A stretch of 64,000 nt of DNA, taken from assembly GCF_031884435.1 (NCBI RefSeq), contig NZ_CP134779.1:5954501-6018500 (forward strand). Reading direction: 5' to 3'. Below, piece after piece: positions 1 through 64,000 of the stretch. The translations under genes were made by a program, and so were the position numbers. This DNA comes from Bosea sp. 685 (GTDB taxonomy: Bacteria; Pseudomonadota; Alphaproteobacteria; Rhizobiales; Beijerinckiaceae). Each line of letters starts with the position of its first letter. The first letter of the stretch is position 1. The notes under the pieces were generated by a model. The model had not been told where the DNA came from. It worked only from the letters and a program-made list of their open reading frames with translations, and did no database searches.

Positions 1-286
1 AGAGCCGCCGAAGCAGCAGCCGCTCGATCACGACGCCGGTGAGCCCGACCGCCAATGGCGCGAGCAGGAGCGCCCACCAATAGCCGATGCCGAGAAAGTT
101 CAGCAGCAGCCAGGCAACGAGCGCGCCCATCATGTACTGCGCGCCATGGGCGAAGTTCACGATGTTCATCATGCCGAAGATCACCGCCAGGCCGAGGCTC
201 AGCATGGCGTAGAAGGCGCCGTTGATCAGGCCGAGCAGGAGCTGGCCGTAGAGGACCGCGGACGGGATGCCGAAGATCGTGGTCAT
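1..286 (-). CDS. livH: Branched-chain amino acid ABC transporter permease (LivH), 5' part only
   Basis: This is the N-terminal 95 residues of an inner-membrane permease of the LivH family; the rest lies beyond the left edge. Visible are hydrophobic helices and the family-typical stretches NGAFYAMLSLGLAVIFGMM and NIVNFAHGAQYMMGAL. It would form the channel with LivM and be powered by the LivF and LivG ATPases encoded just upstream in the same direction (28 nt gap to livF). The start ATG at 286 is directly followed by the hydrophobic region usual for the family. The substrate cannot be told from sequence; Liv systems carry branched-chain amino acids, but many relatives carry amides, urea or aromatic acids. 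Confidence 0.9.
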   Translation of the reverse strand, partial: MTTIFGIPSAVLYGQLLLGLINGAFYAMLSLGLAVIFGMMNIVNFAHGAQYMMGALVAWLLLNFLGIGYWWALLLAPLAVGLTGVVIERLLLRRL

Positions 287-314
287 GGCGCCTCTTGTTC
301 CTGTCGACAGCCGC

Positions 315-1016
315 TCAAAGGCCGAGATAGCCCTTGAGCGCGCCGAGCCGGTTCTCCAGCTCGCCGCCCGGGATTTCCTCGACGACACGGCCGAGTTCGA
401 CGACGTAGTGCCGATCGGCGAGCTGCGAGGCGAAGCCGACATTCTGCTCGACCAGCAGGATGGTGAAGCCCAGCCTCTTGAGCTGGACGATGGTGCGGCC
501 GATCTGCTGGATGATGACCGGCGCCAGCCCCTCGGTCGGTTCGTCCAACAGGAGGATGCGCGCGCCGGTGTGCAGGATGCGCCCGAGCGCCAGCATCTGC
601 TGCTCGCCGCCCGAGAGCTTGGTGCCCGGGCTGTCGAGCCGCTCCTCCAGATTGGGGAACAGGGTCAGGATCTGGTCGATCGTCATGCCGCCATTGGCGA
701 CCTTGGGCGGCAGCAGCAGATTCTCGCGCACGCTGAGGCTGGAGAAGATGCCGCGCTCCTCGGGGCAGAAGGCGATGCCCTTGCGGGCGATGTCGTAGGG
801 GGCGGCCGCGATGATCTCGCCGCCATCGAGCCTGATCGAACCCGCCCGCTTGTCGAGCAAACCCATGATCGCCTTGAGCGTCGTCGTCTTGCCGGCGCCG
901 TTGCGCCCGAGCAGCGTCACCACCTCGCCGGCCCGGACGGTGAAGTCCATGCCGTGCAGAACCTGCGATTCGCCGTACCAGCCTTCGAGGCGATTGACGG
1001 TAAGGGTCTCAGCCAT
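315..1016 (-). CDS. livF: Branched-chain amino acid ABC transporter ATP-binding protein LivF
   Basis: A 233-residue cytoplasmic ATPase of the LivF type, which is the normal length. Walker A GRNGAGKT is at about residues 37-44, the signature LSGGEQQ at 134-140 and Walker B ILLLDEP at about 154-160. Its start overlaps the end of livG by 8 nt, so the two are translationally coupled, and livH follows 28 nt downstream. It hydrolyses ATP to drive uptake through LivHM. The periplasmic binding protein is not in the window; the TctC-type protein just upstream belongs to a different transporter class. Confidence 0.95.
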   Translation of the reverse strand: MAETLTVNRLEGWYGESQVLHGMDFTVRAGEVVTLLGRNGAGKTTTLKAIMGLLDKRAGSIRLDGGEIIAAAPYDIARKGIAFCPEERGIFSSLSVRENLLLPPKVANGGMTIDQILTLFPNLEERLDSPGTKLSGGEQQMLALGRILHTGARILLLDEPTEGLAPVIIQQIGRTIVQLKRLGFTILLVEQNVGFASQLADRHYVVELGRVVEEIPGGELENRLGALKGYLGL

Positions 1017-1761
1017 GTGCCTGCCCCGGATGCGCCTGCCCCGTATAGGCCGCCATCACATCGGGCCGCGCCGAGACCTCGGCATAGCTCCCTTCCGCCA
1101 GGATCTCGCCGCGCACCATTACGGTGATCCTGTCGGCGAGCTCGGCGACCACGTTCATGTTGTGCTCGACGAGCAGAACCGTGCGGCCCTGCCCGGCCTC
1201 GCGGATCAATTGCGTCACCCGCCCGATATCCTCGCGCCCGAGCCCGGCCATCGGCTCGTCGAGGAGCAAGACCTTCGGCTCCAGCGCCAGCGTCGTGGCG
1301 AGCTCCAGCACGCGCTTGCGGCCATAGGAGAGGTTGCCGGCCATGGTCTGCGCCTGGTCGGCAAGGCCGAAGCGCTCCACGAGCGCGTCCGCCTGTTCCG
1401 AGACACCGCGCCGGCTGGAAATCCGCCCGAGCAGGTTCCAGGCGAGGCCGCTCGCGCGCAACAAAGCGAGCTCGACATTCTCGCGCACCGTCAGCCCCGC
1501 GAACACCGCCGAGATCTGGAAGGAGCGCACCACGCCGCGCTTGGCCATTGCCGGCATGGCCAGGCGCGTGACGTCCTCGCCGTCATGCAGGATCGCGCCC
1601 GCGGACGGCATGAGATATTTCGTCAGGAGGTTGAACAGCGTCGTCTTGCCCGCGCCATTGGGGCCGATGACGGCATGCATGCTGCCCTTAGCAAGCCGGA
1701 AATTCACATCCCGCACGGCGAAGAAGCCACCGAATTCGCGGCTCAGGCCATGGGCCTCCAA
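1009..1761 (-). CDS. livG: Branched-chain amino acid ABC transporter ATP-binding protein LivG
   Basis: ATPase partner of LivF. From the proposed start, Walker A GPNGAGKT lies at residues 33-40, followed by a LSYGRKR signature and LLLDEPMAGL Walker B. The open frame continues upstream to 1866, but that part runs through a dispersed palindromic repeat (1790-1835) and has no family similarity. A TTG codon at 1761 gives MEAHGLSREFGG, the usual LivG beginning, and a normal 250 residues. No clear Shine-Dalgarno is visible there, so the exact start is uncertain. First gene of the visible livG-livF-livH order. Confidence 0.9.
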   Translation of the reverse strand: MEAHGLSREFGGFFAVRDVNFRLAKGSMHAVIGPNGAGKTTLFNLLTKYLMPSAGAILHDGEDVTRLAMPAMAKRGVVRSFQISAVFAGLTVRENVELALLRASGLAWNLLGRISSRRGVSEQADALVERFGLADQAQTMAGNLSYGRKRVLELATTLALEPKVLLLDEPMAGLGREDIGRVTQLIREAGQGRTVLLVEHNMNVVAELADRITVMVRGEILAEGSYAEVSARPDVMAAYTGQAHPGQAHG

Positions 1762-1789
1762 TGCGTTGCCAGTGCCGTGTTTTAACGCG

Positions 1790-1835
1790 TTTTCTTCACG
1801 CGAACCGGTACCCACTTCGCTCGAAAACGCTCCAG
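1790..1835. repeat. Dispersed intergenic repeat (CCGGTnnCCACTT family, copy 1)
   Basis: A 46-nt element that matches 48891-48936 at 44 of 46 positions; the differences are an AC versus GT dinucleotide after ACCGGT. It shares the core CCGGTnnCCACTT with the elements at 10844 and 22989. It sits just upstream of livG and inflates the apparent reading frame of that gene. Confidence 0.8.
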
Positions 1836-1973
1836 TGCCGTCCATTCCCCACGCCCACCTTCGCAAAGAACCAGCCTACGAAGGGGAACGTGGAACCAAA
1901 GTTTCCTATCGTCAACAAATTCCACTATGTCGACGGCCTGGATTTTAGGCTGCGTGATCAAGCGCGCGGCAGA

Positions 1974-2945
1974 TCATTCCGGCTGGATGCCGGCGGCCTT
2001 GACGATATCGGCCCATTTCCTGATCTCGGTTCCGACGAAGGCCCTGAGCTCCTGGGATGTGCTGGTCTCCGGCTCGATGCCGGCGGCGAGCAGCTTCTCC
2101 TGCGTGGCCTTGTCGTTGATTGCGACTACCAGCGCCTGGCGCAGCTTGTCGATGACCGGCTGCGGCGTCTTCGCGGGAACGAAGGCCGCGAACCAGGCGG
2201 CGAGGTCGTATCCGGCGACGCCCGACTCCGCCATCGTCGGCAACTCGGGCGCCAGGGCGCTGCGTTTCGCGGTCGAAACGCCGAGGCCGTTCACCTTGCC
2301 GGCCTTGATCTGGGGCAGCGTCGTCGAGATGTCGGCGAAGACGATATTGATCTGGCCGCCGAGAAGATCGGTGATCGCCTGCGGATTGCTGCGATAGGGC
2401 ACATAGGTAAGGTCGATGCCGCCCAACGTCTTGAGCATCTCGCCGGCTATCCGCGAGGAGCTCGACCCCGCCCCGAAAGTGAGCTTGCCCGGATTGGCCT
2501 TGGCATGGGCGATCAGCTCCTGCACGGACTTGGCCGGCACCGACGGATTGGTCGCCAGCGCAAGCGTGATGGTGCCGAGCTTGGTCACAGGCTCGAAGCT
2601 CTTCTCCGCGTCATAGGGCACGGTCTTCAGCAGGCTCTGATTAGCGCCATGCGTCGTGTTCGTCGTGATCAGCACGGTGTGGCCGTCGGGCTCGGCCCCC
2701 GCCACGGCCTGGGCCGCGATGATGCCGTTTGCGCCGCCCTTGTTCTCGACGATGATCGGTCGACCCAACGTCTTCGATGCGTGGTCGCCCAGGATGCGAG
2801 CCAGCACGTCGGTGGCGCTGCCGGCCGCGAAAGGCACGATGAATTTGATGTTCTGCGTCGGATAGCCCTGCGCCGAGGCAGGCAAGCCTGCCAGCAAGGC
2901 GCCGCCGAGCGCCAGGGCGGCCAAACTCCAGCTCTTCGATGTCAT
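1974..2945 (-). CDS. Bug/TctC-family tripartite tricarboxylate transporter substrate-binding protein
   Basis: A 323-residue periplasmic binding protein with an N-terminal Sec signal peptide ending near ASAQG. The family hallmark IVPFAAGSATDVLAR follows the signal, and IVENKGGANG and GAGSSSSR are also typical of Bug proteins. These proteins bind small carboxylates and either feed a TctAB permease or act as sensors. No tctA or tctB is nearby, which is usual for orphan Bug proteins. It lies downstream of the AtuA pair on the same strand (19 nt gap), so it probably belongs to that catabolic operon. Length is normal. Confidence 0.9.
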   Translation of the reverse strand: MTSKSWSLAALALGGALLAGLPASAQGYPTQNIKFIVPFAAGSATDVLARILGDHASKTLGRPIIVENKGGANGIIAAQAVAGAEPDGHTVLITTNTTHGANQSLLKTVPYDAEKSFEPVTKLGTITLALATNPSVPAKSVQELIAHAKANPGKLTFGAGSSSSRIAGEMLKTLGGIDLTYVPYRSNPQAITDLLGGQINIVFADISTTLPQIKAGKVNGLGVSTAKRSALAPELPTMAESGVAGYDLAAWFAAFVPAKTPQPVIDKLRQALVVAINDKATQEKLLAAGIEPETSTSQELRAFVGTEIRKWADIVKAAGIQPE

Positions 2946-2964
2946 GGTCGTTTTCTCCGAGAGG

Positions 2965-3312
2965 TTAGTGACCGCCGTCTTGTCGCGGCGTCGTGCGGGA
3001 AGGGCTTTCGTCGGGAATTTCGAGGTCGAGCAAGGCCGAGCTCAGGCCCTTGCCATGTGTGTCGAGGGCGAGCGAACGGGTTACGCCGCCACTGAGCGCC
3101 TGGCGCAGGACGAAGTTCAGGGCACCGAGGCTGGGAATCTCGTATCGCACCACCTCGCCGGCCACGAGCTCGCCGAAATGCGCCTTGACGCGCTCGGCCG
3201 TGACATGGCGCAGCAGCAGGGCATAGTCGGCGGCCTCATAAGCGATCACCGAGATGCTCGAGGTGTTGCCCTTGTCGCCGGTGCGGGAATGAGCAATTTC
3301 GCGCAGCTTCAT
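2965..3312 (-). CDS. AtuA-related small partner protein
   Basis: A 115-residue protein beginning MKLREIAHSRTGDKGN, the characteristic start of the small domain or subunit that accompanies AtuA (DUF1446) proteins. In many bacteria this module is fused to the C terminus of AtuA; here it is a separate gene that starts one base after the stop of the large subunit (TGA-G-ATG), so coupling is very likely. An upstream in-frame codon at 3327 lies inside the large gene and is less likely as the start. The pair acts in acyclic terpene or similar acyl-CoA catabolism in the few studied cases; the substrate here is unknown. Confidence 0.85.
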   Translation of the reverse strand: MKLREIAHSRTGDKGNTSSISVIAYEAADYALLLRHVTAERVKAHFGELVAGEVVRYEIPSLGALNFVLRQALSGGVTRSLALDTHGKGLSSALLDLEIPDESPSRTTPRQDGGH

Positions 3313-3313
3313 C

Positions 3314-4660
3314 TCAGCTCTCCACATAATGGATGGCTGTCGCGACGTGCTCGCGCGGGATCAGGGTCGAGAGAATGCCGACCACCTCGCGGGCGGATTT
3401 CGTGACGCCGCCCCCGCCCGCCGGGCCGTTGGTGTAGAGCGTCTCGACCTCGTTGCCGATGCGCAGGGCCTCAATGAGGCTATCGGTGCGTCCCGCGACG
3501 CGAACGCGCACCTCATAGGGTTCATGACCACCACCGTGGCTCGAGAGCCTCTCGCCATGCAGCGCATTCGCGCCGATCAGGTCGAAGCGCAATTCGCTCG
3601 CGCGCACACCGGTCAGCGCCAGGCGTTCGCGGACGATCTCCAATGCCAGAGCGCCCCGAGCCCGCGCGCCGGGACCCGCATAGGAGATCTGGCCTTCGCC
3701 GACGAAGCCTTCGATCGTCCCGAGCGAGACTTTCAGCGTCTCGGTCCGGGCACGGCCGGTGGCACCCCGGACGCGGACGCGATCGAAGCCGATCTCCTCG
3801 ACGGTGACGTTCGAGAAATCAGCGACGACATCGGGAGTGAGATAGCGTGCCGGATCGTGGATCTCGTAGAGGATCTGCTCCTTGCAGGTGGCGGGCGTGA
3901 CCTGCCCGCCGGAGCCCGCGACCTTGGTGATGACGATGGAGCCATCCTCCCCAACCTCGGCGATGGGGAAACCAAGCCGGGCGAGATCGGGCACGGATTT
4001 GTAGCCGGGATCGGCAAAATACCCGCCCGTGACCTGGCCCGCGCATTCCAGGAGATGCCCGATCAGCGTGGCCTGGCCGAGCCGATGCCAATCATCCCTA
4101 GCCCAACCAAAGGCATGCACCAGCGGACCGACGAACAGGGACGGATCGGCCGCGCGGCCGGTGATGACGATGTCGGCTCCATCAGCCAGCGCTTCAGTGA
4201 TGGCTTGCGCCCCGATATAGGCATTCGCCGAAATCAGGTTGCCGCCAAGATCGGCAACCAAGGCGCCGGTCTCGTCGACGCGATAATCGCCTGCTGCCAC
4301 AGACGACAGCACATCGTCGCCCGTCACGGCCGCAATCTTCAGCCCGCTCAGGCCCAGTTCGCCGGCGATGGCCCTGATCCGCTCCGCACCGGCGACGGGG
4401 TTGGCCGCGCCCATATTGGTGATGATGCGCGTGCCGGACTGCCGGCACGGCCGCAGCACCGCCCGAAACCGCTCCGCCAGCAGCGGGTCATAACCGGCTT
4501 TCGGGTCCTTGAGCTTCGCCTGCTGGGCCAGCGCGATGGTGCGCTCCGCCAGGCACTCGAAGACCAGGTAGTCGAGCCCGCCTTTTTCGGCGAGTTCGAT
4601 CGCCGGCTCGATCCTGTCGCCGGAATAGCCCGCGCCTGCGCCGATCCGAACCTGCTTCAC
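3314..4660 (-). CDS. Acyclic terpene utilisation AtuA-family protein (DUF1446)
   Basis: A cytoplasmic protein of about 448 residues with the AtuA pattern: VRIGAGAGYSGDRIEPA at the N terminus, GGLDYLVFECLAERT, IITNMGAANP, and VITGRAADPSLFVGP. AtuA is needed for citronellol/geraniol degradation in Pseudomonas, but the family is wider than that pathway. The frame is open to an ATG at 4708, but a GGAGG five bases before a GTG at 4660 fits better and gives the usual N terminus. Operon: large AtuA, small AtuA partner, Bug-type binding protein. The LysR gene at 4748 diverges from it and is the likely regulator. Confidence 0.85.
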   Translation of the reverse strand: MKQVRIGAGAGYSGDRIEPAIELAEKGGLDYLVFECLAERTIALAQQAKLKDPKAGYDPLLAERFRAVLRPCRQSGTRIITNMGAANPVAGAERIRAIAGELGLSGLKIAAVTGDDVLSSVAAGDYRVDETGALVADLGGNLISANAYIGAQAITEALADGADIVITGRAADPSLFVGPLVHAFGWARDDWHRLGQATLIGHLLECAGQVTGGYFADPGYKSVPDLARLGFPIAEVGEDGSIVITKVAGSGGQVTPATCKEQILYEIHDPARYLTPDVVADFSNVTVEEIGFDRVRVRGATGRARTETLKVSLGTIEGFVGEGQISYAGPGARARGALALEIVRERLALTGVRASELRFDLIGANALHGERLSSHGGGHEPYEVRVRVAGRTDSLIEALRIGNEVETLYTNGPAGGGGVTKSAREVVGILSTLIPREHVATAIHYVES

Positions 4661-4723
4661 CACCGCCTCCGAAAACCGGTGGCATGGGAGCATCAACCGA
4701 TTGATCACACAATTGAAATGAAT

Positions 4724-4738
4724 CTATCAAAGTGATAG
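4724..4738. promoter_or_regulatory. Candidate LysR-type operator between atuA-like gene and lysR
   Basis: CTATCA-AAG-TGATAG is a perfect 6-bp inverted repeat containing the T-N11-A form of LysR boxes. It lies 9 nt before the LysR start at 4748 and in front of the divergent AtuA operon. A shorter ATCAA-CCGA-TTGAT repeat is at 4692-4705. Function is inferred from position and symmetry only. Confidence 0.5.
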
Positions 4739-4747
4739 TCATTCATT

Positions 4748-5659
4748 ATGAATATCGACGTTCGGCAGTTGCGCGCTTTCGTCACTGTGGCGCAATTCGG
4801 CAGCTTCACGCGGGCGGCTGGCAGCCTGAATCTGTCGCAGCCGGCGCTGACGGTTCAGATCCAGAAGCTCGAGGACGGGCTCGGCGTCCGTCTGTTCGAC
4901 CGCAACACCCGCAGCGTGTCGCTGACCCGGATCGGCCGGGAGCTCGCGCCTCAGCTCGGGCGCATTCTCAGTGACCTCGATGCGGTCGTCGGGGATACGC
5001 GCCAGCTCGCGCAAGGCCAACAGGGCGTGGTGCGGCTGGCGGTGCTGCCGTCCTATGCCTCAGGCATCCTGCCGGAGATCATCGCGGCCTTCCGCCGGAC
5101 GAACCCGCAGGTCAGTTTCGTCATCCGCGACGTGATCGCAAGCCGCGTCGCCGAGCTGACCCGGCATGAGCAGGTCGACCTCGGCATCATGGGCGGAGCG
5201 CTGAGCGACCCCGACCTCGAAGTGCTGCACCGAACGCAGGATCACATGCATGTGGTTTTTCCCGATGGTCACAAATTAGGCAATCTCGATTCCGTCGCCA
5301 TCGACGACATCGCGCCTCTCCCGCTGGTCCTGATGGACCCGGCGACCAGCGTCAGGGCGATCGTCGATGCCGCCTTCAAGGCCGCCGGCCATCAGCCGAT
5401 CGTCGGCGCGGAAGCGACCTATATGTCGACCGCGGTCGGGATGGTGCGCGCGGGCCTCGGGGTCGCGATCCTGCCCGGCTCGGCGATGGAGGTGCGCGCC
5501 GAGCAAACCTTGCGCTCCCGGCCCCTGAAGGCTGCGGATTTCGCGCGCCAGATCGCGCTCATCAAGCGCAGCGGCCGGACATTGCCGCCAGTGAGCGAGA
5601 GCTTTGCACGGGCGCTGATGAACGAGTTGCCAGCAGCGCAAGGCGCGGACACAGCCTGA
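4748..5659 (+). CDS. LysR-family transcriptional regulator
   Basis: A 303-residue LysR protein. The N-terminal winged helix-turn-helix is clear (LRAFVTVAQFGSFTRAAGSL followed by LSQPALTVQIQKLE), and a periplasmic-binding-protein-like effector domain fills residues from about 90 to 295. It is transcribed away from the AtuA/Bug operon with an 87-nt intergenic region that contains a symmetrical T-N11-A site, so it most likely senses the substrate or an intermediate of that pathway. The ligand cannot be read from the sequence. Confidence 0.93.
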   Translation: MNIDVRQLRAFVTVAQFGSFTRAAGSLNLSQPALTVQIQKLEDGLGVRLFDRNTRSVSLTRIGRELAPQLGRILSDLDAVVGDTRQLAQGQQGVVRLAVLPSYASGILPEIIAAFRRTNPQVSFVIRDVIASRVAELTRHEQVDLGIMGGALSDPDLEVLHRTQDHMHVVFPDGHKLGNLDSVAIDDIAPLPLVLMDPATSVRAIVDAAFKAAGHQPIVGAEATYMSTAVGMVRAGLGVAILPGSAMEVRAEQTLRSRPLKAADFARQIALIKRSGRTLPPVSESFARALMNELPAAQGADTA

Positions 5660-6030
5660 AGCAAGCCAGGCTACGCCGAGAGCCAGAACGCGGTCGCGGC
5701 CTCATATCAAGCCTTCAATGACCGCTTAGCCAGCCTTCCTCCGTGCCAGTCGCCGATCCATCACAGCCCGTGCATATGGCGCTGGAGCGCAACCTGACGA
5801 CGCAACGGCAGGCGAAGACCGGCAGCGGTTAAGCACAATTTATTCGCAGATGCGCAGAACAAAACGGCCGATGCACATTTTTATTCATTGCGAGCGCCGC
5901 GCTTGAGCGCATCCTGTCACTCGATAGCAGATGCTGATTCGCAGTTGACGTGCGCCGTGTTTCGACGAGGGGCGTAGCTGATTCTCGTATGCCTGCGTCG
6001 AGCCACGGCATAACCATATGCAGAGGGCTC
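5660..6030. other. Intergenic region upstream of prkA
   Basis: About 370 nt without a supportable gene. The first 110 nt have coding-like composition in one frame (AYAESQNAV-type residues) but no start and no recognisable domain, so they could be a remnant. The part from about 5830 is more AT-rich and presumably carries the prkA promoter; no sigma-54 or other clear promoter motif was recognised. Confidence 0.4.
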
Positions 6031-7974
6031 ATGTACAACGACTCTTTGTTCAACGCCTTCGCTCGCTCCTATGAGGCGCGCCGCGAAACGGATATGCCGA
6101 TCTCCGACTACTTGGAGGCCTGCAGAGGCGATCCGATGCTATACGCTAACGCGGCGGAACGGCTGCTGGCGGCCATCGGCGAGCCTCAGATGATCGACAC
6201 GGCCAAGGATCCTCGCCTTGGCCGTATTTTTTTGAATCGGACCGTCCGGACCTATCCGGCATTTACCGGCTTCCACGGCATGGAAGAGACGATCGAGCGT
6301 ATCGTCTCCTTCTTCCGCCACGCTGCCCAGGGCCTGGAGGAGCGCAAGCAGATCCTCTATCTGCTCGGCCCGGTCGGCGGCGGCAAATCGTCCCTTGCCG
6401 AGCGGCTCAAATCATTGATGGAGGTTCACCCCATCTATGTGCTGAAGGCCGGCGACGAGATCAGTCCGGTCTTCGAGTCCCCCCTGAACCTGTTCGACCC
6501 CGGGACGATGGGGGCCATCCTCGAGCAGCGCTACGGCATCCCGCAGCGGCGGCTGACAGGCTTGATGAGCCCCTGGTGCCTCAAGCGGCTCGAGACGTTC
6601 GGCGGCGACATTTCCCGCTTCCAGGTCGTCAAGCTGCAGCCCTCGCGCCTGCGCCAGATCGCCATCGCCAAGACCGAGCCGGGAGACGAGAACAACCAGG
6701 ACATCTCGTCGCTCGTCGGCAAGGTCGACATCCGCAAGCTCGAAAACTTCTCCCAGAACGACCCCGACGCCTACAGCTATTCGGGCGGCCTCAACCGCGC
6801 CAACCAGGGCGTCCTCGAATTCGTCGAGATGTTCAAGGCGCCGATCAAGATGCTGCATCCGCTGCTGACGGCGACGCAGGAGGGCAACTATATCGGCACC
6901 GAGAATATCGGCGCCATTCCCTTCTCCGGCCTCATCCTCGCGCACTCCAACGAGGCGGAATGGCAGAGCTTCAAGAGCAACAAGAACAACGAGGCCTTCA
7001 TCGACCGGATCTGCGTCATCAAGGTGCCCTACTGCCTGAGGGCGACCGAAGAGCAGAAGATCTATGAGAAGCTGATCGAGGGTTCGGCGCTGAGCAGCGC
7101 CCCATGCGCGCCTGGGACTCTGTCGATGCTGGCGCGGTTCTCGGTTCTCTCGCGGCTGCGCAACCACGAGAACTCGACCTTGTTCGCCAAGATGCGCGCC
7201 TATGACGGCGACAGCCTCCGGGAGACCGACCCAAAAGCCCGCAGCGTCCAGGAATATCGCGACGCCGCCGGCATGGATGAAGGCATGGACGGCATCTCGA
7301 CGCGCTTTGCCTTCAAGGTCCTGGCGGCAACCTTCAACCACGACACGATCGAGCTCGGCGCCGATCCGGTGCACCTGATGTATGCGCTGGAACAGGCCAT
7401 CCGCCGCGAACAGCTCCCTGATGAGACCGAGAAGCGCTATCTCGAATTCATCAAGGCCGACCTTGCCCCGCGCTATGCGGAGTTCATCGGTCACGAAGTC
7501 CAGAAGGCCTATCTCGAATCCTATGCGGATTATGGGCAGAACCTGTTCGACCGCTATGTCGACTATGCCGACGCCTGGATCGAGGATGTCGACTTCAAGG
7601 ATTCCGACACCGGCCAATTGCTCGATCGCGAACTCCTCAATCAGGAACTGACCAAGATCGAGAAGCCCGCCGGCATCGCCAATCCGAAGGATTTCCGCAA
7701 CGAGATCGTCAAATTCTGCCTGCGCTCGCGGGCGAGCAATGGCGGCAAGAACCCGTCCTGGACCGGCTATGAGAAGATCCGCGAAGTCATCGAGAAGCGG
7801 ATGTTCTCACAGGTCGAGGACCTGCTGCCGGTCATCTCCTTCGGCTCGAAGAAGGATGGCGAGAGCGAGAAGAAGCATGGCGAGTTCGTCTCGCGCATGG
7901 TGGAGCGTGGTTATACCGAACGCCAGGTCCGGCGTTTGATCGAATGGTACATGCGCGTGAAGCAGGCTGGCTGA
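6031..7974 (+). CDS. prkA: PrkA family serine protein kinase (YeaG)
   Basis: A 647-residue AAA+-type protein kinase. The P-loop GPVGGGKSS is at residues 113-121 in the strongly conserved QILYLLGPVGGGKSSLAERL context, and the C-terminal PrkA domain follows. Relatives act in stationary-phase, nitrogen-starvation and sporulation responses with the YeaH and YcgB/SpoVR proteins encoded next. The frame is open from 5950, but ATG at 6031 gives the usual N terminus (MYNDSLFNAFARSYEA) and has GAGGG just upstream. Spacing to yeaH is 19 nt. Substrates of the kinase are unknown here. Confidence 0.95.
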   Translation: MYNDSLFNAFARSYEARRETDMPISDYLEACRGDPMLYANAAERLLAAIGEPQMIDTAKDPRLGRIFLNRTVRTYPAFTGFHGMEETIERIVSFFRHAAQGLEERKQILYLLGPVGGGKSSLAERLKSLMEVHPIYVLKAGDEISPVFESPLNLFDPGTMGAILEQRYGIPQRRLTGLMSPWCLKRLETFGGDISRFQVVKLQPSRLRQIAIAKTEPGDENNQDISSLVGKVDIRKLENFSQNDPDAYSYSGGLNRANQGVLEFVEMFKAPIKMLHPLLTATQEGNYIGTENIGAIPFSGLILAHSNEAEWQSFKSNKNNEAFIDRICVIKVPYCLRATEEQKIYEKLIEGSALSSAPCAPGTLSMLARFSVLSRLRNHENSTLFAKMRAYDGDSLRETDPKARSVQEYRDAAGMDEGMDGISTRFAFKVLAATFNHDTIELGADPVHLMYALEQAIRREQLPDETEKRYLEFIKADLAPRYAEFIGHEVQKAYLESYADYGQNLFDRYVDYADAWIEDVDFKDSDTGQLLDRELLNQELTKIEKPAGIANPKDFRNEIVKFCLRSRASNGGKNPSWTGYEKIREVIEKRMFSQVEDLLPVISFGSKKDGESEKKHGEFVSRMVERGYTERQVRRLIEWYMRVKQAG

Positions 7975-7993
7975 GCCAGGCGCGGGAGCCATC

Positions 7994-9268
7994 ATGAACA
8001 TTGTCGACCGACGCCTGAACCCACGCGGCAAGGCTCTCGAGAATCGTCAGCGTTTTCTGCGCCGGGCCAAGGGCGTCGTACAACAAGCGGTGAAGCAGTC
8101 CCTGCAGAGCCGCAATATCCGGGACGTGCTGGACGGCGGGGAAGTCAGCATTCCGATGGACGGGATGGAGGAGCCGAGCCTTCGCCGGGGGGCCGGGGGC
8201 ATGCGCGACCATGTGCTGCCCGGCAACAAGACCTTCATTGAAGGCGATGTGCTGCCACGCTCGGGCGGCGGCAGCGGCGGCAAACCCGACAAGGCCGGCG
8301 AGGGAGCGGGCGAAGATGCCTTCCGCTTCGTCCTGACCCGCGAGGAGTTTCTCAACGTCTTCCTCGACGATCTCGAGCTGCCCGATCTCGCTAAGCGGCG
8401 GCTCACCGAGACCGAGCATGAAAGCCCCGTTCGCGCCGGCTACTCGGTCTCGGGCTCGCCGGCCAACATCGCGGTCAACCGCACGACGCGGCTCGCGATG
8501 ATGCGCCGGATGGCGCTGCGCCGCCCCAACCCCGAGACGATCGCGCGGCTGGAGGCGGAAATCGCCGCCTGCGAAGAGGACGGCCTGCGCCTGGCGCTCG
8601 AGGACAAAGTGAAGGCGCTCAACGCCAAGGTGCGGCGCATTCCCTATATCGACCCCGTCGATGTGCGCTATCGCCGCTACGAGAACGAGCCGAAGCCGGT
8701 CGCGCAGGCCGTGATGTTTTGCCTCATGGATGTGTCCAGCTCGATGACGGAGCACATGAAGGACCTCGCCAAGCGGTTCTACATGCTGCTCTATATTTTC
8801 CTGGCGCAGCGCTACCGCCATGTCGAACTCGTCTTCATCCGTCACACGGACCGGGCCGAGGAGGTCGACGAGGACACCTTCTTCCACAGCCCCGCGACGG
8901 GCGGGACGCTGGTTTCGAGCGCGCTCGAGGCGATGCGCGCGGTCATCGCGAAGCGCTATTCTCCCGAGGACTGGAATATCTACGCCGCCCAGGCCTCGGA
9001 CGGGGATAATTCCTATTCGGACGAGGCCGCGACGGAGCGCCTGCTCAAGGACGCGATCCTGCCGGCCAGCCAGTATTTCGCCTATCTCGAAGTCGGCGAA
9101 TCCGGCCGCGAATCCATGTCCCACTCCGCACTGTTGCGGCTCTATGAGCGATTGCGCGCGGAGGGCGCCCCGCTTTCGATCCGCAAGGTCAGCCATCGCA
9201 ACGAGATCTTCCCGGTCTTTCGCGAGCTGTTCCAGCGCCGCCAGGGCCATGAGAAGGCCGCATCATGA
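7994..9268 (+). CDS. yeaH: YeaH/YhbH family protein (DUF444, von Willebrand A-like)
   Basis: A 424-residue cytoplasmic protein of the UPF0229/YeaH family. The N-terminal half contains a glycine-rich linker (about residues 92-103), and the C-terminal half has a von Willebrand A-like fold with a MIDAS-type DVSSSM motif near residue 245. It starts with the typical MNIVDRRLNPRGKALENRQRF. It is the middle gene of prkA-yeaH-ycgB, a widely conserved stress operon, and its stop overlaps the start of the next gene by 4 nt. The biochemical role is not established; scaffolding of the kinase is a reasonable inference. Confidence 0.93.
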   Translation: MNIVDRRLNPRGKALENRQRFLRRAKGVVQQAVKQSLQSRNIRDVLDGGEVSIPMDGMEEPSLRRGAGGMRDHVLPGNKTFIEGDVLPRSGGGSGGKPDKAGEGAGEDAFRFVLTREEFLNVFLDDLELPDLAKRRLTETEHESPVRAGYSVSGSPANIAVNRTTRLAMMRRMALRRPNPETIARLEAEIAACEEDGLRLALEDKVKALNAKVRRIPYIDPVDVRYRRYENEPKPVAQAVMFCLMDVSSSMTEHMKDLAKRFYMLLYIFLAQRYRHVELVFIRHTDRAEEVDEDTFFHSPATGGTLVSSALEAMRAVIAKRYSPEDWNIYAAQASDGDNSYSDEAATERLLKDAILPASQYFAYLEVGESGRESMSHSALLRLYERLRAEGAPLSIRKVSHRNEIFPVFRELFQRRQGHEKAAS

Positions 9269-10812
9269 CGGGAGCCGCGATGGAACCGCTTTTCGAGGGA
9301 GCTGATTGGAGCTTCACCACGCTCCAGCGGATCCACGACGCCTGCCAGGAGATCGCGCTCTCCGAACTCGGCCTGGATGTCTACCCGAACCAGATCGAGG
9401 TCATCACGGCCGAGCAGATGCTCGACGCCTACTCCTCCACCGGCATGCCGCTGTTCTACAAGCATTGGTCCTTCGGCAAGCATTTCGCCCATCACGAGGC
9501 ATTCTACCGCAAAGGCCTGAGGGATCTGGCCTACGAGATCGTCATCAACAGCTCGCCCTGCGTGTCCTACCTCATGGAGGAGAACACGGCGACGATGCAG
9601 ACGCTGGTCATCGCGCATGCCGCCTTCGGCCATAACCATTTCTTCAAGAACAACTATCTGTTCAAGACCTGGACCGACGCGGAAGGCATCCTCGACTATC
9701 TCGACTTCGCCAAGGGCTATATCGCGCGCTGCGAGGAGCGCCACGGCCAGGCGGCCGTCGAGCGGACGCTGGACGCGGCGCACGCGCTGATGTCCCACGG
9801 CGTCCACCGCTATCCCGGCAAGAGCAAGCTCGACCTGCGCCAGGAGGAAAGGCGCGAGCGCGAGCGCCGTGCGCATGAGGAGCAGATCTTCAACGACCTC
9901 TGGCGCACCGTGCCGGCCGGCCCCAGCAAGAGCGCCCTGGATCTCGGCGCCGAGCGGCGCCGCACCGTGCTTGGGCTACCGCAGGACAATCTGCTCTATT
10001 TCCTGGAGAAATCCGCCCCCCGCCTGCAGGCCTGGCAGCGCGAGATCCTGCGGATCGTGCGTCATGTCGCGCAGTATTTTCATCCGCAGCGACAGACCAA
10101 GGTGATGAACGAGGGCACCGCGACCTATGTCCATTACCGCATCATGACGCGGCTGCACGAGAAGCAAGCGATCAGCGACGGCAACTTCCTCGAATTTCTC
10201 ACCTCGCATTCCAATGTCGTGTTTCAGCCAGCCTTCGACCATCCGAGGTTTCCCGGCTTCAATCCCTATGCGCTCGGCTTCGCGATGATGCAGGACCTGG
10301 AACGGATCGTGACCAATCCCGAAGCGGAAGATCGCGAGTGGTTTCCCGATATCGCCGGCAGCGGGGACGCGATGGCCGTCCTGCGCGACATCTGGGCCAA
10401 TTACCGCGACGAGAGCTTCATCAGCCAGTTCCTGAGCCCGCGCCTGATGCGGCAGATGCGCATGTTCCACATTTGCGACGACCCGGCGCGGACCGAAGGC
10501 GTGGTGGTCGAGGCGATCCATGACGAGGCCGGCTATCGCCGAATCCGCCGCCAGCTCGCCCGCGAATACGACATCAGCTGGACCGACCCCAATATCGAGG
10601 TCGTCGATGTCGACCTCGCCGGCGACCGGCGCCTGCTTCTGCGTCATACCGTCGTGAATGGATGCCTGCTTCAGGACACGGCCGCGACGCATGTGCTCCA
10701 GCACATTGCCGATCTCTGGAGCTATGATGTCCGGCTCCAGGAGGTCGACCCCACAGGCACGGTCCTGAAGGAACACGTGGCCAGCCCGCGCGCCATGACC
10801 CGCGCGGCCTGA
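9265..10812 (+). CDS. ycgB: SpoVR family protein (YcgB)
   Basis: A 515-residue SpoVR/YcgB protein. Diagnostic segments include FYKHWSFGKHF, INSSPCVSYLMEENT, AHAAFGHNHFFKNN and HPQRQTKVMNEGTATYVHYRI, the last with conserved His and Glu typical of the family. In Bacillus SpoVR acts in spore cortex formation; in non-sporulating proteobacteria it is part of the PrkA stress operon. ATG at 9265 overlaps the yeaH stop (ATGA); a second ATG at 9280 with GGGAG upstream is an alternative start. Length is normal. Confidence 0.95.
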   Translation: MTGAAMEPLFEGADWSFTTLQRIHDACQEIALSELGLDVYPNQIEVITAEQMLDAYSSTGMPLFYKHWSFGKHFAHHEAFYRKGLRDLAYEIVINSSPCVSYLMEENTATMQTLVIAHAAFGHNHFFKNNYLFKTWTDAEGILDYLDFAKGYIARCEERHGQAAVERTLDAAHALMSHGVHRYPGKSKLDLRQEERRERERRAHEEQIFNDLWRTVPAGPSKSALDLGAERRRTVLGLPQDNLLYFLEKSAPRLQAWQREILRIVRHVAQYFHPQRQTKVMNEGTATYVHYRIMTRLHEKQAISDGNFLEFLTSHSNVVFQPAFDHPRFPGFNPYALGFAMMQDLERIVTNPEAEDREWFPDIAGSGDAMAVLRDIWANYRDESFISQFLSPRLMRQMRMFHICDDPARTEGVVVEAIHDEAGYRRIRRQLAREYDISWTDPNIEVVDVDLAGDRRLLLRHTVVNGCLLQDTAATHVLQHIADLWSYDVRLQEVDPTGTVLKEHVASPRAMTRAA

Positions 10813-10843
10813 GCGGCGCGGCCCGGGACAAGCCTTTGATCTT

Positions 10844-10889
10844 GCATCGGCTTGTCCCGAAAACCGGTTCCCACTTTTCGGGCCGATGC
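10844..10889. repeat. Dispersed palindromic repeat (CCGGTnnCCACTT family)
   Basis: A 46-nt element bounded by the inverted arms GCATCGGC (10844-10851) and GCCGATGC (10882-10889), with an internal CCCGAAAACCGGTTCCCACT. It lies between two converging genes and directly touches the stop codon of the LysR gene. It resembles the element at 22989-23035 and may act as a bidirectional terminator-like hairpin. Confidence 0.8.
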
Positions 10890-10890
10890 C

Positions 10891-11889
10891 CTAGGCCACC
10901 GCGATTGGAGCGCTGAGCCGACCAGGCGCGAGCGCCGGCGAGCACATGTCCGCCGCCTCGCCAGCAAAGCCGCCCTCATGCGCGGCGATGAGGAGATTGG
11001 CGAAGAGCCGGCCGGGCGAGGACAAGGGCCGGCTTTTCTCATAGGCCAGGAAGAACTGCGTCTTGTAGAAAACCGGCCCGGCGCCCGCGACCTCGCGCAG
11101 ACGGTAGCTTTGCGACAGCTCCGAAGCGTAATGCGCCGGCAGAAAGCCAACGAAACCGCCGGCGGCGAGAAAGGTCGCCACCGCCTCTAGGCCCGACGCC
11201 ACAGCCTGCCGGGTCAATTTCAACCGCGTCGCCAGGGCTCGGGGCCGGGGGTCGCCGTCGCGCGTGACGAGGACATAGCCGAGACGCTCCAACTCGCCGA
11301 TATGCGGCGCCGGATCGTCGGGCCCGCCACCGACATAGAGCCGGAACTCCTCGTCGAAGATGTGCTGGAGGGTGAATTTCCCGTGCTCGCCCGGCATCCC
11401 CGTAACGCAGAGATGCAGATGGCGCGTCGCGAGATCTTCGAGCAGCTGGGCCGGCGGGCGGATCGACATATGCAGCCGGACGCCGGGCGCCTGCAGCCGG
11501 AAGGCGGCGACAGCCGAGACGATGCGCGCACGGGGATTGCTGAGGCAGTTATCGGCGAGGCCAATCATCAGATCGCCCGTCATGACGCTGCGGGCGAGGT
11601 TCAGCTCGTCGCGGACATGGTCGAGCGTGTCGCAGGCGGTGATCGAGGCGCGCAAGGTCGTGCGGCCGAGCTCGGTCAGCTCGAACCCCGCCGGCCCGCG
11701 CATGCAGAGCTGGCCGCCGAGACGTTCCTCCAGAGCCTTGATGTGACGGCTGATAGTTGAACGCTCCATATGGAGCTTGGTTTCGGCAGCAGTCAGGCCG
11801 CCTGACTCAGCAACGACGCGAAATATCCGCATCAACCGAAGATCAGCTTCGGTTATACTGGCAATCTCTTTGTGCATCCTGATGTTCAT
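10891..11889 (-). CDS. LysR-family transcriptional regulator of the ureohydrolase/ABC operon
   Basis: A LysR protein of about 332 residues. The helix-turn-helix region reads RIFRVVAESGGLTAAETKLH then ERSTISRHIKALEERLG; the effector domain follows. It diverges from the operon of two ureohydrolases, an ABC transporter and two DUF1989 proteins. Several ATG starts are possible (11946, 11889, 11877); 11889 and 11877 are preferred because the longer N terminus is cysteine-rich and unlike the family. An 8-bp perfect inverted repeat covers the start region, suggesting autoregulation. Confidence 0.85.
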   Translation of the reverse strand: MNIRMHKEIASITEADLRLMRIFRVVAESGGLTAAETKLHMERSTISRHIKALEERLGGQLCMRGPAGFELTELGRTTLRASITACDTLDHVRDELNLARSVMTGDLMIGLADNCLSNPRARIVSAVAAFRLQAPGVRLHMSIRPPAQLLEDLATRHLHLCVTGMPGEHGKFTLQHIFDEEFRLYVGGGPDDPAPHIGELERLGYVLVTRDGDPRPRALATRLKLTRQAVASGLEAVATFLAAGGFVGFLPAHYASELSQSYRLREVAGAGPVFYKTQFFLAYEKSRPLSSPGRLFANLLIAAHEGGFAGEAADMCSPALAPGRLSAPIAVA

Positions 11890-12012
11890 GTTGCACAAAC
11901 CACAACCATGGTTTCTCAGATTGCAATTGCGGCAACCAGCCCTCAACCCATAACCTGCTGAGGATGATGTTTAATCGATCAAATGTAAGCTCAAATAATA
12001 CGCTTGTGCACA
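11869..12012. promoter_or_regulatory. Candidate LysR operators (three TTGTGCA half-sites)
   Basis: TTTGTGCA at 11869-11876 and its exact inverse TGCACAAA at 11892-11899 form an 8-bp perfect inverted repeat with a 15-nt spacer across the LysR start. A third copy, TTGTGCACA, lies at 12004-12012, 37 nt before the first ureohydrolase start, and contains the palindrome TGTGCACA. Three copies within 144 nt of a divergent promoter region suggest a specific regulator site. Confidence 0.5.
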
Positions 12013-12048
12013 GCTTTTGATCGGGCGATCCGAAAGGCTCCAGCGCAT

Positions 12049-13014
12049 ATGACCCTGCCCCTGACTGTGCCGCCCAAGCCCGGGCACCAGACCTTCCTCT
12101 GGTCTCCCCTGGTCACGGACCTCGACACGCTGGACGCCCATATCGCCATCATCGGCATGCCCTATGGCAACGCCTATGAGCCGCATGCGGTCTCGAACGA
12201 TCAGACCAGAGCGCCCGATGCCGTCCGGAGCGTGACCGACCGCGTCTGCCGCAGCCTGGAGCGCTATGATTTCGATGTCGGCGGCCCGATCTATGCCGAC
12301 CGCGCCCTCAAGGTCGTCGATATCGGCAATGTGCCCTTCGACATCCATGATCACAGGAGCCATTTCGGGCGCGCCGAGGCCGCCGTGCGCAAGGTCCTGA
12401 AGGCCGGCGCCATGCCGATCACGATCGGCGGCGATCACGGCATCCCGATCCCGATCTTCCGCGCGCTCGACGGCGAAGGACCGGTGACGCTGATCCAGGT
12501 CGATGCCCATATCGACTGGCGCGAACATGTGAACGGCGTGCATGACGGGCTGTCGAGCCCGATCCGGCGCGCCTCCGAGATGGCGCATATCGACCAGATC
12601 TTCCAGATCGGCATCCGCGCCCAGGGCAGCGCCCGCAGCGAGGAGGTCGCGGCGGCGCGCGCCTATGGCGCCAACATCATCCCGGCCTTCGAGGTGCATG
12701 ACGCCGGCATCGACGCGATCATCGACCGCATCCCCGATGGTGGCCGCTACTACATCACCATCGACGCCGACGGGCTCGACCCCTCCGTGATGCCGGCCGT
12801 GGAAGGCCCGGCGCCGGGCGGCCTGCTGTTCCATCAGGTCCGCAAGCTGATCCATGGCCTGGTCCGCAAGGGCCGCGTGCTCGGCATGGATATCGTCGAG
12901 ATCACCCCCTCCGCCGATGTGAACAACATCACCAGCATCGTCGCCGGCCGCCTGATCGTGAACCTGATCGGGGCCGCCGTGCGGGCCGATTATTTCGACG
13001 CGCCTCCGCTCTGA
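12049..13014 (+). CDS. Ureohydrolase (agmatinase/arginase family), first copy
   Basis: A 321-residue metal-dependent hydrolase of the arginase/agmatinase family, which splits guanidino groups to release urea. The metal-binding motifs are present: GGDH at 127-130, DAHID at 152-156 and DADGLDP at 239-245. The frame is open from 12004, but ATG at 12049 gives the family-like N terminus. It is the first gene after the divergent LysR gene and is followed by a polar amino acid ABC transporter and a second ureohydrolase. The substrate could be agmatine, guanidinobutyrate or guanidinopropionate, guanidine or another guanidino compound; sequence motifs alone do not decide. Confidence 0.88.
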   Translation: MTLPLTVPPKPGHQTFLWSPLVTDLDTLDAHIAIIGMPYGNAYEPHAVSNDQTRAPDAVRSVTDRVCRSLERYDFDVGGPIYADRALKVVDIGNVPFDIHDHRSHFGRAEAAVRKVLKAGAMPITIGGDHGIPIPIFRALDGEGPVTLIQVDAHIDWREHVNGVHDGLSSPIRRASEMAHIDQIFQIGIRAQGSARSEEVAAARAYGANIIPAFEVHDAGIDAIIDRIPDGGRYYITIDADGLDPSVMPAVEGPAPGGLLFHQVRKLIHGLVRKGRVLGMDIVEITPSADVNNITSIVAGRLIVNLIGAAVRADYFDAPPL

Positions 13015-13104
13015 CCCCGGCAGCGGCCGCAAATCTGCCTACGCCCAGCCGACGCCTTTTCCGCCACCACGCCAGAGCGCTCTGGCCCTCAGAGGAGCAG
13101 CATC

Positions 13105-13962
13105 ATGTCGCATCCGAGCCGCAGGCAATTCGGCATCATGGCGGGGGGCACGGCGCTCGCCGGGCTGCTGCCGCCCTCCCTCGCCTTCGCCGAGACGACG
13201 CTTGAAAAGATCAAGCGCCTGGGCACCGTCACTGTCGGCACCGAGGCCGCCTTCCCGCCCTTCGAATTCGTCAAGGACGGCAAGATCGTCGGCTATGGCA
13301 GCGATCTCCTCGTCGAGATCGTCAAGGAGCTCGGCGTCAAGGTCAATCAGCTCGACCTGCCCTGGCAGGGCATCCTGCCCGGCGTTCTCGCCGGCAAGTT
13401 CGACTTCGTCGCCACCACCGTCGGCATCAATGAGGAGCGGGCCAAGCGCTACGCCTACACGATGCCGATCGCCAATGGCGTGCCCTATGCGATGATGCGC
13501 AAGGGCGACAAGATGAAGGTCATCGAGGATCTGAACGGCAAGGTCGTCGCGACCCAGCTTGCCTCCTCGACGGAGCCGACCTCGCGCGCCATGGACGCCA
13601 AGCTCAAGGCCGCCGGCGGTGCGGGCTTCAAGGAATTGAAGCTCTTCACGGCCTTCACCGAAAGCTATGTCGCGCTCGCCAGCGGCGAGGTCGACGCCGT
13701 GATCCAGTCCCTTCCCAGTCTCGCCGTGCTGGTCAAGGAAAAGCCCGACACCTTCGCGCTGCTCGCGCCCGTCACCGCCGGCAGCCCCTATACCTATCTC
13801 GCCTGGGTGACGCGGCCCGACGACAAGGAGCTGCGCGACTTCATCAACAGCGTCATCCGCAAGATGCGCGACGATGGCCGCCTCGCCGCGCTGCAGGAGA
13901 AATGGTTCGGCTTCAAGATGGACATCCCCGATAGCGGCTATCTTCCGCCCGGCGCAGTCTGA
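13105..13962 (+). CDS. Polar amino acid-type ABC transporter substrate-binding protein
   Basis: A 285-residue periplasmic binding protein of the bacterial extracellular solute-binding family 3. The N terminus carries a twin-arginine signal (SRRQFGIMAGG) with cleavage near AFAE, so export by Tat is likely. The core contains TVGTEAAFPPFEFVKDGKI and FDFVATTVGINEER, typical of lysine/arginine/ornithine, histidine or glutamine binders. It lies between a ureohydrolase and the cognate permeases, so it probably captures a positively charged guanidino compound. That substrate is an inference from context. Confidence 0.9.
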   Translation: MSHPSRRQFGIMAGGTALAGLLPPSLAFAETTLEKIKRLGTVTVGTEAAFPPFEFVKDGKIVGYGSDLLVEIVKELGVKVNQLDLPWQGILPGVLAGKFDFVATTVGINEERAKRYAYTMPIANGVPYAMMRKGDKMKVIEDLNGKVVATQLASSTEPTSRAMDAKLKAAGGAGFKELKLFTAFTESYVALASGEVDAVIQSLPSLAVLVKEKPDTFALLAPVTAGSPYTYLAWVTRPDDKELRDFINSVIRKMRDDGRLAALQEKWFGFKMDIPDSGYLPPGAV

Positions 13963-13993
13963 CGCGCTGTCCAGCAGGATCGGGAGCGCAGCC

Positions 13994-14653
13994 TTGTCGT
14001 TTCAATTCGCTTATCTGCTCTCGGTCCTGCCCACGCTGTTTGCCGCCGCTCTCGTCAACGCCCGTCTCGCCGCGATCATCGTGGTGATCGCCGTCCTCGG
14101 CGGCACGGCATTGACCATCCTGCGCTCCTTCAAGATCGCCCCGGTCAACGCGATCATCGCGTTTCTGATCAGCTTCATCCGCGGCACGCCGCTGCTGATC
14201 CAGATCTTCCTGTTCTATTATGTCCTGCCCGCAATCGGCCTCGATCTGTCGCCCGAGGCCGCGGGTATCGCCGCGATCGCGCTGAACAGTTCGATGTTCA
14301 TCACCGAGATGATGCGTGGCGGACTTCAGACCATCGATCCCGGGCAGATCGAGGCGGCAACCGCGCTCTCCTTGCCGCGACGGGCAATCTGGCAAAGCGT
14401 GGTGCTGCCGCAATTGTTCCGGCGCATCCTGCCCGTCCTGATCAACGAGATCACGATCGTGGTGAAGGGCACCGCCCTGCTTTCGGTCATCACCGTCGTC
14501 GATGTGCTGCGCACCGCCCAGCAGATCGCCAGCGCGAGCTACCGGCCGTTCGAAACGCTCGCCGGAGCGGCCCTGATCTTCCTCTTGATGAACCTCGTCG
14601 TGATCGCCGCCGGCTCGCTGACCGAAGCCCGGCTCGCCGTCAGGAGGGGGTGA
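13994..14653 (+). CDS. Polar amino acid-type ABC transporter permease 1
   Basis: A 219-residue inner-membrane permease of the HisM/HisQ type with about five membrane helices. The EAA loop is visible as GGLQTIDPGQIEAATALSL. The frame is open from 13874 inside the preceding gene, but the TTG at 13994 is preceded by GGGAG and gives the usual N terminus (SFQFAYLLSVLPTLF), so it is chosen. It pairs with the second permease that begins 3 nt downstream to form the heterodimeric channel. Confidence 0.88.
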   Translation: MSFQFAYLLSVLPTLFAAALVNARLAAIIVVIAVLGGTALTILRSFKIAPVNAIIAFLISFIRGTPLLIQIFLFYYVLPAIGLDLSPEAAGIAAIALNSSMFITEMMRGGLQTIDPGQIEAATALSLPRRAIWQSVVLPQLFRRILPVLINEITIVVKGTALLSVITVVDVLRTAQQIASASYRPFETLAGAALIFLLMNLVVIAAGSLTEARLAVRRG

Positions 14654-14656
14654 ATC

Positions 14657-15379
14657 ATGGCGTTCGACCCCTCGATCCTCGTCCAGTACTGGCCGCTTTT
14701 CGCGCAGGGCGCCTGGCTGACGATCCAGATCACCGCCATGGCTTTCGTGCTCGGCTATACTGTGGGCATCGTCGTGGCGCTGATCGCGCAGATTCCCAAC
14801 CGGCTGGTGCGCATCCTGGTTGCTGCCTATGTCGGGGTCCTGCGCGGCATCCCCTTCATCATCATCCTCTTCCTGGTCTATTACGGCCTGCCCTTTGCCG
14901 GCATCAGGCTGCCGGCCTTCGTCACCGGCACGGTCGCGCTCGGCCTCTTCGCCAGCGCCTATTATGCCGAGATCATCCGCGCCGCGATCCTTGCCTTGCC
15001 GCGCGGCCAGTTCGAATCGGCGCGCGTCGTCGGCATGTCGCCGCTCCAGGCGATGCGGCACGTCATCGCCCCGCAGATCCTGCGCAGCCTGGTGCCGCCT
15101 TCCACCAACATGACGCTGACGATGATCAAGGAATCCTCTGTGCTGAGCTCGATCACGGTGGCCGAGCTGACCTATCAGGGCCTGATCGTGCAGGGGAACA
15201 CCTTCGCGCCCTTCGAAGTCTTCGCGGCGGTGACGCTGATCTACTGGGCCATCACCATGGTGGTGGCCTGGCTCGCCGGGCTGCTCGAGGCCCGCGTCGG
15301 CCAGGCGCAGCAGGAGACGATCATCCGCAACCCGCTCGCCGCGGAGTTCCTCTCCTTCGACAGGAGGCCCGTGCGATGA
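14657..15379 (+). CDS. Polar amino acid-type ABC transporter permease 2
   Basis: A 240-residue inner-membrane permease, second half of the heterodimer. It has about five membrane helices, the family string VLRGIPFIIILFLVYYGLP, and an EAA loop (AILALPRGQFESARVVGMS). ATG at 14657 follows the previous stop by 3 nt and is preceded by AGGAGGGG. Its own stop overlaps the ATPase start by 4 nt (ATGA). It belongs to the uptake system placed between two ureohydrolase genes. Confidence 0.92.
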   Translation: MAFDPSILVQYWPLFAQGAWLTIQITAMAFVLGYTVGIVVALIAQIPNRLVRILVAAYVGVLRGIPFIIILFLVYYGLPFAGIRLPAFVTGTVALGLFASAYYAEIIRAAILALPRGQFESARVVGMSPLQAMRHVIAPQILRSLVPPSTNMTLTMIKESSVLSSITVAELTYQGLIVQGNTFAPFEVFAAVTLIYWAITMVVAWLAGLLEARVGQAQQETIIRNPLAAEFLSFDRRPVR

Positions 15380-16176
15380 ACGCCCCTCCCGTCCTCGGTG
15401 TCTCCGGGCTCTCCAAACGCTTTCGCGGCACGACCGCGCTGGACCAGGTCTATCTCGACATCGCCAAGGGCGAGGTCGTCGCGCTGATCGGCCCGAGCGG
15501 CTGCGGCAAGAGCACCTTGCTGCGCTGCCTGACCTGGCTTGAGCAGCCCGATGACGGCTTCATCACCATCGAGGGCAAGCCGTTCGGGCGCGAGACCAAC
15601 GGCACCGTCGTCCGGCGCCATGGCGGCCGGCAGATCGACGCCATGCGCCCGCGTATCGGCATGGTGTTCCAGCAGCTCAACCTCTGGCCGCATCTGAGCG
15701 CGATCGAGAACGTCATCCGGCCGCAAATGGTCGTGCTCGGCCGACCACGCGAGGACGCGACGCAGCGTGCCTGCGCTTTGCTCGCCAGCCTCAGCCTCGC
15801 CGACAAGGCGCAGCACTATCCCGATGCGCTGTCCGGCGGCCAGCGCCAGCGCGTCGCCATTGCACGCGCATTGGCGATGGACCCGGCCCTGATGCTGTTC
15901 GACGAGCCGACCTCGGCGCTCGATCCGGAGCTCGTCGGCGAGGTCCTCGCCCTGCTGCGCGAGCTCGCCGGCACCGGCATGACCATGCTGGTGGTGACGC
16001 ATGAGATCGGCTTCGCCGCCCATGTCGCCGACCGCATCGCCTTCATGGACAAGGGCCGCATCATCGAGGACGGTCCCGCGGCGCAAGTCATGAACCGGCC
16101 AGCGGACCCGCGCGTCGCCGCCTTCCTCGACCTGATCGGCTCCGGACGAGCCGCGCTGGAGACACACCCATCATGA
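15376..16176 (+). CDS. Polar amino acid-type ABC transporter ATP-binding protein
   Basis: A 266-residue ATPase of the GlnQ/HisP type. Walker A GPSGCGKST, Q-loop region MVFQQLNLWPH, signature LSGGQRQRVAIARAL and Walker B LMLFDEPTSALDPE are all intact. ATG at 15376 overlaps the permease stop; an AGGAGG lies 8-13 nt upstream. An insertion of about 12 residues (ETNGTVVRRHGGRQID region) precedes the Q-loop, as in several HisP relatives. Its stop overlaps the start of the second ureohydrolase, which ties transport and hydrolysis into one translational unit. Confidence 0.95.
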   Translation: MNAPPVLGVSGLSKRFRGTTALDQVYLDIAKGEVVALIGPSGCGKSTLLRCLTWLEQPDDGFITIEGKPFGRETNGTVVRRHGGRQIDAMRPRIGMVFQQLNLWPHLSAIENVIRPQMVVLGRPREDATQRACALLASLSLADKAQHYPDALSGGQRQRVAIARALAMDPALMLFDEPTSALDPELVGEVLALLRELAGTGMTMLVVTHEIGFAAHVADRIAFMDKGRIIEDGPAAQVMNRPADPRVAAFLDLIGSGRAALETHPS

Positions 16177-17123
16177 GCCGCATCGACAGGCCCTATGTCG
16201 GCATCCCCTCCTTCCTGCGCGCGCCGGTCGTCACCGACCTTGATCAGCTGGATGCCGCCATCGCCATCATCGGCGTGCCCTTCGACGAGGGTTCGCCCTT
16301 CCTGCCGGGCAGCCGGCTAGGCCCGCGCGCCCTACGCGAGCATTCGCTGCGCTTCACCGGCGGAATCTACGATCCGGCGACGCGGCGCGACTTCCTGACG
16401 GAGGAGCTGGCGAAGGGGCTGATCGCCGATCTCGGCGATGTCGATATCGCGCCCACCAATGTCGAGCAAAGCTTCGCCAACATCACCGCCACCGTCCGCA
16501 AGGCGCTGGACGCCGGCGCACTTCCCGTCGTGCTCGGCGGCGATCACTCGATCACCTACCCGATCTTCCGCGCCTATGACCGGCCCGTGCATGTCCTGCA
16601 TTTCGACGCGCATATGGACTATGCCGACGAGGCCAACGGGTTGCGCTACACCAATGGCCATGCCTTCCGCCATGTCGCGGCGCTCGATACCGCGCTCAGC
16701 CTGACCCAGATCGGCATCCGCAGCCTGCGCAGCGCCCGCAAGCAGCATGAGGATATCGAGGCGGGCGGCAACCGGGTCGTGCCGATGCACGAAGTCCGCG
16801 CGCTCGGCCCCGCCGGCATCGCAGCGCTGCTGCCGGAAGGAGCGCCGGTCTATGTCAGCATCGATGTCGACGCGCTCGACATGTCGCTGGTGCCGGGCTG
16901 CGTCTCGGCCGAGCCGGACGGCATGAGCTATCCCGATCTGCGCGACACGCTGAAAGCGGTCGCCGAGCGCAACGAGGTCGTCGGTTTCGACTTCGTCGAG
17001 GTGAACCCGCCGCTCGATGTCGGGACCGGCGTCACCGCCTATCTCGGCGCGCTCGTCGTGATCGGCTTTCTCGGCGAGATCTGCGCCCAGCCGCGCTGGC
17101 GCGACCGCCTCAAAACCCGTTGA
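16173..17123 (+). CDS. Ureohydrolase (agmatinase/arginase family), second copy
   Basis: A 316-residue ureohydrolase clearly different from the one at 12049. Metal motifs are GGDHS at 122-126, DAHMD at 145-149 and DVDALD at 231-236. The usual DP(S/A) after the last Asp is DMS here (residues 236-238), followed by LVPGC, so the active-site rim may differ and the substrate may be atypical. The start overlaps the ATPase stop (ATGA). It is followed by two DUF1989 genes, an association known from guanidine and urea carboxylase loci. It could be an agmatinase, guanidinobutyrase or a guanidine hydrolase-like enzyme. Confidence 0.88.
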   Translation: MSRIDRPYVGIPSFLRAPVVTDLDQLDAAIAIIGVPFDEGSPFLPGSRLGPRALREHSLRFTGGIYDPATRRDFLTEELAKGLIADLGDVDIAPTNVEQSFANITATVRKALDAGALPVVLGGDHSITYPIFRAYDRPVHVLHFDAHMDYADEANGLRYTNGHAFRHVAALDTALSLTQIGIRSLRSARKQHEDIEAGGNRVVPMHEVRALGPAGIAALLPEGAPVYVSIDVDALDMSLVPGCVSAEPDGMSYPDLRDTLKAVAERNEVVGFDFVEVNPPLDVGTGVTAYLGALVVIGFLGEICAQPRWRDRLKTR

Positions 17124-17146
17124 TCCATCGAGAAGGAGATCACGCC

Positions 17147-17743
17147 ATGTCGAGTGCCGTCACCATTCCCGCCCGCCGGGGCAAAGCCGCCCATGTCAGG
17201 CAAGGCCAGATCGTCAAGGTCATCAACACCCATGGCGACCAGGTCGTCGACACCTGGGCCTTCAACGCCCAGGACCTGAAGGAATTCATGTCGATGGAAC
17301 ACAGCCGGCCGCATATGCTGAAGACGATCCCGATCGTCGGCGACATCATGCGCAGCAACAAGCGCCGCCCGATCCTGACGCTCGTCGAGGATACCTCCGG
17401 CGGGATCCACGACACCCTGATGGCCGCCTGCGACTGCCATCGCTACAAATTCCTCGGCGTCGAGGCGTATCACGACAATTGCGAGGACAATCTCCACGCC
17501 GCGATGCGCGAAATCGGGCTCGAAGCGCCGGAGACGCCGAGCCCGCTCAACCTTTTCATGAACATTCCGGTCAAGCCCGACCGCTCGCTCTCCTTCGAGG
17601 CGCCGGTCTCGACGCCCGGCAGCTACGTCGCGCTGCGCGCCGAGATGGACCTCGTCATCGCCTTCAGCGCCTGCCCGCAGGATATCCTGCCGATCAACGG
17701 CGTCGGCCATATGCCGACCGAAGCGCATTTCACGGTGGAATGA
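17147..17743 (+). CDS. DUF1989 / urea carboxylase-associated family protein, copy 1
   Basis: A 198-residue DUF1989 protein. Motifs shared with its neighbour are VINTHGDQVVDTWAF, FMSMEHSRP, LTLVEDTSGGIHDT, MAACDCHRY and FSACPQDI; the Cys and His residues probably bind metal. Family members known as UAAP1/UAAP2 accompany urea/guanidine carboxylase, and CgdA/CgdB form the carboxyguanidine deiminase. No carboxylase is present here. ATG at 17147 has a strong GAAGGAG upstream and is preferred over 17120. The stop overlaps the second DUF1989 start, as expected for two subunits of one enzyme. Confidence 0.88.
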   Translation: MSSAVTIPARRGKAAHVRQGQIVKVINTHGDQVVDTWAFNAQDLKEFMSMEHSRPHMLKTIPIVGDIMRSNKRRPILTLVEDTSGGIHDTLMAACDCHRYKFLGVEAYHDNCEDNLHAAMREIGLEAPETPSPLNLFMNIPVKPDRSLSFEAPVSTPGSYVALRAEMDLVIAFSACPQDILPINGVGHMPTEAHFTVE

Positions 17744-18405
17744 CGCGCGACATGTCCCTGCTTATGACGACCATTCCCGCCGGCCATGGCAAGGCGCTGC
17801 GGCTCAAGGCCGGCCAGACCGTGCGATTGATCAACACCCATGGCACCCAGGTCGTCGATTGCTGGGCCTGGAACACCCATGATCTCGACGAGCACATGTC
17901 GATGGAGGCAAGCCGCGTCTGGAGCCAGCGGCTCAACCCGATCATCGGCGACAGCTTCGTCAGCAACTACCGCAACCCGATCCTGACGCTGGTCGAGGAT
18001 ACCTCGCCCGGTATTCACGATACTTTCATGGCGGCCTGCGACTGCCATCGCTATCGCCGCCTCGGCGTCGAGGGCTATCACCGCAACTGCCTGGACAACA
18101 TGTTCGAAGGCCTCGCGGAGATCGGCCTGACGGCGCCGAGGCCGATCCTGGCCTCGTTCAACATCTTCATGAACATCGCCGTGCAGGCCGATGGGCGCAG
18201 CCTCAAGACCGCACCGACACCGGGCCGGGCGGGCGATTACATCAGCTTGCGCGCCGATATGGACTGCGTGGTCGCCTTCTCCGCCTGTCCGCAGGACATC
18301 GTGCCGATCCAGGGCGGAGCGGCGAATATCCCGCGTGACGCGCATTACGGCGTGATCGAGGACAGCTTCCCGGCGATCCCGCCCTCGCAGCCCTGGGTTC
18401 CTTGA
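17740..18405 (+). CDS. DUF1989 / urea carboxylase-associated family protein, copy 2
   Basis: A 221-residue paralogue of the preceding protein with the same motif order: LINTHGTQVVDCWAW, HMSMEASRV, LTLVEDTSPGIHDT, MAACDCHRY and FSACPQDI. The overlap of its ATG with the previous TGA suggests a heteromeric enzyme, as with CgdA/CgdB. It ends the operon; an MCP gene converges 30 nt further on. With two ureohydrolases and an importer in the operon, a role in breaking down guanidino compounds or a carboxylated intermediate is inferred, but no carboxylase is in the window. Confidence 0.88.
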   Translation: MTRDMSLLMTTIPAGHGKALRLKAGQTVRLINTHGTQVVDCWAWNTHDLDEHMSMEASRVWSQRLNPIIGDSFVSNYRNPILTLVEDTSPGIHDTFMAACDCHRYRRLGVEGYHRNCLDNMFEGLAEIGLTAPRPILASFNIFMNIAVQADGRSLKTAPTPGRAGDYISLRADMDCVVAFSACPQDIVPIQGGAANIPRDAHYGVIEDSFPAIPPSQPWVP

Positions 18406-18434
18406 AGGGGCGGGCCTGAGGGCGCCGCGTTCGC

Positions 18435-20483
18435 TCAGAACTCTTCCCATCCGGCGTCACCGCCGCGGCTGTTGGCAACCTTCTTGGCCGGCGCGCGCGA
18501 CGCTGGCGCAGCGGCCTGGGCTCGAGGTGCCGGTGCCGGCACTTTGGTTTGCCCGAAGGCGGCCTCAGCAAGCTTGCGCAGGCGCGCGGGCTCGGAAGCC
18601 GTGCCGGCCGGGGCCGCCCTCACCGGAGCCTGGGCGTAGCTGGCCGATGAGGCGGCTGCACCCTCAGGACCCGTCCTGAAGGCGGCGACGAGCTCGTTGA
18701 GCTCACCGATGCGGCCCGAGAGTGAACCGGCCGAGGCCGCGCTCTGTTCGGAGAGCGCCGCATTGGCCTGCGTCATCTCGTCGAGATGGGCGACAGCCTG
18801 GCTCATCTCGTCGATGCCATTGGCCTGTTCGCCAGACGCCGCCGAGATCTCGGCGATGGTGGCCGCGACCTTTTGCGAGGCGGCCAGGATCTGGGTCAGG
18901 GCGTCGCCGGCCTGGCGCACCAGCGTGACGCCGGCGCCGACCTCTGCGTTGGACGAGGAGATCAGGCCGGAGATGTCCTTGGCGGCAGCGCCCGAGCGCT
19001 GCGCCAGCGTGCGCACTTCGGACGCCACCACGGCAAAGCCCTTGCCGGCATCGCCGGCGCGGGCCGCTTCCACCGCCGCGTTCAGCGCCAGCAGATTGGT
19101 CTGGAAGGCGATGTCGTCGATCACCCGGATGATGTCGGAGATCTTCTGCGAGGCGCTCTCGATGCGCGCCATTGCAGCCACGGCCTCGGTCGCGATCGCA
19201 CCGCCCGACTGCGCCGCCTGCATCGCTTCGGTCGCGATCGCGGCCGCCTGCTTCGAGGCCTGGGCCGAGGCCTTCACCGAGGCTGCAAGCTCCTCTGTGG
19301 TGGCTGCGGTCTCCTCCAGCGAGCTCGCCTGCTCTTCCGTGCGCTTCGACAGATCATCGGCGCCCATGGTGATCTCGCGCGCCGCCAGACCGACATCCGC
19401 AGAGGTCGTCTGGATCGTCCGCACCGTCGAGGACAGGCGGTCGACGGTGGTGTTGAAGTCGTCGCGAAGCTGCTCATAGGCCGCCGGAACAGCGATCTCG
19501 ATGCGATGCGTCAGGTTGCCATAGGACAATTCGGCGAGGCCGCGAGCCAGCTCCGTGACGACCTTTTCCAGCTCCTTCGCCTGCTCGAGCTGCTGCTGCG
19601 CTCCCGTCTGGCGCTCGGCCTCGGTCGCGTGGCGGGTGTCTTCGATCAGGCGCGCTTGCGCGGCGGCAGCGGTTTCGAGCTCCGCCTTCTCGATCGCGGC
19701 GCTGCGCAGGACACCGACCGCATCGGCCATCGCCGCGATCTCGTCGCGGCTGCGGATGACGGGGATCGTCGCTTCGATATCGCCCGAGGCAAGCCGATGC
19801 ATCGCGGCCTTCAGACTGCCGAGCGGCTTCATCATGCGGCGCAGGACCAGCAGCAGCACGGCGCCGCCCACCAGCGCGATCAGCAATCCGGCGACCACGT
19901 TGCCCCAGATCATCTCATCGATCACGACCAGGAAGTCGGCCTGCCTGATGCCGACGAACAGAATGCCGATGACCTGGTCGTTCGATTTCTGGATGATCGG
20001 CTCATAGATCGTGAAGTAAGGCAGGCCCAGAATGTCGGCCGCGCCGGAATAGGTCTTTCGATCCTTGAACACAGCGTCATAGGCGGGCCCGGCGGCGAGC
20101 TTGGTGCCGACGGCGCGCGAGCCATCGGGCTTCTGCACATTGGTGGCAACGCGTACATCGCCCATGAAGACCGTCGCCACACTGCCGGCTAGCGCCTTGA
20201 CCTTGTCGACAGCGGCGAAATTGCCGTTCACCGGCTCATTGCCGAAATAGAGCTTGTCGCCCTCCAGCTTCGGCTCGCCCTTGGCGACGAGGATATCGCG
20301 CAGCAGGTTGATGTTGACCGAGAGGCTGGACTGCGCCCGCTCGCGCATCGCCTTGTCGGCCGCATGGATCGACACCAGGACGGATGCGGCAACCGCCGCG
20401 CCCACGATGAGGACCCCGACGATAGCCAGGCGAGTCGCGATCGGCAGCCGAAATAGAAAGAGCTTCTTCATGAGGCGGCTCAT
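18435..20483 (-). CDS. Methyl-accepting chemotaxis protein with periplasmic Cache-type sensor
   Basis: A transmembrane chemoreceptor of about 682 residues: TM1 (residues about 10-32), periplasmic single-Cache-like domain with [15 protein letters not shown] and [15 protein letters not shown]2, HAMP, and a full MCP signalling domain with the hairpin tip region around [28 protein letters not shown]. The C terminus ends GWEEF, resembling the xWxxF tether that recruits CheR/CheB. Start chosen at ATG 20483 (20471 also possible); the longer frame adds an unlikely N terminus. It converges on the ureohydrolase operon, so sensing of the same nutrient is possible but unproven. Confidence 0.93.
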
Positions 20484-20873
20484 TGTTGAATGGGCGACGT
20501 GACACGCCCAGGAACGCCTCACCTTTGTCAATAATGATGAAAAGCCGCTTAATTTCAGAATTGTCGCCGCACTCAACGCATGGCTCGAAATTTTCAACGC
20601 CGCGATACACGCGATGAAACCCCCGCAGATGAATACATCTCGAAATAATTCGATACTGCAGCGATTATTTCTTCATGCGACACCGTTTATTGGAGATTAC
20701 TGAAACACCGCCTTGAAACGCAGATTTCATCCTTCGAATCGCCGCGGCGCGGCTTCTCAGGATGAAGGCTCAGCGAGGTTTCCTGCCGAACCCGCGGAGC
20801 AGCGTGACCTGATCAGCCTTCTGTGACGATAGTGTCATCGGACGGTCATCGGCCGATGCGTAGTTCGGCCGCC
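20484..20873. other. Intergenic region between divergent MCP and dppD-like genes
   Basis: About 390 nt that must hold the two divergent promoters. The part near 20510-20710 is distinctly more AT-rich than the surroundings. No convincing gene, repeat or known riboswitch was seen. Confidence 0.4.
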
Positions 20874-22004
20874 ATGAGCGACGCTCCCACACATCACTCG
20901 ATCCCGCAGGACGTCTGGCCCTCCGCGGTCTCTCATCCGGGGGACGCAGCCCCGCCTTCTCCGCCGCTGCTGGCGCTGGAGGCCTTTACGGTCTCGTTTC
21001 TGAACGGCCATGGCGCGACCCGTGTCGTGCATGGCGTCGATCTCACGCTCGCGCCCGGGGAAGCGCTCGGCATCGTCGGCGAATCCGGCTGCGGCAAGAG
21101 CGTCACCTGGCTCGCGGCCTTGCGGCTTCTCGGCAAGGGCGCCGCGACTTCGGGCAAGGTTCTGCTATCGGGCCAGGATATCACGCATCTTAGCGAGCGC
21201 GAGATCGCGCGCATTCGCGGCGGCAGGATCGGCCTGATCTTCCAGGATCCGACAAGCTCGCTCAATCCGGTGCATCGCATCGGCACGCAGATCGGCGAGG
21301 CGCTGCGATTGCATCGCGGCCTCTCCGGCGCGGCCGGGCAGACCGAAGCTCTACGCCTGCTCGACCGTGTCGGCATCGCCGACGCGCCGCGCCGGCTGCG
21401 GCAATACCCGCACGAATTGTCGGGCGGCATGAACCAGCGCGTGATGATCGCGATCGCGCTGGCCGGCGAGCCCGACGTGCTGGTTGCCGACGAGCCGACG
21501 ACGGCGCTCGACGCCACCATCCAGGCCCAGATCCTCGACCTCATCCGCGACATCCGCCGCGATACCGGCATGGGCCTCGTACTGATCTCGCATGATCTCG
21601 GCGTCGTGGCCGATCTCTGCGACCGTGTCGCCGTCATGTATGCCGGCCGCGTCGTGGAAACCGCCGCAACCGCCACGTTGCTGCATCCGCCGCACCACCC
21701 TTATACGCGCGGGCTGCTGGCCGCCCTGCCGGAGCTGGAGGGACCACGCCTGCGCCTGACGCCGGTGCCCGGCACGGTGCCCTCGCCCGATGCGATGCCG
21801 CCGGGCTGCGCGTTTGCGCCGCGCTGCAGCTCTGCTGCCGCCATCTGCCAGGTCGCGCCGCCGCCGCTCGCACCAGTGGGCGGCGTCCGCCAATCCGCCT
21901 GCCTGCGGCTCGATGCCTTGCCGCCCTGGCAAGGTAGCCCGGAGCAGCGGGCTTTGGGCCAGCGTGAGCAGCGCCTGGAAGAGCTTGTCGGGATGTCGTC
22001 ATGA
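20874..22004 (+). CDS. dppD: Peptide-type ABC transporter ATP-binding protein (DppD/OppD)
   Basis: A 376-residue ATPase of the DppD/OppD type. Walker A GESGCGKSV, Q-loop IFQDPTSSLNPVHRIG, signature LSGGMNQRVMIAIAL and Walker B VLVADEPTTALD are present, and the C-terminal oligopeptide-transporter tail with CAFAPRCSSAAAIC supplies the Cys residues typical of this subfamily. ATG at 20874 is preferred; 20856 is also possible. It overlaps dppF by 4 nt. Its permeases and binding protein are in the convergent operon at 24561-28829, so one importer is split over two strands. Confidence 0.93.
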   Translation: MSDAPTHHSIPQDVWPSAVSHPGDAAPPSPPLLALEAFTVSFLNGHGATRVVHGVDLTLAPGEALGIVGESGCGKSVTWLAALRLLGKGAATSGKVLLSGQDITHLSEREIARIRGGRIGLIFQDPTSSLNPVHRIGTQIGEALRLHRGLSGAAGQTEALRLLDRVGIADAPRRLRQYPHELSGGMNQRVMIAIALAGEPDVLVADEPTTALDATIQAQILDLIRDIRRDTGMGLVLISHDLGVVADLCDRVAVMYAGRVVETAATATLLHPPHHPYTRGLLAALPELEGPRLRLTPVPGTVPSPDAMPPGCAFAPRCSSAAAICQVAPPPLAPVGGVRQSACLRLDALPPWQGSPEQRALGQREQRLEELVGMSS

Positions 22005-22990
22005 GCGCGCTTCTCACGGTGAAAGATCTGGCGCGGCACTATCCCGCCTCCGGGGCGCGCGGCGAGCGACGCCTGCTGCACGCCGTCGATGGGGTCAGCT
22101 TCTCGCTCGATGCCCGCCGCACGCTCGGCATTGTCGGCGAGTCGGGCTGCGGCAAGTCGACCACGGCCAAGCTGGTGCTGGGCCTGCTCGCGGCCTCGTC
22201 CGGCCGGATCGATTTTGCCGGCGAGCCGGTCACGGCAGTGCGCGACGCCAGATGGCGCGCCATGCGCCGTTCCATGCAGATGGTCCCCCAGGACCCGCTG
22301 GCGGCGCTCGACCGGCGCCTGACGGTCGGCGAGCAGGTCGTCGAGCCGCTGCAGATCCACACTCTCGAAGCCGGGCCCGCCGCCCGACAGGAGCGGGCGC
22401 TTTCGCTGTTCGAGGCTGTGGGACTGCGTCCCGACCTGTTCGACCGCTATCCGCATGAATTGTCGGGCGGCCAGCGCCAGCGCGTGGTGCTGGCGCGCGC
22501 GCTGGTGCTCGACCCCAGGCTCGTGGTCTGCGACGAGCCGATCTCGGCGCTCGACGTCTCCGTCGCGGCGCAAGTGATCAACCTGCTGCAGGATCTGCAG
22601 GGGCGCTTCGGCATGGCCTATCTCTTCATCAGCCACGACCTCAAGGTGGTGCGCCAGATCGCCGACGAAGTCGCCGTGATGTATCTCGGCCGCATCGTCG
22701 AGCAGGGCCCGCCCGATGCGCTGTTCCATGCGCCCGCCCATCCCTATACCGAGGCGCTGGTCTCGGCGGTGCCGACACCCTGGCGGCGCCTGCGCGAGCG
22801 CATCGTGCTGTCGGGCGATCCGCCCAACCCGGTCGACCGGCCCAGCGGCTGCGCCTTTCATCCGCGCTGCCCGCGCGCCATGGCGCGATGCGCGACGGAG
22901 GCCCCGGCCCTGCGCCGCGTGGCGGATGGGCGGCTCGCCGCCTGCCATCTCGTGCCGGCCATCGACAACCCGGTTGCCGTAGCCGCCTAG
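22001..22990 (+). CDS. dppF: Peptide-type ABC transporter ATP-binding protein (DppF/OppF)
   Basis: A 329-residue partner ATPase of the DppF/OppF type. Walker A GESGCGKST, Q-loop MVPQDPLAALDRR, signature LSGGQRQRVVLARAL, Walker B LVVCDEPISALD and the Cys-containing tail CAFHPRCPRAMARC are intact. The start overlaps the dppD stop (ATGA). Its stop codon lies inside the palindromic repeat at 22989. The next gene on the same strand encodes a phosphodiesterase, which hints at a phosphodiester-like substrate. Confidence 0.95.
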   Translation: MSALLTVKDLARHYPASGARGERRLLHAVDGVSFSLDARRTLGIVGESGCGKSTTAKLVLGLLAASSGRIDFAGEPVTAVRDARWRAMRRSMQMVPQDPLAALDRRLTVGEQVVEPLQIHTLEAGPAARQERALSLFEAVGLRPDLFDRYPHELSGGQRQRVVLARALVLDPRLVVCDEPISALDVSVAAQVINLLQDLQGRFGMAYLFISHDLKVVRQIADEVAVMYLGRIVEQGPPDALFHAPAHPYTEALVSAVPTPWRRLRERIVLSGDPPNPVDRPSGCAFHPRCPRAMARCATEAPALRRVADGRLAACHLVPAIDNPVAVAA

Positions 22991-23035
22991 AGCAGGACGC
23001 GAAAAACCGGTTCCCACTTTTTCGCACCCTGCTCT
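22989..23035. repeat. Dispersed palindromic repeat (CCGGTnnCCACTT family)
   Basis: A 47-nt element with outer arms AGAGCAGG (22989-22996) and CCTGCTCT (23028-23035) around an inner GCGAAAAACCGG and CCACTTTTTCGC. Its first two bases belong to the dppF stop codon. Related to the elements at 10844, 1790 and 48891. Confidence 0.85.
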
Positions 23036-23078
23036 AAGTGCGGCAGGAACCGCTTCCATACCCTTCGGAGACAGACTG

Positions 23079-24551
23079 ATGGCGCAGACTGAACAGGCGA
23101 CCGCCGAGCGAGTGATCGTGGCGGTGTTCGACGGTCTCCGGCCCGACATGGTGACGCCCGAGCTGACGCCGAACATCCTGCGCCTGGTGGCGCGCGGCAC
23201 CTGGTTTCGGCAGGCGCGCAGCGTCTTCCCCTCGCTGACGCGCGTCTGCACGAGTGCGATTGCCACCGGCGCGTCGCCGACCGCGCATGGCATCGTCGGC
23301 AACGCCTTCTACCATGCTGCCGCCATGCCCGAGCATGTCTTCGACACCGGCCGGATCGACCATCTTCGCCGCGTCGAAGCCCATCATGGCGGGCGCCTCA
23401 TCGACGTGGACACCTTTGGCGACGTTCTCGCCCGCGCCGGGCGACGGCTCTGCGTGGTGCATACGGGTTCGCCCGGTTCGGCGCATTTCATCAACCCGCG
23501 CGCCCGCGACAACGGCCACTGGACCTTCTCGATGCATGGCGCCGACGGCACCCAGACGCCCCAGGCGGTAGCCGAGGCGCTGGAGACGGTCGGCCCGCTT
23601 CCGGAGCGCGAGATGCCGCGCCTGGGCGAATTGCGCTACGCGGCGCGATTGATGGTGGAGCATGTCTTGCCGGTGCTCGCGCCTGATGTCGCGCTGGTCT
23701 GGTTCAACGAGCCCGACACCACCTTCCACTACAAGGGCCTCGGTTCGCCTGAAGCTAAGGCCGGGCTGCAGGAAGCCGACAAGGCCTTCGGTGCCATACT
23801 GGACTGGGTCGAGGCCCAGCCGGATGCGGAGCGCATCGCCGTCATCGTCGCCTCCGACCATGGCCAGATCTCGACCCGCGCCATCCACCCGCTCTTCGAC
23901 GACGCCCGCCAGGCAGGCTTTGCGGTCGCGCAGCCCGACGCGTTCGATGGCGCGGCCTTCGTCGCCACCGGCGGCATCAGCGGTGAGATCCGCCGCCTCA
24001 ATGGCGACCGCGACGGCATTGAGCGCATCGCCCATTGGCTGATGGAGCAGCCGGCTATCGGGCATGTCTTCTCGCCTGCCCGCAACGAGGGCGAGGGCAT
24101 CGTCGACGGCACCCTGTCCCTCGCGCTGATGGGCAATGGGCATGAGCGCCAGCCCGACCTGATGTTCATCCTGAAATCGGATCTCGCGGCCGACCAATAT
24201 GGCCTGCCGGGCCTGGGCACGATGACGCCGGGCGATGTGCCGCTCGGCGGCGGCATGCATGGCGGCATCAATCCGCACGAGCTCAACACCGTGCTCATCG
24301 TCGGAGCCGAGACGGCGGAAGGGCGCGGCTCGCTGTCCTCAGCGCCTGCCGGCATCATCGATATCGGCCCGACCGTGCTCGGCCTGCTCGGGATAGCCCC
24401 GGCGCAGACCATGCAGGGCCGAAACCTCGCCCGCCCCGCCCGCGAGGAGGCGCACGTCACGCGCCATTCGGCCGGTCGCGGCGCTTTCAGCCAGCATGTC
24501 GACATCGTCGAGCAGGATGGCCGCCGCTTCATCCTGGGCGGCGGGCAGTAG
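23079..24551 (+). CDS. Alkaline phosphatase superfamily phosphodiesterase/nucleotide pyrophosphatase
   Basis: A 490-residue enzyme of the type I phosphodiesterase/nucleotide pyrophosphatase family. Metal and catalytic residues are visible: the first Asp in AVFDGLRPD, nucleophile Thr in FPSLTRVCTS, FNEPDTTFHYKG, ASDHGQIS and the last His in MHGGINPHE. No signal peptide is evident, so it probably acts in the cytoplasm on an imported substrate. It lies downstream of the two transporter ATPases and converges, with only 9 nt between stops, on the binding-protein gene of the same transporter. Exact substrate unknown. Confidence 0.88.
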   Translation: MAQTEQATAERVIVAVFDGLRPDMVTPELTPNILRLVARGTWFRQARSVFPSLTRVCTSAIATGASPTAHGIVGNAFYHAAAMPEHVFDTGRIDHLRRVEAHHGGRLIDVDTFGDVLARAGRRLCVVHTGSPGSAHFINPRARDNGHWTFSMHGADGTQTPQAVAEALETVGPLPEREMPRLGELRYAARLMVEHVLPVLAPDVALVWFNEPDTTFHYKGLGSPEAKAGLQEADKAFGAILDWVEAQPDAERIAVIVASDHGQISTRAIHPLFDDARQAGFAVAQPDAFDGAAFVATGGISGEIRRLNGDRDGIERIAHWLMEQPAIGHVFSPARNEGEGIVDGTLSLALMGNGHERQPDLMFILKSDLAADQYGLPGLGTMTPGDVPLGGGMHGGINPHELNTVLIVGAETAEGRGSLSSAPAGIIDIGPTVLGLLGIAPAQTMQGRNLARPAREEAHVTRHSAGRGAFSQHVDIVEQDGRRFILGGGQ

Positions 24552-24560
24552 GCGCCGCCT

Positions 24561-26123
24561 TCAGCTGCGGCCGAAGGACAGGTTGTCGGGCCGCAGATCC
24601 ATGAAATAGAAGGTGTTCGGCCGCCAGGCGATCGACTTCTTGATCGCATAGGCTTCGCTCGGCTGGTAGAGGATCGTGGCGGGCGCCTCGTCCTCCCAGA
24701 TGTCGAGCATCTCGGTAAAGAGGGCCTTGCGCTTGGCCGGATCGACCTCCGCCTCGAGCGCATTGCCTGCCTTGTTGAAGGCCCCCGCCGAGGTCCAGAA
24801 CTTCGAGACCTGGATCTCGCCGGCAGGTCCCCAGGCCACCCAGATCGAACCGAGCGGATCGGGCAGGCGGGTCGAGTTCGACCAGTTGAAGATCTGCGAG
24901 CCGGCCCCGCGCAACTGGGCCGAGTTCTCGACGACCTGCAGCGAGGCGTTGAGGCCAACCGCCTTCCATTGCTCGACCAGAACCTGCGCGGCTTCGAGCG
25001 CGTTGGTGTAGTAGTTGGCCATCGTCCGGTAGACGACCGGCTCGCCCTTGTAGCCTGCCTGCTTCAGCAGCACCTTTGCCCGCGCCGGGTCATAAGGCAG
25101 CTTGCGCCCCTCGACGAACATCTGGCCGTATTCGGGGAAGTTGTGGCTGGCCGGCACCAGGGCCGTGCCCTGCCACAGCGTATCGACGAGTTTTTGACGA
25201 TCGATGGAGCAGACCAGCGCCTGGCGGATGCGCTTGTCGGAGAGCAGCTTGTCCTGGTCGTTGAAGGCGAGCACATGCACATTCGCCAGCACGACCGAGC
25301 GCACATCGATGTCCTTGTAGTCGCCGACGATGCTCATCTGGTCCGGCGGGATATTGGTGATGAGGTCGTAGTCACCGGCCACGAGGCCGGCGACACGGGC
25401 GGCCAGCTCCGGCACGCGCTTGAAGATGACGCGTTTGGCCGATGGCTTGGCCATGAAATAATCGTCGAAGGCTTCGAGCACGGTCGCGTCGGCGGCGCTG
25501 TGCGACACGACCCGGTAGGGGCCGGTCGCGACGGGCTTCCTCGAATAGGCCTCGAAGCCCATCGCCTCATAGGCGCGCTTGTTGACGATCCAGGCACACC
25601 AGGAGGCGAGCCGCTGCTCCAGCAGGACGTCGGGCGTCCTGGTGCGGAAACGCACGCTGTAGCGGTCGATCGGCTCGACGCTGGCCAGCACGCCGAAATA
25701 AGCCTTGCCGCCCGGGATCTGAGCCTTGTCGCCCCAGAGCCGTCCGTCGCGGAAGGTGTAGGCGACATCCTCGGAGGTGAGCTCGTCGCCATTATGGAAC
25801 TTCACGCCCTGGCGCAGCGTGACGATCAATTCCTGCGGCGAGACACGCTCCCATTTGGTGGCAAGATGCGGCTTGAGCTCCGAGCCGCCGCCATCGGCCG
25901 TCCCCAGGAAATCGCGCCGGATCAGCGTGTCGAAGATCGAATAGGTGACGCGCGTGCCGACATTGGTGAGTTCGCGGGCCGGCTCCAGCGTCGGCGGCAG
26001 ATCGGCGACAGCCACGGTGAAATTAGGGCGGGTCTCGCTCGCGGCGAAGCCCGGCTGGGCGTTCAGCGCGATGGGGGTGGCGATCGCGCCCTCCAGGAAG
26101 CGGCGGCGAGATATCGTGATCAT
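24561..26123 (-). CDS. ABC transporter substrate-binding protein, family 5 (peptide type)
   Basis: A 520-residue periplasmic binding protein of solute-binding family 5. The N terminus has a canonical twin-arginine motif, SRRRFLEGA, with cleavage near GFAAS, so Tat export is expected. Typical segments are LVTLRQGVKFHNGDELTSEDVAYTF-like residues near position 110 and FNDQDKLLSDKRIRQALV. It is the last gene of the operon dppB, dppC, glycerophosphodiesterase, SBP. Family 5 proteins bind peptides, nickel, sugars or other polar ligands; the neighbouring phosphodiesterases favour a phosphodiester or phospholipid head-group substrate. Confidence 0.92.
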   Translation of the reverse strand: MITISRRRFLEGAIATPIALNAQPGFAASETRPNFTVAVADLPPTLEPARELTNVGTRVTYSIFDTLIRRDFLGTADGGGSELKPHLATKWERVSPQELIVTLRQGVKFHNGDELTSEDVAYTFRDGRLWGDKAQIPGGKAYFGVLASVEPIDRYSVRFRTRTPDVLLEQRLASWCAWIVNKRAYEAMGFEAYSRKPVATGPYRVVSHSAADATVLEAFDDYFMAKPSAKRVIFKRVPELAARVAGLVAGDYDLITNIPPDQMSIVGDYKDIDVRSVVLANVHVLAFNDQDKLLSDKRIRQALVCSIDRQKLVDTLWQGTALVPASHNFPEYGQMFVEGRKLPYDPARAKVLLKQAGYKGEPVVYRTMANYYTNALEAAQVLVEQWKAVGLNASLQVVENSAQLRGAGSQIFNWSNSTRLPDPLGSIWVAWGPAGEIQVSKFWTSAGAFNKAGNALEAEVDPAKRKALFTEMLDIWEDEAPATILYQPSEAYAIKKSIAWRPNTFYFMDLRPDNLSFGRS

Positions 26124-26210
26124 TATGGATCCTTGGAACAGCCGGTGCGGCCAAGCCGACAGGATCAGTGCGGCGACGGCACCAGTGGAACGGTGAATGC
26201 GTGCCTTGCC

Positions 26211-26993
26211 TCAGCCAGGCGACAATCCGGTGACATCGGCATGCCCGGCGAGGGCTTCGACCAGCAGCCGCGGATCGTCGAGCAGGACCGCGTCCGGCGA
26301 CAGAGCAAGCAGCCGGTCGAGCCCGTCACGATCGACCCGCCCGACCGGGAAAGGCGGATAGTCCGGCAAGGCCACCGAACGCGGCTGGCCGACCATGACC
26401 GCAAGCTTCAAGCCCTCAGTCCGAACTGCAGCCGCGCGTTCGGCCGTAGCAGTGCCTTGCCATAGTCGGAACCAGTTTGCGCCGGCGGCGCGAGCCATCG
26501 CCGCCGAGTCAGGATCGGCAGCGAAAGCAAGCAACGCGACCTCGCTCGTCCGAGCGCGCGCCATGGCGATGAGATCGAGATCGCGCAGACCGAGCAGTAT
26601 GCGCCCAACCGCGCCGGCTTCGTTCAGCTCCGCCAGGATGCGCGGCACGACGGCGCGCTCGGTCAGCTTCACGTCGAGCAGAAGCCCGAGGGGGGCCGAC
26701 GCCGCGATGGCGTCCTGCAGCGTCATCACTGAGGGCAGCAGGCGGCGAATTGTGGCGAGGTCGATCTCCGCCACCGCACGGGGGTCGCCGCAGAGGCGTT
26801 TCAGATCGGCATCGTGCAGGCAGACGAGCGCACCGTCGACTGTCAGCCGCAGATCCGTCTCGACCATGTCGGCTCCCGCAGCCGCTGCGGCCCGAAAGGC
26901 CTCGGCCGTATTCTCGGGCGCGAGCAGCGCCCCGCCGCGATGAGCGATGACGAGCGGGCGTCGCGAAGCCGGCGATTGTGCGGACAGCATCAT
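26211..26993 (-). CDS. Glycerophosphodiester phosphodiesterase
   Basis: A 260-residue GDPD-family enzyme. The motifs IAHRGG, PENTAEAF, VETDLRLTVDG and CLHD contain the catalytic His pair and the metal-binding Glu/Asp. No signal peptide, so it is cytoplasmic like UgpQ, hydrolysing glycerophosphodiesters to glycerol 3-phosphate and an alcohol. It starts 7 nt after the dppC stop within a transport operon. Position between the permease and binding-protein genes suggests the transporter delivers its substrate. Confidence 0.93.
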   Translation of the reverse strand: MMLSAQSPASRRPLVIAHRGGALLAPENTAEAFRAAAAAGADMVETDLRLTVDGALVCLHDADLKRLCGDPRAVAEIDLATIRRLLPSVMTLQDAIAASAPLGLLLDVKLTERAVVPRILAELNEAGAVGRILLGLRDLDLIAMARARTSEVALLAFAADPDSAAMARAAGANWFRLWQGTATAERAAAVRTEGLKLAVMVGQPRSVALPDYPPFPVGRVDRDGLDRLLALSPDAVLLDDPRLLVEALAGHADVTGLSPG

Positions 26994-27000
26994 CCCGCCC

Positions 27001-27891
27001 TCACCTGCGATCGACCGTGGGATCGAACCTGTCGCGCAGCCAATCGCCGAACAGGCTCATCGACAGGGTCGTCAGGAAGATCGTGAGCCCGGGGAAGACG
27101 GCGATCCACCAGGCGTTGAGCAGATAGCGCCGCCCCTCGCCCAGCATCAGGCCGAGCGAGGTGCCCGGCGGCTGCACGCCCAGTCCCAGGAAGGAGAGCG
27201 AGGTTTCGAGCAGGATCGTGCCTGGAAAATTCAGCGTCGCCTGCACCACCAGCGCCGCGACGATGTTGGGCAGGAGATGGCGCATGATCACCCGCACTGG
27301 CCGCGCGCCGAGTGCCTCCACCGCATTGATGTACTCGCTCTCCTGCTCGGAGACGACGAGGCCCCGCGCCAGCCTGGTATAGCGATCCCAGCCATCGATG
27401 CTGACCAGGATGATGAAGAGCAGGATGTTGTTGCCGAAGAAAGCCAGCATCGTCAGCGCCAGGAACAGCGCCGGGATCGCGGCCTGCGCATCGACCAGCA
27501 TCATGATGCCCTGGTCGACGAGCCCCTTGAATCGCGCCGCCACAAAACCGAGCAGCGTGCCGAAGACCGCCCCGATCAAGGTGCCGAGCACCGCGATCAG
27601 GATCGAGGTGCGGATGGCGAAGATCAACCGGCTCAAGATATCGCGCCCGAGCTGGTCGGTGCCGAGCCAATAGGTCATGCCACCGCCCTCGGACAAAGGC
27701 GGGCGCAAACGCGCGGCGAGGTTCTGAGTGGTGAAGTGGATCGGCGCCAGCCAGTCGGCAAGCAGCGCGACGAGCACGGTGAGCAGGAGGAACGCCGCCG
27801 ATAATTTGACGATGGGCGACATCGCCGCCCGCGCTGGGCGGGCGCGAAGCGGCCGCGGCGCGAGAGCCGCGCTATCGAGCCCCACCGTCAT
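27001..27891 (-). CDS. dppC: Peptide-type ABC transporter permease (DppC)
   Basis: A 296-residue inner-membrane permease of the DppC/OppC type. After a cytoplasmic N terminus rich in Arg/Pro/Ala there is a first membrane helix (about residues 28-48), the family string YWLGTDQLGRDILSRLIFAIRTS, and the EAA loop EYINAVEALGARPVR. It overlaps dppB by 4 nt and is followed by the glycerophosphodiesterase gene. The partner ATPases are on the opposite strand at 20874-22990. Confidence 0.95.
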   Translation of the reverse strand: MTVGLDSAALAPRPLRARPARAAMSPIVKLSAAFLLLTVLVALLADWLAPIHFTTQNLAARLRPPLSEGGGMTYWLGTDQLGRDILSRLIFAIRTSILIAVLGTLIGAVFGTLLGFVAARFKGLVDQGIMMLVDAQAAIPALFLALTMLAFFGNNILLFIILVSIDGWDRYTRLARGLVVSEQESEYINAVEALGARPVRVIMRHLLPNIVAALVVQATLNFPGTILLETSLSFLGLGVQPPGTSLGLMLGEGRRYLLNAWWIAVFPGLTIFLTTLSMSLFGDWLRDRFDPTVDRR

Positions 27892-28829
27892 GCCCGTGCT
27901 CCCCCAGCCTGCCGGAAGCCGCCCAAACGGGGGTCGATCAGGATATGCAGGATGTCTACGAGCAGATTGGCTGAGATCATGATGACCGTGATGGTGAGGA
28001 TCACGGCCTGCACCACGGCAAGATCACGCGTCGCCACCGAATCGACCAGCAAACGGCCGACGCCGGGCCAGGCGAAGATCGTCTCGACCACGGCGCTGCC
28101 GGCGAGAATCCCGCCGATCTCGATGCCGAGGAACATCAAAAGCGGCACCGACGCATTCGGCAAAGCGTGGCGGATGATGACACTGAGGGGCATCACGCCA
28201 CGCCCGCGCGCCGCGCGGATGAAGGGCTTGCCGAGCACCTCCAGCGTCGAGGTTCGCGAAAAGCGGGCGAGCCGGCCCGCCAGCGGCAGTCCGAGCGTCA
28301 CCATTGGTAGGATGAGATGGGCCGGTGTGTCCGACCCCGCCGAGGGCAGGACGCGCAGTTTCAGCGCGAACAGCAGGATCAGCAGGATGCCGAGAAAGAA
28401 GATCGGGATGGCATAACCGAACACGGCCGAGGCCATTGCCAGCCTATCGATGACGCTGTTGTGCCGCAGCGCCGCCAGGATGCCGAGCGGCAGGCCGACC
28501 AGCAAGGCCAGCAGGAGCGCGGATGTCCCGAGCAGCGCCGTCTTCGGCAGGGCCTCGAGAACAGCGGCGAAAGCCGGCCGATCATCGGCGAAGGAGGCGC
28601 CGAAATCACCCCTGGCAGCGCTGAGCAGATAGCGCAGATATTGCTGGTGGAGCAGCTGATCGAGACCCCAGAGGTCGCGGTAATAAGCGCGCACATCCGG
28701 CGGCGTGTCGATCGAGAGCATGATGTCGGCGGGGTCGCCCGCCAGGCGCAGCGCGATGAAGACCGCCGAGACGCAGATGAGGAGCGTGAGGATGGCGCGC
28801 CCCGCGCGCAGGGCCAGGAACCGAAACAT
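27888..28829 (-). CDS. dppB: Peptide-type ABC transporter permease (DppB)
   Basis: A 313-residue inner-membrane permease of the DppB/OppB type with about six helices. It begins MFRFLALRAGRAILTLLICVSAVF and has the EAA loop PFIRAARGRGVMPLSVIIRHALPNA and the C-terminal helix preceding DILHILIDPRLG. First gene of the leftward transporter operon; start ATG at 28829 fits the family. No clear Shine-Dalgarno was identified. Confidence 0.95.
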   Translation of the reverse strand: MFRFLALRAGRAILTLLICVSAVFIALRLAGDPADIMLSIDTPPDVRAYYRDLWGLDQLLHQQYLRYLLSAARGDFGASFADDRPAFAAVLEALPKTALLGTSALLLALLVGLPLGILAALRHNSVIDRLAMASAVFGYAIPIFFLGILLILLFALKLRVLPSAGSDTPAHLILPMVTLGLPLAGRLARFSRTSTLEVLGKPFIRAARGRGVMPLSVIIRHALPNASVPLLMFLGIEIGGILAGSAVVETIFAWPGVGRLLVDSVATRDLAVVQAVILTITVIMISANLLVDILHILIDPRLGGFRQAGGARA

Positions 28830-28948
28830 GCATAAAACCGATCGACACGACCTCGTGACAAGCGGCGCATCTGCAAAGCCGGCGACGACAGATTGATGAC
28901 AACCTGGTGCTTTTGGCCTCGATCAGACGAAAAGCAGGCGCGCTCCGA

Positions 28949-29929
28949 TCAGCCCGCTGCCCCCCATCTCTGCCGCCAGGCATTCCCCGCCAGCGCCGCG
29001 ACGCAGTCGATCAGCGGAGTGGGAACGCCGGCCCTTCGGCCGAGCTCGGCGACCGCGCCTGCGATCGCACCCAATTCCAGCGGCCGGCCAGCCTCCATGT
29101 CCTGCAGCATCGAGGTCTTGACGCCGACCAGGGTGGGAGGAAGCTCCAGACGCACTTCGAGATCGGGCCTGTCCTCGATGCCGAGCGCTGCGGCAACGGC
29201 AACGCATTCCGCCATGATCGACTTGGCGACGCGCCGGAGCGCGGGGTCGCCGACGATGGCGTCGATCGTCGCCCCCGTCACGGCCGAAATCGGATTATAG
29301 GCGGCATTGCCGAGGAGCTTGTGCCAGACCGCGCTTCGGATGTCCGCGCTCGGCTCGGCGTCGATGCCGCCCGCCTTCAGGAACGCCACGACATCGGCAA
29401 GCCTGGCGCTCGTCGGCACTAGGGGTTCGCCGATGACCAGGCGCTTGCGGCCGTTCCAGGCGATACGGTTCGGCGCCGGGCGATTGGCGCCGACATAGAC
29501 GACGCAGCCGAGAACCTGGGTGGTCGGGAGCGCCGCCGCGATCGCGCCTTCGGGATCCACGGAGGTCAGTTTCCGATCGCCGAATCCCTCGTCCAGCCCA
29601 TCCAGGTACCACCATGGAATGCCGTTCAGCATCGGCAGCACGATCGTCCCGGGCCCGAGCAGGGGCGTCACCAGATCCAGGCCCGTCGGCCAGTCATGCG
29701 CCTTGTAGCCGACCAGAACGAGATCCTGCACGCCGGCCGAGGACGGATCGGCCGTAGCGTTGACGGACAGTGTTTCGGCCGATGACGCGGTCTCAAGGAT
29801 CAGGCCGTCGGAGGCGAGCAGGGCTGCCGTCGCCGGGCGCGCCACGATGAGCGGACGCTGCCCCGCCTTGGCCATATGCCAGGCGATGACGCCCCCGATC
29901 GCTCCCGCACCAACAATCGCCACCCGCAT
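28949..29929 (-). CDS. Ketopantoate reductase family oxidoreductase (PanE/ApbA-like)
   Basis: A 326-residue NADPH-dependent enzyme of the ketopantoate reductase family. The N-terminal Rossmann fold starts MRVAIVGAGAIGG (GxGxxG), and the C-terminal helical domain contains the conserved KLLGNAAYNPISAVTGATI with the usual catalytic Lys and Asn. A GGAG lies 7 nt before the ATG at 29929. Many genomes have several paralogues, and those in catabolic clusters are often not the true PanE, so pantothenate synthesis is possible but not certain. It stands alone between a transporter operon and a MITE-like element. Confidence 0.85.
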   Translation of the reverse strand: MRVAIVGAGAIGGVIAWHMAKAGQRPLIVARPATAALLASDGLILETASSAETLSVNATADPSSAGVQDLVLVGYKAHDWPTGLDLVTPLLGPGTIVLPMLNGIPWWYLDGLDEGFGDRKLTSVDPEGAIAAALPTTQVLGCVVYVGANRPAPNRIAWNGRKRLVIGEPLVPTSARLADVVAFLKAGGIDAEPSADIRSAVWHKLLGNAAYNPISAVTGATIDAIVGDPALRRVAKSIMAECVAVAAALGIEDRPDLEVRLELPPTLVGVKTSMLQDMEAGRPLELGAIAGAVAELGRRAGVPTPLIDCVAALAGNAWRQRWGAAG

Positions 29930-30011
29930 GGTCCACTCCCGCTTTGTGAATCGAGAGCGGACTATAATGCGCCGAAGCGGATGCGACAGTCTTGATCCCG
30001 GGCAGGTTGCC

Positions 30012-30277
30012 TAGAGGCTGTTATGAACCATGGGGCCGATGGGATGAGGTCAAAACGGCGGAGATGGGAGGAGCATTGCGCAGGCGATACCATCGGTATC
30101 GGCAAGCGATGCGACGCTGCAGCTCCGCCGTTTTCACCTCACCCGCAGGGCGCGGCGCTTTTGCGCGACTGCGGCGTCGTTCTTCGTAGCAAACCGGAAG
30201 GTTTGCGTCCTCGAACTCCTGGCATTCGCGCAAAATCGCCAGCGTCAAATCGACCCCATGGCTCATAACAGCCTCTA
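30012..30277. mobile_element. MITE-like element with 29-bp terminal inverted repeats
   Basis: A 266-nt element whose ends are inverted copies over 29 nt with two mismatches (30012-30040 and 30249-30277), outer sequence TAGAGGCTGTTATGA. Both ends are flanked by TA, as in IS630/mariner-type insertions. Inside is a second inverted repeat of 18 nt with one mismatch (30046-30063 and 30123-30140, GAGGT then AAAACGGCGGAG). It encodes no transposase. The right end coincides with the TAG stop codon of the TRAP transporter gene. Confidence 0.8.
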
Positions 30278-32233
30278 TTTGATCATCACCGAGGGTAGCC
30301 AGGTCACGAGCCCCGGGAACAGGCAGCAGATGACCACCGCGATGAACATCAGCACGACGAAGGGCATCGTGCCCCAGATGATGTCCGAGAGCGGGATGTC
30401 GGGCGCGATGTTCTTGATGACGAAGATGTTGAGGCCCACCGGCGGGTGGATCAGCCCCATCTCCATCACGATGGTCATGACCACGCCGAACCAGATCAGG
30501 TCGAAACCAGCGGCCTTGAGCGGCGGCAGCACGATCGGCGCGGTCATCAGGATGATCGAGACCGGCGGCAGGAAGAAGCCGAGCACGATGACAAAGAGCA
30601 GGATCGCCGCCAGCAGGACCCATTTCGACAGCGACAGCCCGATCACCCAGGCGGCCATCGCCTGGCTGATATGGAGATAGCTCATCACATAGGCATAGAG
30701 CAGCGACATGCCGATGATCATCAGCAGCATGGTCGATTCGCGCAGCGTGCCGGTGACGATCGGCATCAGCTTGGACGGCCGCCAGATGCCGTACATCGCG
30801 CCGATGACGATCAGCGCCAGCACCGCGCCGACGCCGGCGGTCTCCGAGGGCGTCGCCCAACCGGCATAGAGCACGACCATGACACCGGCCAGGATCGAGA
30901 CGAAGGGCGCGACCCAGGCGATCATCCTGAGCTTCTGACCGAGCGTGTAATGCTCTTCGGTCAGCAGCGCCGAGCGGACGCCTGTCTCGGCAGCGATCGT
31001 CTGAGCGACCGCGAATTCCTTGCGGTAGCGCAGCACCGAATAGAGCGCGAACAGCGTGATCAGCAGCAGGCCCGGCCCGATGCCGGCGAGGAAGAGCTTG
31101 CCGAGCGAAACCTCGGCCGCGACCGCATAGAGCAGCATCGTGACCGAAGGCGGCAGCAGGATGCCGAGCGTGCCGCCGGCTGCAATGATGCCGGCGGCGA
31201 AACCGCCGGAATAACCGCGCTGGCGCATCTCCGGGATGCCGGCCGAGCCGATTGCCGAACAGGTCGCCGGCGACGAGCCGGCCATGGCGGCGAAGAGGCC
31301 GCAGGCGATGGTGTTGGCGACGCCGAGCCCGCCCGGAATCCGGTGCAGCCAGGCATGCAGCGCCGAATAGAGGTCCTTGCCGGCGTTGGAGCGCCCGATC
31401 GCCGCGCCTTTCAGGATGAAGAGCGGGATCGCCAGGATGATGACGTTGGCGAGCTCCTCGTAGAAATTCTGCGCGATGGTATCGACCGAGGCCGCCGGCA
31501 TGAACAGCAGCATGAAGATGAGCGCGACGACGCCGAGCGCAAAGGCGATCGGCATGCCGGAGAACATCACGACGAGCGTCGCCACGAAATAGGCGATGCC
31601 GACCTGGGCCTGCGAGAGGCTCGTGACCAGCGGCCTGACCGGCCTCTCCCACATCAGCAGCGCCACCACCGCCAGGACGACAATGGCGAGCACCAGCAGC
31701 GAGCGCTGGCCGACCTGCAGCGCGACCTGCACGGCCAGCAGCGCCATGCCGAAGGTCAGCAGCGAATAGGGAATCCAGAGTGGCGGTCCCCAGGCCGAAT
31801 GCGAGGTCTGGCCCTCATGCAACGCCTCCTGCAGCAAGCCACCGGCCTTCCAGGCGAAGAACAGGCAGAAGGCCAGCACCACAGCATCGACCGTGGCGCG
31901 ACGGGCCGCGTTCAATCGCGGCGAGAGCATATGGTCGAGGAAGTCGATGCCGATATGGCCGCGCCGCTGCTGCACGGCGCCGGCGGAGAGGAACATCGCG
32001 CCGGCGACCAGGAAGATCGTGACCTCGTCCTGCCACTCGACGCCACGACCATAGAGATGGCCGGCGATGACGCCGAAGGTCAGGACCAGCGCGGCTGCGA
32101 GCAGCGCGACGGCCGAGAGCTTGAACAGCGTCTCGTTGACCGCACCGATGACGGCGGCGATGCCGCCCGTCGCCGGTGTCGAGGTCCTGATGTCGCTGGC
32201 GAGGATGGCGTCGTGCTGCAGGCCGCCCGCCAT
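30275..32233 (-). CDS. TRAP transporter fused small and large permease (DctQ-DctM)
   Basis: A 652-residue inner-membrane protein that joins the four-helix DctQ subunit (residues about 30-190; WQDEVTIFLVAGAMFLSAGAVQQRRGHIGID) to the multi-helix DctM subunit (about 200-645; VMFSGMPIAFALGV, AMAGSSPATCSAIGS, GGTLGILLPPS). It uses an ion gradient to import a carboxylate captured by the DctP protein encoded immediately upstream (1 nt gap). The stop codon TAG lies in the TA-flanked end of the MITE-like element, so the insertion may have set or replaced the original end. Confidence 0.93.
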   Translation of the reverse strand: MAGGLQHDAILASDIRTSTPATGGIAAVIGAVNETLFKLSAVALLAAALVLTFGVIAGHLYGRGVEWQDEVTIFLVAGAMFLSAGAVQQRRGHIGIDFLDHMLSPRLNAARRATVDAVVLAFCLFFAWKAGGLLQEALHEGQTSHSAWGPPLWIPYSLLTFGMALLAVQVALQVGQRSLLVLAIVVLAVVALLMWERPVRPLVTSLSQAQVGIAYFVATLVVMFSGMPIAFALGVVALIFMLLFMPAASVDTIAQNFYEELANVIILAIPLFILKGAAIGRSNAGKDLYSALHAWLHRIPGGLGVANTIACGLFAAMAGSSPATCSAIGSAGIPEMRQRGYSGGFAAGIIAAGGTLGILLPPSVTMLLYAVAAEVSLGKLFLAGIGPGLLLITLFALYSVLRYRKEFAVAQTIAAETGVRSALLTEEHYTLGQKLRMIAWVAPFVSILAGVMVVLYAGWATPSETAGVGAVLALIVIGAMYGIWRPSKLMPIVTGTLRESTMLLMIIGMSLLYAYVMSYLHISQAMAAWVIGLSLSKWVLLAAILLFVIVLGFFLPPVSIILMTAPIVLPPLKAAGFDLIWFGVVMTIVMEMGLIHPPVGLNIFVIKNIAPDIPLSDIIWGTMPFVVLMFIAVVICCLFPGLVTWLPSVMIK

Positions 32234-32234
32234 C

Positions 32235-33260
32235 TCAGGAAACCGCGCGGGCGAGCTTCAGGAGTTCGGCGGCTTCGGTCGATTTCGCCGCATAATCCTT
32301 CCAGGCGCTCTCCTCGGAGATCTTGCGCCAGGCCGCGAGGTTGGCGTCGGTCTGGTCGACGACCTGCACGCCCTTGGCGGCATAGACCTTGGCAACCTCT
32401 TCATCGTCCTTCTTGGCCTCGGCCGTGCCCCAGGCCTCCATCTCGGCGCCGACATCGAGCAGCGCCTTCTGCTGCTCGGGCTTCAGGCTGTCGAAGATCG
32501 CCTTGGACATCAGCATCGGCTCGAGCATGAACCAGAACGAGCCCTTGCGGGCTGCCGTCAGCGATTTCGACAATTCCTCTAGGCGGAACGAGATCAGGCT
32601 GGTCGAGGAGGTCACGGCAGCGTCGAGCGCGCCGGTCTGCATGCCGATATAGACCTCGTTCGACGGCATGGTCGACACCTGGGCGCCTGCGGCAGTGAAC
32701 ATCAGATCCATCTCGCGGCTACCGCCGCGGATCTTGATGCCCTTGACGTCGTCTGGGCCACCGATCGTGCCCTTGCGCGAGGCGACACCGCCGGCCTGCC
32801 AGATCCAGGAGATGATCTTGATGCCCTTGTCCTCGACGATCTTGGTCAGCGCCTTGCCGACCTCCGAGGTCTTCCATTTCGCGCCCTGCTCATAGCTCGT
32901 GACCAGGCAGGGCATCAGCCCGAGATTGCAGGCGTGCAGCTCGCCTCCGGCATAGGCGATCGGGTAGAGCGACATGTCGAGCGCGCCTTTGCGCATCGCC
33001 GAGAACTGCGCATTCGTCTTCATCAATGACGAATTGGCGTAGACCTCGAATTTGAGCGAACCGGCCGTCCGCTTCTCGACCTCGCGCGCCATGATCCGGC
33101 AAAGCCGATCGCGGAAATCGCCCTGGTCGATGCTGCCGCCGGGAAACTGATGCGAGATCTTCAGCGTCGTCGCGCTCTGGGCGGAGCCTGGCCGGCTGAA
33201 GGTCAGGACGGCGGGAGCCGCGATCAGGCCGGACAGGACGTGGCGTCGGTCGAACTGCAT
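32235..33260 (-). CDS. TRAP transporter substrate-binding protein (DctP)
   Basis: A 341-residue periplasmic DctP-family protein. The N terminus MQFDRRHVLSGL is twin-arginine-like, with cleavage near GSAQS. Conserved segments include LKISHQFPGG, IKIRGGSREMD and SNEVYIGMQTGALDAAV, the last being diagnostic of DctP proteins. ATG at 33260 has GGGAGGAAGAC directly upstream and is chosen over 33284. The ligand is a carboxylate by family rule; which one is unknown. Cotranscribed with the fused permease. Confidence 0.92.
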   Translation of the reverse strand: MQFDRRHVLSGLIAAPAVLTFSRPGSAQSATTLKISHQFPGGSIDQGDFRDRLCRIMAREVEKRTAGSLKFEVYANSSLMKTNAQFSAMRKGALDMSLYPIAYAGGELHACNLGLMPCLVTSYEQGAKWKTSEVGKALTKIVEDKGIKIISWIWQAGGVASRKGTIGGPDDVKGIKIRGGSREMDLMFTAAGAQVSTMPSNEVYIGMQTGALDAAVTSSTSLISFRLEELSKSLTAARKGSFWFMLEPMLMSKAIFDSLKPEQQKALLDVGAEMEAWGTAEAKKDDEEVAKVYAAKGVQVVDQTDANLAAWRKISEESAWKDYAAKSTEAAELLKLARAVS

Positions 33261-33524
33261 GTCTTCCTCCCATGGAAGAGCCAAGGCGGTGAACCCCGCC
33301 TGCTGTTTTCGCTCGTTTTATACGGGCGCGCGTTCCCGCACATAGAGCATGCTTCAACGGCCGATGCCATCATGAGCAGCTAGACAGTTTGTCTGTTTTC
33401 CGGTTTGGCGACGGCGATCGCCGCACGGGCTTGCTCCCACTGCATGGCGCGGAGATTGCGCCGGCCACCTAACTTCCCCGACACTCGCTGCCAGCGATCG
33501 CTCGTTGGATGAGGAGAGGCCGGA

Positions 33525-35054
33525 ATGCTGGATTGGGCGCGCGCCAGGGCCGAGGCCTCGGGCATCACCGAGGCTTGGCGACAGGAAGGCGGCCCCGGCG
33601 GAGCGGTCGTGATCTTCGACAGCAACGGCGTCCGCGAGGCGCTGAGCGGCGGCTTCGCGGTGATCGAGCACGGGCTCCCCTTCACGCCTGATACGACGAA
33701 CCGCTTTGCCTCGATCAGCAAGCATATTCTGGCGACCCTGCTGCTGCAGGCGGATGTGCCGTTCGACGCCCCGCTCGGGACATGGCTCGGGGATCTGCCC
33801 GAGGCCTTCGCCCAGTTGCCGCTTGGCCGCGCGCTCGACATGACCGGCGCCTTGCCGGACATGATGGAGGTGTTTTGGCAGCGCGGCGTGCCCTACACCG
33901 CCAGCCTGAGCGCCAGCGAAATCCTCGCCGTGGCGCAGCGCCTGCCCTCCCTGAACGGCGAGCCCGGGCTGGAGATGGCCTATTCCAACACCGGCTGGCG
34001 CCTCGGCCAGCTCGTGCTGCAGAAGCGGCTCGGGATCGATTATGCCCGAGCCGTCGACCGGTTGATGGCGGAATTCGACCTGCCGATCCGGTTTCCGCAG
34101 GATGAGACCGAGATCGTGCCCGGTCTCGCCACGGGGTATTGGCGCGATGGCGAAAGTTGGCGGCGCGGCCGCTACGGCTTTCATTTTTCCGCCTCGGGCG
34201 GGATCGCCGGCAGTGCCGCGGGGCTGGCGCGCTGGGCCTCGGCCCTGCTCGCCGGGCGCGGCTCGCTGGCCGGCATGCTGGAGCGCCTGACCGCGCCGCG
34301 CGCCTTCACCGATGGCAGCAGCAGCGTCTATCGGCTCGGGCTGGTCTGCAGCGCGCTGGAGGATGTCGCGCTTGTCGGCCATGGCGGCTCGCTGCCCGGC
34401 TATCGCAACCACTTCCTGATGGCGCCCGCCCATGGCGTCGGCGTCGTCGTACTGACCAATCGCGAGGAGGATGCGCTCTGGCTGAGCCTGCGCGTGCTCG
34501 CCGCGTTGCTGGGCCGGGCATTGCCCAGTCCCGCAAGTGATGCGCCCACAGGCCTGTTCGCCGCCGAGAGCGGCCCGTTCTGGGCAGAGCTCGCGCCGGA
34601 TTCGATCAGCTTCATGGGCGGCTATGAGCGCCTCGTCAGCGACGGCAACAACGGCCTGCGCAGCCTGCCCGCCTATCTCGACATCAGGCTCAGGCGCGCC
34701 GACAACGACACGCTCGAAGGCAGGATCGGCGGTGTCCGGCGCCGCCTCGCGCGTGTTCCCACGGGGACGGCGCTCGACCAGCGGCTGGCAGGACGCTGGC
34801 GCGAGCGCATCTTCGGCGCCGAGATCCTGATCCGCCCGGACGGCACCGCCGTGATGCCGTGGCTAGGAGACGCCGGAACCGAAACCGTGCTCGCCGCCCT
34901 GCCAGGCGGCCGGGCGCTGGCCGATCTGAGCCATGGCCCGTGGCGGCATCGGCCTTGTCTTTGCTTGCAGCTGGACGGGTCGCTTCATCTCGCCAGCCAC
35001 CGCGCCCGCGTCCTGCAGTTCGACCGCATTGCCGAACAAGGAACCCGGTCATGA
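33525..35054 (+). CDS. Serine beta-lactamase-like hydrolase, probable D-aminopeptidase (family S12)
   Basis: A 509-residue penicillin-recognising hydrolase. The catalytic motifs are SISK (SxxK, about residues 64-67), YSN (about 150-152) and HGG (about 287-289). The C-terminal 150 residues form a beta-rich region matching the layout of the roughly 520-residue D-aminopeptidase of Ochrobactrum anthropi (YCN/YSN, HGGxLxGxR, AESGPFW-like junction). No signal peptide is seen, so it is cytoplasmic. GAGGAGAGG precedes the ATG. Its stop overlaps the start of a binding-protein gene, linking cleavage of D-amino acid peptides to uptake. Another S12 esterase or amidase cannot be excluded. Confidence 0.8.
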   Translation: MLDWARARAEASGITEAWRQEGGPGGAVVIFDSNGVREALSGGFAVIEHGLPFTPDTTNRFASISKHILATLLLQADVPFDAPLGTWLGDLPEAFAQLPLGRALDMTGALPDMMEVFWQRGVPYTASLSASEILAVAQRLPSLNGEPGLEMAYSNTGWRLGQLVLQKRLGIDYARAVDRLMAEFDLPIRFPQDETEIVPGLATGYWRDGESWRRGRYGFHFSASGGIAGSAAGLARWASALLAGRGSLAGMLERLTAPRAFTDGSSSVYRLGLVCSALEDVALVGHGGSLPGYRNHFLMAPAHGVGVVVLTNREEDALWLSLRVLAALLGRALPSPASDAPTGLFAAESGPFWAELAPDSISFMGGYERLVSDGNNGLRSLPAYLDIRLRRADNDTLEGRIGGVRRRLARVPTGTALDQRLAGRWRERIFGAEILIRPDGTAVMPWLGDAGTETVLAALPGGRALADLSHGPWRHRPCLCLQLDGSLHLASHRARVLQFDRIAEQGTRS

Positions 35055-36628
35055 AACTCTCACGTCTCGCCGCCCTGGCCATCTCGGCCGCCTGTCTCGC
35101 CCTCCCCGCTCAGGCGCAGCCGGCGCCCGGAAAAATCCTGCGCGTCGTACCGCATTCCGACCTCAAGAACCTCGACCCGGTCGCGTCCTCGATCGTGATC
35201 ACGCGCATGCATGGGCTGATGATCTACGAGACGCTGTTTGCCTGGGACGCCGACCTCAATCCCAAGCCGCAGATGGTCGAGAGCTTTTCGACCTCCGACG
35301 ATAAACTGACCTGGACCTTTACGCTGCGTCCGGGCCTGAAATTCCATGATGGCCAGCCGGTGACGACACGCGATGTCATTCCTTCACTGAAGCGCTGGAT
35401 GGCGCGCGACACGATCGGCGGCAAGCTCGGCGAATACACCGAGGGCATGCAGGCCATCGACGACAGGAGCTTCACGCTCAAGCTGAAGCGTCCGATGGCG
35501 CTGGTGCCGTTCGCGCTCGGCTCCGCTGTCGGCCAGATCCCGGCGATCATGCGCGAGAGCGACGCCACCAGCGACCCGATGAAGCCGATCTCGGAGACCA
35601 TCGGCAGCGGGCCGTTCCGCTTCAACAAGGCGGAATGGCGCAGCGGCGCCAAGGTCGTCTATGACCGCAACCCCGATTACGTGCCCCGCACCGAACCCGC
35701 GGACGGGCTTTCGGGCGGACGCATCGTCAAGGTCGACAGGGTCGAGTGGATGATCATGCCCGACCCGGCAACTGCGGCCGCCGCGCTGCAGACTGGCGAG
35801 ATCGACATCTGGGAGCAGCCCAGTCAGGACCTCGTCCCGGTCATTTCGCGCGACAAGAATGTCAGGATCGAGCGCTACAACAACCTGGCGACCCAGGCGC
35901 TGCTGCGACCCAACCAGTTGCATCCACCCTTCGACAATCCCAAGGCCCGCCTCGCGCTCGCCTATGCCACCGACCAGGCCGAGTTCATGGCTGGCGGCTA
36001 TGGCGACGAGGCGTGGTGGAAACGCTGCAACTCCTATTTCATCTGCGGCAGTCCCGACGGCACCGAGGCCGGTGCTGAAATCTTCGGCAAGCCCGACCTC
36101 GCCAAGGCCAGGCAGCTTCTGGCGGAAAGCGGCTACAAGGGCGAGAAGCTTGTGCTCACGTCGAGCATGGATATTCCAGCGATCGGCCGCATGGCCGAAG
36201 TCGCCGCCGACAGCTTGAAGAAGGCAGGCTTCAATATCGACCTGCAATTCTCCGATTGGGGTACGGTCACGACGCGCCAGCAGAATCGCGGCACCACCGA
36301 TCAGGGCGGCTGGAACCTGTTCGTGACCACGGCCTCGGGCGCGACCATGCAATCGCCGCTGACCAATATCGGCACCAACATGGCCTGCGCGAAGGCCTGG
36401 GCCGGCTGGCCTTGCGATGCGGAAGCCGAGCGATTGCGCGGCGCCGTCGTCGATGCGCCCGACGACGCCAGCCGCAAGCTCGCGATCGAAATCCTGCATC
36501 GCCGGCTGGCCGAGGTGCAGCCCTATCGAGTGCTCGGCCAATTCGACCAGCCCTATGCCCGGCGCAGCAATGTCGTGGGCGTGCTGAGCGCTCCCGTGAT
36601 GCTGTTCTGGAACATCGAGAAGAACTGA
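35051..36628 (+). CDS. ABC transporter substrate-binding protein, family 5, orphan
   Basis: A 525-residue periplasmic binding protein of solute-binding family 5 with a Sec signal peptide (MKLSRLAALAISAACLALPA, cleavage after AQA). Typical features are VVPHSDLKNLDPV, WTFTLRPGLKFHDGQPVTTRDV and a C-terminal FDQPYARRSNVVGV. ATG at 35051 overlaps the D-aminopeptidase stop. No permease or ATPase follows, so the rest of the transporter must be elsewhere. A long perfect hairpin follows 9 nt after the stop. A peptide or amino-acid amide ligand is inferred from the coupled peptidase. Confidence 0.9.
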   Translation: MKLSRLAALAISAACLALPAQAQPAPGKILRVVPHSDLKNLDPVASSIVITRMHGLMIYETLFAWDADLNPKPQMVESFSTSDDKLTWTFTLRPGLKFHDGQPVTTRDVIPSLKRWMARDTIGGKLGEYTEGMQAIDDRSFTLKLKRPMALVPFALGSAVGQIPAIMRESDATSDPMKPISETIGSGPFRFNKAEWRSGAKVVYDRNPDYVPRTEPADGLSGGRIVKVDRVEWMIMPDPATAAAALQTGEIDIWEQPSQDLVPVISRDKNVRIERYNNLATQALLRPNQLHPPFDNPKARLALAYATDQAEFMAGGYGDEAWWKRCNSYFICGSPDGTEAGAEIFGKPDLAKARQLLAESGYKGEKLVLTSSMDIPAIGRMAEVAADSLKKAGFNIDLQFSDWGTVTTRQQNRGTTDQGGWNLFVTTASGATMQSPLTNIGTNMACAKAWAGWPCDAEAERLRGAVVDAPDDASRKLAIEILHRRLAEVQPYRVLGQFDQPYARRSNVVGVLSAPVMLFWNIEKN

Positions 36629-36637
36629 GACGGCTCG

Positions 36638-36693
36638 CGAGACGCGCCCTGCAAGAGCCGGAAGACGCTTCGGCTCTTGCAGGGCGCGTCTCG
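36638..36693 (+). terminator. Strong hairpin, probable transcription terminator
   Basis: A perfect 23-bp inverted repeat (36638-36660 and 36671-36693) with a 10-nt loop, starting 9 nt after the binding-protein stop and followed by GAGCTTTATAT. Position and stability fit a rho-independent terminator insulating the downstream MarR operon, although the T tract is short. Confidence 0.75.
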
Positions 36694-36704
36694 GAGCTTT
36701 ATAT

Positions 36705-36725
36705 GCATGCAAGTAATTAGCATGC
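36705..36725. promoter_or_regulatory. Candidate MarR operator with two GCATGC palindromes
   Basis: GCATGC occurs at 36705-36710 and 36720-36725, separated by AAGTAATTA, directly upstream of the MarR start at 36738. Paired palindromes in the leader of a MarR-efflux operon suggest an autoregulatory site. Confidence 0.5.
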
Positions 36726-36737
36726 TATGTGATTTCC

Positions 36738-37199
36738 ATGACAACGAGCCGCCCTGCCGCCGAACTCGCCTTCGTGACCGGCCTCTCGACCACCAGCCGC
36801 AAGGCGCAGACCACGTTCGACAGTCTGCTCCGGCAAAAGGGGCTGACGCTGGCGCGGGCGCGGGCGCTGCTTCATATTGCCCGCAACCCCGGCGTGAACC
36901 AGAGCGAGCTGGCGAAGTTCCTCGCGATCGAAAGTCCAACCCTGGTCCGGCTGCTGGACGCCATGGAAAATCAGGGCTTCATTCAGCGCAGCGCCGTCGA
37001 AGGGGACCGGCGGGCCAAGCAATTGTCGTTGACCGAGTCTGCGCAAGGCGAACTCCGGCAGGTCGAGGAACTCTCGCAGATCATCGGCGCCTTCATGCTG
37101 CGCGGCGTCGATGAGGAGGATCTGGCGGTAGCCACTCGCGTGCTCCGCCGCGTCTTCGAGAACATCGAGGCGGCGATGGACGGGCATGTCGCATCATGA
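36738..37199 (+). CDS. MarR-family transcriptional regulator of efflux operon
   Basis: A 153-residue MarR protein with winged helix-turn-helix segments LTLARARALLHIARNPG, VNQSELAKFLAIESPTLVRLLDAME and the wing GFIQRSAVEGDRRAKQLSLT. It is the first gene of an operon with an EmrB-type pump and an EmrA-type adaptor; its stop overlaps the pump start (ATGA). It probably represses the operon until a toxic small molecule binds. ATG at 36738 is used rather than the upstream GTG at 36729. Confidence 0.93.
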   Translation: MTTSRPAAELAFVTGLSTTSRKAQTTFDSLLRQKGLTLARARALLHIARNPGVNQSELAKFLAIESPTLVRLLDAMENQGFIQRSAVEGDRRAKQLSLTESAQGELRQVEELSQIIGAFMLRGVDEEDLAVATRVLRRVFENIEAAMDGHVAS

Positions 37200-38839
37200 C
37201 GAACCTAGCCGAAGGCACATCGCCCAAGCCCGCGCCCGCCGTCGCGACCCCGCCGGCCGACCCGACCCTGCAACGGACCATCGCCTGCATCGGCGCCTCC
37301 GTCCTGCTCTGGACGACGCAGGGGCTGGGGATGAATTTCGTCGCCGGCAACACCGCCCAGATTCAGGGCTCGCTCGGCGCGACGCTGACCGAGACGAATT
37401 GGCTCATTGCCGCCTATATGGCGCCCAATGTCAGCCTGACCCTGATCCTGACCAAGATCCGCATCCAGTTCGGCTTGCGCCGCTTCGCGCTGCTGAGCCT
37501 GGGTGTCTTCGTCTTCGCCTCGATCCTGCACCTGTTCGTGCATGACCTGCGGGCGGCCGTGGCCATTCGGTTCCTGGCCGGCATCGCGAGCTCGCCGGTA
37601 TCGACGCTGGGCTTCCTCTACATGCTCGAGGCCTTTCCGCCGGCGAAGAAGATGAGCTGGGGCCTGAGCCTGGCGCTCACCTGCACGGCGGCGACGCCGA
37701 CGCTGGCGCGGCTGATCTCGCCGGCGCTGCTCGATCTCGGCCAATGGCACGAACTTTATATGATGGAGATGGGGCTGGCGCTGCTCGCGGCGGCGGTGGT
37801 CTATCTCCTGCCATTGACGCCAATCGTACACACCAAGGTGCTGCGCAAGCTCGATTTCGTCAGCTACCCACTGATCGCACTGAGCTTCGGCCTGCTCGCC
37901 GTCGTGCTCGCGCTCGGGCGCTATTATTGGTGGCTCGAAGCACCATGGCTCGGCTGGTGCCTGGCGGTCTCGCTCCTGTCGCTGGGCCTCGCAGTCGCGA
38001 TCGAGGCGCAGCGCGAGGCTCCGCTCTTGAACGTTCGCTGGCTGATGAGCCGCGAGATCCTGCATCTGGCCGCGATCATGCTGATCTTCCGCCTTGTCCT
38101 ATCCGAGCAGACCGCGGGCGCGATCGGCTTGTTCCAGACGGTCGGCCTGCTCAATGAGCAGAGTGCCGGGCTTTACGGCGCGATCCTGCTCGCCTCCGTG
38201 GCGGGCGGGCTCACTTGCGGCGCCTTGCTCAAGCCGGAACGCATTCCGGCGCTGCACGGCCTTGCGCTGATCTGCGTCTGCGTCGGCGCCTATCTCGACA
38301 GCCAGGCCACCAACCTGACGCGCCCGGCGAACATGTATTTCAGCCAGGCGCTGATCGCCTTCGGCGGGGCGTTGTTCCTGCCGCCTTCCTTGTCCACGGG
38401 GCTGTCGGTGGCGATGAAACGCGGGCCGGAATACATCACCAGCTTCATCGTCACCTTCCTGTTTACGCAAAGCATCGGCGGGTTGATGGGCTCGGCCTTC
38501 TTCACCAGCTTCGTCGTGCTGCGCGAGCAGTTCCACTTCAGCTATCTGGTCGAGCGATTGACGCTGAGCGACCCGCTGGTCGTCGAGCGCGTCCGCCAGC
38601 TCGCAAGCTCCTATGGCAAGGTGCTGACCGACAGCCAGTTGCTGAACGCGGAGGGGCTCGCTCTGCTCGCGCAACAGGCGACGCGAGAGGCCAATATCCT
38701 TGCCTATAACGACATCTTCCTGCTGATCTGCTGGATTTCCGGCTTCGCGCTCTGCGCCCTGACCGCGCACCTGCTTTATCTGAACCTCCGGCAGGCGATC
38801 GCCAACCGACGCTCCCTTACTGTCCTTACTGTCGCCTAG
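37196..38839 (+). CDS. MFS drug efflux permease (EmrB/DHA2-type)
   Basis: A 547-residue inner-membrane pump of the major facilitator superfamily, with the length and helix number (12-14) of DHA2/EmrB proteins. Recognisable parts are the N-terminal GNTAQIQGSLGATLTETNW region, the second-helix segment ending YMAPNVSLTLI, and the RFLAGIASSPVSTLGFLYMLEAF stretch. With the HlyD-type adaptor encoded 14 nt downstream it would form a tripartite pump reaching an outer-membrane channel. Substrates are not predictable. Confidence 0.9.
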   Translation: MTNLAEGTSPKPAPAVATPPADPTLQRTIACIGASVLLWTTQGLGMNFVAGNTAQIQGSLGATLTETNWLIAAYMAPNVSLTLILTKIRIQFGLRRFALLSLGVFVFASILHLFVHDLRAAVAIRFLAGIASSPVSTLGFLYMLEAFPPAKKMSWGLSLALTCTAATPTLARLISPALLDLGQWHELYMMEMGLALLAAAVVYLLPLTPIVHTKVLRKLDFVSYPLIALSFGLLAVVLALGRYYWWLEAPWLGWCLAVSLLSLGLAVAIEAQREAPLLNVRWLMSREILHLAAIMLIFRLVLSEQTAGAIGLFQTVGLLNEQSAGLYGAILLASVAGGLTCGALLKPERIPALHGLALICVCVGAYLDSQATNLTRPANMYFSQALIAFGGALFLPPSLSTGLSVAMKRGPEYITSFIVTFLFTQSIGGLMGSAFFTSFVVLREQFHFSYLVERLTLSDPLVVERVRQLASSYGKVLTDSQLLNAEGLALLAQQATREANILAYNDIFLLICWISGFALCALTAHLLYLNLRQAIANRRSLTVLTVA

Positions 38840-38853
38840 AACCGAACCTTGCC

Positions 38854-39918
38854 ATGTTGAAATCACTCCGCTCGCCTGCGACCCTGCTCGCCCTCCTCGT
38901 CGCCCTCTGCGGGGCGCTGCTCGTGCTCTATGCCTGGAAGCTGCCACCCTTCCACAACGCGGTGGAAACCACCGAGAACGCCTATGTGAAGGGCCAGGTC
39001 ACGATCATCAGCCCGCAGCTCGCCGGCTATGTGAAGACGGTGGCCGTGCAGGACTACCAACTCGTCAAGGCCGGCGACCTGCTCGTCCAGATCGACGACC
39101 GGATCTACGACCAGAAGGTCAAGCAGGCGCAAGCGCTACTCGCGGGCCAGAAGGCCAATCTGGCCAATGCCGACCAGAGCGTCCGCTCGGCCCAGGCCAA
39201 GATCGGCTCGAGCCAGGCGCAGATCGCCAGCGCGCAGGCGGCACTGCGGACGGCAGAGGCCACGAGCGAGCGCATCAACCCGCTACTGGAGAAAGGCATC
39301 GCGACCCAGGCCACCGGCGACCAGGCGACCCAGGCGCTCGACCAGGCACGCGCCGGCCTGCGGCAGGCAGAGGCCGCGCTCGAAGTCTCGCGGCAGGATC
39401 TGCAATCGATCGTCGTCAACCGGCAGTCTTTGGAAGCGGGCGTGCAGAACGCCGAGGCCACGGTCCAGCTCGCCGAGATCGACCTGCAGAACACCCGCAT
39501 CCTGGCGCCTCAGGATGGCCGGCTCGGTGAGATCGGCGTGCGTCTCGGGCAATATGTCTCGGCCGGGACACAGCTCACCTCGCTCGTGCCGGCGCGTAAA
39601 TGGGTGATCGCAAACTTCAAGGAGACCCAGCTCTACGGCATGAAGCTCGGCCAGCCGGTGAGCTTCACCGTCGACGCCCTGCGCCACCAGACGCTGACAG
39701 GGCATATCCAGGAATTCTCGCCCGCGACCGGTTCCGAGTTCAGTGTGCTGAAGGCCGACAACGCGACCGGCAACTTCACCAAGATCGCCCAGCGCCTGCC
39801 GGTCCGCATCGCGATCGACGACAATCAGCCCCTGGCCGCGCAGCTCGCGCCAGGCATGTCCGTCGTCGTCAGGATCGATACGGCGGCAGCCGCGGAGAAC
39901 GTGCCGGCCCTACGCTGA
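38854..39918 (+). CDS. HlyD/EmrA-family efflux membrane fusion protein
   Basis: A 354-residue periplasmic adaptor anchored by an N-terminal helix (residues about 9-28). The biotinyl-lipoyl-like halves (ENAYVKGQVTIISPQLAGYV and RILAPQDGRLGEIGVRLGQYV) flank a long alanine/glutamine-rich coiled-coil hairpin (about 90-205), and the beta-barrel domain follows (KWVIANFKETQL). It connects the MFS pump to an outer-membrane channel that is not encoded in the window. Confidence 0.93.
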   Translation: MLKSLRSPATLLALLVALCGALLVLYAWKLPPFHNAVETTENAYVKGQVTIISPQLAGYVKTVAVQDYQLVKAGDLLVQIDDRIYDQKVKQAQALLAGQKANLANADQSVRSAQAKIGSSQAQIASAQAALRTAEATSERINPLLEKGIATQATGDQATQALDQARAGLRQAEAALEVSRQDLQSIVVNRQSLEAGVQNAEATVQLAEIDLQNTRILAPQDGRLGEIGVRLGQYVSAGTQLTSLVPARKWVIANFKETQLYGMKLGQPVSFTVDALRHQTLTGHIQEFSPATGSEFSVLKADNATGNFTKIAQRLPVRIAIDDNQPLAAQLAPGMSVVVRIDTAAAAENVPALR

Positions 39919-40057
39919 CGAGCGTTCCGTCCGGCCGGTTCAAGCCCTTTTGCCGCGCTGGCGACTGGGGCCAGCATAATTGCGATTATCGTTAACGGGT
40001 TTTTTGACGTTCCGGGGCGATTCTAATGACCCGATTCGCTCCAGCCGTCAGTTGCTC

Positions 40058-40264
40058 ATGGGTCAAGTCCTGCAGTTCCGCCTCCCGCTTGCCGATGCCA
40101 GCGAGGCCCTTCCCGACATCGATCTGATCACGGCGGTCGATGTCGCCTTGCGCGATCTCGCCGACATCGCGCCCCATGTCGCGCTCGCTTCGGCGCGCGC
40201 CCAGCTCGCGGCCTGCCGCGAGATGCTCCAGGCCTGCTTCGACGCGGCCGTCGAGGTCCGCTGA
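40058..40264 (+). CDS. Small hypothetical protein
   Basis: A possible 68-residue protein starting MGQVLQFRLPLADASEALPD, acidic and helical, with one region rich in Ala/Leu (LASARAQLAACREML). The frame extends upstream to 39980, but ATG at 40058 is more plausible. Not recognised; coding potential is suggested only by composition and the short gap to the next small gene. Confidence 0.45.
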   Translation: MGQVLQFRLPLADASEALPDIDLITAVDVALRDLADIAPHVALASARAQLAACREMLQACFDAAVEVR

Positions 40265-40345
40265 GAGCATCACACTCGGCCCCGCGGGAACCGCATCGCC
40301 AGCCCGACGTTCCCTTGCGGAGATTTTCCAGCGAGGAGGCAGGCC

Positions 40346-40648
40346 ATGCCACGCGGCGACAAATCCGCCTATACGGACAAGCAGAAGCGCAAAGCCGAGC
40401 ATATCGAGGAGAGCTACGAGGAGCGCGGCGTCCCGCATGACGAGGCCGAGGCGCGCGCCTGGGCGACCGTCAACAAGGAGAGCGGCGGCGGCAACAAATC
40501 CGGCTCCGGCCGGGGCGTGCCCGACAGCGAGATCTCGGCAAAACGCGGCGGGAAGATCGGCGGAAAAGCCTCCGCTTCCCGGCCTGCAGCGGAGCGCTCC
40601 GCCGCCGCGAAGAAGGCCGCCGAAACGCGCCGGAAGAAGGCATCCTGA
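40346..40648 (+). CDS. Small basic KGG-type protein, often annotated plasmid stabilisation protein
   Basis: A 100-residue highly charged protein beginning MPRGDKSAYTDKQKRKAEHI, followed by AWATVNKESGGGNKSGSGR and a Lys/Ala/Arg-rich tail with KRGGKIGGKAS. This family is common on alphaproteobacterial chromosomes and is usually labelled plasmid stabilisation protein without evidence; the Gly-Lys pattern resembles stress-related KGG proteins. It is probably a small nucleic-acid-binding or stress protein. AGCGAGGAGG lies upstream of the ATG. Confidence 0.8.
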   Translation: MPRGDKSAYTDKQKRKAEHIEESYEERGVPHDEAEARAWATVNKESGGGNKSGSGRGVPDSEISAKRGGKIGGKASASRPAAERSAAAKKAAETRRKKAS

Positions 40649-40661
40649 GGCTTAAAGGCTG

Positions 40662-40744
40662 TCATTGCGAGAAGCGCTAGCGACGAAGCAATCCAGGGGG
40701 CGTAGTGCGCTACGACGCTGGATTGCTTCGCTCCGCTCGCAATA
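40662..40744. repeat. Intergenic palindromic repeat (REP-like hairpin)
   Basis: Two arms ending in GAAGCAATCCAG (40684-40695) and CTGGATTGCTTC (40718-40729), extended outward by ATTGCGAG (40664-40671) and CTCGCAAT (40736-40743), around a small inner hairpin CGTAG-TGCG-CTACG. It lies between two converging genes and could terminate transcription from both sides. It resembles widespread ATTGCGAG...GCAATCC repeats of proteobacteria. Confidence 0.75.
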
Positions 40745-40761
40745 ACGGAAGCGCTGCTGGC

Positions 40762-43047
<2,286 letters not shown>

Positions 43048-43182
43048 GAACGTGTTCTTTTTTGTGAGCGTTTCCTGAAGGAGGCGGACCATAGGCAAGC
43101 CCCCGCTTGCCCACAAGATACGCGCAACGATCAACGCTCATGCCTGCAAGGCGAAAATCGCGCGGCGGGGCGCTCAGTGCCG

Positions 43183-45018
43183 TCAGAGCCGGCCGCGCAC
43201 GCCCTGCACGAAATCGCCGACATAGCGATCGAGCGCCACGGTCTGCTCATCGACCTTGCGGGCCGCCGCGACCACACGCACCGCAGCGTCACCGGTGATG
43301 CGCGCCTCGTCGCCGACCGTGCCGACGCTGGCGGTGACGACGCTGGTGCTGCCGGCGACGGCCTGCGCATCGGCGGCGATGTTCGAGGCGATGTCGGCCT
43401 GCCGGCTGACGACATCCGCGAGGATGCTGGAGGTCTGCTCGATCGAGGTCATCGTGCCCTCGATATGCGCGACGGCATCGGACGCCGTGGCGGCCGCGCC
43501 GCGAATCTCCTGCAGCGTCTCGGCGATGTCGCGCGTCGCCTTCTGCGTCTGCTCGGCCAGGTTCTTGACCTCGCCGGCAACGACCGCAAAGCCGCGCCCG
43601 GCCGCGCCTGCGCGTGCCGCCTCGATGGTCGCGTTCAGAGCGAGCAGATTGGTGCGGGCGGCGATGTCCTCGATGAAATCGAGCACCGCGCTGACCTTGT
43701 CGGCCGCCTCGGCGAGGCCGGCGACGTCGCGGCGCGTCGAGCGCACATAGCTCGCCGCATCGCGCGCGGTCTGGTCGGCATGGGCGGTCTGGCGCGTCAG
43801 CTCGCGGATCGAGGCCTCGATCTCCTCGGCAGCGACGGCAACGCTGCCGACGCGCTGCGAGGCGCCCTCGGCCTGCTGCGTGACGTCGGCTGCGCGCTGC
43901 GCCGTCTTGTTGGCGCTGCTCGCCATTTCGCTGGCGGCTTCATGCATGCTGCGCACCGACTGCCCCATGCCCTGCAGGGCCTTGCCAACGGTGACCTCCA
44001 GCTGGACGGCGAGATCCTCGAGCGCCGCCTTGCGGCTGTTTTCGATGTCCTGACGGCGGCGCTCCAGCGTGCGCTCTGCGGTGACGTCGGTCAGGATTCC
44101 GTCCCAGCAGATCGAACCATCCGCCAGACGGCGCGCAGCCGCATCGGTACGCAGCCAGACGATCGAGCCGTCATCCTTCAGGTGGCGAGCCTCGAAGCGC
44201 CAAGGTGCGAGAGCGTGTTCAGCGACGCTCCTGGCATTCTCCCTGGCCAGCACCTCGCGGTCCTCGGGCGCCATCCAGCGCAGCCAGCTCGTCGGCTCAC
44301 GCTCGACCTGCTCGCGCGTGACGTCGAGCAGCTTCTCGATGCCGGTGCTGGCGAATTTGTAGCTGACCACGCCGTCGGGCTTGATGACCTTCTGGTAGAG
44401 CACGCCCGGCGTGTTCGCGGTGAAGGCCTCGAGCTGGCGCAGGGTCTCGACGCGCTGCTGGTCACTGGTCATGACATAGCCGATGAGGCAGGCGGCGAGC
44501 ATGTTGATCGCCGTCGGACCCAGGCCGGAGAAGACTGGGATCAGTTCCCAGGCTTCCGGAAATGGCACGAAGAGCGAGATAATCAGCACCGGCATCCAGG
44601 CTGCGACGAGGCCGATGAAGATCAGTTCCCGCATCGCCGCAACCCGGCCCGTACGCCGCAGTCGCCATGCCAAAAAACCGCCGATGGCGCCGCAGAGCAG
44701 GATGCCGACAACGCCCGGCACCGCGCCCTCGCCCCCCAGATAGAGGCGCACGGCGCCGATCACGACAGTCGAGATCAAAGCCGAGACCGGTCCGCCCAGC
44801 GGGCCGGACAGGCCGGCTACGACATTTCGGAAGTCGAGTAGAACGCCGGGCTTGATCACGACCGGGTCGAGCATGCTGGCGCAGCCGGCGGCGGCGAAGA
44901 CGATCCCGACGATGATTTGGCGAAGCAGATGACGTTCGCCGAGCCGCTGCGTCGCCAGCGGCACGAAGACCGCCGCGATCAGGAGGTAGCTGAGGCCTCT
45001 GAACAGTTCGAACAGCAT
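43183..45018 (-). CDS. Chemoreceptor with 5TM LytS-type sensor, PAS and MCP signalling domains
   Basis: A receptor of about 611 residues. The N-terminal 200 residues form a LytS/YhcK-type five-to-six-helix membrane sensor ([41 protein letters not shown], [18 protein letters not shown]). A PAS domain follows (about 210-320; [15 protein letters not shown] and [18 protein letters not shown]), then a signalling domain with [23 protein letters not shown]. No HAMP is obvious. A GTG 12 nt further upstream (45030) is an alternative start. 5TM-LYT sensors are more usual on kinases and cyclases, so the combination is less common. Confidence 0.88.
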
Positions 45019-45215
45019 GGCGGTACGCACAACCAGAACGGGCGGAGGGAAGCTTCCGTCTCGTTACTTACGCCGGGCGCCATTGATAAATTATAAACCC
45101 TAGAGCGCCCCGGTCGTGATCGCCGAAAGCTCCACATCAAAATCCCCTTTGCCGGGGATGGCGCGCATCCGTGAGGTTCCCAAGCCGGGGCCGAATCGCT
45201 AGCGTTCGCCGCGTC

Positions 45216-47960
45216 ATGCGTCATGCTACCGAGCCCCTTTCCGAGCGAAACGACCCCAGCCCCGTCCCTCCGGCGGCGGCGAAGGACGAGGCCGCGCGCG
45301 TCACGCCGATGATGGCGCAATATGTCGAGATCAAAGCGGCCAATCCCGACTGCTTGCTGTTCTACCGGATGGGCGATTTCTACGAATTGTTCTTCAGCGA
45401 CGCCGAGATCGCCTCGCGCACGCTCGGCATCGTGCTGACCAAGCGCGGCAAGCATCAAGGCCACGACATCGCGATGTGCGGCGTCCCGGTCGAGCGCGCC
45501 GACGACTATCTCCAGAGGCTGATCGCGGCCGGCCATCGCGTCGCCGTCTGCGAGCAGGTCGAGGATCCCGCCGAGGCCAGGAAGCGCGGCCCCAAATCGG
45601 TGGTGCGGCGCGACGTGGTGCGGCTCGTCACGCCGGGCACCATCACCGAGGAGCGCCTGCTCGAGCCCGGCCGCGCGAGCCTGCTGGTCGCGGTCGCGCG
45701 CCGCAAGCTCAGCGACGACGGCGCGCTCTATGGGCTGGCGGCCATCGACATCTCGACCGGGCGCTTCAGCGTGATGGAGACGCCGCAGGAGCGCCTCGCA
45801 ATCGAATTCGCGCGCCTCGAACCGCGCGAGATCGTCTGCCCCGACGCGATCTATGACGACCCCGCGATGAAGGCGTTCTGGCGCGAGGTCAATGTGCCGG
45901 TGACGCCGCTGGCGCGCGAGGGGCTGGACGCGGCCTCGGCCGAGCGCAGGCTCAAGGAGTTCTTCGGCGTTGCCACGCTGGACGCCTTCGGCGCCTTCAC
46001 CCGCGCCGAGATCGCGGCGGCGGGCGCCGCGCTCGCCTATGTCGAGCGCACGCAGTTCGGCGCGCGGCCGCCCTTGTCGCCGCCGGTGCGCGATGCCGGC
46101 GCCGGCACCATGCTGATTGACGCCGCGACGCGGGCCAATCTCGAATTGACGCGGACCCTGTCGGGCGAGCGGACGGGAAGCCTGCTCGCCACCATCGACC
46201 GGACGGCGACACCGGGCGGCGCGCGCCTGCTTGCCGAGCGATTAGCTGGACCGCTGACGGATACGGCCGCCATCGCCAATCGGCACGACGCCATCGCGGC
46301 GCTCGTCGCCGACAGCGCCCTGCGCGAGGATCTTCAGCGCGCCCTCGCCCGCGTTCCCGATGTGGCGCGCGCACTCGCCCGCCTCTCGCTCGACCGCGGC
46401 GGTCCGCGCGACCTCGCAGCGCTTGGGGCAGGGCTCACCGCCGCGCGCGAGATCGCAGCCCTGCTCGCCCGCCAGGCGACGCTGCCGCAGGATCTCGCCA
46501 GCGCCGCCAGCGCGCTTGCGGCGACCGATCCGGCTCTCCCGACCCGGTTGACCGACACGCTGGCCGAGGAACTCCCGCTCAACCGCCGCGACGGCCGCTT
46601 CGTCCGCGAGGGCTTCGACGCCGCCCTCGACGAATTGCGGCTGCTGCAGGTCGATTCCCGCAAGGTCATCGCGCAACTGCAAGCGCGCTACAGCGCCGAG
46701 ACTGGCTGCCGGACGCTGCGGATCAAGCATAATTCCATGCTCGGCTACTTCGTCGAGGTGCCCCAGGCCGTCGGCGAGGATTTCCTGAAGGAGCCCTGGC
46801 GGGCGACCTTCGTGCACCGGCAGACGATGTCGGATGCGATGCGCTTCTCCTCGATCGAGCTTGGCGAGCTCGAGGCCAAGATCGCCTCGGCCGCCGATCG
46901 CGCCTTGAAGCTCGAGCTCGGCGTCTTCGCGGCCCTGTGCGAGGCGGTGCTGGCTCAGGCCGAGCCGATCAAGGCCGCGGCCGCCGCGCTCGCCGAGATC
47001 GACGTCTTCGCCGGGCTCGCGGAACTCGCCAGCCGCGAAGGCTGGAGCCGTCCGGTCATCGACGACAGCGCCGCCTTCATCATCACAGGCGGACGCCATC
47101 CGGTCGTGGAAGCCGCGCTCAAGCGCGACGGCAAGCCCTTCGTCGCCAATGACAGCGAACTCTCGCCGCCCGGCGAAAGCAGCAATGGTGGGCGCATCTG
47201 CCTGATCACCGGCCCGAACATGGCGGGTAAATCGACTTTTCTGCGCCAGAATGCGCTGATCGCGGTGCTGGCGCAGATGGGTTCCTTCGTGCCCGCGGCC
47301 AGCGCCCATCTCGGCATCGTCGACCGGCTGTTCTCGCGCGTGGGTGCGGCCGACGATCTTGCCCGCGGACGCTCGACCTTCATGGTCGAGATGGTCGAAA
47401 CCGCCGCGATCCTGAACCAGGCCGGGCCGCGCGCGCTCGTCATCCTCGACGAGATCGGGCGCGGCACCGCGACCTTCGACGGACTCTCGATCGCCTGGGC
47501 AGCGATCGAGCACCTGCACGAGGTCAATCGCTGCCGCTCGCTGTTTGCGACGCATTATCACGAGCTCACCGCGCTCGGAGACCGGCTGGAGCGCGTCACC
47601 AACGCGACCGTTCGCGTCACCGAATGGAACGGGGAGGTGATCTTCCTGCACGAGGTGGTGGCAGGCGCGGCCGACCGCTCCTACGGCATCCAGGTCGCCA
47701 AGCTCGCAGGCCTGCCGCTCGCCGTGGTCGAACGGGCCCGCGCGATCCTCAGTGAACTGGAGAAGACCGAGCGCGAGAAGCCGGTCGCCTCGCTGGTCGA
47801 CGACCTACCCCTCTTCGCCGCGCCGGTCAGGCGGACTGCGCCTGTCCTAGCCATTGCCGCGGTCGATGCGTTGCGCGAGGCGCTGAACGAGCTCGACCTC
47901 GATGAAATGACGCCGCGCCAGGCGATGGAGGCACTGTACCGGCTGAAGGGACTGGGGTGA
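45216..47960 (+). CDS. mutS: DNA mismatch repair protein MutS
   Basis: A 914-residue mismatch-recognition ATPase. The N-terminal mismatch-binding domain has the diagnostic [13 protein letters not shown] (Phe-x-Glu wedge), followed by connector, lever and clamp domains. The ATPase domain shows Walker [32 protein letters not shown], Walker [12 protein letters not shown] and [13 protein letters not shown] at 45216 is chosen over 45171 because the longer N terminus is not family-like. It converges on the NlpC/P60 gene with a 3-nt gap. The C-terminal dimerisation tail ([19 protein letters not shown]) is intact. Confidence 0.97.
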
Positions 47961-47963
47961 GCC

Positions 47964-48821
47964 TCAGCCGAGACGCCTGATGCTCGTGATCGCGCCGAAG
48001 CTCTTGGCTTGGATGCGGTCGCGGGCCGTGCGCAGCGGCTCGCTATAGACCGTCATCGTATAGGCGGTGGCGTGCAGCAGCGTCTCCGGATCGGCCAGGA
48101 TACCGACATGGCCCTTCCAGAAGACAAGATCGCCGCGTTGTAGGTTCTGAAGGCTGTCGTCGAAGGCGAGGGGTTGGCCGAGCGACGCCTCCAGCATGTC
48201 GGAATCGCGCGGCGAAGCGACGCCCGCTGCCGCCAGCGAGAGCTGCGTCAGCCCCGAGCAATCGAGCCCGAGGCTGGTCTTGCCGCCCCAGAGATAAGGC
48301 ACGTGCAGGAAGCGCTCGGCGACTGCGACAAAATCGGGTTCGTAGGCGTCAGTGGCGGACAGATGGGCGGCGAAGACATGCCCGCCATCGGCAAGCACGA
48401 GGAAGTCGCCAGCCTCTCCCGTGACTGTGACGCTTGCGCCCAGCGACAAGGCCTCCAGCGGTGGCAATTTCATCGATGCGCCGGGATAGATGAAGGTCCG
48501 AAGCGCCGAGACGCGGTGCGTCGGCGCAGGAGCGTCCAACCGCAACGCATCGTCGGGCACGTAGCCGACATAGCTGTCGGAGGCGAGCTGGACCCAGGCC
48601 CAGCCTTCATGGCTCTCATAGACATCGACCAACTCGCCGGCCAGCGCTTCCGTATCGAGAGGTGCGTCGGGGCGCGGCTCGCGGCGCACAGGCACTGAGG
48701 CTGCGACGACGCGCATCGACTCGGGATCGACGAAAGCGCGCGCCTCGACCTGGCCCCGCAAGCGGCTGGCGGCGAGATCAGGGCGAGCGGGCGTAAGGCG
48801 GCGGTCGAGAATCAAGCTCAT
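47964..48821 (-). CDS. NlpC/P60 family peptidase with N-terminal SH3-like domains
   Basis: A 285-residue cysteine peptidase resembling dipeptidyl-peptidase VI/YkfC. SH3-like segments occupy about residues 25-145 (GELVDVYESHEGWAWVQLASDSYVGYVPDDAL). The catalytic domain has Cys in LGLDCSGLTQ, His in GHVGILAD and a second His in LLHATAYTM. These enzymes cleave D-Glu-diaminopimelate bonds in peptidoglycan peptides. No signal peptide is visible, so cytoplasmic recycling of murein peptides is likely. Homologues often neighbour leucyl aminopeptidase genes, as here, with a MarR gene in between. Confidence 0.93.
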   Translation of the reverse strand: MSLILDRRLTPARPDLAASRLRGQVEARAFVDPESMRVVAASVPVRREPRPDAPLDTEALAGELVDVYESHEGWAWVQLASDSYVGYVPDDALRLDAPAPTHRVSALRTFIYPGASMKLPPLEALSLGASVTVTGEAGDFLVLADGGHVFAAHLSATDAYEPDFVAVAERFLHVPYLWGGKTSLGLDCSGLTQLSLAAAGVASPRDSDMLEASLGQPLAFDDSLQNLQRGDLVFWKGHVGILADPETLLHATAYTMTVYSEPLRTARDRIQAKSFGAITSIRRLG

Positions 48822-48832
48822 GGCAGCAATCT

Positions 48833-48936
48833 AGAGCATTTCCGCGTTTCTCCGAATCGCGGACATGCTCTACCTCCTTGTTTTATCGCATTTTCTTCAC
48901 GCGAACCGGTGTCCACTTCGCTCGAAAACGCTCCAG
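48833..48936. repeat. Composite intergenic repeat (palindrome plus CCGGTnnCCACTT element, copy 2)
   Basis: AGAGCAT (48833-48839) and ATGCTCT (48865-48871) bound an outer palindrome. It is followed by a 46-nt element at 48891-48936 that is almost identical to the one at 1790-1835. It lies upstream of the NlpC/P60 gene and downstream of the MarR gene. Confidence 0.8.
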
Positions 48937-48969
48937 TCGCGACCGGTTAACGCGCGAAGACCGCGGGTT

Positions 48970-49323
48970 TCAGCCACCGCCGAGCTCCCTTGCCCGCTCC
49001 GTCACCAGATCAGCCAGTTTCTCGACCGCGAGCGCGCCTGCCACGGTGCGCTGGATGATGACATTGCGGCGGTCGAACTCATCCCGCCGCCGGCTGACGA
49101 GACCGAGCTTGCCCATGGTGTCGAGCGCACGCGTGATCACCGGCTTGGTGACGCCGAGCTGCGCGGCGAGCCCGCGCACGGTATGGGGCGGCAATTCGAG
49201 ATAGATCGTCAGCAGGATCGCGGTCTGGCGGGCCGAAAGATCAGCCTGCCCGTCGCGCACCAGATCGAGATGCACTTGCCGCCACAGTCTGAGCGCCTGC
49301 GAGGGCCTGATCTCCAAGGGCAT
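48970..49323 (-). CDS. Short MarR-family transcriptional regulator
   Basis: A 117-residue MarR-like protein. The winged helix-turn-helix is complete: LSARQTAILLTIYLELPPH, VRGLAAQLGVTKPVITRALDTM and wing GLVSRRRDEFDRRNVIIQRT. It is shorter than typical MarR proteins, missing part of the N-terminal dimerisation helix, but so are several rhizobial relatives. It lies between leucyl aminopeptidase and NlpC/P60 genes, all on the same strand, and may control one or both. ATG at 49323. Confidence 0.88.
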   Translation of the reverse strand: MPLEIRPSQALRLWRQVHLDLVRDGQADLSARQTAILLTIYLELPPHTVRGLAAQLGVTKPVITRALDTMGKLGLVSRRRDEFDRRNVIIQRTVAGALAVEKLADLVTERARELGGG

Positions 49324-49401
49324 GAATGCGCGGATCCCGATCGTTACGGACCCGTATCATTATGCGCCTTCGGCCCGGGCGCAATCGCTGTCGCGCAAGA
49401 A

Positions 49402-49432
49402 GCTTAACCGACAGAAGAGGCTTAACCGACAG
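49402..49432. repeat. 18-bp tandem duplication downstream of the aminopeptidase gene
   Basis: GCTTAACCGACAG occurs at 49402-49414 and again at 49420-49432 (period 18). The second copy contains the TTA (TAA on the minus strand, 49422-49424) that would be the stop codon of the frame-restored leucyl aminopeptidase. Confidence 0.6.
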
Positions 49433-49459
49433 GGTGAAGCTGCTTCAGCAGCGCATAGG

Positions 49460-50857
49460 TCAGGCGGGCGGCCTGGCACTCGCCCCCTCCGGCCGGCCGG
49501 GCTTGGCCGAGGGCGTCCAGCCATAGATGTCGAAATGGGCGTAGGATGCACTCTTCTCGACGAAGCGGTTCAGGAACAGGGCGGCCGTGACCGAGCCCGC
49601 GAAGCTGCCGCCCGAGACATGGTTGACGTCGGCGATCTTGGAATCGAGCAGCCCGTCATAGGGCGGCCAGAGCGGCAGCCGCCAGACCGGGTCATTCACC
49701 GCAGTGCCAAGGCGGGCGATCTCGGCGGCCAACCCCTCGTCATGCGTATAGAAGGGCGGCAGTTCCGGCCCGAGCGCGACGCGGGCCGCGCCCGTCAGCG
49801 TGGCGTAGTCGATCAGCAGATCTGGCGCCTCCTCGTCGGCGAGCGCCAGCGCATCGGCCAGGATGAGCCGGCCTTCCGCGTCGGTATTGCCGATCTCGAC
49901 CGTGATGCCCTTGCGGCTTTGCAGCACGTCGCCCGGCCGGAAGGCCGAGCCTGAGACCGCATTCTCCACCGCCGGCACGAGCAGGCGCAGGCGGACCGGA
50001 AGCTTCGCCAGCATGATCATGCGCGCAGCGGCGATCGCCGCGGCAGCCCCGCCCATATCCTTCTTCATCAGCAGCATGCCCGCCGACGGCTTGAGATCGA
50101 GGCCGCCAGTGTCGAAGGCGACCCCCTTGCCCACAAGCGTGACCTTGGGATGGCTGGGATCGCCCCAGACCAGATCGATCAGACGCGGCGCGCGCGGCGA
50201 GGCGCGGCCGACCGCATGGATCATCGGAAAATTCCTGGCCAGCAGATCGTCGCCGATGATGCTGGTGACGGTGGCGCCGCATTCCTCGCCGAGCGCGCGA
50301 ATCGCCGCCTCGATCTCGGCAGGGCCCATGTCATTGGCCGGCGTATTGACGAGATCACGCGCGAGCATGGCTGACGTCGCCACCGCGCTCAACTCCTCGC
50401 CATCGACTCCCTCGGGCAGTACGAGGCGGGCCGTGGCGGAAGCGGGATTGCGGTAGCGGTCGAAGCGGTATCCCTGCAGCAGCCAAGCCAGCGCAGCCAA
50501 GCCGGCATCGCCGATCTCGCCCGACAGCACATAATCGCCAGTTGGCAAGATCGCCGCGAGCCGGCCGGATGCGAAAGGATCGCGGCGACGCGCTTCGGGC
50601 GGCTCGACGCCGAGCAGGACGGCCGCAACCGCTCCCGAAGCATCCGGCAAGGCAAGATGCTGGCCCGGCCGGGCGGCGAAGCCCTGAGCCTGCGCAAAGC
50701 GCCGGCCTTCCGGCGCCAGGGCTTCGAGCAGCGTGGGTAACCCGGCTTTCGAGACGACATGAACCGGAATGGCCGAAGGCGAGGCGGAAACGAGAAGGCT
50801 GTGCACGGAGATGGACACCTGATCGGAAGCGCGGTCGGGAACCGGTCGCGAGGCCAT
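49460..50857 (-). CDS. pepA: Leucyl aminopeptidase (M17), C terminus altered by a frameshift
   Basis: A cytosolic metallo-aminopeptidase with two metal ions. The M17 motifs are intact: VGKGVAFDTGGLDLKP, MKKDMGGAA, PAVENAVSGSAFRPGD and the signature NTDAEGRLILADAL. The reading frame ends after EGASARPPA at 465 residues. Adding one G to the run of five (49483-49487) restores the family ending, which would read PEGGECQAARLTYALLKQL and stop at 49422, giving 478 residues. So there is a 1-bp deletion, or a sequencing error, near the 3' end. The active site is unaffected, so the protein may still work. Confidence 0.9.
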   Translation of the reverse strand: MASRPVPDRASDQVSISVHSLLVSASPSAIPVHVVSKAGLPTLLEALAPEGRRFAQAQGFAARPGQHLALPDASGAVAAVLLGVEPPEARRRDPFASGRLAAILPTGDYVLSGEIGDAGLAALAWLLQGYRFDRYRNPASATARLVLPEGVDGEELSAVATSAMLARDLVNTPANDMGPAEIEAAIRALGEECGATVTSIIGDDLLARNFPMIHAVGRASPRAPRLIDLVWGDPSHPKVTLVGKGVAFDTGGLDLKPSAGMLLMKKDMGGAAAAIAAARMIMLAKLPVRLRLLVPAVENAVSGSAFRPGDVLQSRKGITVEIGNTDAEGRLILADALALADEEAPDLLIDYATLTGAARVALGPELPPFYTHDEGLAAEIARLGTAVNDPVWRLPLWPPYDGLLDSKIADVNHVSGGSFAGSVTAALFLNRFVEKSASYAHFDIYGWTPSAKPGRPEGASARPPA

Positions 50858-50932
50858 GGTTAAGAATGCATTAGGGTTAACGCTTTATCACCGGCAGGAC
50901 CAGATTTTCCATCGTTGCGAGGCGATCCCGCC

Positions 50933-51805
50933 ATGTCCGCCAGCCTTCCAGCGCCCCTGATGGCCTCTCGCAAGCTTGTCCGCGCCAGCCTTCTGGCTGC
51001 CGTCTGCCTCGCCGCGCTTGCCACTGCCGGCTGCCAGAGCCGCGGTGGCCTCGGCGATATCACGGGTTCGATCGGCCGCAGCGACGCCCAGCCGCGCAGC
51101 CCGGCCGATTGGCAGGCAGAGAGCCAGCGCTGGGGCAAGCGCTACGATGCCAACCCCAAAGAGCGCGACGCCGCCTTCTACTATGCCCGCGCTTTGCGTG
51201 CGCTCGACCAGAATGCCCAGGCGCTGGCGGTGTTGCAGAGCGCGGTCCTGGTCCATACCAATGATCTCGAAATGCTGGGGGCCTATGGCCGTTCTCTCGC
51301 CGATAATGGCCGGTTGAAAGAGGCGGACGAAGTGCTCTCGCGCGCGCATTCGCCGGAACGGCCGGATTGGCGCATCCTCTCGGCCCAGGGCACGGTGGCC
51401 GACCAGCTCGGTGAGCCCGAACGCGCGCAGCAGCTCTACCAGGCGGCGCTCAAGCTCGCGCCCGGCGAGCCGACCGTGATGTCCAATCTCGGCCTCTCCT
51501 TGGCGCTCTCCAAGCATTTGCCCGAGGCCGAACGGGTCTTGCGCGAGGCGGCCACCTCCAACCGCAGCGACGCGCGCGTGCGGCAAAACCTCGTTCTCGT
51601 GCTCGGCCTGCAGGGCCGCTTCGGCGAAGCCGAGACCCTGGCCCGGCAGGACCAGAGCCCCACGGAAGCCGCGGCCACGATCGCTTATCTCAAGCGCAGC
51701 GTCAGTCAGACGAATAGCTGGGACATCCTGAAGGCCGGCGGCAGCAAGGGCAAGACAACCGCCCGCAAACCGGAAGCACCGATGGGCGAAGCGCCCAAGG
51801 TCTGA
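50933..51805 (+). CDS. TPR lipoprotein, TadD-like (Flp pilus assembly)
   Basis: A 290-residue tetratricopeptide-repeat lipoprotein. The signal peptide ends in a lipobox ATAGC (Cys near residue 33), so it is anchored to a membrane. TPR units cover about residues 65-230 (DAAFYYARALRALDQNAQALAVLQ, RAQQLYQAALKLAPGEPTVMSNLGLSLAL). Architecture and length fit TadD, the lipoprotein needed for Flp pilus assembly, and a tad cluster (tadABC) lies at the right end of the window. It is 10 kb away and on the opposite strand, so the assignment is probable rather than certain. ATG at 50933 is chosen over 50915. Confidence 0.78.
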   Translation: MSASLPAPLMASRKLVRASLLAAVCLAALATAGCQSRGGLGDITGSIGRSDAQPRSPADWQAESQRWGKRYDANPKERDAAFYYARALRALDQNAQALAVLQSAVLVHTNDLEMLGAYGRSLADNGRLKEADEVLSRAHSPERPDWRILSAQGTVADQLGEPERAQQLYQAALKLAPGEPTVMSNLGLSLALSKHLPEAERVLREAATSNRSDARVRQNLVLVLGLQGRFGEAETLARQDQSPTEAAATIAYLKRSVSQTNSWDILKAGGSKGKTTARKPEAPMGEAPKV

Positions 51806-52155
51806 CGCCAAGCTCCGGGAAAGACGCCCTAGGCTGGAGCAATCATGCTTCCGATCGCGTTCGTAAGACCTGTTGGATCTCACCCAGGATGAGACTGACA
51901 GGCGCCTCTGACGCAAAAATCTCGCCGAATCTCACTCAGCGTAAGACTGGCCGGTTTTGCTGCCATGCGCTTGACGCATAGCTTTCTTGGAACCAAGGAA
52001 AAGCGACCGAAGCCGCTGTCGAGATCGCTTACGGTGTCGAGATGTGGCAGCTCGCCGGAATTCAGAAGGTTACTTCCGAGCGACCGTCATTGGCGACCTA
52101 ATCGAACGGCCCCTGATCCGCGCTGGCCTGATGTTTTTGCGCGATCAAGGCTTTG
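51806..52155. other. Intergenic region with possible coding remnant
   Basis: 350 nt between two converging genes. One stretch (about 52011-52100) reads as EIAYGVEMWQLAGIQKVTS-like residues, which look protein-like but have no start and soon hit a stop. No domain was recognised; it may be a decayed gene or chance. Confidence 0.35.
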
Positions 52156-52998
52156 TCAGGATCTCGACGTCAAAAACGCGACGACATCATCCAGAATCGG
52201 CGCGCTCCATTGCAGAAGCCCCGAGAGCGCGGCAACCGTCCCGACGTGGCCGAGACCGGGATAGATCCTAAGCGAGACCGACTTCGCGCCGACTTTCTTC
52301 AGTGCAGCGGCGAGCCGTTCGCTGTTGCGCGGCAGGACCGTCGTATCGTCGGACCCGGTCGCCAGAAGGATCGGCGGGGCGTCGCTGCGGACAAAGTTGA
52401 TCGGTTGCGTCTGCGCCGGATCGCGGGCATTTCCGAAGGCCGCCTTGGTGACGTCGATGTCGAAAGGCAGGAAATCATAGGGGCCCGAGAGCCCGACGGC
52501 GGAGCGGATATCGTTCGAACGCAGCCCCGCAGCGACGAGGTAACGCCTGTCCAGCGTCAGCATCATGGCGTTATAGGCGCCGGCCGAGTGTCCCATGACG
52601 TGAAGCATTCGCGGTGAGCCGCCGAAGCGGGCGATATTGTCGCGCACGAAGCGGAGAGCCAGTGCGCCATCCTCAATGAATGTCGGAAAGCGCACCTCGG
52701 GAACGAGACGATAGTTCGCGATCACCGTGACAAAACCGCGCGAGGCAAACGCTTCACCGACGAATGCATAGGTCTCCTTGGCGCCATTGGCCCAGGAGCC
52801 GCCATAGATGAAGAAGACGACCGGCCTGCCGGTGCCGCCACTTTGCGGGACGTAAATGTCCATTCGCTGCCGCGGGTGGCGGCCGTAGGCGACGTCGCTT
52901 GCGCCATTGGTCAGTACGCCGGGGCGTAACGCGGCGCAGCCGGGAAGGGCTCCCGCAGCGAGCAGTGGAACGATCGCGCGGCGGGAGATTTCAGTCAT
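52156..52998 (-). CDS. Alpha/beta-hydrolase, probable lipoprotein esterase
   Basis: A 280-residue esterase/lipase-type hydrolase. A lipobox LPGC near residue 21 follows a short basic and hydrophobic N terminus with SRRA, suggesting membrane attachment. Oxyanion-hole region is FFIYGGSW (in place of HGG), the nucleophile elbow is GHSAG, the Asp is in TGSDDTTV, and the His in YPGLGHVG. It resembles BD-FAE/carboxylesterase relatives. A sigma-like promoter site (53028-53057) lies 30 nt before the ATG at 52998, matching sites of the nearby sigma/ChrR genes, so it may belong to that regulon. Confidence 0.88.
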   Translation of the reverse strand: MTEISRRAIVPLLAAGALPGCAALRPGVLTNGASDVAYGRHPRQRMDIYVPQSGGTGRPVVFFIYGGSWANGAKETYAFVGEAFASRGFVTVIANYRLVPEVRFPTFIEDGALALRFVRDNIARFGGSPRMLHVMGHSAGAYNAMMLTLDRRYLVAAGLRSNDIRSAVGLSGPYDFLPFDIDVTKAAFGNARDPAQTQPINFVRSDAPPILLATGSDDTTVLPRNSERLAAALKKVGAKSVSLRIYPGLGHVGTVAALSGLLQWSAPILDDVVAFLTSRS

Positions 52999-53027
52999 CA
53001 TGGTCGCCATCAGCTCCAGGGCTTGGC

Positions 53028-53057
53028 TCTATACGTTTGGCCCGACGGGACGGATTT
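53028..53057 (-). promoter_or_regulatory. Candidate ECF-sigma promoter for the esterase gene
   Basis: Minus strand AAATCC, 18 nt, TATAGA, with CG just before the -10 hexamer. Same spacing and CG-TA junction as the site at the sigma gene; the -35 matches the TGATCC form at 4 of 6 positions. Confidence 0.45.
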
Positions 53058-53090
53058 GTGCCTTGGGCGTTTCGAAGCAGCACCCGGATA

Positions 53091-53120
53091 TGAACCGGGG
53101 CGGCTTGCCCTACGTATCTG
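53091..53120 (+). promoter_or_regulatory. Candidate ECF-sigma promoter for the DUF2177 gene
   Basis: TGAACC, 18 nt, TATCTG, with CG before the -10. The -35 differs from TGATCC at one position and the -10 from that at the sigma gene at one. It ends 23 nt before the DUF2177 start. Confidence 0.6.
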
Positions 53121-53143
53121 CAGGCATAGCCCCGGAGGTCATC

Positions 53144-53557
53144 ATGCGCTTCGTCGTCGGTTACATCGCGTTTCTCGTCGCCTTCGGCATCTGCGATGCC
53201 ATCTGGCTCGGCACGATGACGGCCAAACTCTACAGGCCGGCACTGGGCGACCTGATCGTCGAGCAGGTGCGCTACTGGCCAGCAGCGCTGTTCTATTTCG
53301 GCTTTCCGCTCGGTGTGCTGCATTTCGCAATCATGCCCGCTCTGCGAGATGAAAACGCCGGTGCGGCGCTGGTGAATGGCGCCCTGATCGGCTTGTTCGC
53401 CTATGCGACCTATGACCTGACGAATTACGCCACGCTGCGACCCTGGACGCTGACGGTCACTGTCGCCGACATCGTCTACGGCACCGTCGTCGTCGGCTTC
53501 TGCAGCTGGATCGCCTATGAGATCGTGCGTCGCGCCAGCGGTTGGGGCTGGGTCTGA
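53144..53557 (+). CDS. DUF2177 family membrane protein
   Basis: A 137-residue inner-membrane protein with four predicted helices, matching DUF2177 (MRFVVGYIAFLVAFGICDAIWLGTM; FYFGFPLGVLHFAI; GLFAYATYDLTNYATLRPW). Function unknown. GGAGG lies 6 nt before the ATG at 53144, which decides the start within a longer frame. In other alphaproteobacteria DUF2177 genes cluster with sigma/ChrR, CFA synthase, DUF1295, DUF1365 and amine-oxidase genes, as here, pointing to a role in lipid stress response. Confidence 0.88.
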   Translation: MRFVVGYIAFLVAFGICDAIWLGTMTAKLYRPALGDLIVEQVRYWPAALFYFGFPLGVLHFAIMPALRDENAGAALVNGALIGLFAYATYDLTNYATLRPWTLTVTVADIVYGTVVVGFCSWIAYEIVRRASGWGWV

Positions 53558-53582
53558 TCGTTCGATCTCCTCGGCGGAGCCA

Positions 53583-54605
53583 TCAAGCGGGCCGCAGCCG
53601 ATAATGATTGACGCCCCAGGGTTCGCCGCCGGCATGACCGAACAACCCGCTCGTAGCCAGGAAAAAGAGGCGCCAGCGGCGCCGCCACAGCGGCGCGTCC
53701 TCGCCATAGGCCTCGCTCAGGATTGGATCGATGGTCGGCAGGTTGCGGTCGAAGTTCGACAGCCAATCTTCGGCAGTGCGCTGGTAGTGCTCGCCGCTCC
53801 AGCGCCATTCGGCCTCGACGGTGAAGAGATCCGGAAACTGATGCGCCAGAGCCGCGCTCGGCATGATGCCGCCTGTAAAGAAATGCTGTGCGATCCAGTC
53901 GCCGCCATCGCCGATATCGAAACGGTAACAGCCCCGCGCATGGGCGAAGACATGGATGAACAGCCTCCCGTCCGGCTTGAGCCAACCGTGGACGCGGCCG
54001 AGAAGCGCGCGCCAGTTCGCCATGTGCTCGAACATCTCGACCGAGACGACGCGGTCGAAACGCTCATCCGATCCGAAATCGTTCATGTCGGCGGTAACGA
54101 TGCGGAGGTTGTCGAGCCCGTATTCGCGCGCCCGTTCCTCGATGAAGGCGCGTTGCGAGGCCGAATTGGAAACCGAGACGATCCGGGCCGCCGGATAGCG
54201 CCTGGCCATCCACAGCGATAGCGAACCCCAGCCGCAGCCGAGCTCGAGGATATCCTGGCCATCGGCGAGCTGCGCGTGCTCTGCCGTCAGCATCAGCGCA
54301 GTCTCTTCCGCCGTCGCGAGACTATCGCTGGCATTGGCGTAATAGCAGGAGGAATATTTGCGCTGCGGTCCAAGCACCTTGTCGAAGAAGGCGGCTGGCA
54401 CCTCATAGTGCTGAGCGTTGGCGATGTCGGTATGGAGTGCGATCGGAAACTCCGCCATCTCGCGGGCGAAGGCGGCGGTGTCGGCGGATTGCGTGGCCAG
54501 CGAGCGCCCGGTGCGACCGACCAGAGAGGCGATCACCATGCGGCTGATGGCGTCGGGCACGGGCAGCCCTTCGCCCCAGTTCGAGAGCCTCTGCATGAAG
54601 GTCAT
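53583..54605 (-). CDS. CFA synthase-like SAM-dependent methyltransferase (short form)
   Basis: A 340-residue class I methyltransferase with the SAM motif ILELGCGWGSLSLWMARRYP, then VSNSASQRAFIEERA and VSVEMFEHMANW. It is closer in layout to plant coclaurine N-methyltransferase-like enzymes than to full-length CFA synthase: it lacks the N-terminal CFA domain and has YSSCYYANASDSLATAEE just before the SAM site. It is last in the sigma-chrR-DUF1295 operon, with ATGA overlap. A lipid or other small-molecule methyl acceptor is likely; the longer frame upstream (to 54983) lies inside DUF1295 and is not used. Confidence 0.88.
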   Translation of the reverse strand: MTFMQRLSNWGEGLPVPDAISRMVIASLVGRTGRSLATQSADTAAFAREMAEFPIALHTDIANAQHYEVPAAFFDKVLGPQRKYSSCYYANASDSLATAEETALMLTAEHAQLADGQDILELGCGWGSLSLWMARRYPAARIVSVSNSASQRAFIEERAREYGLDNLRIVTADMNDFGSDERFDRVVSVEMFEHMANWRALLGRVHGWLKPDGRLFIHVFAHARGCYRFDIGDGGDWIAQHFFTGGIMPSAALAHQFPDLFTVEAEWRWSGEHYQRTAEDWLSNFDRNLPTIDPILSEAYGEDAPLWRRRWRLFFLATSGLFGHAGGEPWGVNHYRLRPA

Positions 54606-55405
54606 GGCGTCGCTCCTTTCGGCGGCTTCGGGATCAGCGCGCTGGTTCGATTCTGATAGGCCCGATAGGCCGCGCCGTGCTTGGCGAGCATGTGCTCCTC
54701 CAGAGGGGGGATACCGGAGATGCGTGTGAGCAGCAGTGTCATGCAGGCCGGCGCCAACAGAGCAAGCCAGCCCCAGGGATAGGAAACTCCGAGTGCGACG
54801 ATCGCGTAAGAGCCCCAGAGCACGCATTCGAAGAAGTAGTTCGGATGACGTGACCAGCGCCACAATCCGCGATCGCAGACGCCACCCGTTCCCGAGCGGG
54901 CGAAGGCACGCAGTTGCCGATCCGCGACGGCACCGCCTGCGAGGCCGATGGCGAAGACAGAAACACCGATGAAATCCTGCCAACCCAAGGGGGGCGCTGG
55001 GTTATGCGCAGCCAGAACGATGCCGAGCGCCAGCAGAATGCTGACCAGCGCCTGCATGTGAAGCAGCCGGACCATCTGTCGGGGTGCATCGCTGCCCCAG
55101 TCGCGCTTGAGCTTCGCGTAGCGCGGATCCTCGGTGATAGTGCTCGTACGCTGTGCGATGTGCAGGCCGAGCCTCAGCGCCCAGGCGAGCGCGAGCCCGG
55201 CCACCAGCAAACGTCGCGACATCGGCCCGGCGCCGAAGGGCAACAGCGCACCGGCGAAGCCGGTCGCGCCGAGACCAAAGGTCCAGATCACATCGATCCA
55301 GCCGGAATTGCCGGTGCGGCGTTCGATCAGCGTTGCCAGCGCCATGAAGGCGGACATCGCCACGCCCGTGAAAACGGCGGCCATGGCGAAGGAAGTGACG
55401 GTCAC
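54602..55405 (-). CDS. DUF1295 membrane protein (steroid 5-alpha-reductase/isoprenylcysteine methyltransferase fold)
   Basis: A 267-residue inner-membrane protein with about six helices. DUF1295 signatures are WIDVIWTFGLGATG, DPRYAKLKRDWG and the C-terminal LWRWSRHPNYFFECVLWG, a cofactor-binding region shared with steroid reductases. It overlaps chrR and the methyltransferase gene by 4 nt on each side. It probably reduces or modifies a lipid; the substrate is unknown. Relatives recur beside CFA-like methyltransferases. Confidence 0.9.
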   Translation of the reverse strand: MTVTSFAMAAVFTGVAMSAFMALATLIERRTGNSGWIDVIWTFGLGATGFAGALLPFGAGPMSRRLLVAGLALAWALRLGLHIAQRTSTITEDPRYAKLKRDWGSDAPRQMVRLLHMQALVSILLALGIVLAAHNPAPPLGWQDFIGVSVFAIGLAGGAVADRQLRAFARSGTGGVCDRGLWRWSRHPNYFFECVLWGSYAIVALGVSYPWGWLALLAPACMTLLLTRISGIPPLEEHMLAKHGAAYRAYQNRTSALIPKPPKGATP

Positions 55406-56028
55406 AGCCGCACCAGCGGCTGCAGCAGCCGTCCGAGCCAGCCCTGGAACAGCACATTCCCGGTCATGGCGACGATGCAGGTACAGCCCTCGACCGGGTC
55501 GACGCGCGGCGTGTGATCATGATCGGAATCGGCTTCGTCGAAATCCCCGGCCGCATAGCGCCCGTATTGATGCTCATAGGCTCCCGACAGGATCGTGGTC
55601 CATTCGAGGCCACTATGTTTGTGGTGCGGCAATGCGATGCCTGGCCCGGCGCGCAGCATGAACACGCGTGCTTCCGCACCGGGAACCTCGATGCGCCGCA
55701 TGGCAATCCGGATGCCGATCGGCCGCCAGGGGCCGAATGCGTAGGGACGCAGAACCCCGGGCAACCCCGGCTCGCCCCTTGGCGAAGCCGTATCGAAGCC
55801 TGGCGTGCCAGGCTCGACCAGCCGCGAATAGGACGGCCCTGCATCCATCGAGACGGGCTCGATTGCATCGAGGAGCGCACCCTGCACAGCCTGCAGTTCC
55901 TGCACGCGCCGCCAGCTCTCGTAATCCATCTCGACATGAGCCGCGACGACCACCGCAAGGCCTTCGTCGAGTTGCCCCGCGGCGAAGGACGCCAGCATTT
56001 CGTCGGTCGGACGATGCGCGACGCTCAT
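55402..56028 (-). CDS. chrR: ChrR-type anti-sigma factor with cupin domain, lacking the CxxC zinc ligands
   Basis: A 208-residue anti-sigma factor that holds its ECF sigma factor inactive. The N-terminal zinc anti-sigma domain aligns with Rhodobacter ChrR: His5 and His31 are kept, but the positions of Cys35 and Cys38 are Asp35 and Ser38 (HVEMDYESW). The C-terminal cupin keeps a metal-type pattern (PHHKHSGLE, about 135-143). It overlaps the sigma gene by 4 nt, as in rpoE-chrR pairs that respond to singlet oxygen and organic hydroperoxides. Loss of the cysteines suggests a different metal arrangement or a zinc-independent fold. Confidence 0.9.
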   Translation of the reverse strand: MSVAHRPTDEMLASFAAGQLDEGLAVVVAAHVEMDYESWRRVQELQAVQGALLDAIEPVSMDAGPSYSRLVEPGTPGFDTASPRGEPGLPGVLRPYAFGPWRPIGIRIAMRRIEVPGAEARVFMLRAGPGIALPHHKHSGLEWTTILSGAYEHQYGRYAAGDFDEADSDHDHTPRVDPVEGCTCIVAMTGNVLFQGWLGRLLQPLVRL

Positions 56029-56612
56029 CGCAGATCCTCCAGCTTGCCGCGCAGATGCGACAGTGCCAATCGCAGCCGCGACTTCACGGTCCCGAGCGGG
56101 ATGGCGAGGCGGTGAGCGACGTCCTGGTGGCTGAAGCCTTCGAGGAACGCCAGTTCGACGACGCGATATTGGTCGGGCGAGAGCTGCGTCATTGCAGCCC
56201 GCACCCGCACATCACGTTCCGCTCCGGAGAGGGTCTCGTCAGGACGTTCAGGTCTTTCTTCATCCAAAATCTCGTAAACTTGGGACAATCGCGACCGTGT
56301 CTCCCGGCGAGCGATGTCGATGCGCAGATTGCGCGCTATTGTCGCGATCCAGGTCGATGCGCTGGCTTTCGAAGGGTCAAACAATGCCGCCTTGCGCCAG
56401 ACAGCCAGCAAGGCCTCTTGCGCGACCTCTTCAGCCAGCTCGGCTGGCGTGCCGCCACGCATGAGCAGGCCCTTCACGCGTGGCGCGAAATGGTCGAAAA
56501 GAGCAGCGAATGCGGCCCGGTCACCCGAGCGCGCAATCGCAGCAATCAATGTGTTGGGGTCGAACAAGACGAAGAACCGACCTCCTTGCGCTGCAGCTCC
56601 CGCCTTGCGCAT
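56025..56612 (-). CDS. rpoE: ECF sigma factor, RpoE/ChrR-controlled type (ECF11-like)
   Basis: A sigma-70 family ECF factor. Region 2 is DRAAFAALFDHFAPRVKGLL with AEEVAQEALLAVWRKAALFDPSKASASTWIATIARN; region 4 is QYRVVELAFLEGFSHQDVAHRLAIPLGTVKSRLRLALSHL. It matches R. sphaeroides RpoE, which activates the singlet-oxygen response. The frame is open to 56699, but a sigma-type promoter at 56650-56679 puts the transcript start near 56644, so ATG at 56612 (195 residues) is preferred. It leads a four-gene overlapping operon with chrR, DUF1295 and a methyltransferase. Confidence 0.9.
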   Translation of the reverse strand: MRKAGAAAQGGRFFVLFDPNTLIAAIARSGDRAAFAALFDHFAPRVKGLLMRGGTPAELAEEVAQEALLAVWRKAALFDPSKASASTWIATIARNLRIDIARRETRSRLSQVYEILDEERPERPDETLSGAERDVRVRAAMTQLSPDQYRVVELAFLEGFSHQDVAHRLAIPLGTVKSRLRLALSHLRGKLEDLR

Positions 56613-56649
56613 GCCATCGACAGTCAGGGCGAGAGTGGCAACCATAGGC

Positions 56650-56679
56650 GAGATACGCTTTGCCCATGGCGCTGGATCA
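56650..56679 (-). promoter_or_regulatory. Candidate autoregulated ECF-sigma promoter upstream of rpoE-chrR
   Basis: Minus strand TGATCC (56674-56679), 18 nt, TATCTC (56650-56655), with CG directly before the -10. The -35 is the known R. sphaeroides sigma-E form. It lies 38 nt upstream of ATG 56612, as expected for autoregulation. Confidence 0.65.
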
Positions 56680-56711
56680 CCCGTTGCAGGCCTCGGCAAT
56701 GCTCGGTCGCA

Positions 56712-57080
56712 TTACTGAGCGGCCTTCCAGGTCACATCCCGGCAGATCAGCCGACCGACGATGCAACCGCGCGTGGTCAAGCCACCGGCTGCCGTTTTGA
56801 TCGTCATCGCATAGCTCCAGTCGCGCTTGGGATCGTAGGCCTCTCCCGAAAAGCTTCCGTCGGCCTGGCGCGACAGGCTCATGATCAGCTTATCGCCAAC
56901 GGCCTCACCTGTGCTGGTATCGCCGATCCAGAGATTGGTCGCACAGATCTTGTCACCGCATGGCGCGATGCGCACGCGCGCGTTGCCATCGTCGCGCAGC
57001 CACGTGCCGTCGAGATCCGCGGCGGCCGCGCTCGCCACAGACAATGATGAAAAGGTAAGGGCGAGCAGAAGACGGTTCAT
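56712..57080 (-). CDS. DUF2147 family secreted protein
   Basis: A 122-residue protein with a Sec signal peptide (MNRLLLALTFSSLSVASAAAA) and a DUF2147 lipocalin-like barrel: DLDGTWLRDDGNARVRIAPCGDKICATNLWI and GCIVGRLICRDVTW. Four cysteines may form disulfides. AAGGG lies upstream of the ATG at 57080; the open frame to 57140 is not needed. Same strand as, and 37 nt downstream of, the membrane protein gene at 57118, so probably cotranscribed. Function unknown. Confidence 0.88.
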   Translation of the reverse strand: MNRLLLALTFSSLSVASAAAADLDGTWLRDDGNARVRIAPCGDKICATNLWIGDTSTGEAVGDKLIMSLSRQADGSFSGEAYDPKRDWSYAMTIKTAAGGLTTRGCIVGRLICRDVTWKAAQ

Positions 57081-57117
57081 GGCGATGTCCCTTTCCGCGA
57101 ATGCCTCTCTTCTACGC

Positions 57118-57711
57118 TCAGCCACCGTGATCGGTTTCATCGGGGCGCGAAATCGTGCCGAGGCGTCCGGCGAAGAGCCAGCCGATCAACACGGTCAGGG
57201 ATGCGGCGCTTAAGAAATTCAGGCGCTGCAGGGCCGCATATTCGCCCGGGTCGTAGAGGTGAAGCGGCGCGCCCAGAAGCGCAGCCGGCGGCAGATAGAC
57301 GATGAAGGCCAGCGCCGCGAAGCCCAATGCAAAGGCGCGTTCGCAATGTCGAAACAGCAGCAGCGCCAGCATCAGGCACGGAAACAGGAAAACTTCGACC
57401 CCTGAGCTCGGACCGAAAGCAACGCGGCAGAGCAGGGTGTTGCCGATGCCGGCGACGAGCAGCAGCGCACGTCCGAAAAGCGGGCTGCGCCGCATCGCGG
57501 CCGGAACGGCGGCAAAGAAGGGCGTCGACAGGAAGGTGACGTAGGACGGCGAGATGACCGGCGAGACCGCCCAATAGATATAAAGCGGATAAAAAGGCTG
57601 GTTCGAGACGATAACCAGCGCGACGGTGTTGGCGATCGCAGCGCGCGGATCGGGATGCGCGGCATAGGCACTGACCGCCGCGATCACCTGCTTCAGACCT
57701 GTCCTCGACAT
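57118..57711 (-). CDS. Hypothetical integral membrane protein
   Basis: A 197-residue protein with about five predicted helices and no recognised domain beyond membrane topology (TVALVIVSNQPFYPLYIYWAV; CLMLALLLFRHC; LTVLIGWLFAG). It is first in a leftward unit with DUF2147 and is preceded by a TGACCC/TAAGCT site like the sigma promoter. Conserved relatives occur near RpoE-ChrR loci in other alphaproteobacteria, so a lipid-stress role is plausible but unproven. Confidence 0.75.
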   Translation of the reverse strand: MSRTGLKQVIAAVSAYAAHPDPRAAIANTVALVIVSNQPFYPLYIYWAVSPVISPSYVTFLSTPFFAAVPAAMRRSPLFGRALLLVAGIGNTLLCRVAFGPSSGVEVFLFPCLMLALLLFRHCERAFALGFAALAFIVYLPPAALLGAPLHLYDPGEYAALQRLNFLSAASLTVLIGWLFAGRLGTISRPDETDHGG

Positions 57712-57745
57712 AGCCGATCTCTCCCGGACGTCCGCACCTGTTGGC

Positions 57746-57775
57746 AGCTTACGCAGCAGGACCGGCCATGGGTCA
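57746..57775 (-). promoter_or_regulatory. Candidate ECF-sigma promoter for the membrane protein/DUF2147 unit
   Basis: Minus strand TGACCC (57770-57775), 18 nt, TAAGCT (57746-57751), with CG before the -10. It ends 35 nt before the ATG at 57711. One mismatch in the -35 to TGATCC. Confidence 0.6.
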
Positions 57776-57807
57776 CAGGGCCGGCGTGTTTTTCAGTGCC
57801 TTGCGAC

Positions 57808-57837
57808 AAATCCAGACCGGCACGTGCTGCGTATACC
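57808..57837 (+). promoter_or_regulatory. Candidate ECF-sigma promoter for the amine oxidase-DUF1365-cfa operon
   Basis: AAATCC (57808-57813), 18 nt, TATACC (57832-57837), with CG before the -10. The ATG at 57842 would sit about at the transcript start, which supports 57863 as the start of the downstream gene. Confidence 0.5.
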
Positions 57838-57862
57838 CGTCATGAAAAGCGGAGAGGCGGGG

Positions 57863-59200
57863 ATGGAAAGGGCGCAGGTCCAGTCGAAGAGGATCGCGGT
57901 GATCGGCGCCGGCATCTCCGGCCTGTCCTGCGCGTGGCTGCTCGGACAAGCGCATGACGTCGTGCTGTTTGAGGAGGCGCCTCGCCTTGGCGGGCACGCC
58001 AACACGGTTCGCATCACCGGACAAGGCAGCGAGACTGCGGTCGATACCGGTTTCATCGTCTACAACGAGGCGACCTATCCCAATTTCATAGCTCTGATGG
58101 CGCATCTTCGCGTCGCGACACAGCCGACCGAGATGTCCTTCGCCGTCTCCCTCGATGGCGGCCGGCTCGAATACAGCGGCACCAGCATCACCGGCTTGTT
58201 CGCGCAGCGACGCAATCTGGTCAGTCCGCGCTTCTGGGCGATGTTGCAGGACGTCAGTCGCTTCTACCGAAACGCTTCGAGAGATGTGCTCACAGGCCAT
58301 GCCGAGGACATTTCGCTCGGCGATTATCTTACCGCAGGCGGATATGGCGTCGCCTTCCGCGACGATCATCTCCTCCCGATGGCTGCGGCGATCTGGTCGG
58401 CACCGTGTTCCGAAATACTGTCCTACCCCGCTGCGGCATTCCTTCGCTTCCACCATAATCATGGGCTGCTGCAGCTCACCGACCGGCCGGCGTGGCGCAC
58501 CGTGACCGGCGGCAGCGCCGTCTATGTCGAGAGGTTGCGCAGCGCCTTTTCGGGCCAGGTCAGGATCGGCTCGCCCGTGCGGCAGGTTCGACGTGCGCCC
58601 AATGAGGTCGTGGTCCTGGGTCATGGCTGGAGCGAGCGCTTCGACGAGGTGGTCTTCGCCACTCATGCCGACCAGACACTCGCGATGCTGGCCGATCCCG
58701 GCACGGAGGAAACGGAGACACTCGGCGCCTTCCGCTACAGCCGCAACCGCGCGGTGCTGCATAACGACACGAGCCTGATGCCTCGGCGCCGGCGAGCCTG
58801 GGCGAGTTGGAACCATATCGGCGATCGCAGCCGGCCCGAGGCTGCCTGCGCCGTCACCTACTGGATGAACCGGCTTCAAGGCTTGCCGGAAGAACGGCCC
58901 CTCTTCGTCACGCTCAACCCGCCGGACGGGCTGCGCGAGGCCACCATCCTCCATGAGGAATCCTACGAGCATCCGCTGTTCGATGCCGCAGCGCTCGACG
59001 CTCAGGCGCGGCTCTGGTCGCTCCAGGGCGCGCGGCGCAGCTGGTTCTGCGGCGCCTATTTCGGGTCGGGCTTCCACGAGGATGGACTGCAAGCCGGGCT
59101 AGCGGTCGCCGAGGCGCTCGGCGGCGGCCGTCGGCCCTGGCGTGTTCCCAACGAATCGGGACGCATCCCGCTGCCCGAGCAACGGGAGCAGGCGGCGTGA
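57863..59200 (+). CDS. FAD-dependent amine oxidase-like oxidoreductase
   Basis: A 445-residue flavoprotein of the amine oxidase/phytoene desaturase-like family. The FAD motif is IAVIGAGISGLSCAWLLG with a downstream FEEAPRLGGHANTV. Relatives near RpoE-ChrR in R. sphaeroides (RSP_1091 type) are members of the sigma-E regulon and have been tied to furan fatty acid formation. GGCGGGG directly precedes the ATG at 57863. The stop overlaps the DUF1365 start (GTGA). It probably oxidises an acyl chain made by the CFA-type methyltransferase. Confidence 0.88.
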   Translation: MERAQVQSKRIAVIGAGISGLSCAWLLGQAHDVVLFEEAPRLGGHANTVRITGQGSETAVDTGFIVYNEATYPNFIALMAHLRVATQPTEMSFAVSLDGGRLEYSGTSITGLFAQRRNLVSPRFWAMLQDVSRFYRNASRDVLTGHAEDISLGDYLTAGGYGVAFRDDHLLPMAAAIWSAPCSEILSYPAAAFLRFHHNHGLLQLTDRPAWRTVTGGSAVYVERLRSAFSGQVRIGSPVRQVRRAPNEVVVLGHGWSERFDEVVFATHADQTLAMLADPGTEETETLGAFRYSRNRAVLHNDTSLMPRRRRAWASWNHIGDRSRPEAACAVTYWMNRLQGLPEERPLFVTLNPPDGLREATILHEESYEHPLFDAAALDAQARLWSLQGARRSWFCGAYFGSGFHEDGLQAGLAVAEALGGGRRPWRVPNESGRIPLPEQREQAA

Positions 59201-60000
59201 GCTGGAATTCTGCCCTCTATGTCGGATCGGTACGACACCATCGGTTTCGGCCGAAGCCACATGCCTTGGCCTATCGCGTCTTCTGGATGCTGCTTGATCT
59301 CGACGAAATCGATGCGCTCGCTGCAAATCTGCGTAGCTTCTCGCACAATCACTTCAACCTCTACGCCTTTCGCGACACCGACTATGGCGACCGCAGCGGT
59401 CGGCCTCTGCGGGCGCAGATCGGCGACGCTCTGGCCAGCGCGGATATCGCTTGGGACGACGGCTCCATCCGCCTGCTGACCATGCCGCGCATCCTTGGCT
59501 ACGCCTTCAACCCGTTCAGCGCCTATTTCTGCTATCGCCGCGACGGCAGCCTCTGCGCCACGGTCTATGAGGTGCACAACACCTACGGCGAGACCCACAG
59601 CTACGTCGCGCCGGCGACCTCCACAGGGGAGCCGCTGTGGCAGGAGGCCCGCAAGGTCTTCCACGTCTCGCCCTTCATGGGGCTGGCGATGCACTATGCC
59701 TTCCAGGTCATGCCCCCTGGGGACCAGGTCTCGATCGCGATCGACGGTCACGACGCCGCAGGGCGCCTGATCGCCGCGACGATGAGCGGCAAACGCGCCG
59801 AGATCAGCGATGCAACGCTGCTGCGGCTGCTCGCGACCCACCCACTGCTTACGCTGAAAGTCACCGCCGCCATCCACTGGCACGCGTTGCGGCTGCTGAT
59901 GAAACGCATTCCGTGGCGGCGGCATCCGGCGCCGCCGGAGCTGCCATTCAGCCCTGGCAGCGCCGTGAGGCCTCATGCGAAAGGACCGATGCAGCGATGA
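59197..60000 (+). CDS. DUF1365 family protein
   Basis: A 267-residue DUF1365 protein with no known biochemical activity. Family markers are GSVRHHRFRPKPHALAYRVF, MPRILGYAFNPFSAYFCY and EVHNTYGETHSYV. It starts with GTG overlapping the previous TGA and ends overlapping the CFA synthase start, so it is translated as part of a three-gene unit. Genes of this family recur between an amine oxidase and CFA synthase in many proteobacteria, implying a joint role in fatty-acid modification. Confidence 0.93.
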   Translation: MSWNSALYVGSVRHHRFRPKPHALAYRVFWMLLDLDEIDALAANLRSFSHNHFNLYAFRDTDYGDRSGRPLRAQIGDALASADIAWDDGSIRLLTMPRILGYAFNPFSAYFCYRRDGSLCATVYEVHNTYGETHSYVAPATSTGEPLWQEARKVFHVSPFMGLAMHYAFQVMPPGDQVSIAIDGHDAAGRLIAATMSGKRAEISDATLLRLLATHPLLTLKVTAAIHWHALRLLMKRIPWRRHPAPPELPFSPGSAVRPHAKGPMQR

Positions 60001-61232
60001 GCCAACACGAGACCGAACGCGGCCTCCCGATCACCGAGCAGTCGCTCGCGCTGCCGCGCGGCATCGGCCTCTCGCGCTGGTTCCTGCGCCGTCTGCTTTC
60101 GCGCATCGTCATTGGCCGCCTGACCGTCATCACGCCCGAGGGCGAGCACCTCCACGGTGGAAGCGCCGCTACCAGCCCCCAGGCCACGCTGATCCTGAAA
60201 AATTGGCGCGCGATGCGGCGCGTGCTGCTCGACGGCGATATCGGGCTGGCCGAAGCCTATCGCGACGGCGAGCTGGACACGCCCGATCTCACTGCGCTGA
60301 TCGAACTCGGCGCGCGCAATGACGCGACGCTGCGCCGGTTGATTTCGGGCGCATGGCCGACGCGCCTGTTCAATCGCTTTCGGCATGTGCTGAACGCCAA
60401 TACCCGCACGGGCAGCCGCCGCAACATCATGGCGCATTACGATCTCGGCAACGACTTCTACGGCCAGTGGCTCGACGCTAGCATGATGTACTCCTCGGCA
60501 CTTTACGAAACGCCGGCGGAGACGCTCGAAGCGGCGCAGCAGCGCAGGCTCGACAGGATCGTCGCCATGCTGGGTCTTTCAGGAGGCGAACATGTCCTCG
60601 AAATCGGCTGCGGCTGGGGCGCCCTGGCCGAACGGCTGGCCCGGGAAGGCTGCCGCGTAACCGCAATCACCCTGTCGCCGGCGCAGCTGGAGATAGCGCG
60701 GCAGCGCGTTGCCAAGGCCGGCCTCGCTGAGCGCGTCAGCCTGCACCTGCAGGATTATCGCGACATCTCCGGCGAATTCGACCGCATCGTTTCGATCGAG
60801 ATGATCGAGGCGGTCGGGCACGCCTATTGGCCATCCTACTTCGCGACGCTGCGCCGTTCGCTCCGGCCCGGCGGCTGTGCTGTGCTGCAGGCAATCACGA
60901 TCGACGACACTCTGTTCGAGGCCTATCAGCAAGGCACCGATTTCATCCAGCGCTACATCTTTCCCGGCGGCTGCCTGCCATCCGTCCCGGCATTGGTACA
61001 CGAAGCCGAAGGAGCGGGCTTCACCGTGGCCGAGCAACTCGACTTCGGCGAGAGCTACGCCTTGACCCTGAAGGAGTGGCGCCGGCGCTTCCTGGAGCGC
61101 TGGGCCACAGTCGCGCAGTTTGGCTTCGACGAGCCGTTTCGCAGGCTGTGGGAGTTCTATCTCTGCTATTGCGAAGCCGGCTTCCGGGCCCGCACGATCG
61201 ACGTCAGCCTGATTGCCTTGCGAGGTCGCTAA
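59997..61232 (+). CDS. Cyclopropane-fatty-acyl-phospholipid synthase family protein
   Basis: A 411-residue full-length CFA synthase family enzyme that transfers a methyl or methylene from SAM to unsaturated fatty acids in phospholipids. The SAM motif is VLEIGCGWGALAERLARE; active-site region elements include SMMYSSALYE, FIQRYIFPGGCLPS and the C-terminal FYLCYCEAGFRARTID. Some members methylate without ring closure (UfaM of R. sphaeroides, furan fatty acid pathway). ATG at 59997 overlaps the DUF1365 stop; the long frame upstream to 59637 is not used. Confidence 0.92.
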   Translation: MSQHETERGLPITEQSLALPRGIGLSRWFLRRLLSRIVIGRLTVITPEGEHLHGGSAATSPQATLILKNWRAMRRVLLDGDIGLAEAYRDGELDTPDLTALIELGARNDATLRRLISGAWPTRLFNRFRHVLNANTRTGSRRNIMAHYDLGNDFYGQWLDASMMYSSALYETPAETLEAAQQRRLDRIVAMLGLSGGEHVLEIGCGWGALAERLAREGCRVTAITLSPAQLEIARQRVAKAGLAERVSLHLQDYRDISGEFDRIVSIEMIEAVGHAYWPSYFATLRRSLRPGGCAVLQAITIDDTLFEAYQQGTDFIQRYIFPGGCLPSVPALVHEAEGAGFTVAEQLDFGESYALTLKEWRRRFLERWATVAQFGFDEPFRRLWEFYLCYCEAGFRARTIDVSLIALRGR

Positions 61233-61364
61233 CATACGTGCCGTCCGCTGATATTGAAAGCGACGGAAGTGCTCCCCTGACGCGATGGTTCCGAACGGGA
61301 CGCAGAGTTCCGCGCCAAGCTCTCTTGTCAGCCTGCCTGAAGCCGACAGACGAATTTGGTATGG

Positions 61365-61677
61365 ATGGTCACGATCTCAGCCTTCGCGATCAAGCTCGTC
61401 ATCTGCCCCCCCGATGGCGTGCAACCGCTACGGCTATCCGGGACATCTGAAGCCCTGGACCAACTTCGGCGAATTCGAGGTGAATGTCCTCCCGGAATAC
61501 AAAGCCTTGCACGATGCCGGCTACAACATCATCGCCGATGGCATGTGCAACCGCGGTCGCAGCGGCACGGACAGCGGCGGCGTCACCGGCCACGGTGTTC
61601 TCGAATACCGCGATGTCATCGGCTCGTTGCGTTACGCGAAGTCCCACCCAGATACGAAGGACGCGCCGAAGGCCGTG
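61365..61677 (+). pseudogene. Broken alpha/beta-hydrolase remnant
   Basis: A fragment recognisable as an alpha/beta hydrolase: MACNRYGYPGHLKPWTNFG, then DAGYNIIADGMCNRGRSG (degraded form of a YDMRNHGRSG motif), GHGVLEYRDVIGSLRYAKSHPDTKD. The upstream part (ISAFAIKLVICPP) is in another frame, joined at a run of seven C (61406-61412), and the 3' half including the catalytic serine region is missing, running into the end of tadC. It is a truncated, frameshifted remnant. Confidence 0.75.
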
Positions 61678-62655
61678 TCACTGCCATTTGAAAACCTGGA
61701 TCAGCGCCGGCGTCAGGATGACGATGAACAGCACCGGCAGGAAGAACAGGATCATCGGCACGGTCAGCATGGGCGGCAGCGAAGCCGCCTTCTTCTCCGC
61801 CATCATCATGCGCTGGTCACGGCTCTCCTGGGCCAGGGTCCGCAGAGCAGTGCCAAGCGGAGTACCGTAGCGCTCGGCCTGGATCAGGGCGGTCGAGACC
61901 GATTTGACGCTTTCAAGCCCGGTGCGTTGGGCCAGATTCTCATAGGCCTGCCGCCGCTCCGCCAGATAGGCGAGCTCGGCCGTGCACAGCGCGAACTCCT
62001 CCGCGAGCGGTACGGACTGCGTGCCGATCTCGCCGGCGACCTTGCGACAGGCGTGCTCCATCGACATGCCGGATTCGACGCAGATCAGCAGCAGATCGAG
62101 AGCGTCGGGAAAAGCCATCCTCATCGAAGCCTGGCGCTTACCGATCCGATTGGACAGGAAGACTTCCGGCGCCTTGATGCCGAGATAGGCGGCGGCGATC
62201 GCAATCCCGACCTTGACCATGAAAGGCTGACCGAAATCGTTCAGGACGAAAACGTAGAACAGCGTGAACAGGAAAAGCCCGATCGGCGCCACCAGGCGGA
62301 AGAACAGAAAGCCGACTTCAGCCTGTGGGCCGCGATAGCCGGCCATCAAGAGCCGCTGCTTCGCCGTCTCAGTGCCAAGCCAGTCGCCGAGCTTAAATTG
62401 GTCGACGACCCGGCGCATATACTGTTTCGGCTCCTGGCGAAGCGTGACCTTGTCCTTCTGCCGGTTGAGCCTGTCGCGCTCGCGGGCGCGGATTTTCTCG
62501 CGCTCGCTGGCAACGTTCTTCATGCGCTTTTGCAGGCCGTTGCCTTCCGTCAGCGGGATTGCCAGCGTCAGCACGGTCGCGGCGGCAGCGACAGCGACGA
62601 GAATGGACAACAGGAATTGTCCGTCGGCGAGCTTGTCTGCGATGAGGGCAATCAT
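61678..62655 (-). CDS. tadC: Tad pilus inner-membrane platform protein TadC
   Basis: A 325-residue type II secretion F-domain protein, the TadC partner of TadB in the Flp pilus basal body. Membrane helices lie near residues 12-34, 120-165 and 295-320; the F domain shows MRMAFPDALDLLLICVESGMSMEHACRKVAGEIG and AERYGTPLGTALRTLAQESRDQR. It follows tadB with a 10-nt gap in the same direction. Together with the TadA ATPase it drives pilin assembly. Length normal. Confidence 0.95.
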   Translation of the reverse strand: MIALIADKLADGQFLLSILVAVAAAATVLTLAIPLTEGNGLQKRMKNVASEREKIRARERDRLNRQKDKVTLRQEPKQYMRRVVDQFKLGDWLGTETAKQRLLMAGYRGPQAEVGFLFFRLVAPIGLFLFTLFYVFVLNDFGQPFMVKVGIAIAAAYLGIKAPEVFLSNRIGKRQASMRMAFPDALDLLLICVESGMSMEHACRKVAGEIGTQSVPLAEEFALCTAELAYLAERRQAYENLAQRTGLESVKSVSTALIQAERYGTPLGTALRTLAQESRDQRMMMAEKKAASLPPMLTVPMILFFLPVLFIVILTPALIQVFKWQ

Positions 62656-62665
62656 CCGCTCCGCC

Positions 62666-63643
62666 TCAAATGTTGAAGTTGATCATCTTGCGCATCACCA
62701 GGCAGCCGATCAGCATCCAGAGGCCGCCGGCGACCAAGGCGACCTTGCCGGTCTGCGTGAGCCAGAGCAGTTCGATGTAGCGCGGACTGCTGAGGTAGAC
62801 CAGGATCGCGACGACGGGCGGCAATGAGCCGATGATGCCGGCCGAGGCCTTGGCCTCCATCGAAACAGCCTGGATCTTGTCGCGCATCTTGCGACGCTCG
62901 CGGATGACGCGGGACAGGTTTCCGAGCGTCTCGGCAAGGTTGCCGCCGGTCTTCTGCTGGATCGCCAATACGATGCCGAAGAAGTTCGTTTCGGCGCAGG
63001 GCATACGATCATAAAGCTTCACGGTGGCTTCCATCAGCGGCAGGCCGAGCGCCTGGCTTTCGATGATCTGCCTGAACTCACCGGCGACAGGCTCGGCGGC
63101 TTCATGCGCGATGATCCGCAGGCAGTCGTTCAGCGGCAGGCCCGCCTTGATGCCGCGGACGATGACGTCGATCGCATTGGGGAATTCAATCCCGAACTTC
63201 TTTAACCGCTTAGTCTTGCAGCGCTTGATGTACCAGGAGGGCAGGCCGAACCCGCCCACGAACAGGCCGATGACCGCGAGAAGCGGGTTGCCGCTCGCCA
63301 GCAGCAGGGCCAGCGCCGTCACCACGGCCATGACCGCGCTGACGATGTAATATTTCTTACGTGTCCAGTTCAGCCCACCCTGCGACAGGCGTGTTTCGAG
63401 GGAAAGCTTGTTGCGTGAGCTCTCGCGCTTCTCGATGTCCTTGAGGCTTTGAGCCACCTGGCCGCGCTTGGCTCGGACTTGTGCCTCGCGGTCGATGCCG
63501 CGTGTCGCGACGGGACTTGCGAATTCCTTGCGGCGCTTTTCCGCCCGGGCCTGCCCGCTGAGCAGCGGATAGAACAGCGCATAGACGACGCCGCCCGCGG
63601 CGAGGGTCGCGAGCACGATGACAGCGATGACGCTCTTGTCCAT
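62666..63643 (-). CDS. tadB: Tad pilus inner-membrane platform protein TadB
   Basis: A 325-residue T2SSF-domain protein, TadB. N-terminal helix at about residues 5-25, two helices around 100-140, the F domain FGIEFPNAIDVIVRGIKAGLPLNDCLRIIA and QQKTGGNLAETLGNLSRVIRERRKM, and a C-terminal helix. It lies between tadA and tadC in the usual gene order. With TadC it forms the platform through which the TadA ATPase assembles Flp pilin. Confidence 0.95.
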   Translation of the reverse strand: MDKSVIAVIVLATLAAGGVVYALFYPLLSGQARAEKRRKEFASPVATRGIDREAQVRAKRGQVAQSLKDIEKRESSRNKLSLETRLSQGGLNWTRKKYYIVSAVMAVVTALALLLASGNPLLAVIGLFVGGFGLPSWYIKRCKTKRLKKFGIEFPNAIDVIVRGIKAGLPLNDCLRIIAHEAAEPVAGEFRQIIESQALGLPLMEATVKLYDRMPCAETNFFGIVLAIQQKTGGNLAETLGNLSRVIRERRKMRDKIQAVSMEAKASAGIIGSLPPVVAILVYLSSPRYIELLWLTQTGKVALVAGGLWMLIGCLVMRKMINFNI

Positions 63644-63671
63644 GGCGTGTTGCTCCGCTCAGATCGCGCAA

Positions 63672-64000
63672 TCAGGCCGCATCGGCCTCGCCGTGCCTTT
63701 CCAGCATGTCGATTGCCGCCGCGAGGCGCTGCTCCTCGCCATAATAGCGCGCCCGCTCCCAGAAGCGCGGCCGGCCGATGCCGGTGGCGCGGTGCCGGCC
63801 GGTGAGCCTGCCAGACGCATCCTCGCCCAGAATCTCGTAGGTCATCAGGTCCTGGGTGATGATGACATCGCCTTCCATCCCCATCACCTCGGTGATGTGG
63901 GTGATCCGGCGCGAACCATCGCGCATGCGCTGGGCCTGGATGATGACGTCGACCGATGAGCAGATCATCTCGCGCAGCGTCTTCGACGGCAGGCTGAAGC
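63672..64000 (-). CDS. tadA: Tad pilus assembly ATPase TadA/CpaF, C-terminal part only
   Basis: The last roughly 109 residues of a VirB11/PulE-like secretion ATPase, extending beyond the right edge. Visible residues SLPSKTLREMICSSVDVIIQAQRM and RRITHITEVMGMEGDVIITQDLM are the C-terminal domain typical of CpaF/TadA. It powers Flp pilus assembly and, in some bacteria, retraction. The stop lies 28 nt before tadB. Start and Walker motifs are outside the window. Confidence 0.92.
   Translation of the reverse strand, partial: FSLPSKTLREMICSSVDVIIQAQRMRDGSRRITHITEVMGMEGDVIITQDLMTYEILGEDASGRLTGRHRATGIGRPRFWERARYYGEEQRLAAAIDMLERHGEADAA

Follow-up and report, generated by a model that had tools for sequence, protein, structure and literature searches.

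The sigmaE-ChrR singlet-oxygen regulon of R. sphaeroides combines an ECF sigma factor and the ChrR cupin anti-sigma factor in a self-regulated operon, has furan-fatty-acid genes among its targets and uses an RpoE-type promoter motif. According to PMC5507510 and PMC6852236, photolyase belongs to the Rhodobacter core regulon and rpoHII is a direct target. The 2019 review of this type system (PMC6852236) states that zinc in the anti-sigma domain of ChrR is needed to inhibit sigmaE, calls the precise role of this zinc in the response unknown, and leaves open the route from a membrane reactive-oxygen signal to turnover of the cytoplasmic ChrR. The P. syringae PSPTO_1043 and Shewanella RpoE2-ChrR regulons share the promoter TGATCC-N16-CGTA; their targets lie at several places on the chromosome, and in P. 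syringae the core regulon contains a diguanylate cyclase as well as an esterase/lipase (PMC5507510). Among the furan fatty acid genes of R. palustris, a flavoprotein, UfaO and a methyltransferase are encoded in the order ufaD-ufaO-ufaM (RPA2571-2569), and fufM (RPA0924) encodes a second CFA-type methyltransferase.

The window analysed here, a 64-kb stretch of the Bosea sp. 685 genome, contains an island that fits this known kind of system, as judged from its sequence by the RpoE-ChrR promoter form published for ECF11 and by the gene content of a furan-fatty-acid regulon. The island is very probably a compact, self-controlled ECF11 sigmaE-ChrR regulon of Bosea. Its targets, unlike those of R. 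sphaeroides, P. syringae and Shewanella, lie in one island with six promoter sites. In a literature search covering titles and the beginnings of abstracts, the Bosea island was named in none of the papers found; the word MASE7 occurred in no paper of the collection searched.

Promoter sites in the island and in related loci

The initial annotation had proposed five promoter sites with an 18-nt spacer and CG before the -10 hexamer, a form identical to N16-CGTA, and all five were present at the genes named, with the letters quoted. Three are on the minus strand: the autoregulatory site TGATCC-N16-CGTATC of sigma-chrR-DUF1295-CMAS1 (56652..56679), TGACCC-N16-CGTAAG before the membrane-protein gene (57748..57775) and AAATCC-N16-CGTATA before the esterase gene (53030..53057). 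Two are on the plus strand: TGAACC-N16-CGTATC before the DUF2177 gene (53091..53118) and AAATCC-N16-CGTATA before the ufaD-like (amine oxidase) operon (57808..57835). A sixth site, GAAACC-N16-CGTAGA, which that annotation had missed, precedes the DUF2147 gene (57111..57138, minus strand).

A search of the whole window with [TAG][GA]A[N]CC-N16-CGTA gave seven matches, all within 52901..57900, namely the six promoter sites and one antisense match inside chrR (55541..55568); the same pattern with spacers of 8-15 and 17-24 gave 0-2 matches each. The Poisson value for the degenerate pattern (7.6e-11) is post hoc because that pattern was derived from the sites themselves, and conservation in relatives provided the fair test. 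At 21 related loci the motif occurred at exactly N16 in 99 of 112 upstream regions, against a mononucleotide-shuffle expectation of 0.3%, while 16 other spacers gave 0-3 matches each and 11 further matches were found elsewhere in 795 kb with both strands counted. The motif was kept upstream of the sigma gene in 20/21 loci, the ufaD-like operon in 19/20, DUF2177 in 18/21, and DUF2147 and the membrane-protein gene in 16/17 each; six of the 13 regions without the strict motif were those of the esterase. Across relatives, identity was 0.40-0.49 in the spacer and 0.89-0.99 in the motif, and the distance from site to start was near-constant. Upstream of chrR, 54 of the 89 loci sampled from the class had the loose N16 motif, and 52 of 89 had an exact TGATCC element at spacer 15-17.

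These data reject chance as the source of sites in front of all units, as had been argued from the window, and the match to the published promoter together with the conservation in relatives identifies the sites as the known TGATCC form of RpoE-ChrR promoters. That the motif instead reflects chance or coding constraint, or that the sites serve another ECF factor, is highly improbable. The antisense match in chrR does recur in four relatives (L031, L032, L034 and L039), probably through coding constraint, and another ECF sigma gene (36-38% identical) lies about 6 kb away in 4 of the 21 loci; against this stand the single spacer length, the diverged spacers, the near-constant start distance and the 99 conserved regions.

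The -35 letters were associated with the promoter unit (2.07 bits, compared to 0.37 in shuffles, with none of 2000 shuffles as high). The -35 and -10 letters specific to each unit, which are kept in relatives, most likely give the promoters a fixed order of strength.

In the 6.8-Mb genome, exact TGATCC-N16-CGTA had three matches, WRAHCC-N16-CGTA had 35 (six of them in the island) against 58 for the reversed-pattern control, and a further pattern search gave 24 forward matches against 22 for the reversed control. No motif excess outside the island was seen in these searches and, since forward counts were not above the reversed control, the regulon is called local to the island at this sensitivity, though it may have scattered or weaker members elsewhere. 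Those outside matches of the TGATCC and WRAHCC searches that had a locus were checked for a reading frame after them, and eight were examined more closely (L001, L002, L006, L172, L173, L178, L179 and L185). The exact TGATCC site at L001 lies just 3 bases ahead of a 366-codon reading frame, too close to be the promoter for that start. At L006 the match is followed after about 100 bases by the reading frame of an ABC-transporter ATPase, but it lies between two same-strand genes; its spacer resembles, by eye, those of L005, L023 and C2:6484022, in the manner of a dispersed repeat. In contrast to R. sphaeroides, no full nine-letter site was found at the one PF00875 photolyase place examined (L190, L191; best 7/9) or at the RpoH locus (best 8/9); two TIGR02392 (RpoH) matches were present in the genome, one of them above cut-off.

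Lipid genes and the esterase

Sigma, ChrR, promoter form and gene content agree with the published ECF11 regulon (PMC6852236, PMC5507510, PMC4336711 and PMC7380195) and, with the conservation of the sites in relatives, support the RpoE-ChrR reading of the initial annotation. The plus-strand operon encodes a UfaD-like flavin amine-oxidase-family protein (57863..59200), a UfaO-like DUF1365 protein (59197..60000) and a UfaM-like CMAS-type methyltransferase, CMAS2 (59997..61232). These genes lie together and, by domain and order, fit RPA2571, RPA2570 and RPA2569 of R. palustris. A second CMAS-type SAM-dependent lipid methyltransferase, CMAS1 (53583..54605, minus strand), is likened to FufM by type; unlike fufM, its gene lies in the sigma-chrR operon beside that of a DUF1295 membrane protein (54602..55405, minus strand). 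The island further differs from the R. sphaeroides regulon in carrying a MASE7-like protein, a DUF2177 membrane protein (53144..53557, plus strand), a DUF2147 protein (56712..57080, minus strand) and an esterase.

The esterase (52156..53010, minus strand) matched the alpha/beta-hydrolase domains BD-FAE and Abhydrolase_3 and has an N-terminal lipobox-like LPGC, seen by eye only. It had been considered a non-standard member, a view contradicted by the P. syringae core regulon, which, according to PMC5507510, contains the esterase/lipase gene PSPTO_4843 with a TGATCC-N16-CGTA promoter; the two are likened by annotation. The esterase was the least conserved island member: of its 16 loci, 10 had the motif in its strict form and 13 in the relaxed one, and five of the 21 loci showed no close copy of the gene.

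The gene set probably serves membrane-lipid reshaping in oxidative stress. ChrR would keep the sigma factor inactive until membrane photo- or peroxidation led, as in Rhodobacter, to loss of ChrR; the singlet-oxygen or hydroperoxide signal is taken over by analogy with homologues. The freed sigma factor would then read the six local TGATCC-like-N16-CGTA promoters, its own included. Methylated and furan fatty acids would be the expected products, by way of the UfaM-UfaD-UfaO-like operon, the second lipid methyltransferase and DUF1295, and the same response would also yield DUF2177, DUF2147, the esterase and the stand-alone six-helix membrane protein.

ChrR without the anti-sigma zinc ligands

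The ECF sigma factor (56025..56612, minus strand; start uncertain by eye, ATG 56612 or TTG 56567) contains regions 2 and 4 (Sigma70_r2 and r4_2), and its closest PDB match was R. sphaeroides RpoE (2q1z_A, E 3.5e-38). The adjoining gene encodes the ChrR anti-sigma factor (55402..56028, minus strand), which scored 146.8 bits with TIGR02451 (cut-off 124.5) and 178 bits, below the cut-off of 300, with the NCBIfam equivalog for cadmium/peroxide/UV ChrR. It has anti-sigma and cupin domains, and its predicted structure matched 2q1z/2z2s (TMt 0.81-0.83). The cupin zinc ligands H141, H143, E147 and H177 correspond to H136, H138, E142 and H172 in Bosea and were kept in 111 of 112 rows. Unlike R. sphaeroides ChrR, the Bosea protein does not have the anti-sigma zinc ligands: the motif Hx3Cx2C of zinc-binding anti-sigma (ZAS) factors, joined by H6 in R. 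sphaeroides, is absent, the residues being R6, H31, D35 and S38, with H5 beside position 6. No HxxxCxxC occurred in the first 60 residues of the 120 homologues listed. To judge from these residues, an anti-sigma zinc site of the R. sphaeroides form cannot be made in Bosea ChrR.

A single origin of the zinc loss was unsupported on the poorly resolved tree (fewest 12 changes, at least two of them forced by starred branches). A link between ligand loss and presence of the membrane protein was rejected: G112 and G119 have both protein and zinc motif, G114 and G017 have the protein without the motif, and L049-L051 have neither the motif nor such a gene beside chrR.

Given the zinc requirement in R. 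sphaeroides (PMC6852236) and R, D and S at positions 6, 35 and 38, ChrR might be a weak or dead inhibitor that leaves the regulon constitutively on in Bosea. This is unlikely: ChrR proteins of the clade have kept 59-92% identity, the cupin ligands are retained, the fold is predicted to be intact, and in other systems (RseA, RskA; PMC7406223) anti-sigma domains inhibit without any zinc motif.

The stand-alone membrane protein

The membrane protein (57118..57711, minus strand) was predicted to adopt the six-helix fold of the adenylyl-cyclase membrane domain (Rv1625c type). It scored 18.7 bits with MASE7 (PF20967), below the gathering cut-off of 26.2; 34 of 38 family members matched MASE7 with E values no higher than 1, the best being 7.2e-10, and close homologues such as P0123 are annotated PF20967 in the database. 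Unlike class III adenylyl cyclase membrane domains (Rv1625c/Cya, AC9; MASE7), it carries no cyclase or other output domain, and no MASE7-like protein is named in the available descriptions of the P. syringae and Shewanella regulons. Its unit is conserved, as the promoter counts indicate.

In build the protein resembles a fatty-acid receptor already known, and it could supply the connection, so far missing, from damaged membrane lipids to the regulon switch. As a sensor or relay, by analogy with the adenylyl-cyclase membrane domain, it would bind C18 acyl chains, whether of vaccenate, of its methylated or furan derivatives or of products of their oxidation, and signal to ChrR or a ChrR protease, which we regard as rather doubtful. 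An effector role has somewhat better prospects, though short of even: for the Ufa enzymes, a lipid-binding helper would present or shield acyl chains of the vaccenyl, methyl or furan kind. This role draws on the same fold and linkage evidence, and in other genera the gene comes after CMAS1 and faces DUF2177, as for a pathway partner. Against it, domain and profile searches matched no enzyme family, and P38, G99 and L171, which are invariant, seem to be structural residues that suit a receptor at least as well as a helper.

A fuller form of the sensor reading, in which a regulon-made adenylyl-cyclase-type receptor reads the C18 acyl state of the membrane (vaccenate, methylated or furan forms, or oxidation products) and controls turnover of the zinc-site-less ChrR, is less probable still. 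If true, lipid sensing would run in a circuit from membrane to cytoplasm, with the signal lipid and the receptor for it both produced by the regulon. How -35 letters rank the output of one ECF factor could be measured with the six promoter variants conserved here, which form a ready set. With a zinc-cysteine-free ChrR and a candidate lipid-receptor domain in the regulon, Bosea is a natural experiment on both questions raised in the review, the role of the anti-sigma zinc and the route from the membrane to ChrR.

Promoter sites of the sigma-chrR island

Eleven genes between 52156 and 61232 of the window made up the island of Bosea sp. 685, whose genome (G000) was 6.8 Mb and Bosea-type. The esterase, the sigma-chrR-DUF1295-CMAS1 operon, DUF2147 and a membrane protein without a family name were encoded on the minus strand, and DUF2177 and the amine oxidase-DUF1365-CMAS2 operon on the plus strand. 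A decayed alpha/beta-hydrolase-like reading was seen by eye downstream of the ufaM-like gene CMAS2 (61285-61700, plus strand).

The five promoter sites quoted in the initial annotation were all present as written and, recast in the published motif form, consisted of a TGATCC-like hexamer, 16 bases and CGTA. A sixth site, GAAACC-N16-CGTAGA, was located upstream of DUF2147 (57111-57138, minus strand). The pattern matched the window seven times, every time inside the island; the seventh match, AAATCC-N16-CGTATTGA antisense within chrR (55541-55568, plus strand), was seen again in four relatives (L031, L032, L034 and L039) and probably reflects coding constraint. The genome-wide search for the motif, proposed along with the sites, gave no excess over control outside the island in pattern searches of the Bosea sp. 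685 genome, since WRAHCC-N16-CGTA had 35 matches (6 in the island) against 58 for the reversed control and NRANCC-N16-CGTATM had 24 (4 in the island) against 22. Exact TGATCC-N16-CGTA occurred 3 times in this genome. Four motif matches, in L005, L006, L023 and, beyond the window, C2:6484022 of the same genome, had similar, CCGTCATCCCGG-like spacers, as in a dispersed repeat. Also beyond the window, a photolyase domain match (G000:C2:4087404-4087885) was broken in two, its adjacent parts lying in separate open frames, perhaps because of a frameshift.

Conservation and unit-specific letters of the sites

A pattern derived from these sites cannot be judged fairly on the genome it came from, and relatives were therefore used. 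Twenty-one loci were found via ChrR, the window itself being excluded, and the 140 bases upstream of the starts of the six units were taken from every locus that had the gene and a sufficient length of sequence. The N16 motif occurred in 99 of these 112 regions, which come from related loci and are not independent events: sigma (20/21), membrane protein (16/17), DUF2177 (18/21), amine oxidase (19/20), esterase (10/16) and DUF2147 (16/17). Spacers of 8-15 or 17-24 gave 0-3 matches each in the same regions and mononucleotide shuffles 0.3%, upholding the view that the five sites were beyond chance. The rest of the 21 loci (795 kb over both strands) held 11 matches, one of which, in L049, preceded a relocated CMAS2 gene. 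Allowing at most one letter off among the eight fixed positions raised the count to 109 of 112, the three exceptions being the esterases of L047, L049 and L050. Identity between loci was 0.89-0.99 at motif letters and 0.40-0.49 in spacers; since the spacers diverged while adjacent motif letters were kept, the comparison shows the motif to be under selection.

Most units retained their own -35 element across relatives: TGATCC for sigma (20/21), TGACCC or TGAGCC for the membrane protein (16/17), GAAACC for DUF2147 (14/17), TGAACC for DUF2177 (16/21) and AAATCC for the amine oxidase (16/20), that of the esterase being variable. The -10 side was CGTATC for sigma (15/21) and DUF2177 (20/21), CGTAA or CGTAG for the membrane protein (17/17), CGTAGA for DUF2147 (15/17), and CGTATA for the amine oxidase (17/20) and esterase (11/13). 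Mutual information between unit and -35 letters was 2.07 bits, compared with 0.37 for shuffles, which ignore relatedness (0/2000 as high). In more distant genera the corresponding promoters were often plain TGATCC, examples being those of both the amine oxidase and DUF2177 in L192, of the amine oxidase in L195 and of DUF2177 in L203. We infer that the unit-specific letters would set a fixed ranking of promoter strength.

In L049, L050 and L051 the membrane protein and DUF2147 were not found adjoining sigma-chrR, and CMAS2 adjoined DUF2177 with its own AAATCC/AAATCT-N16-CGTAT site. L034, L035, L038 and L039 each carried another ECF sigma gene, 36-38% identical, at a distance of some 6 kb from that of the island. 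Fourteen loci (L205-L215, L217, L218 and L220) carried a ChrR homologue of a second type that lacked the zinc motif; in 13 of them TGATCC-N16-CGTA was present on the gene's strand, ending 68-145 bases before the matched start. An island-type sigma gene was not found adjoining it in any of the 14, and it may represent a separate system.

The known sigmaE-ChrR frame

UfaO is a DUF1365 protein. The published pathway has cis-vaccenate methylated by UfaM, desaturation by UfaD and oxygen brought in by UfaO; in R. palustris these are RPA2569, RPA2571 and RPA2570, and a second methyl is added by FufM (RPA0924) (PMC7380195). The order ufaD-ufaO-ufaM equals that of the island operon amine oxidase-DUF1365-CMAS2, and CMAS1 may be a candidate FufM counterpart.

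The likeness to RpoE-ChrR promoters noted initially agrees with the consensus printed for P. syringae PSPTO_1043, TGATCC-N16-CGTA, for which TGAgCC and aGATCC are among the variants shown; the promoter elements of Shewanella RpoE2 are given as identical (PMC5507510, PMC4336711). When 480-1000 bases upstream of chrR were scanned in 89 loci of the class, 54 had the loose N16 motif and 52 exact TGATCC at spacer 15-17. The core regulon is described as rpoE-chrR plus furan-fatty-acid genes (PMC6852236). Conserved sites, published promoter form and core gene content together support the reading of the island as a local sigma/ChrR lipid-stress regulon. The esterase had been regarded as a non-standard member; it is less surprising than that, because the P. 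syringae core regulon, as described, includes the esterase/lipase gene PSPTO_4843 (PMC5507510), a match of description that does not imply orthology. The type of system is already known, the observation is borne out and now extends beyond the five sites, and the variant parts are the receptor-like membrane protein and a ChrR without zinc cysteines.

Zinc ligands of ChrR

The nearest ChrR was that of Bosea psychrotolerans (92%) among the 21 related loci and that of Bosea sp. BE125 (95%) among the 120 database proteins listed of 500 found. The reported ligands of R. sphaeroides ChrR are H6, H31, C35 and C38 for the anti-sigma zinc and H141, H143, E147 and H177 in the cupin domain (PMC6852236). 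Aligned to that protein, which keeps both cysteines, the window ChrR had R6 (H5 adjacent), H31, D35 and S38 but retained the cupin ligands (H136, H138, E142, H172); as modelled, it retains the ChrR fold. Both zinc cysteines were absent from all 22 clade members (the window and 21 loci), and position 6 was non-histidine in 21, the exception being L046. HxxxCxxC was found in none of the 120 listed homologues of 500. Among 90 further loci of the class (30 plus 60 other listed matches, not all), 71 had H31, C35 and C38, 15 lacked both cysteines, 3 had one and L137 aligned badly. The cupin ligands were present in 111 of the 112 clade and class sequences, all except L137. A ChrR tree, with L137 left out, gave at least 12 changes in the zinc motif, 2 of them forced by well-supported branches.

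This kind of change is not new, since mixed zinc and non-zinc groups are described for anti-sigma domains generally (PMC7406223). The useful aspect is that loss of the zinc cysteines is fixed across a whole clade inside a conserved ECF11 regulon, because the precise role of the ChrR anti-sigma zinc is termed unknown in a review of the system (PMC6852236).
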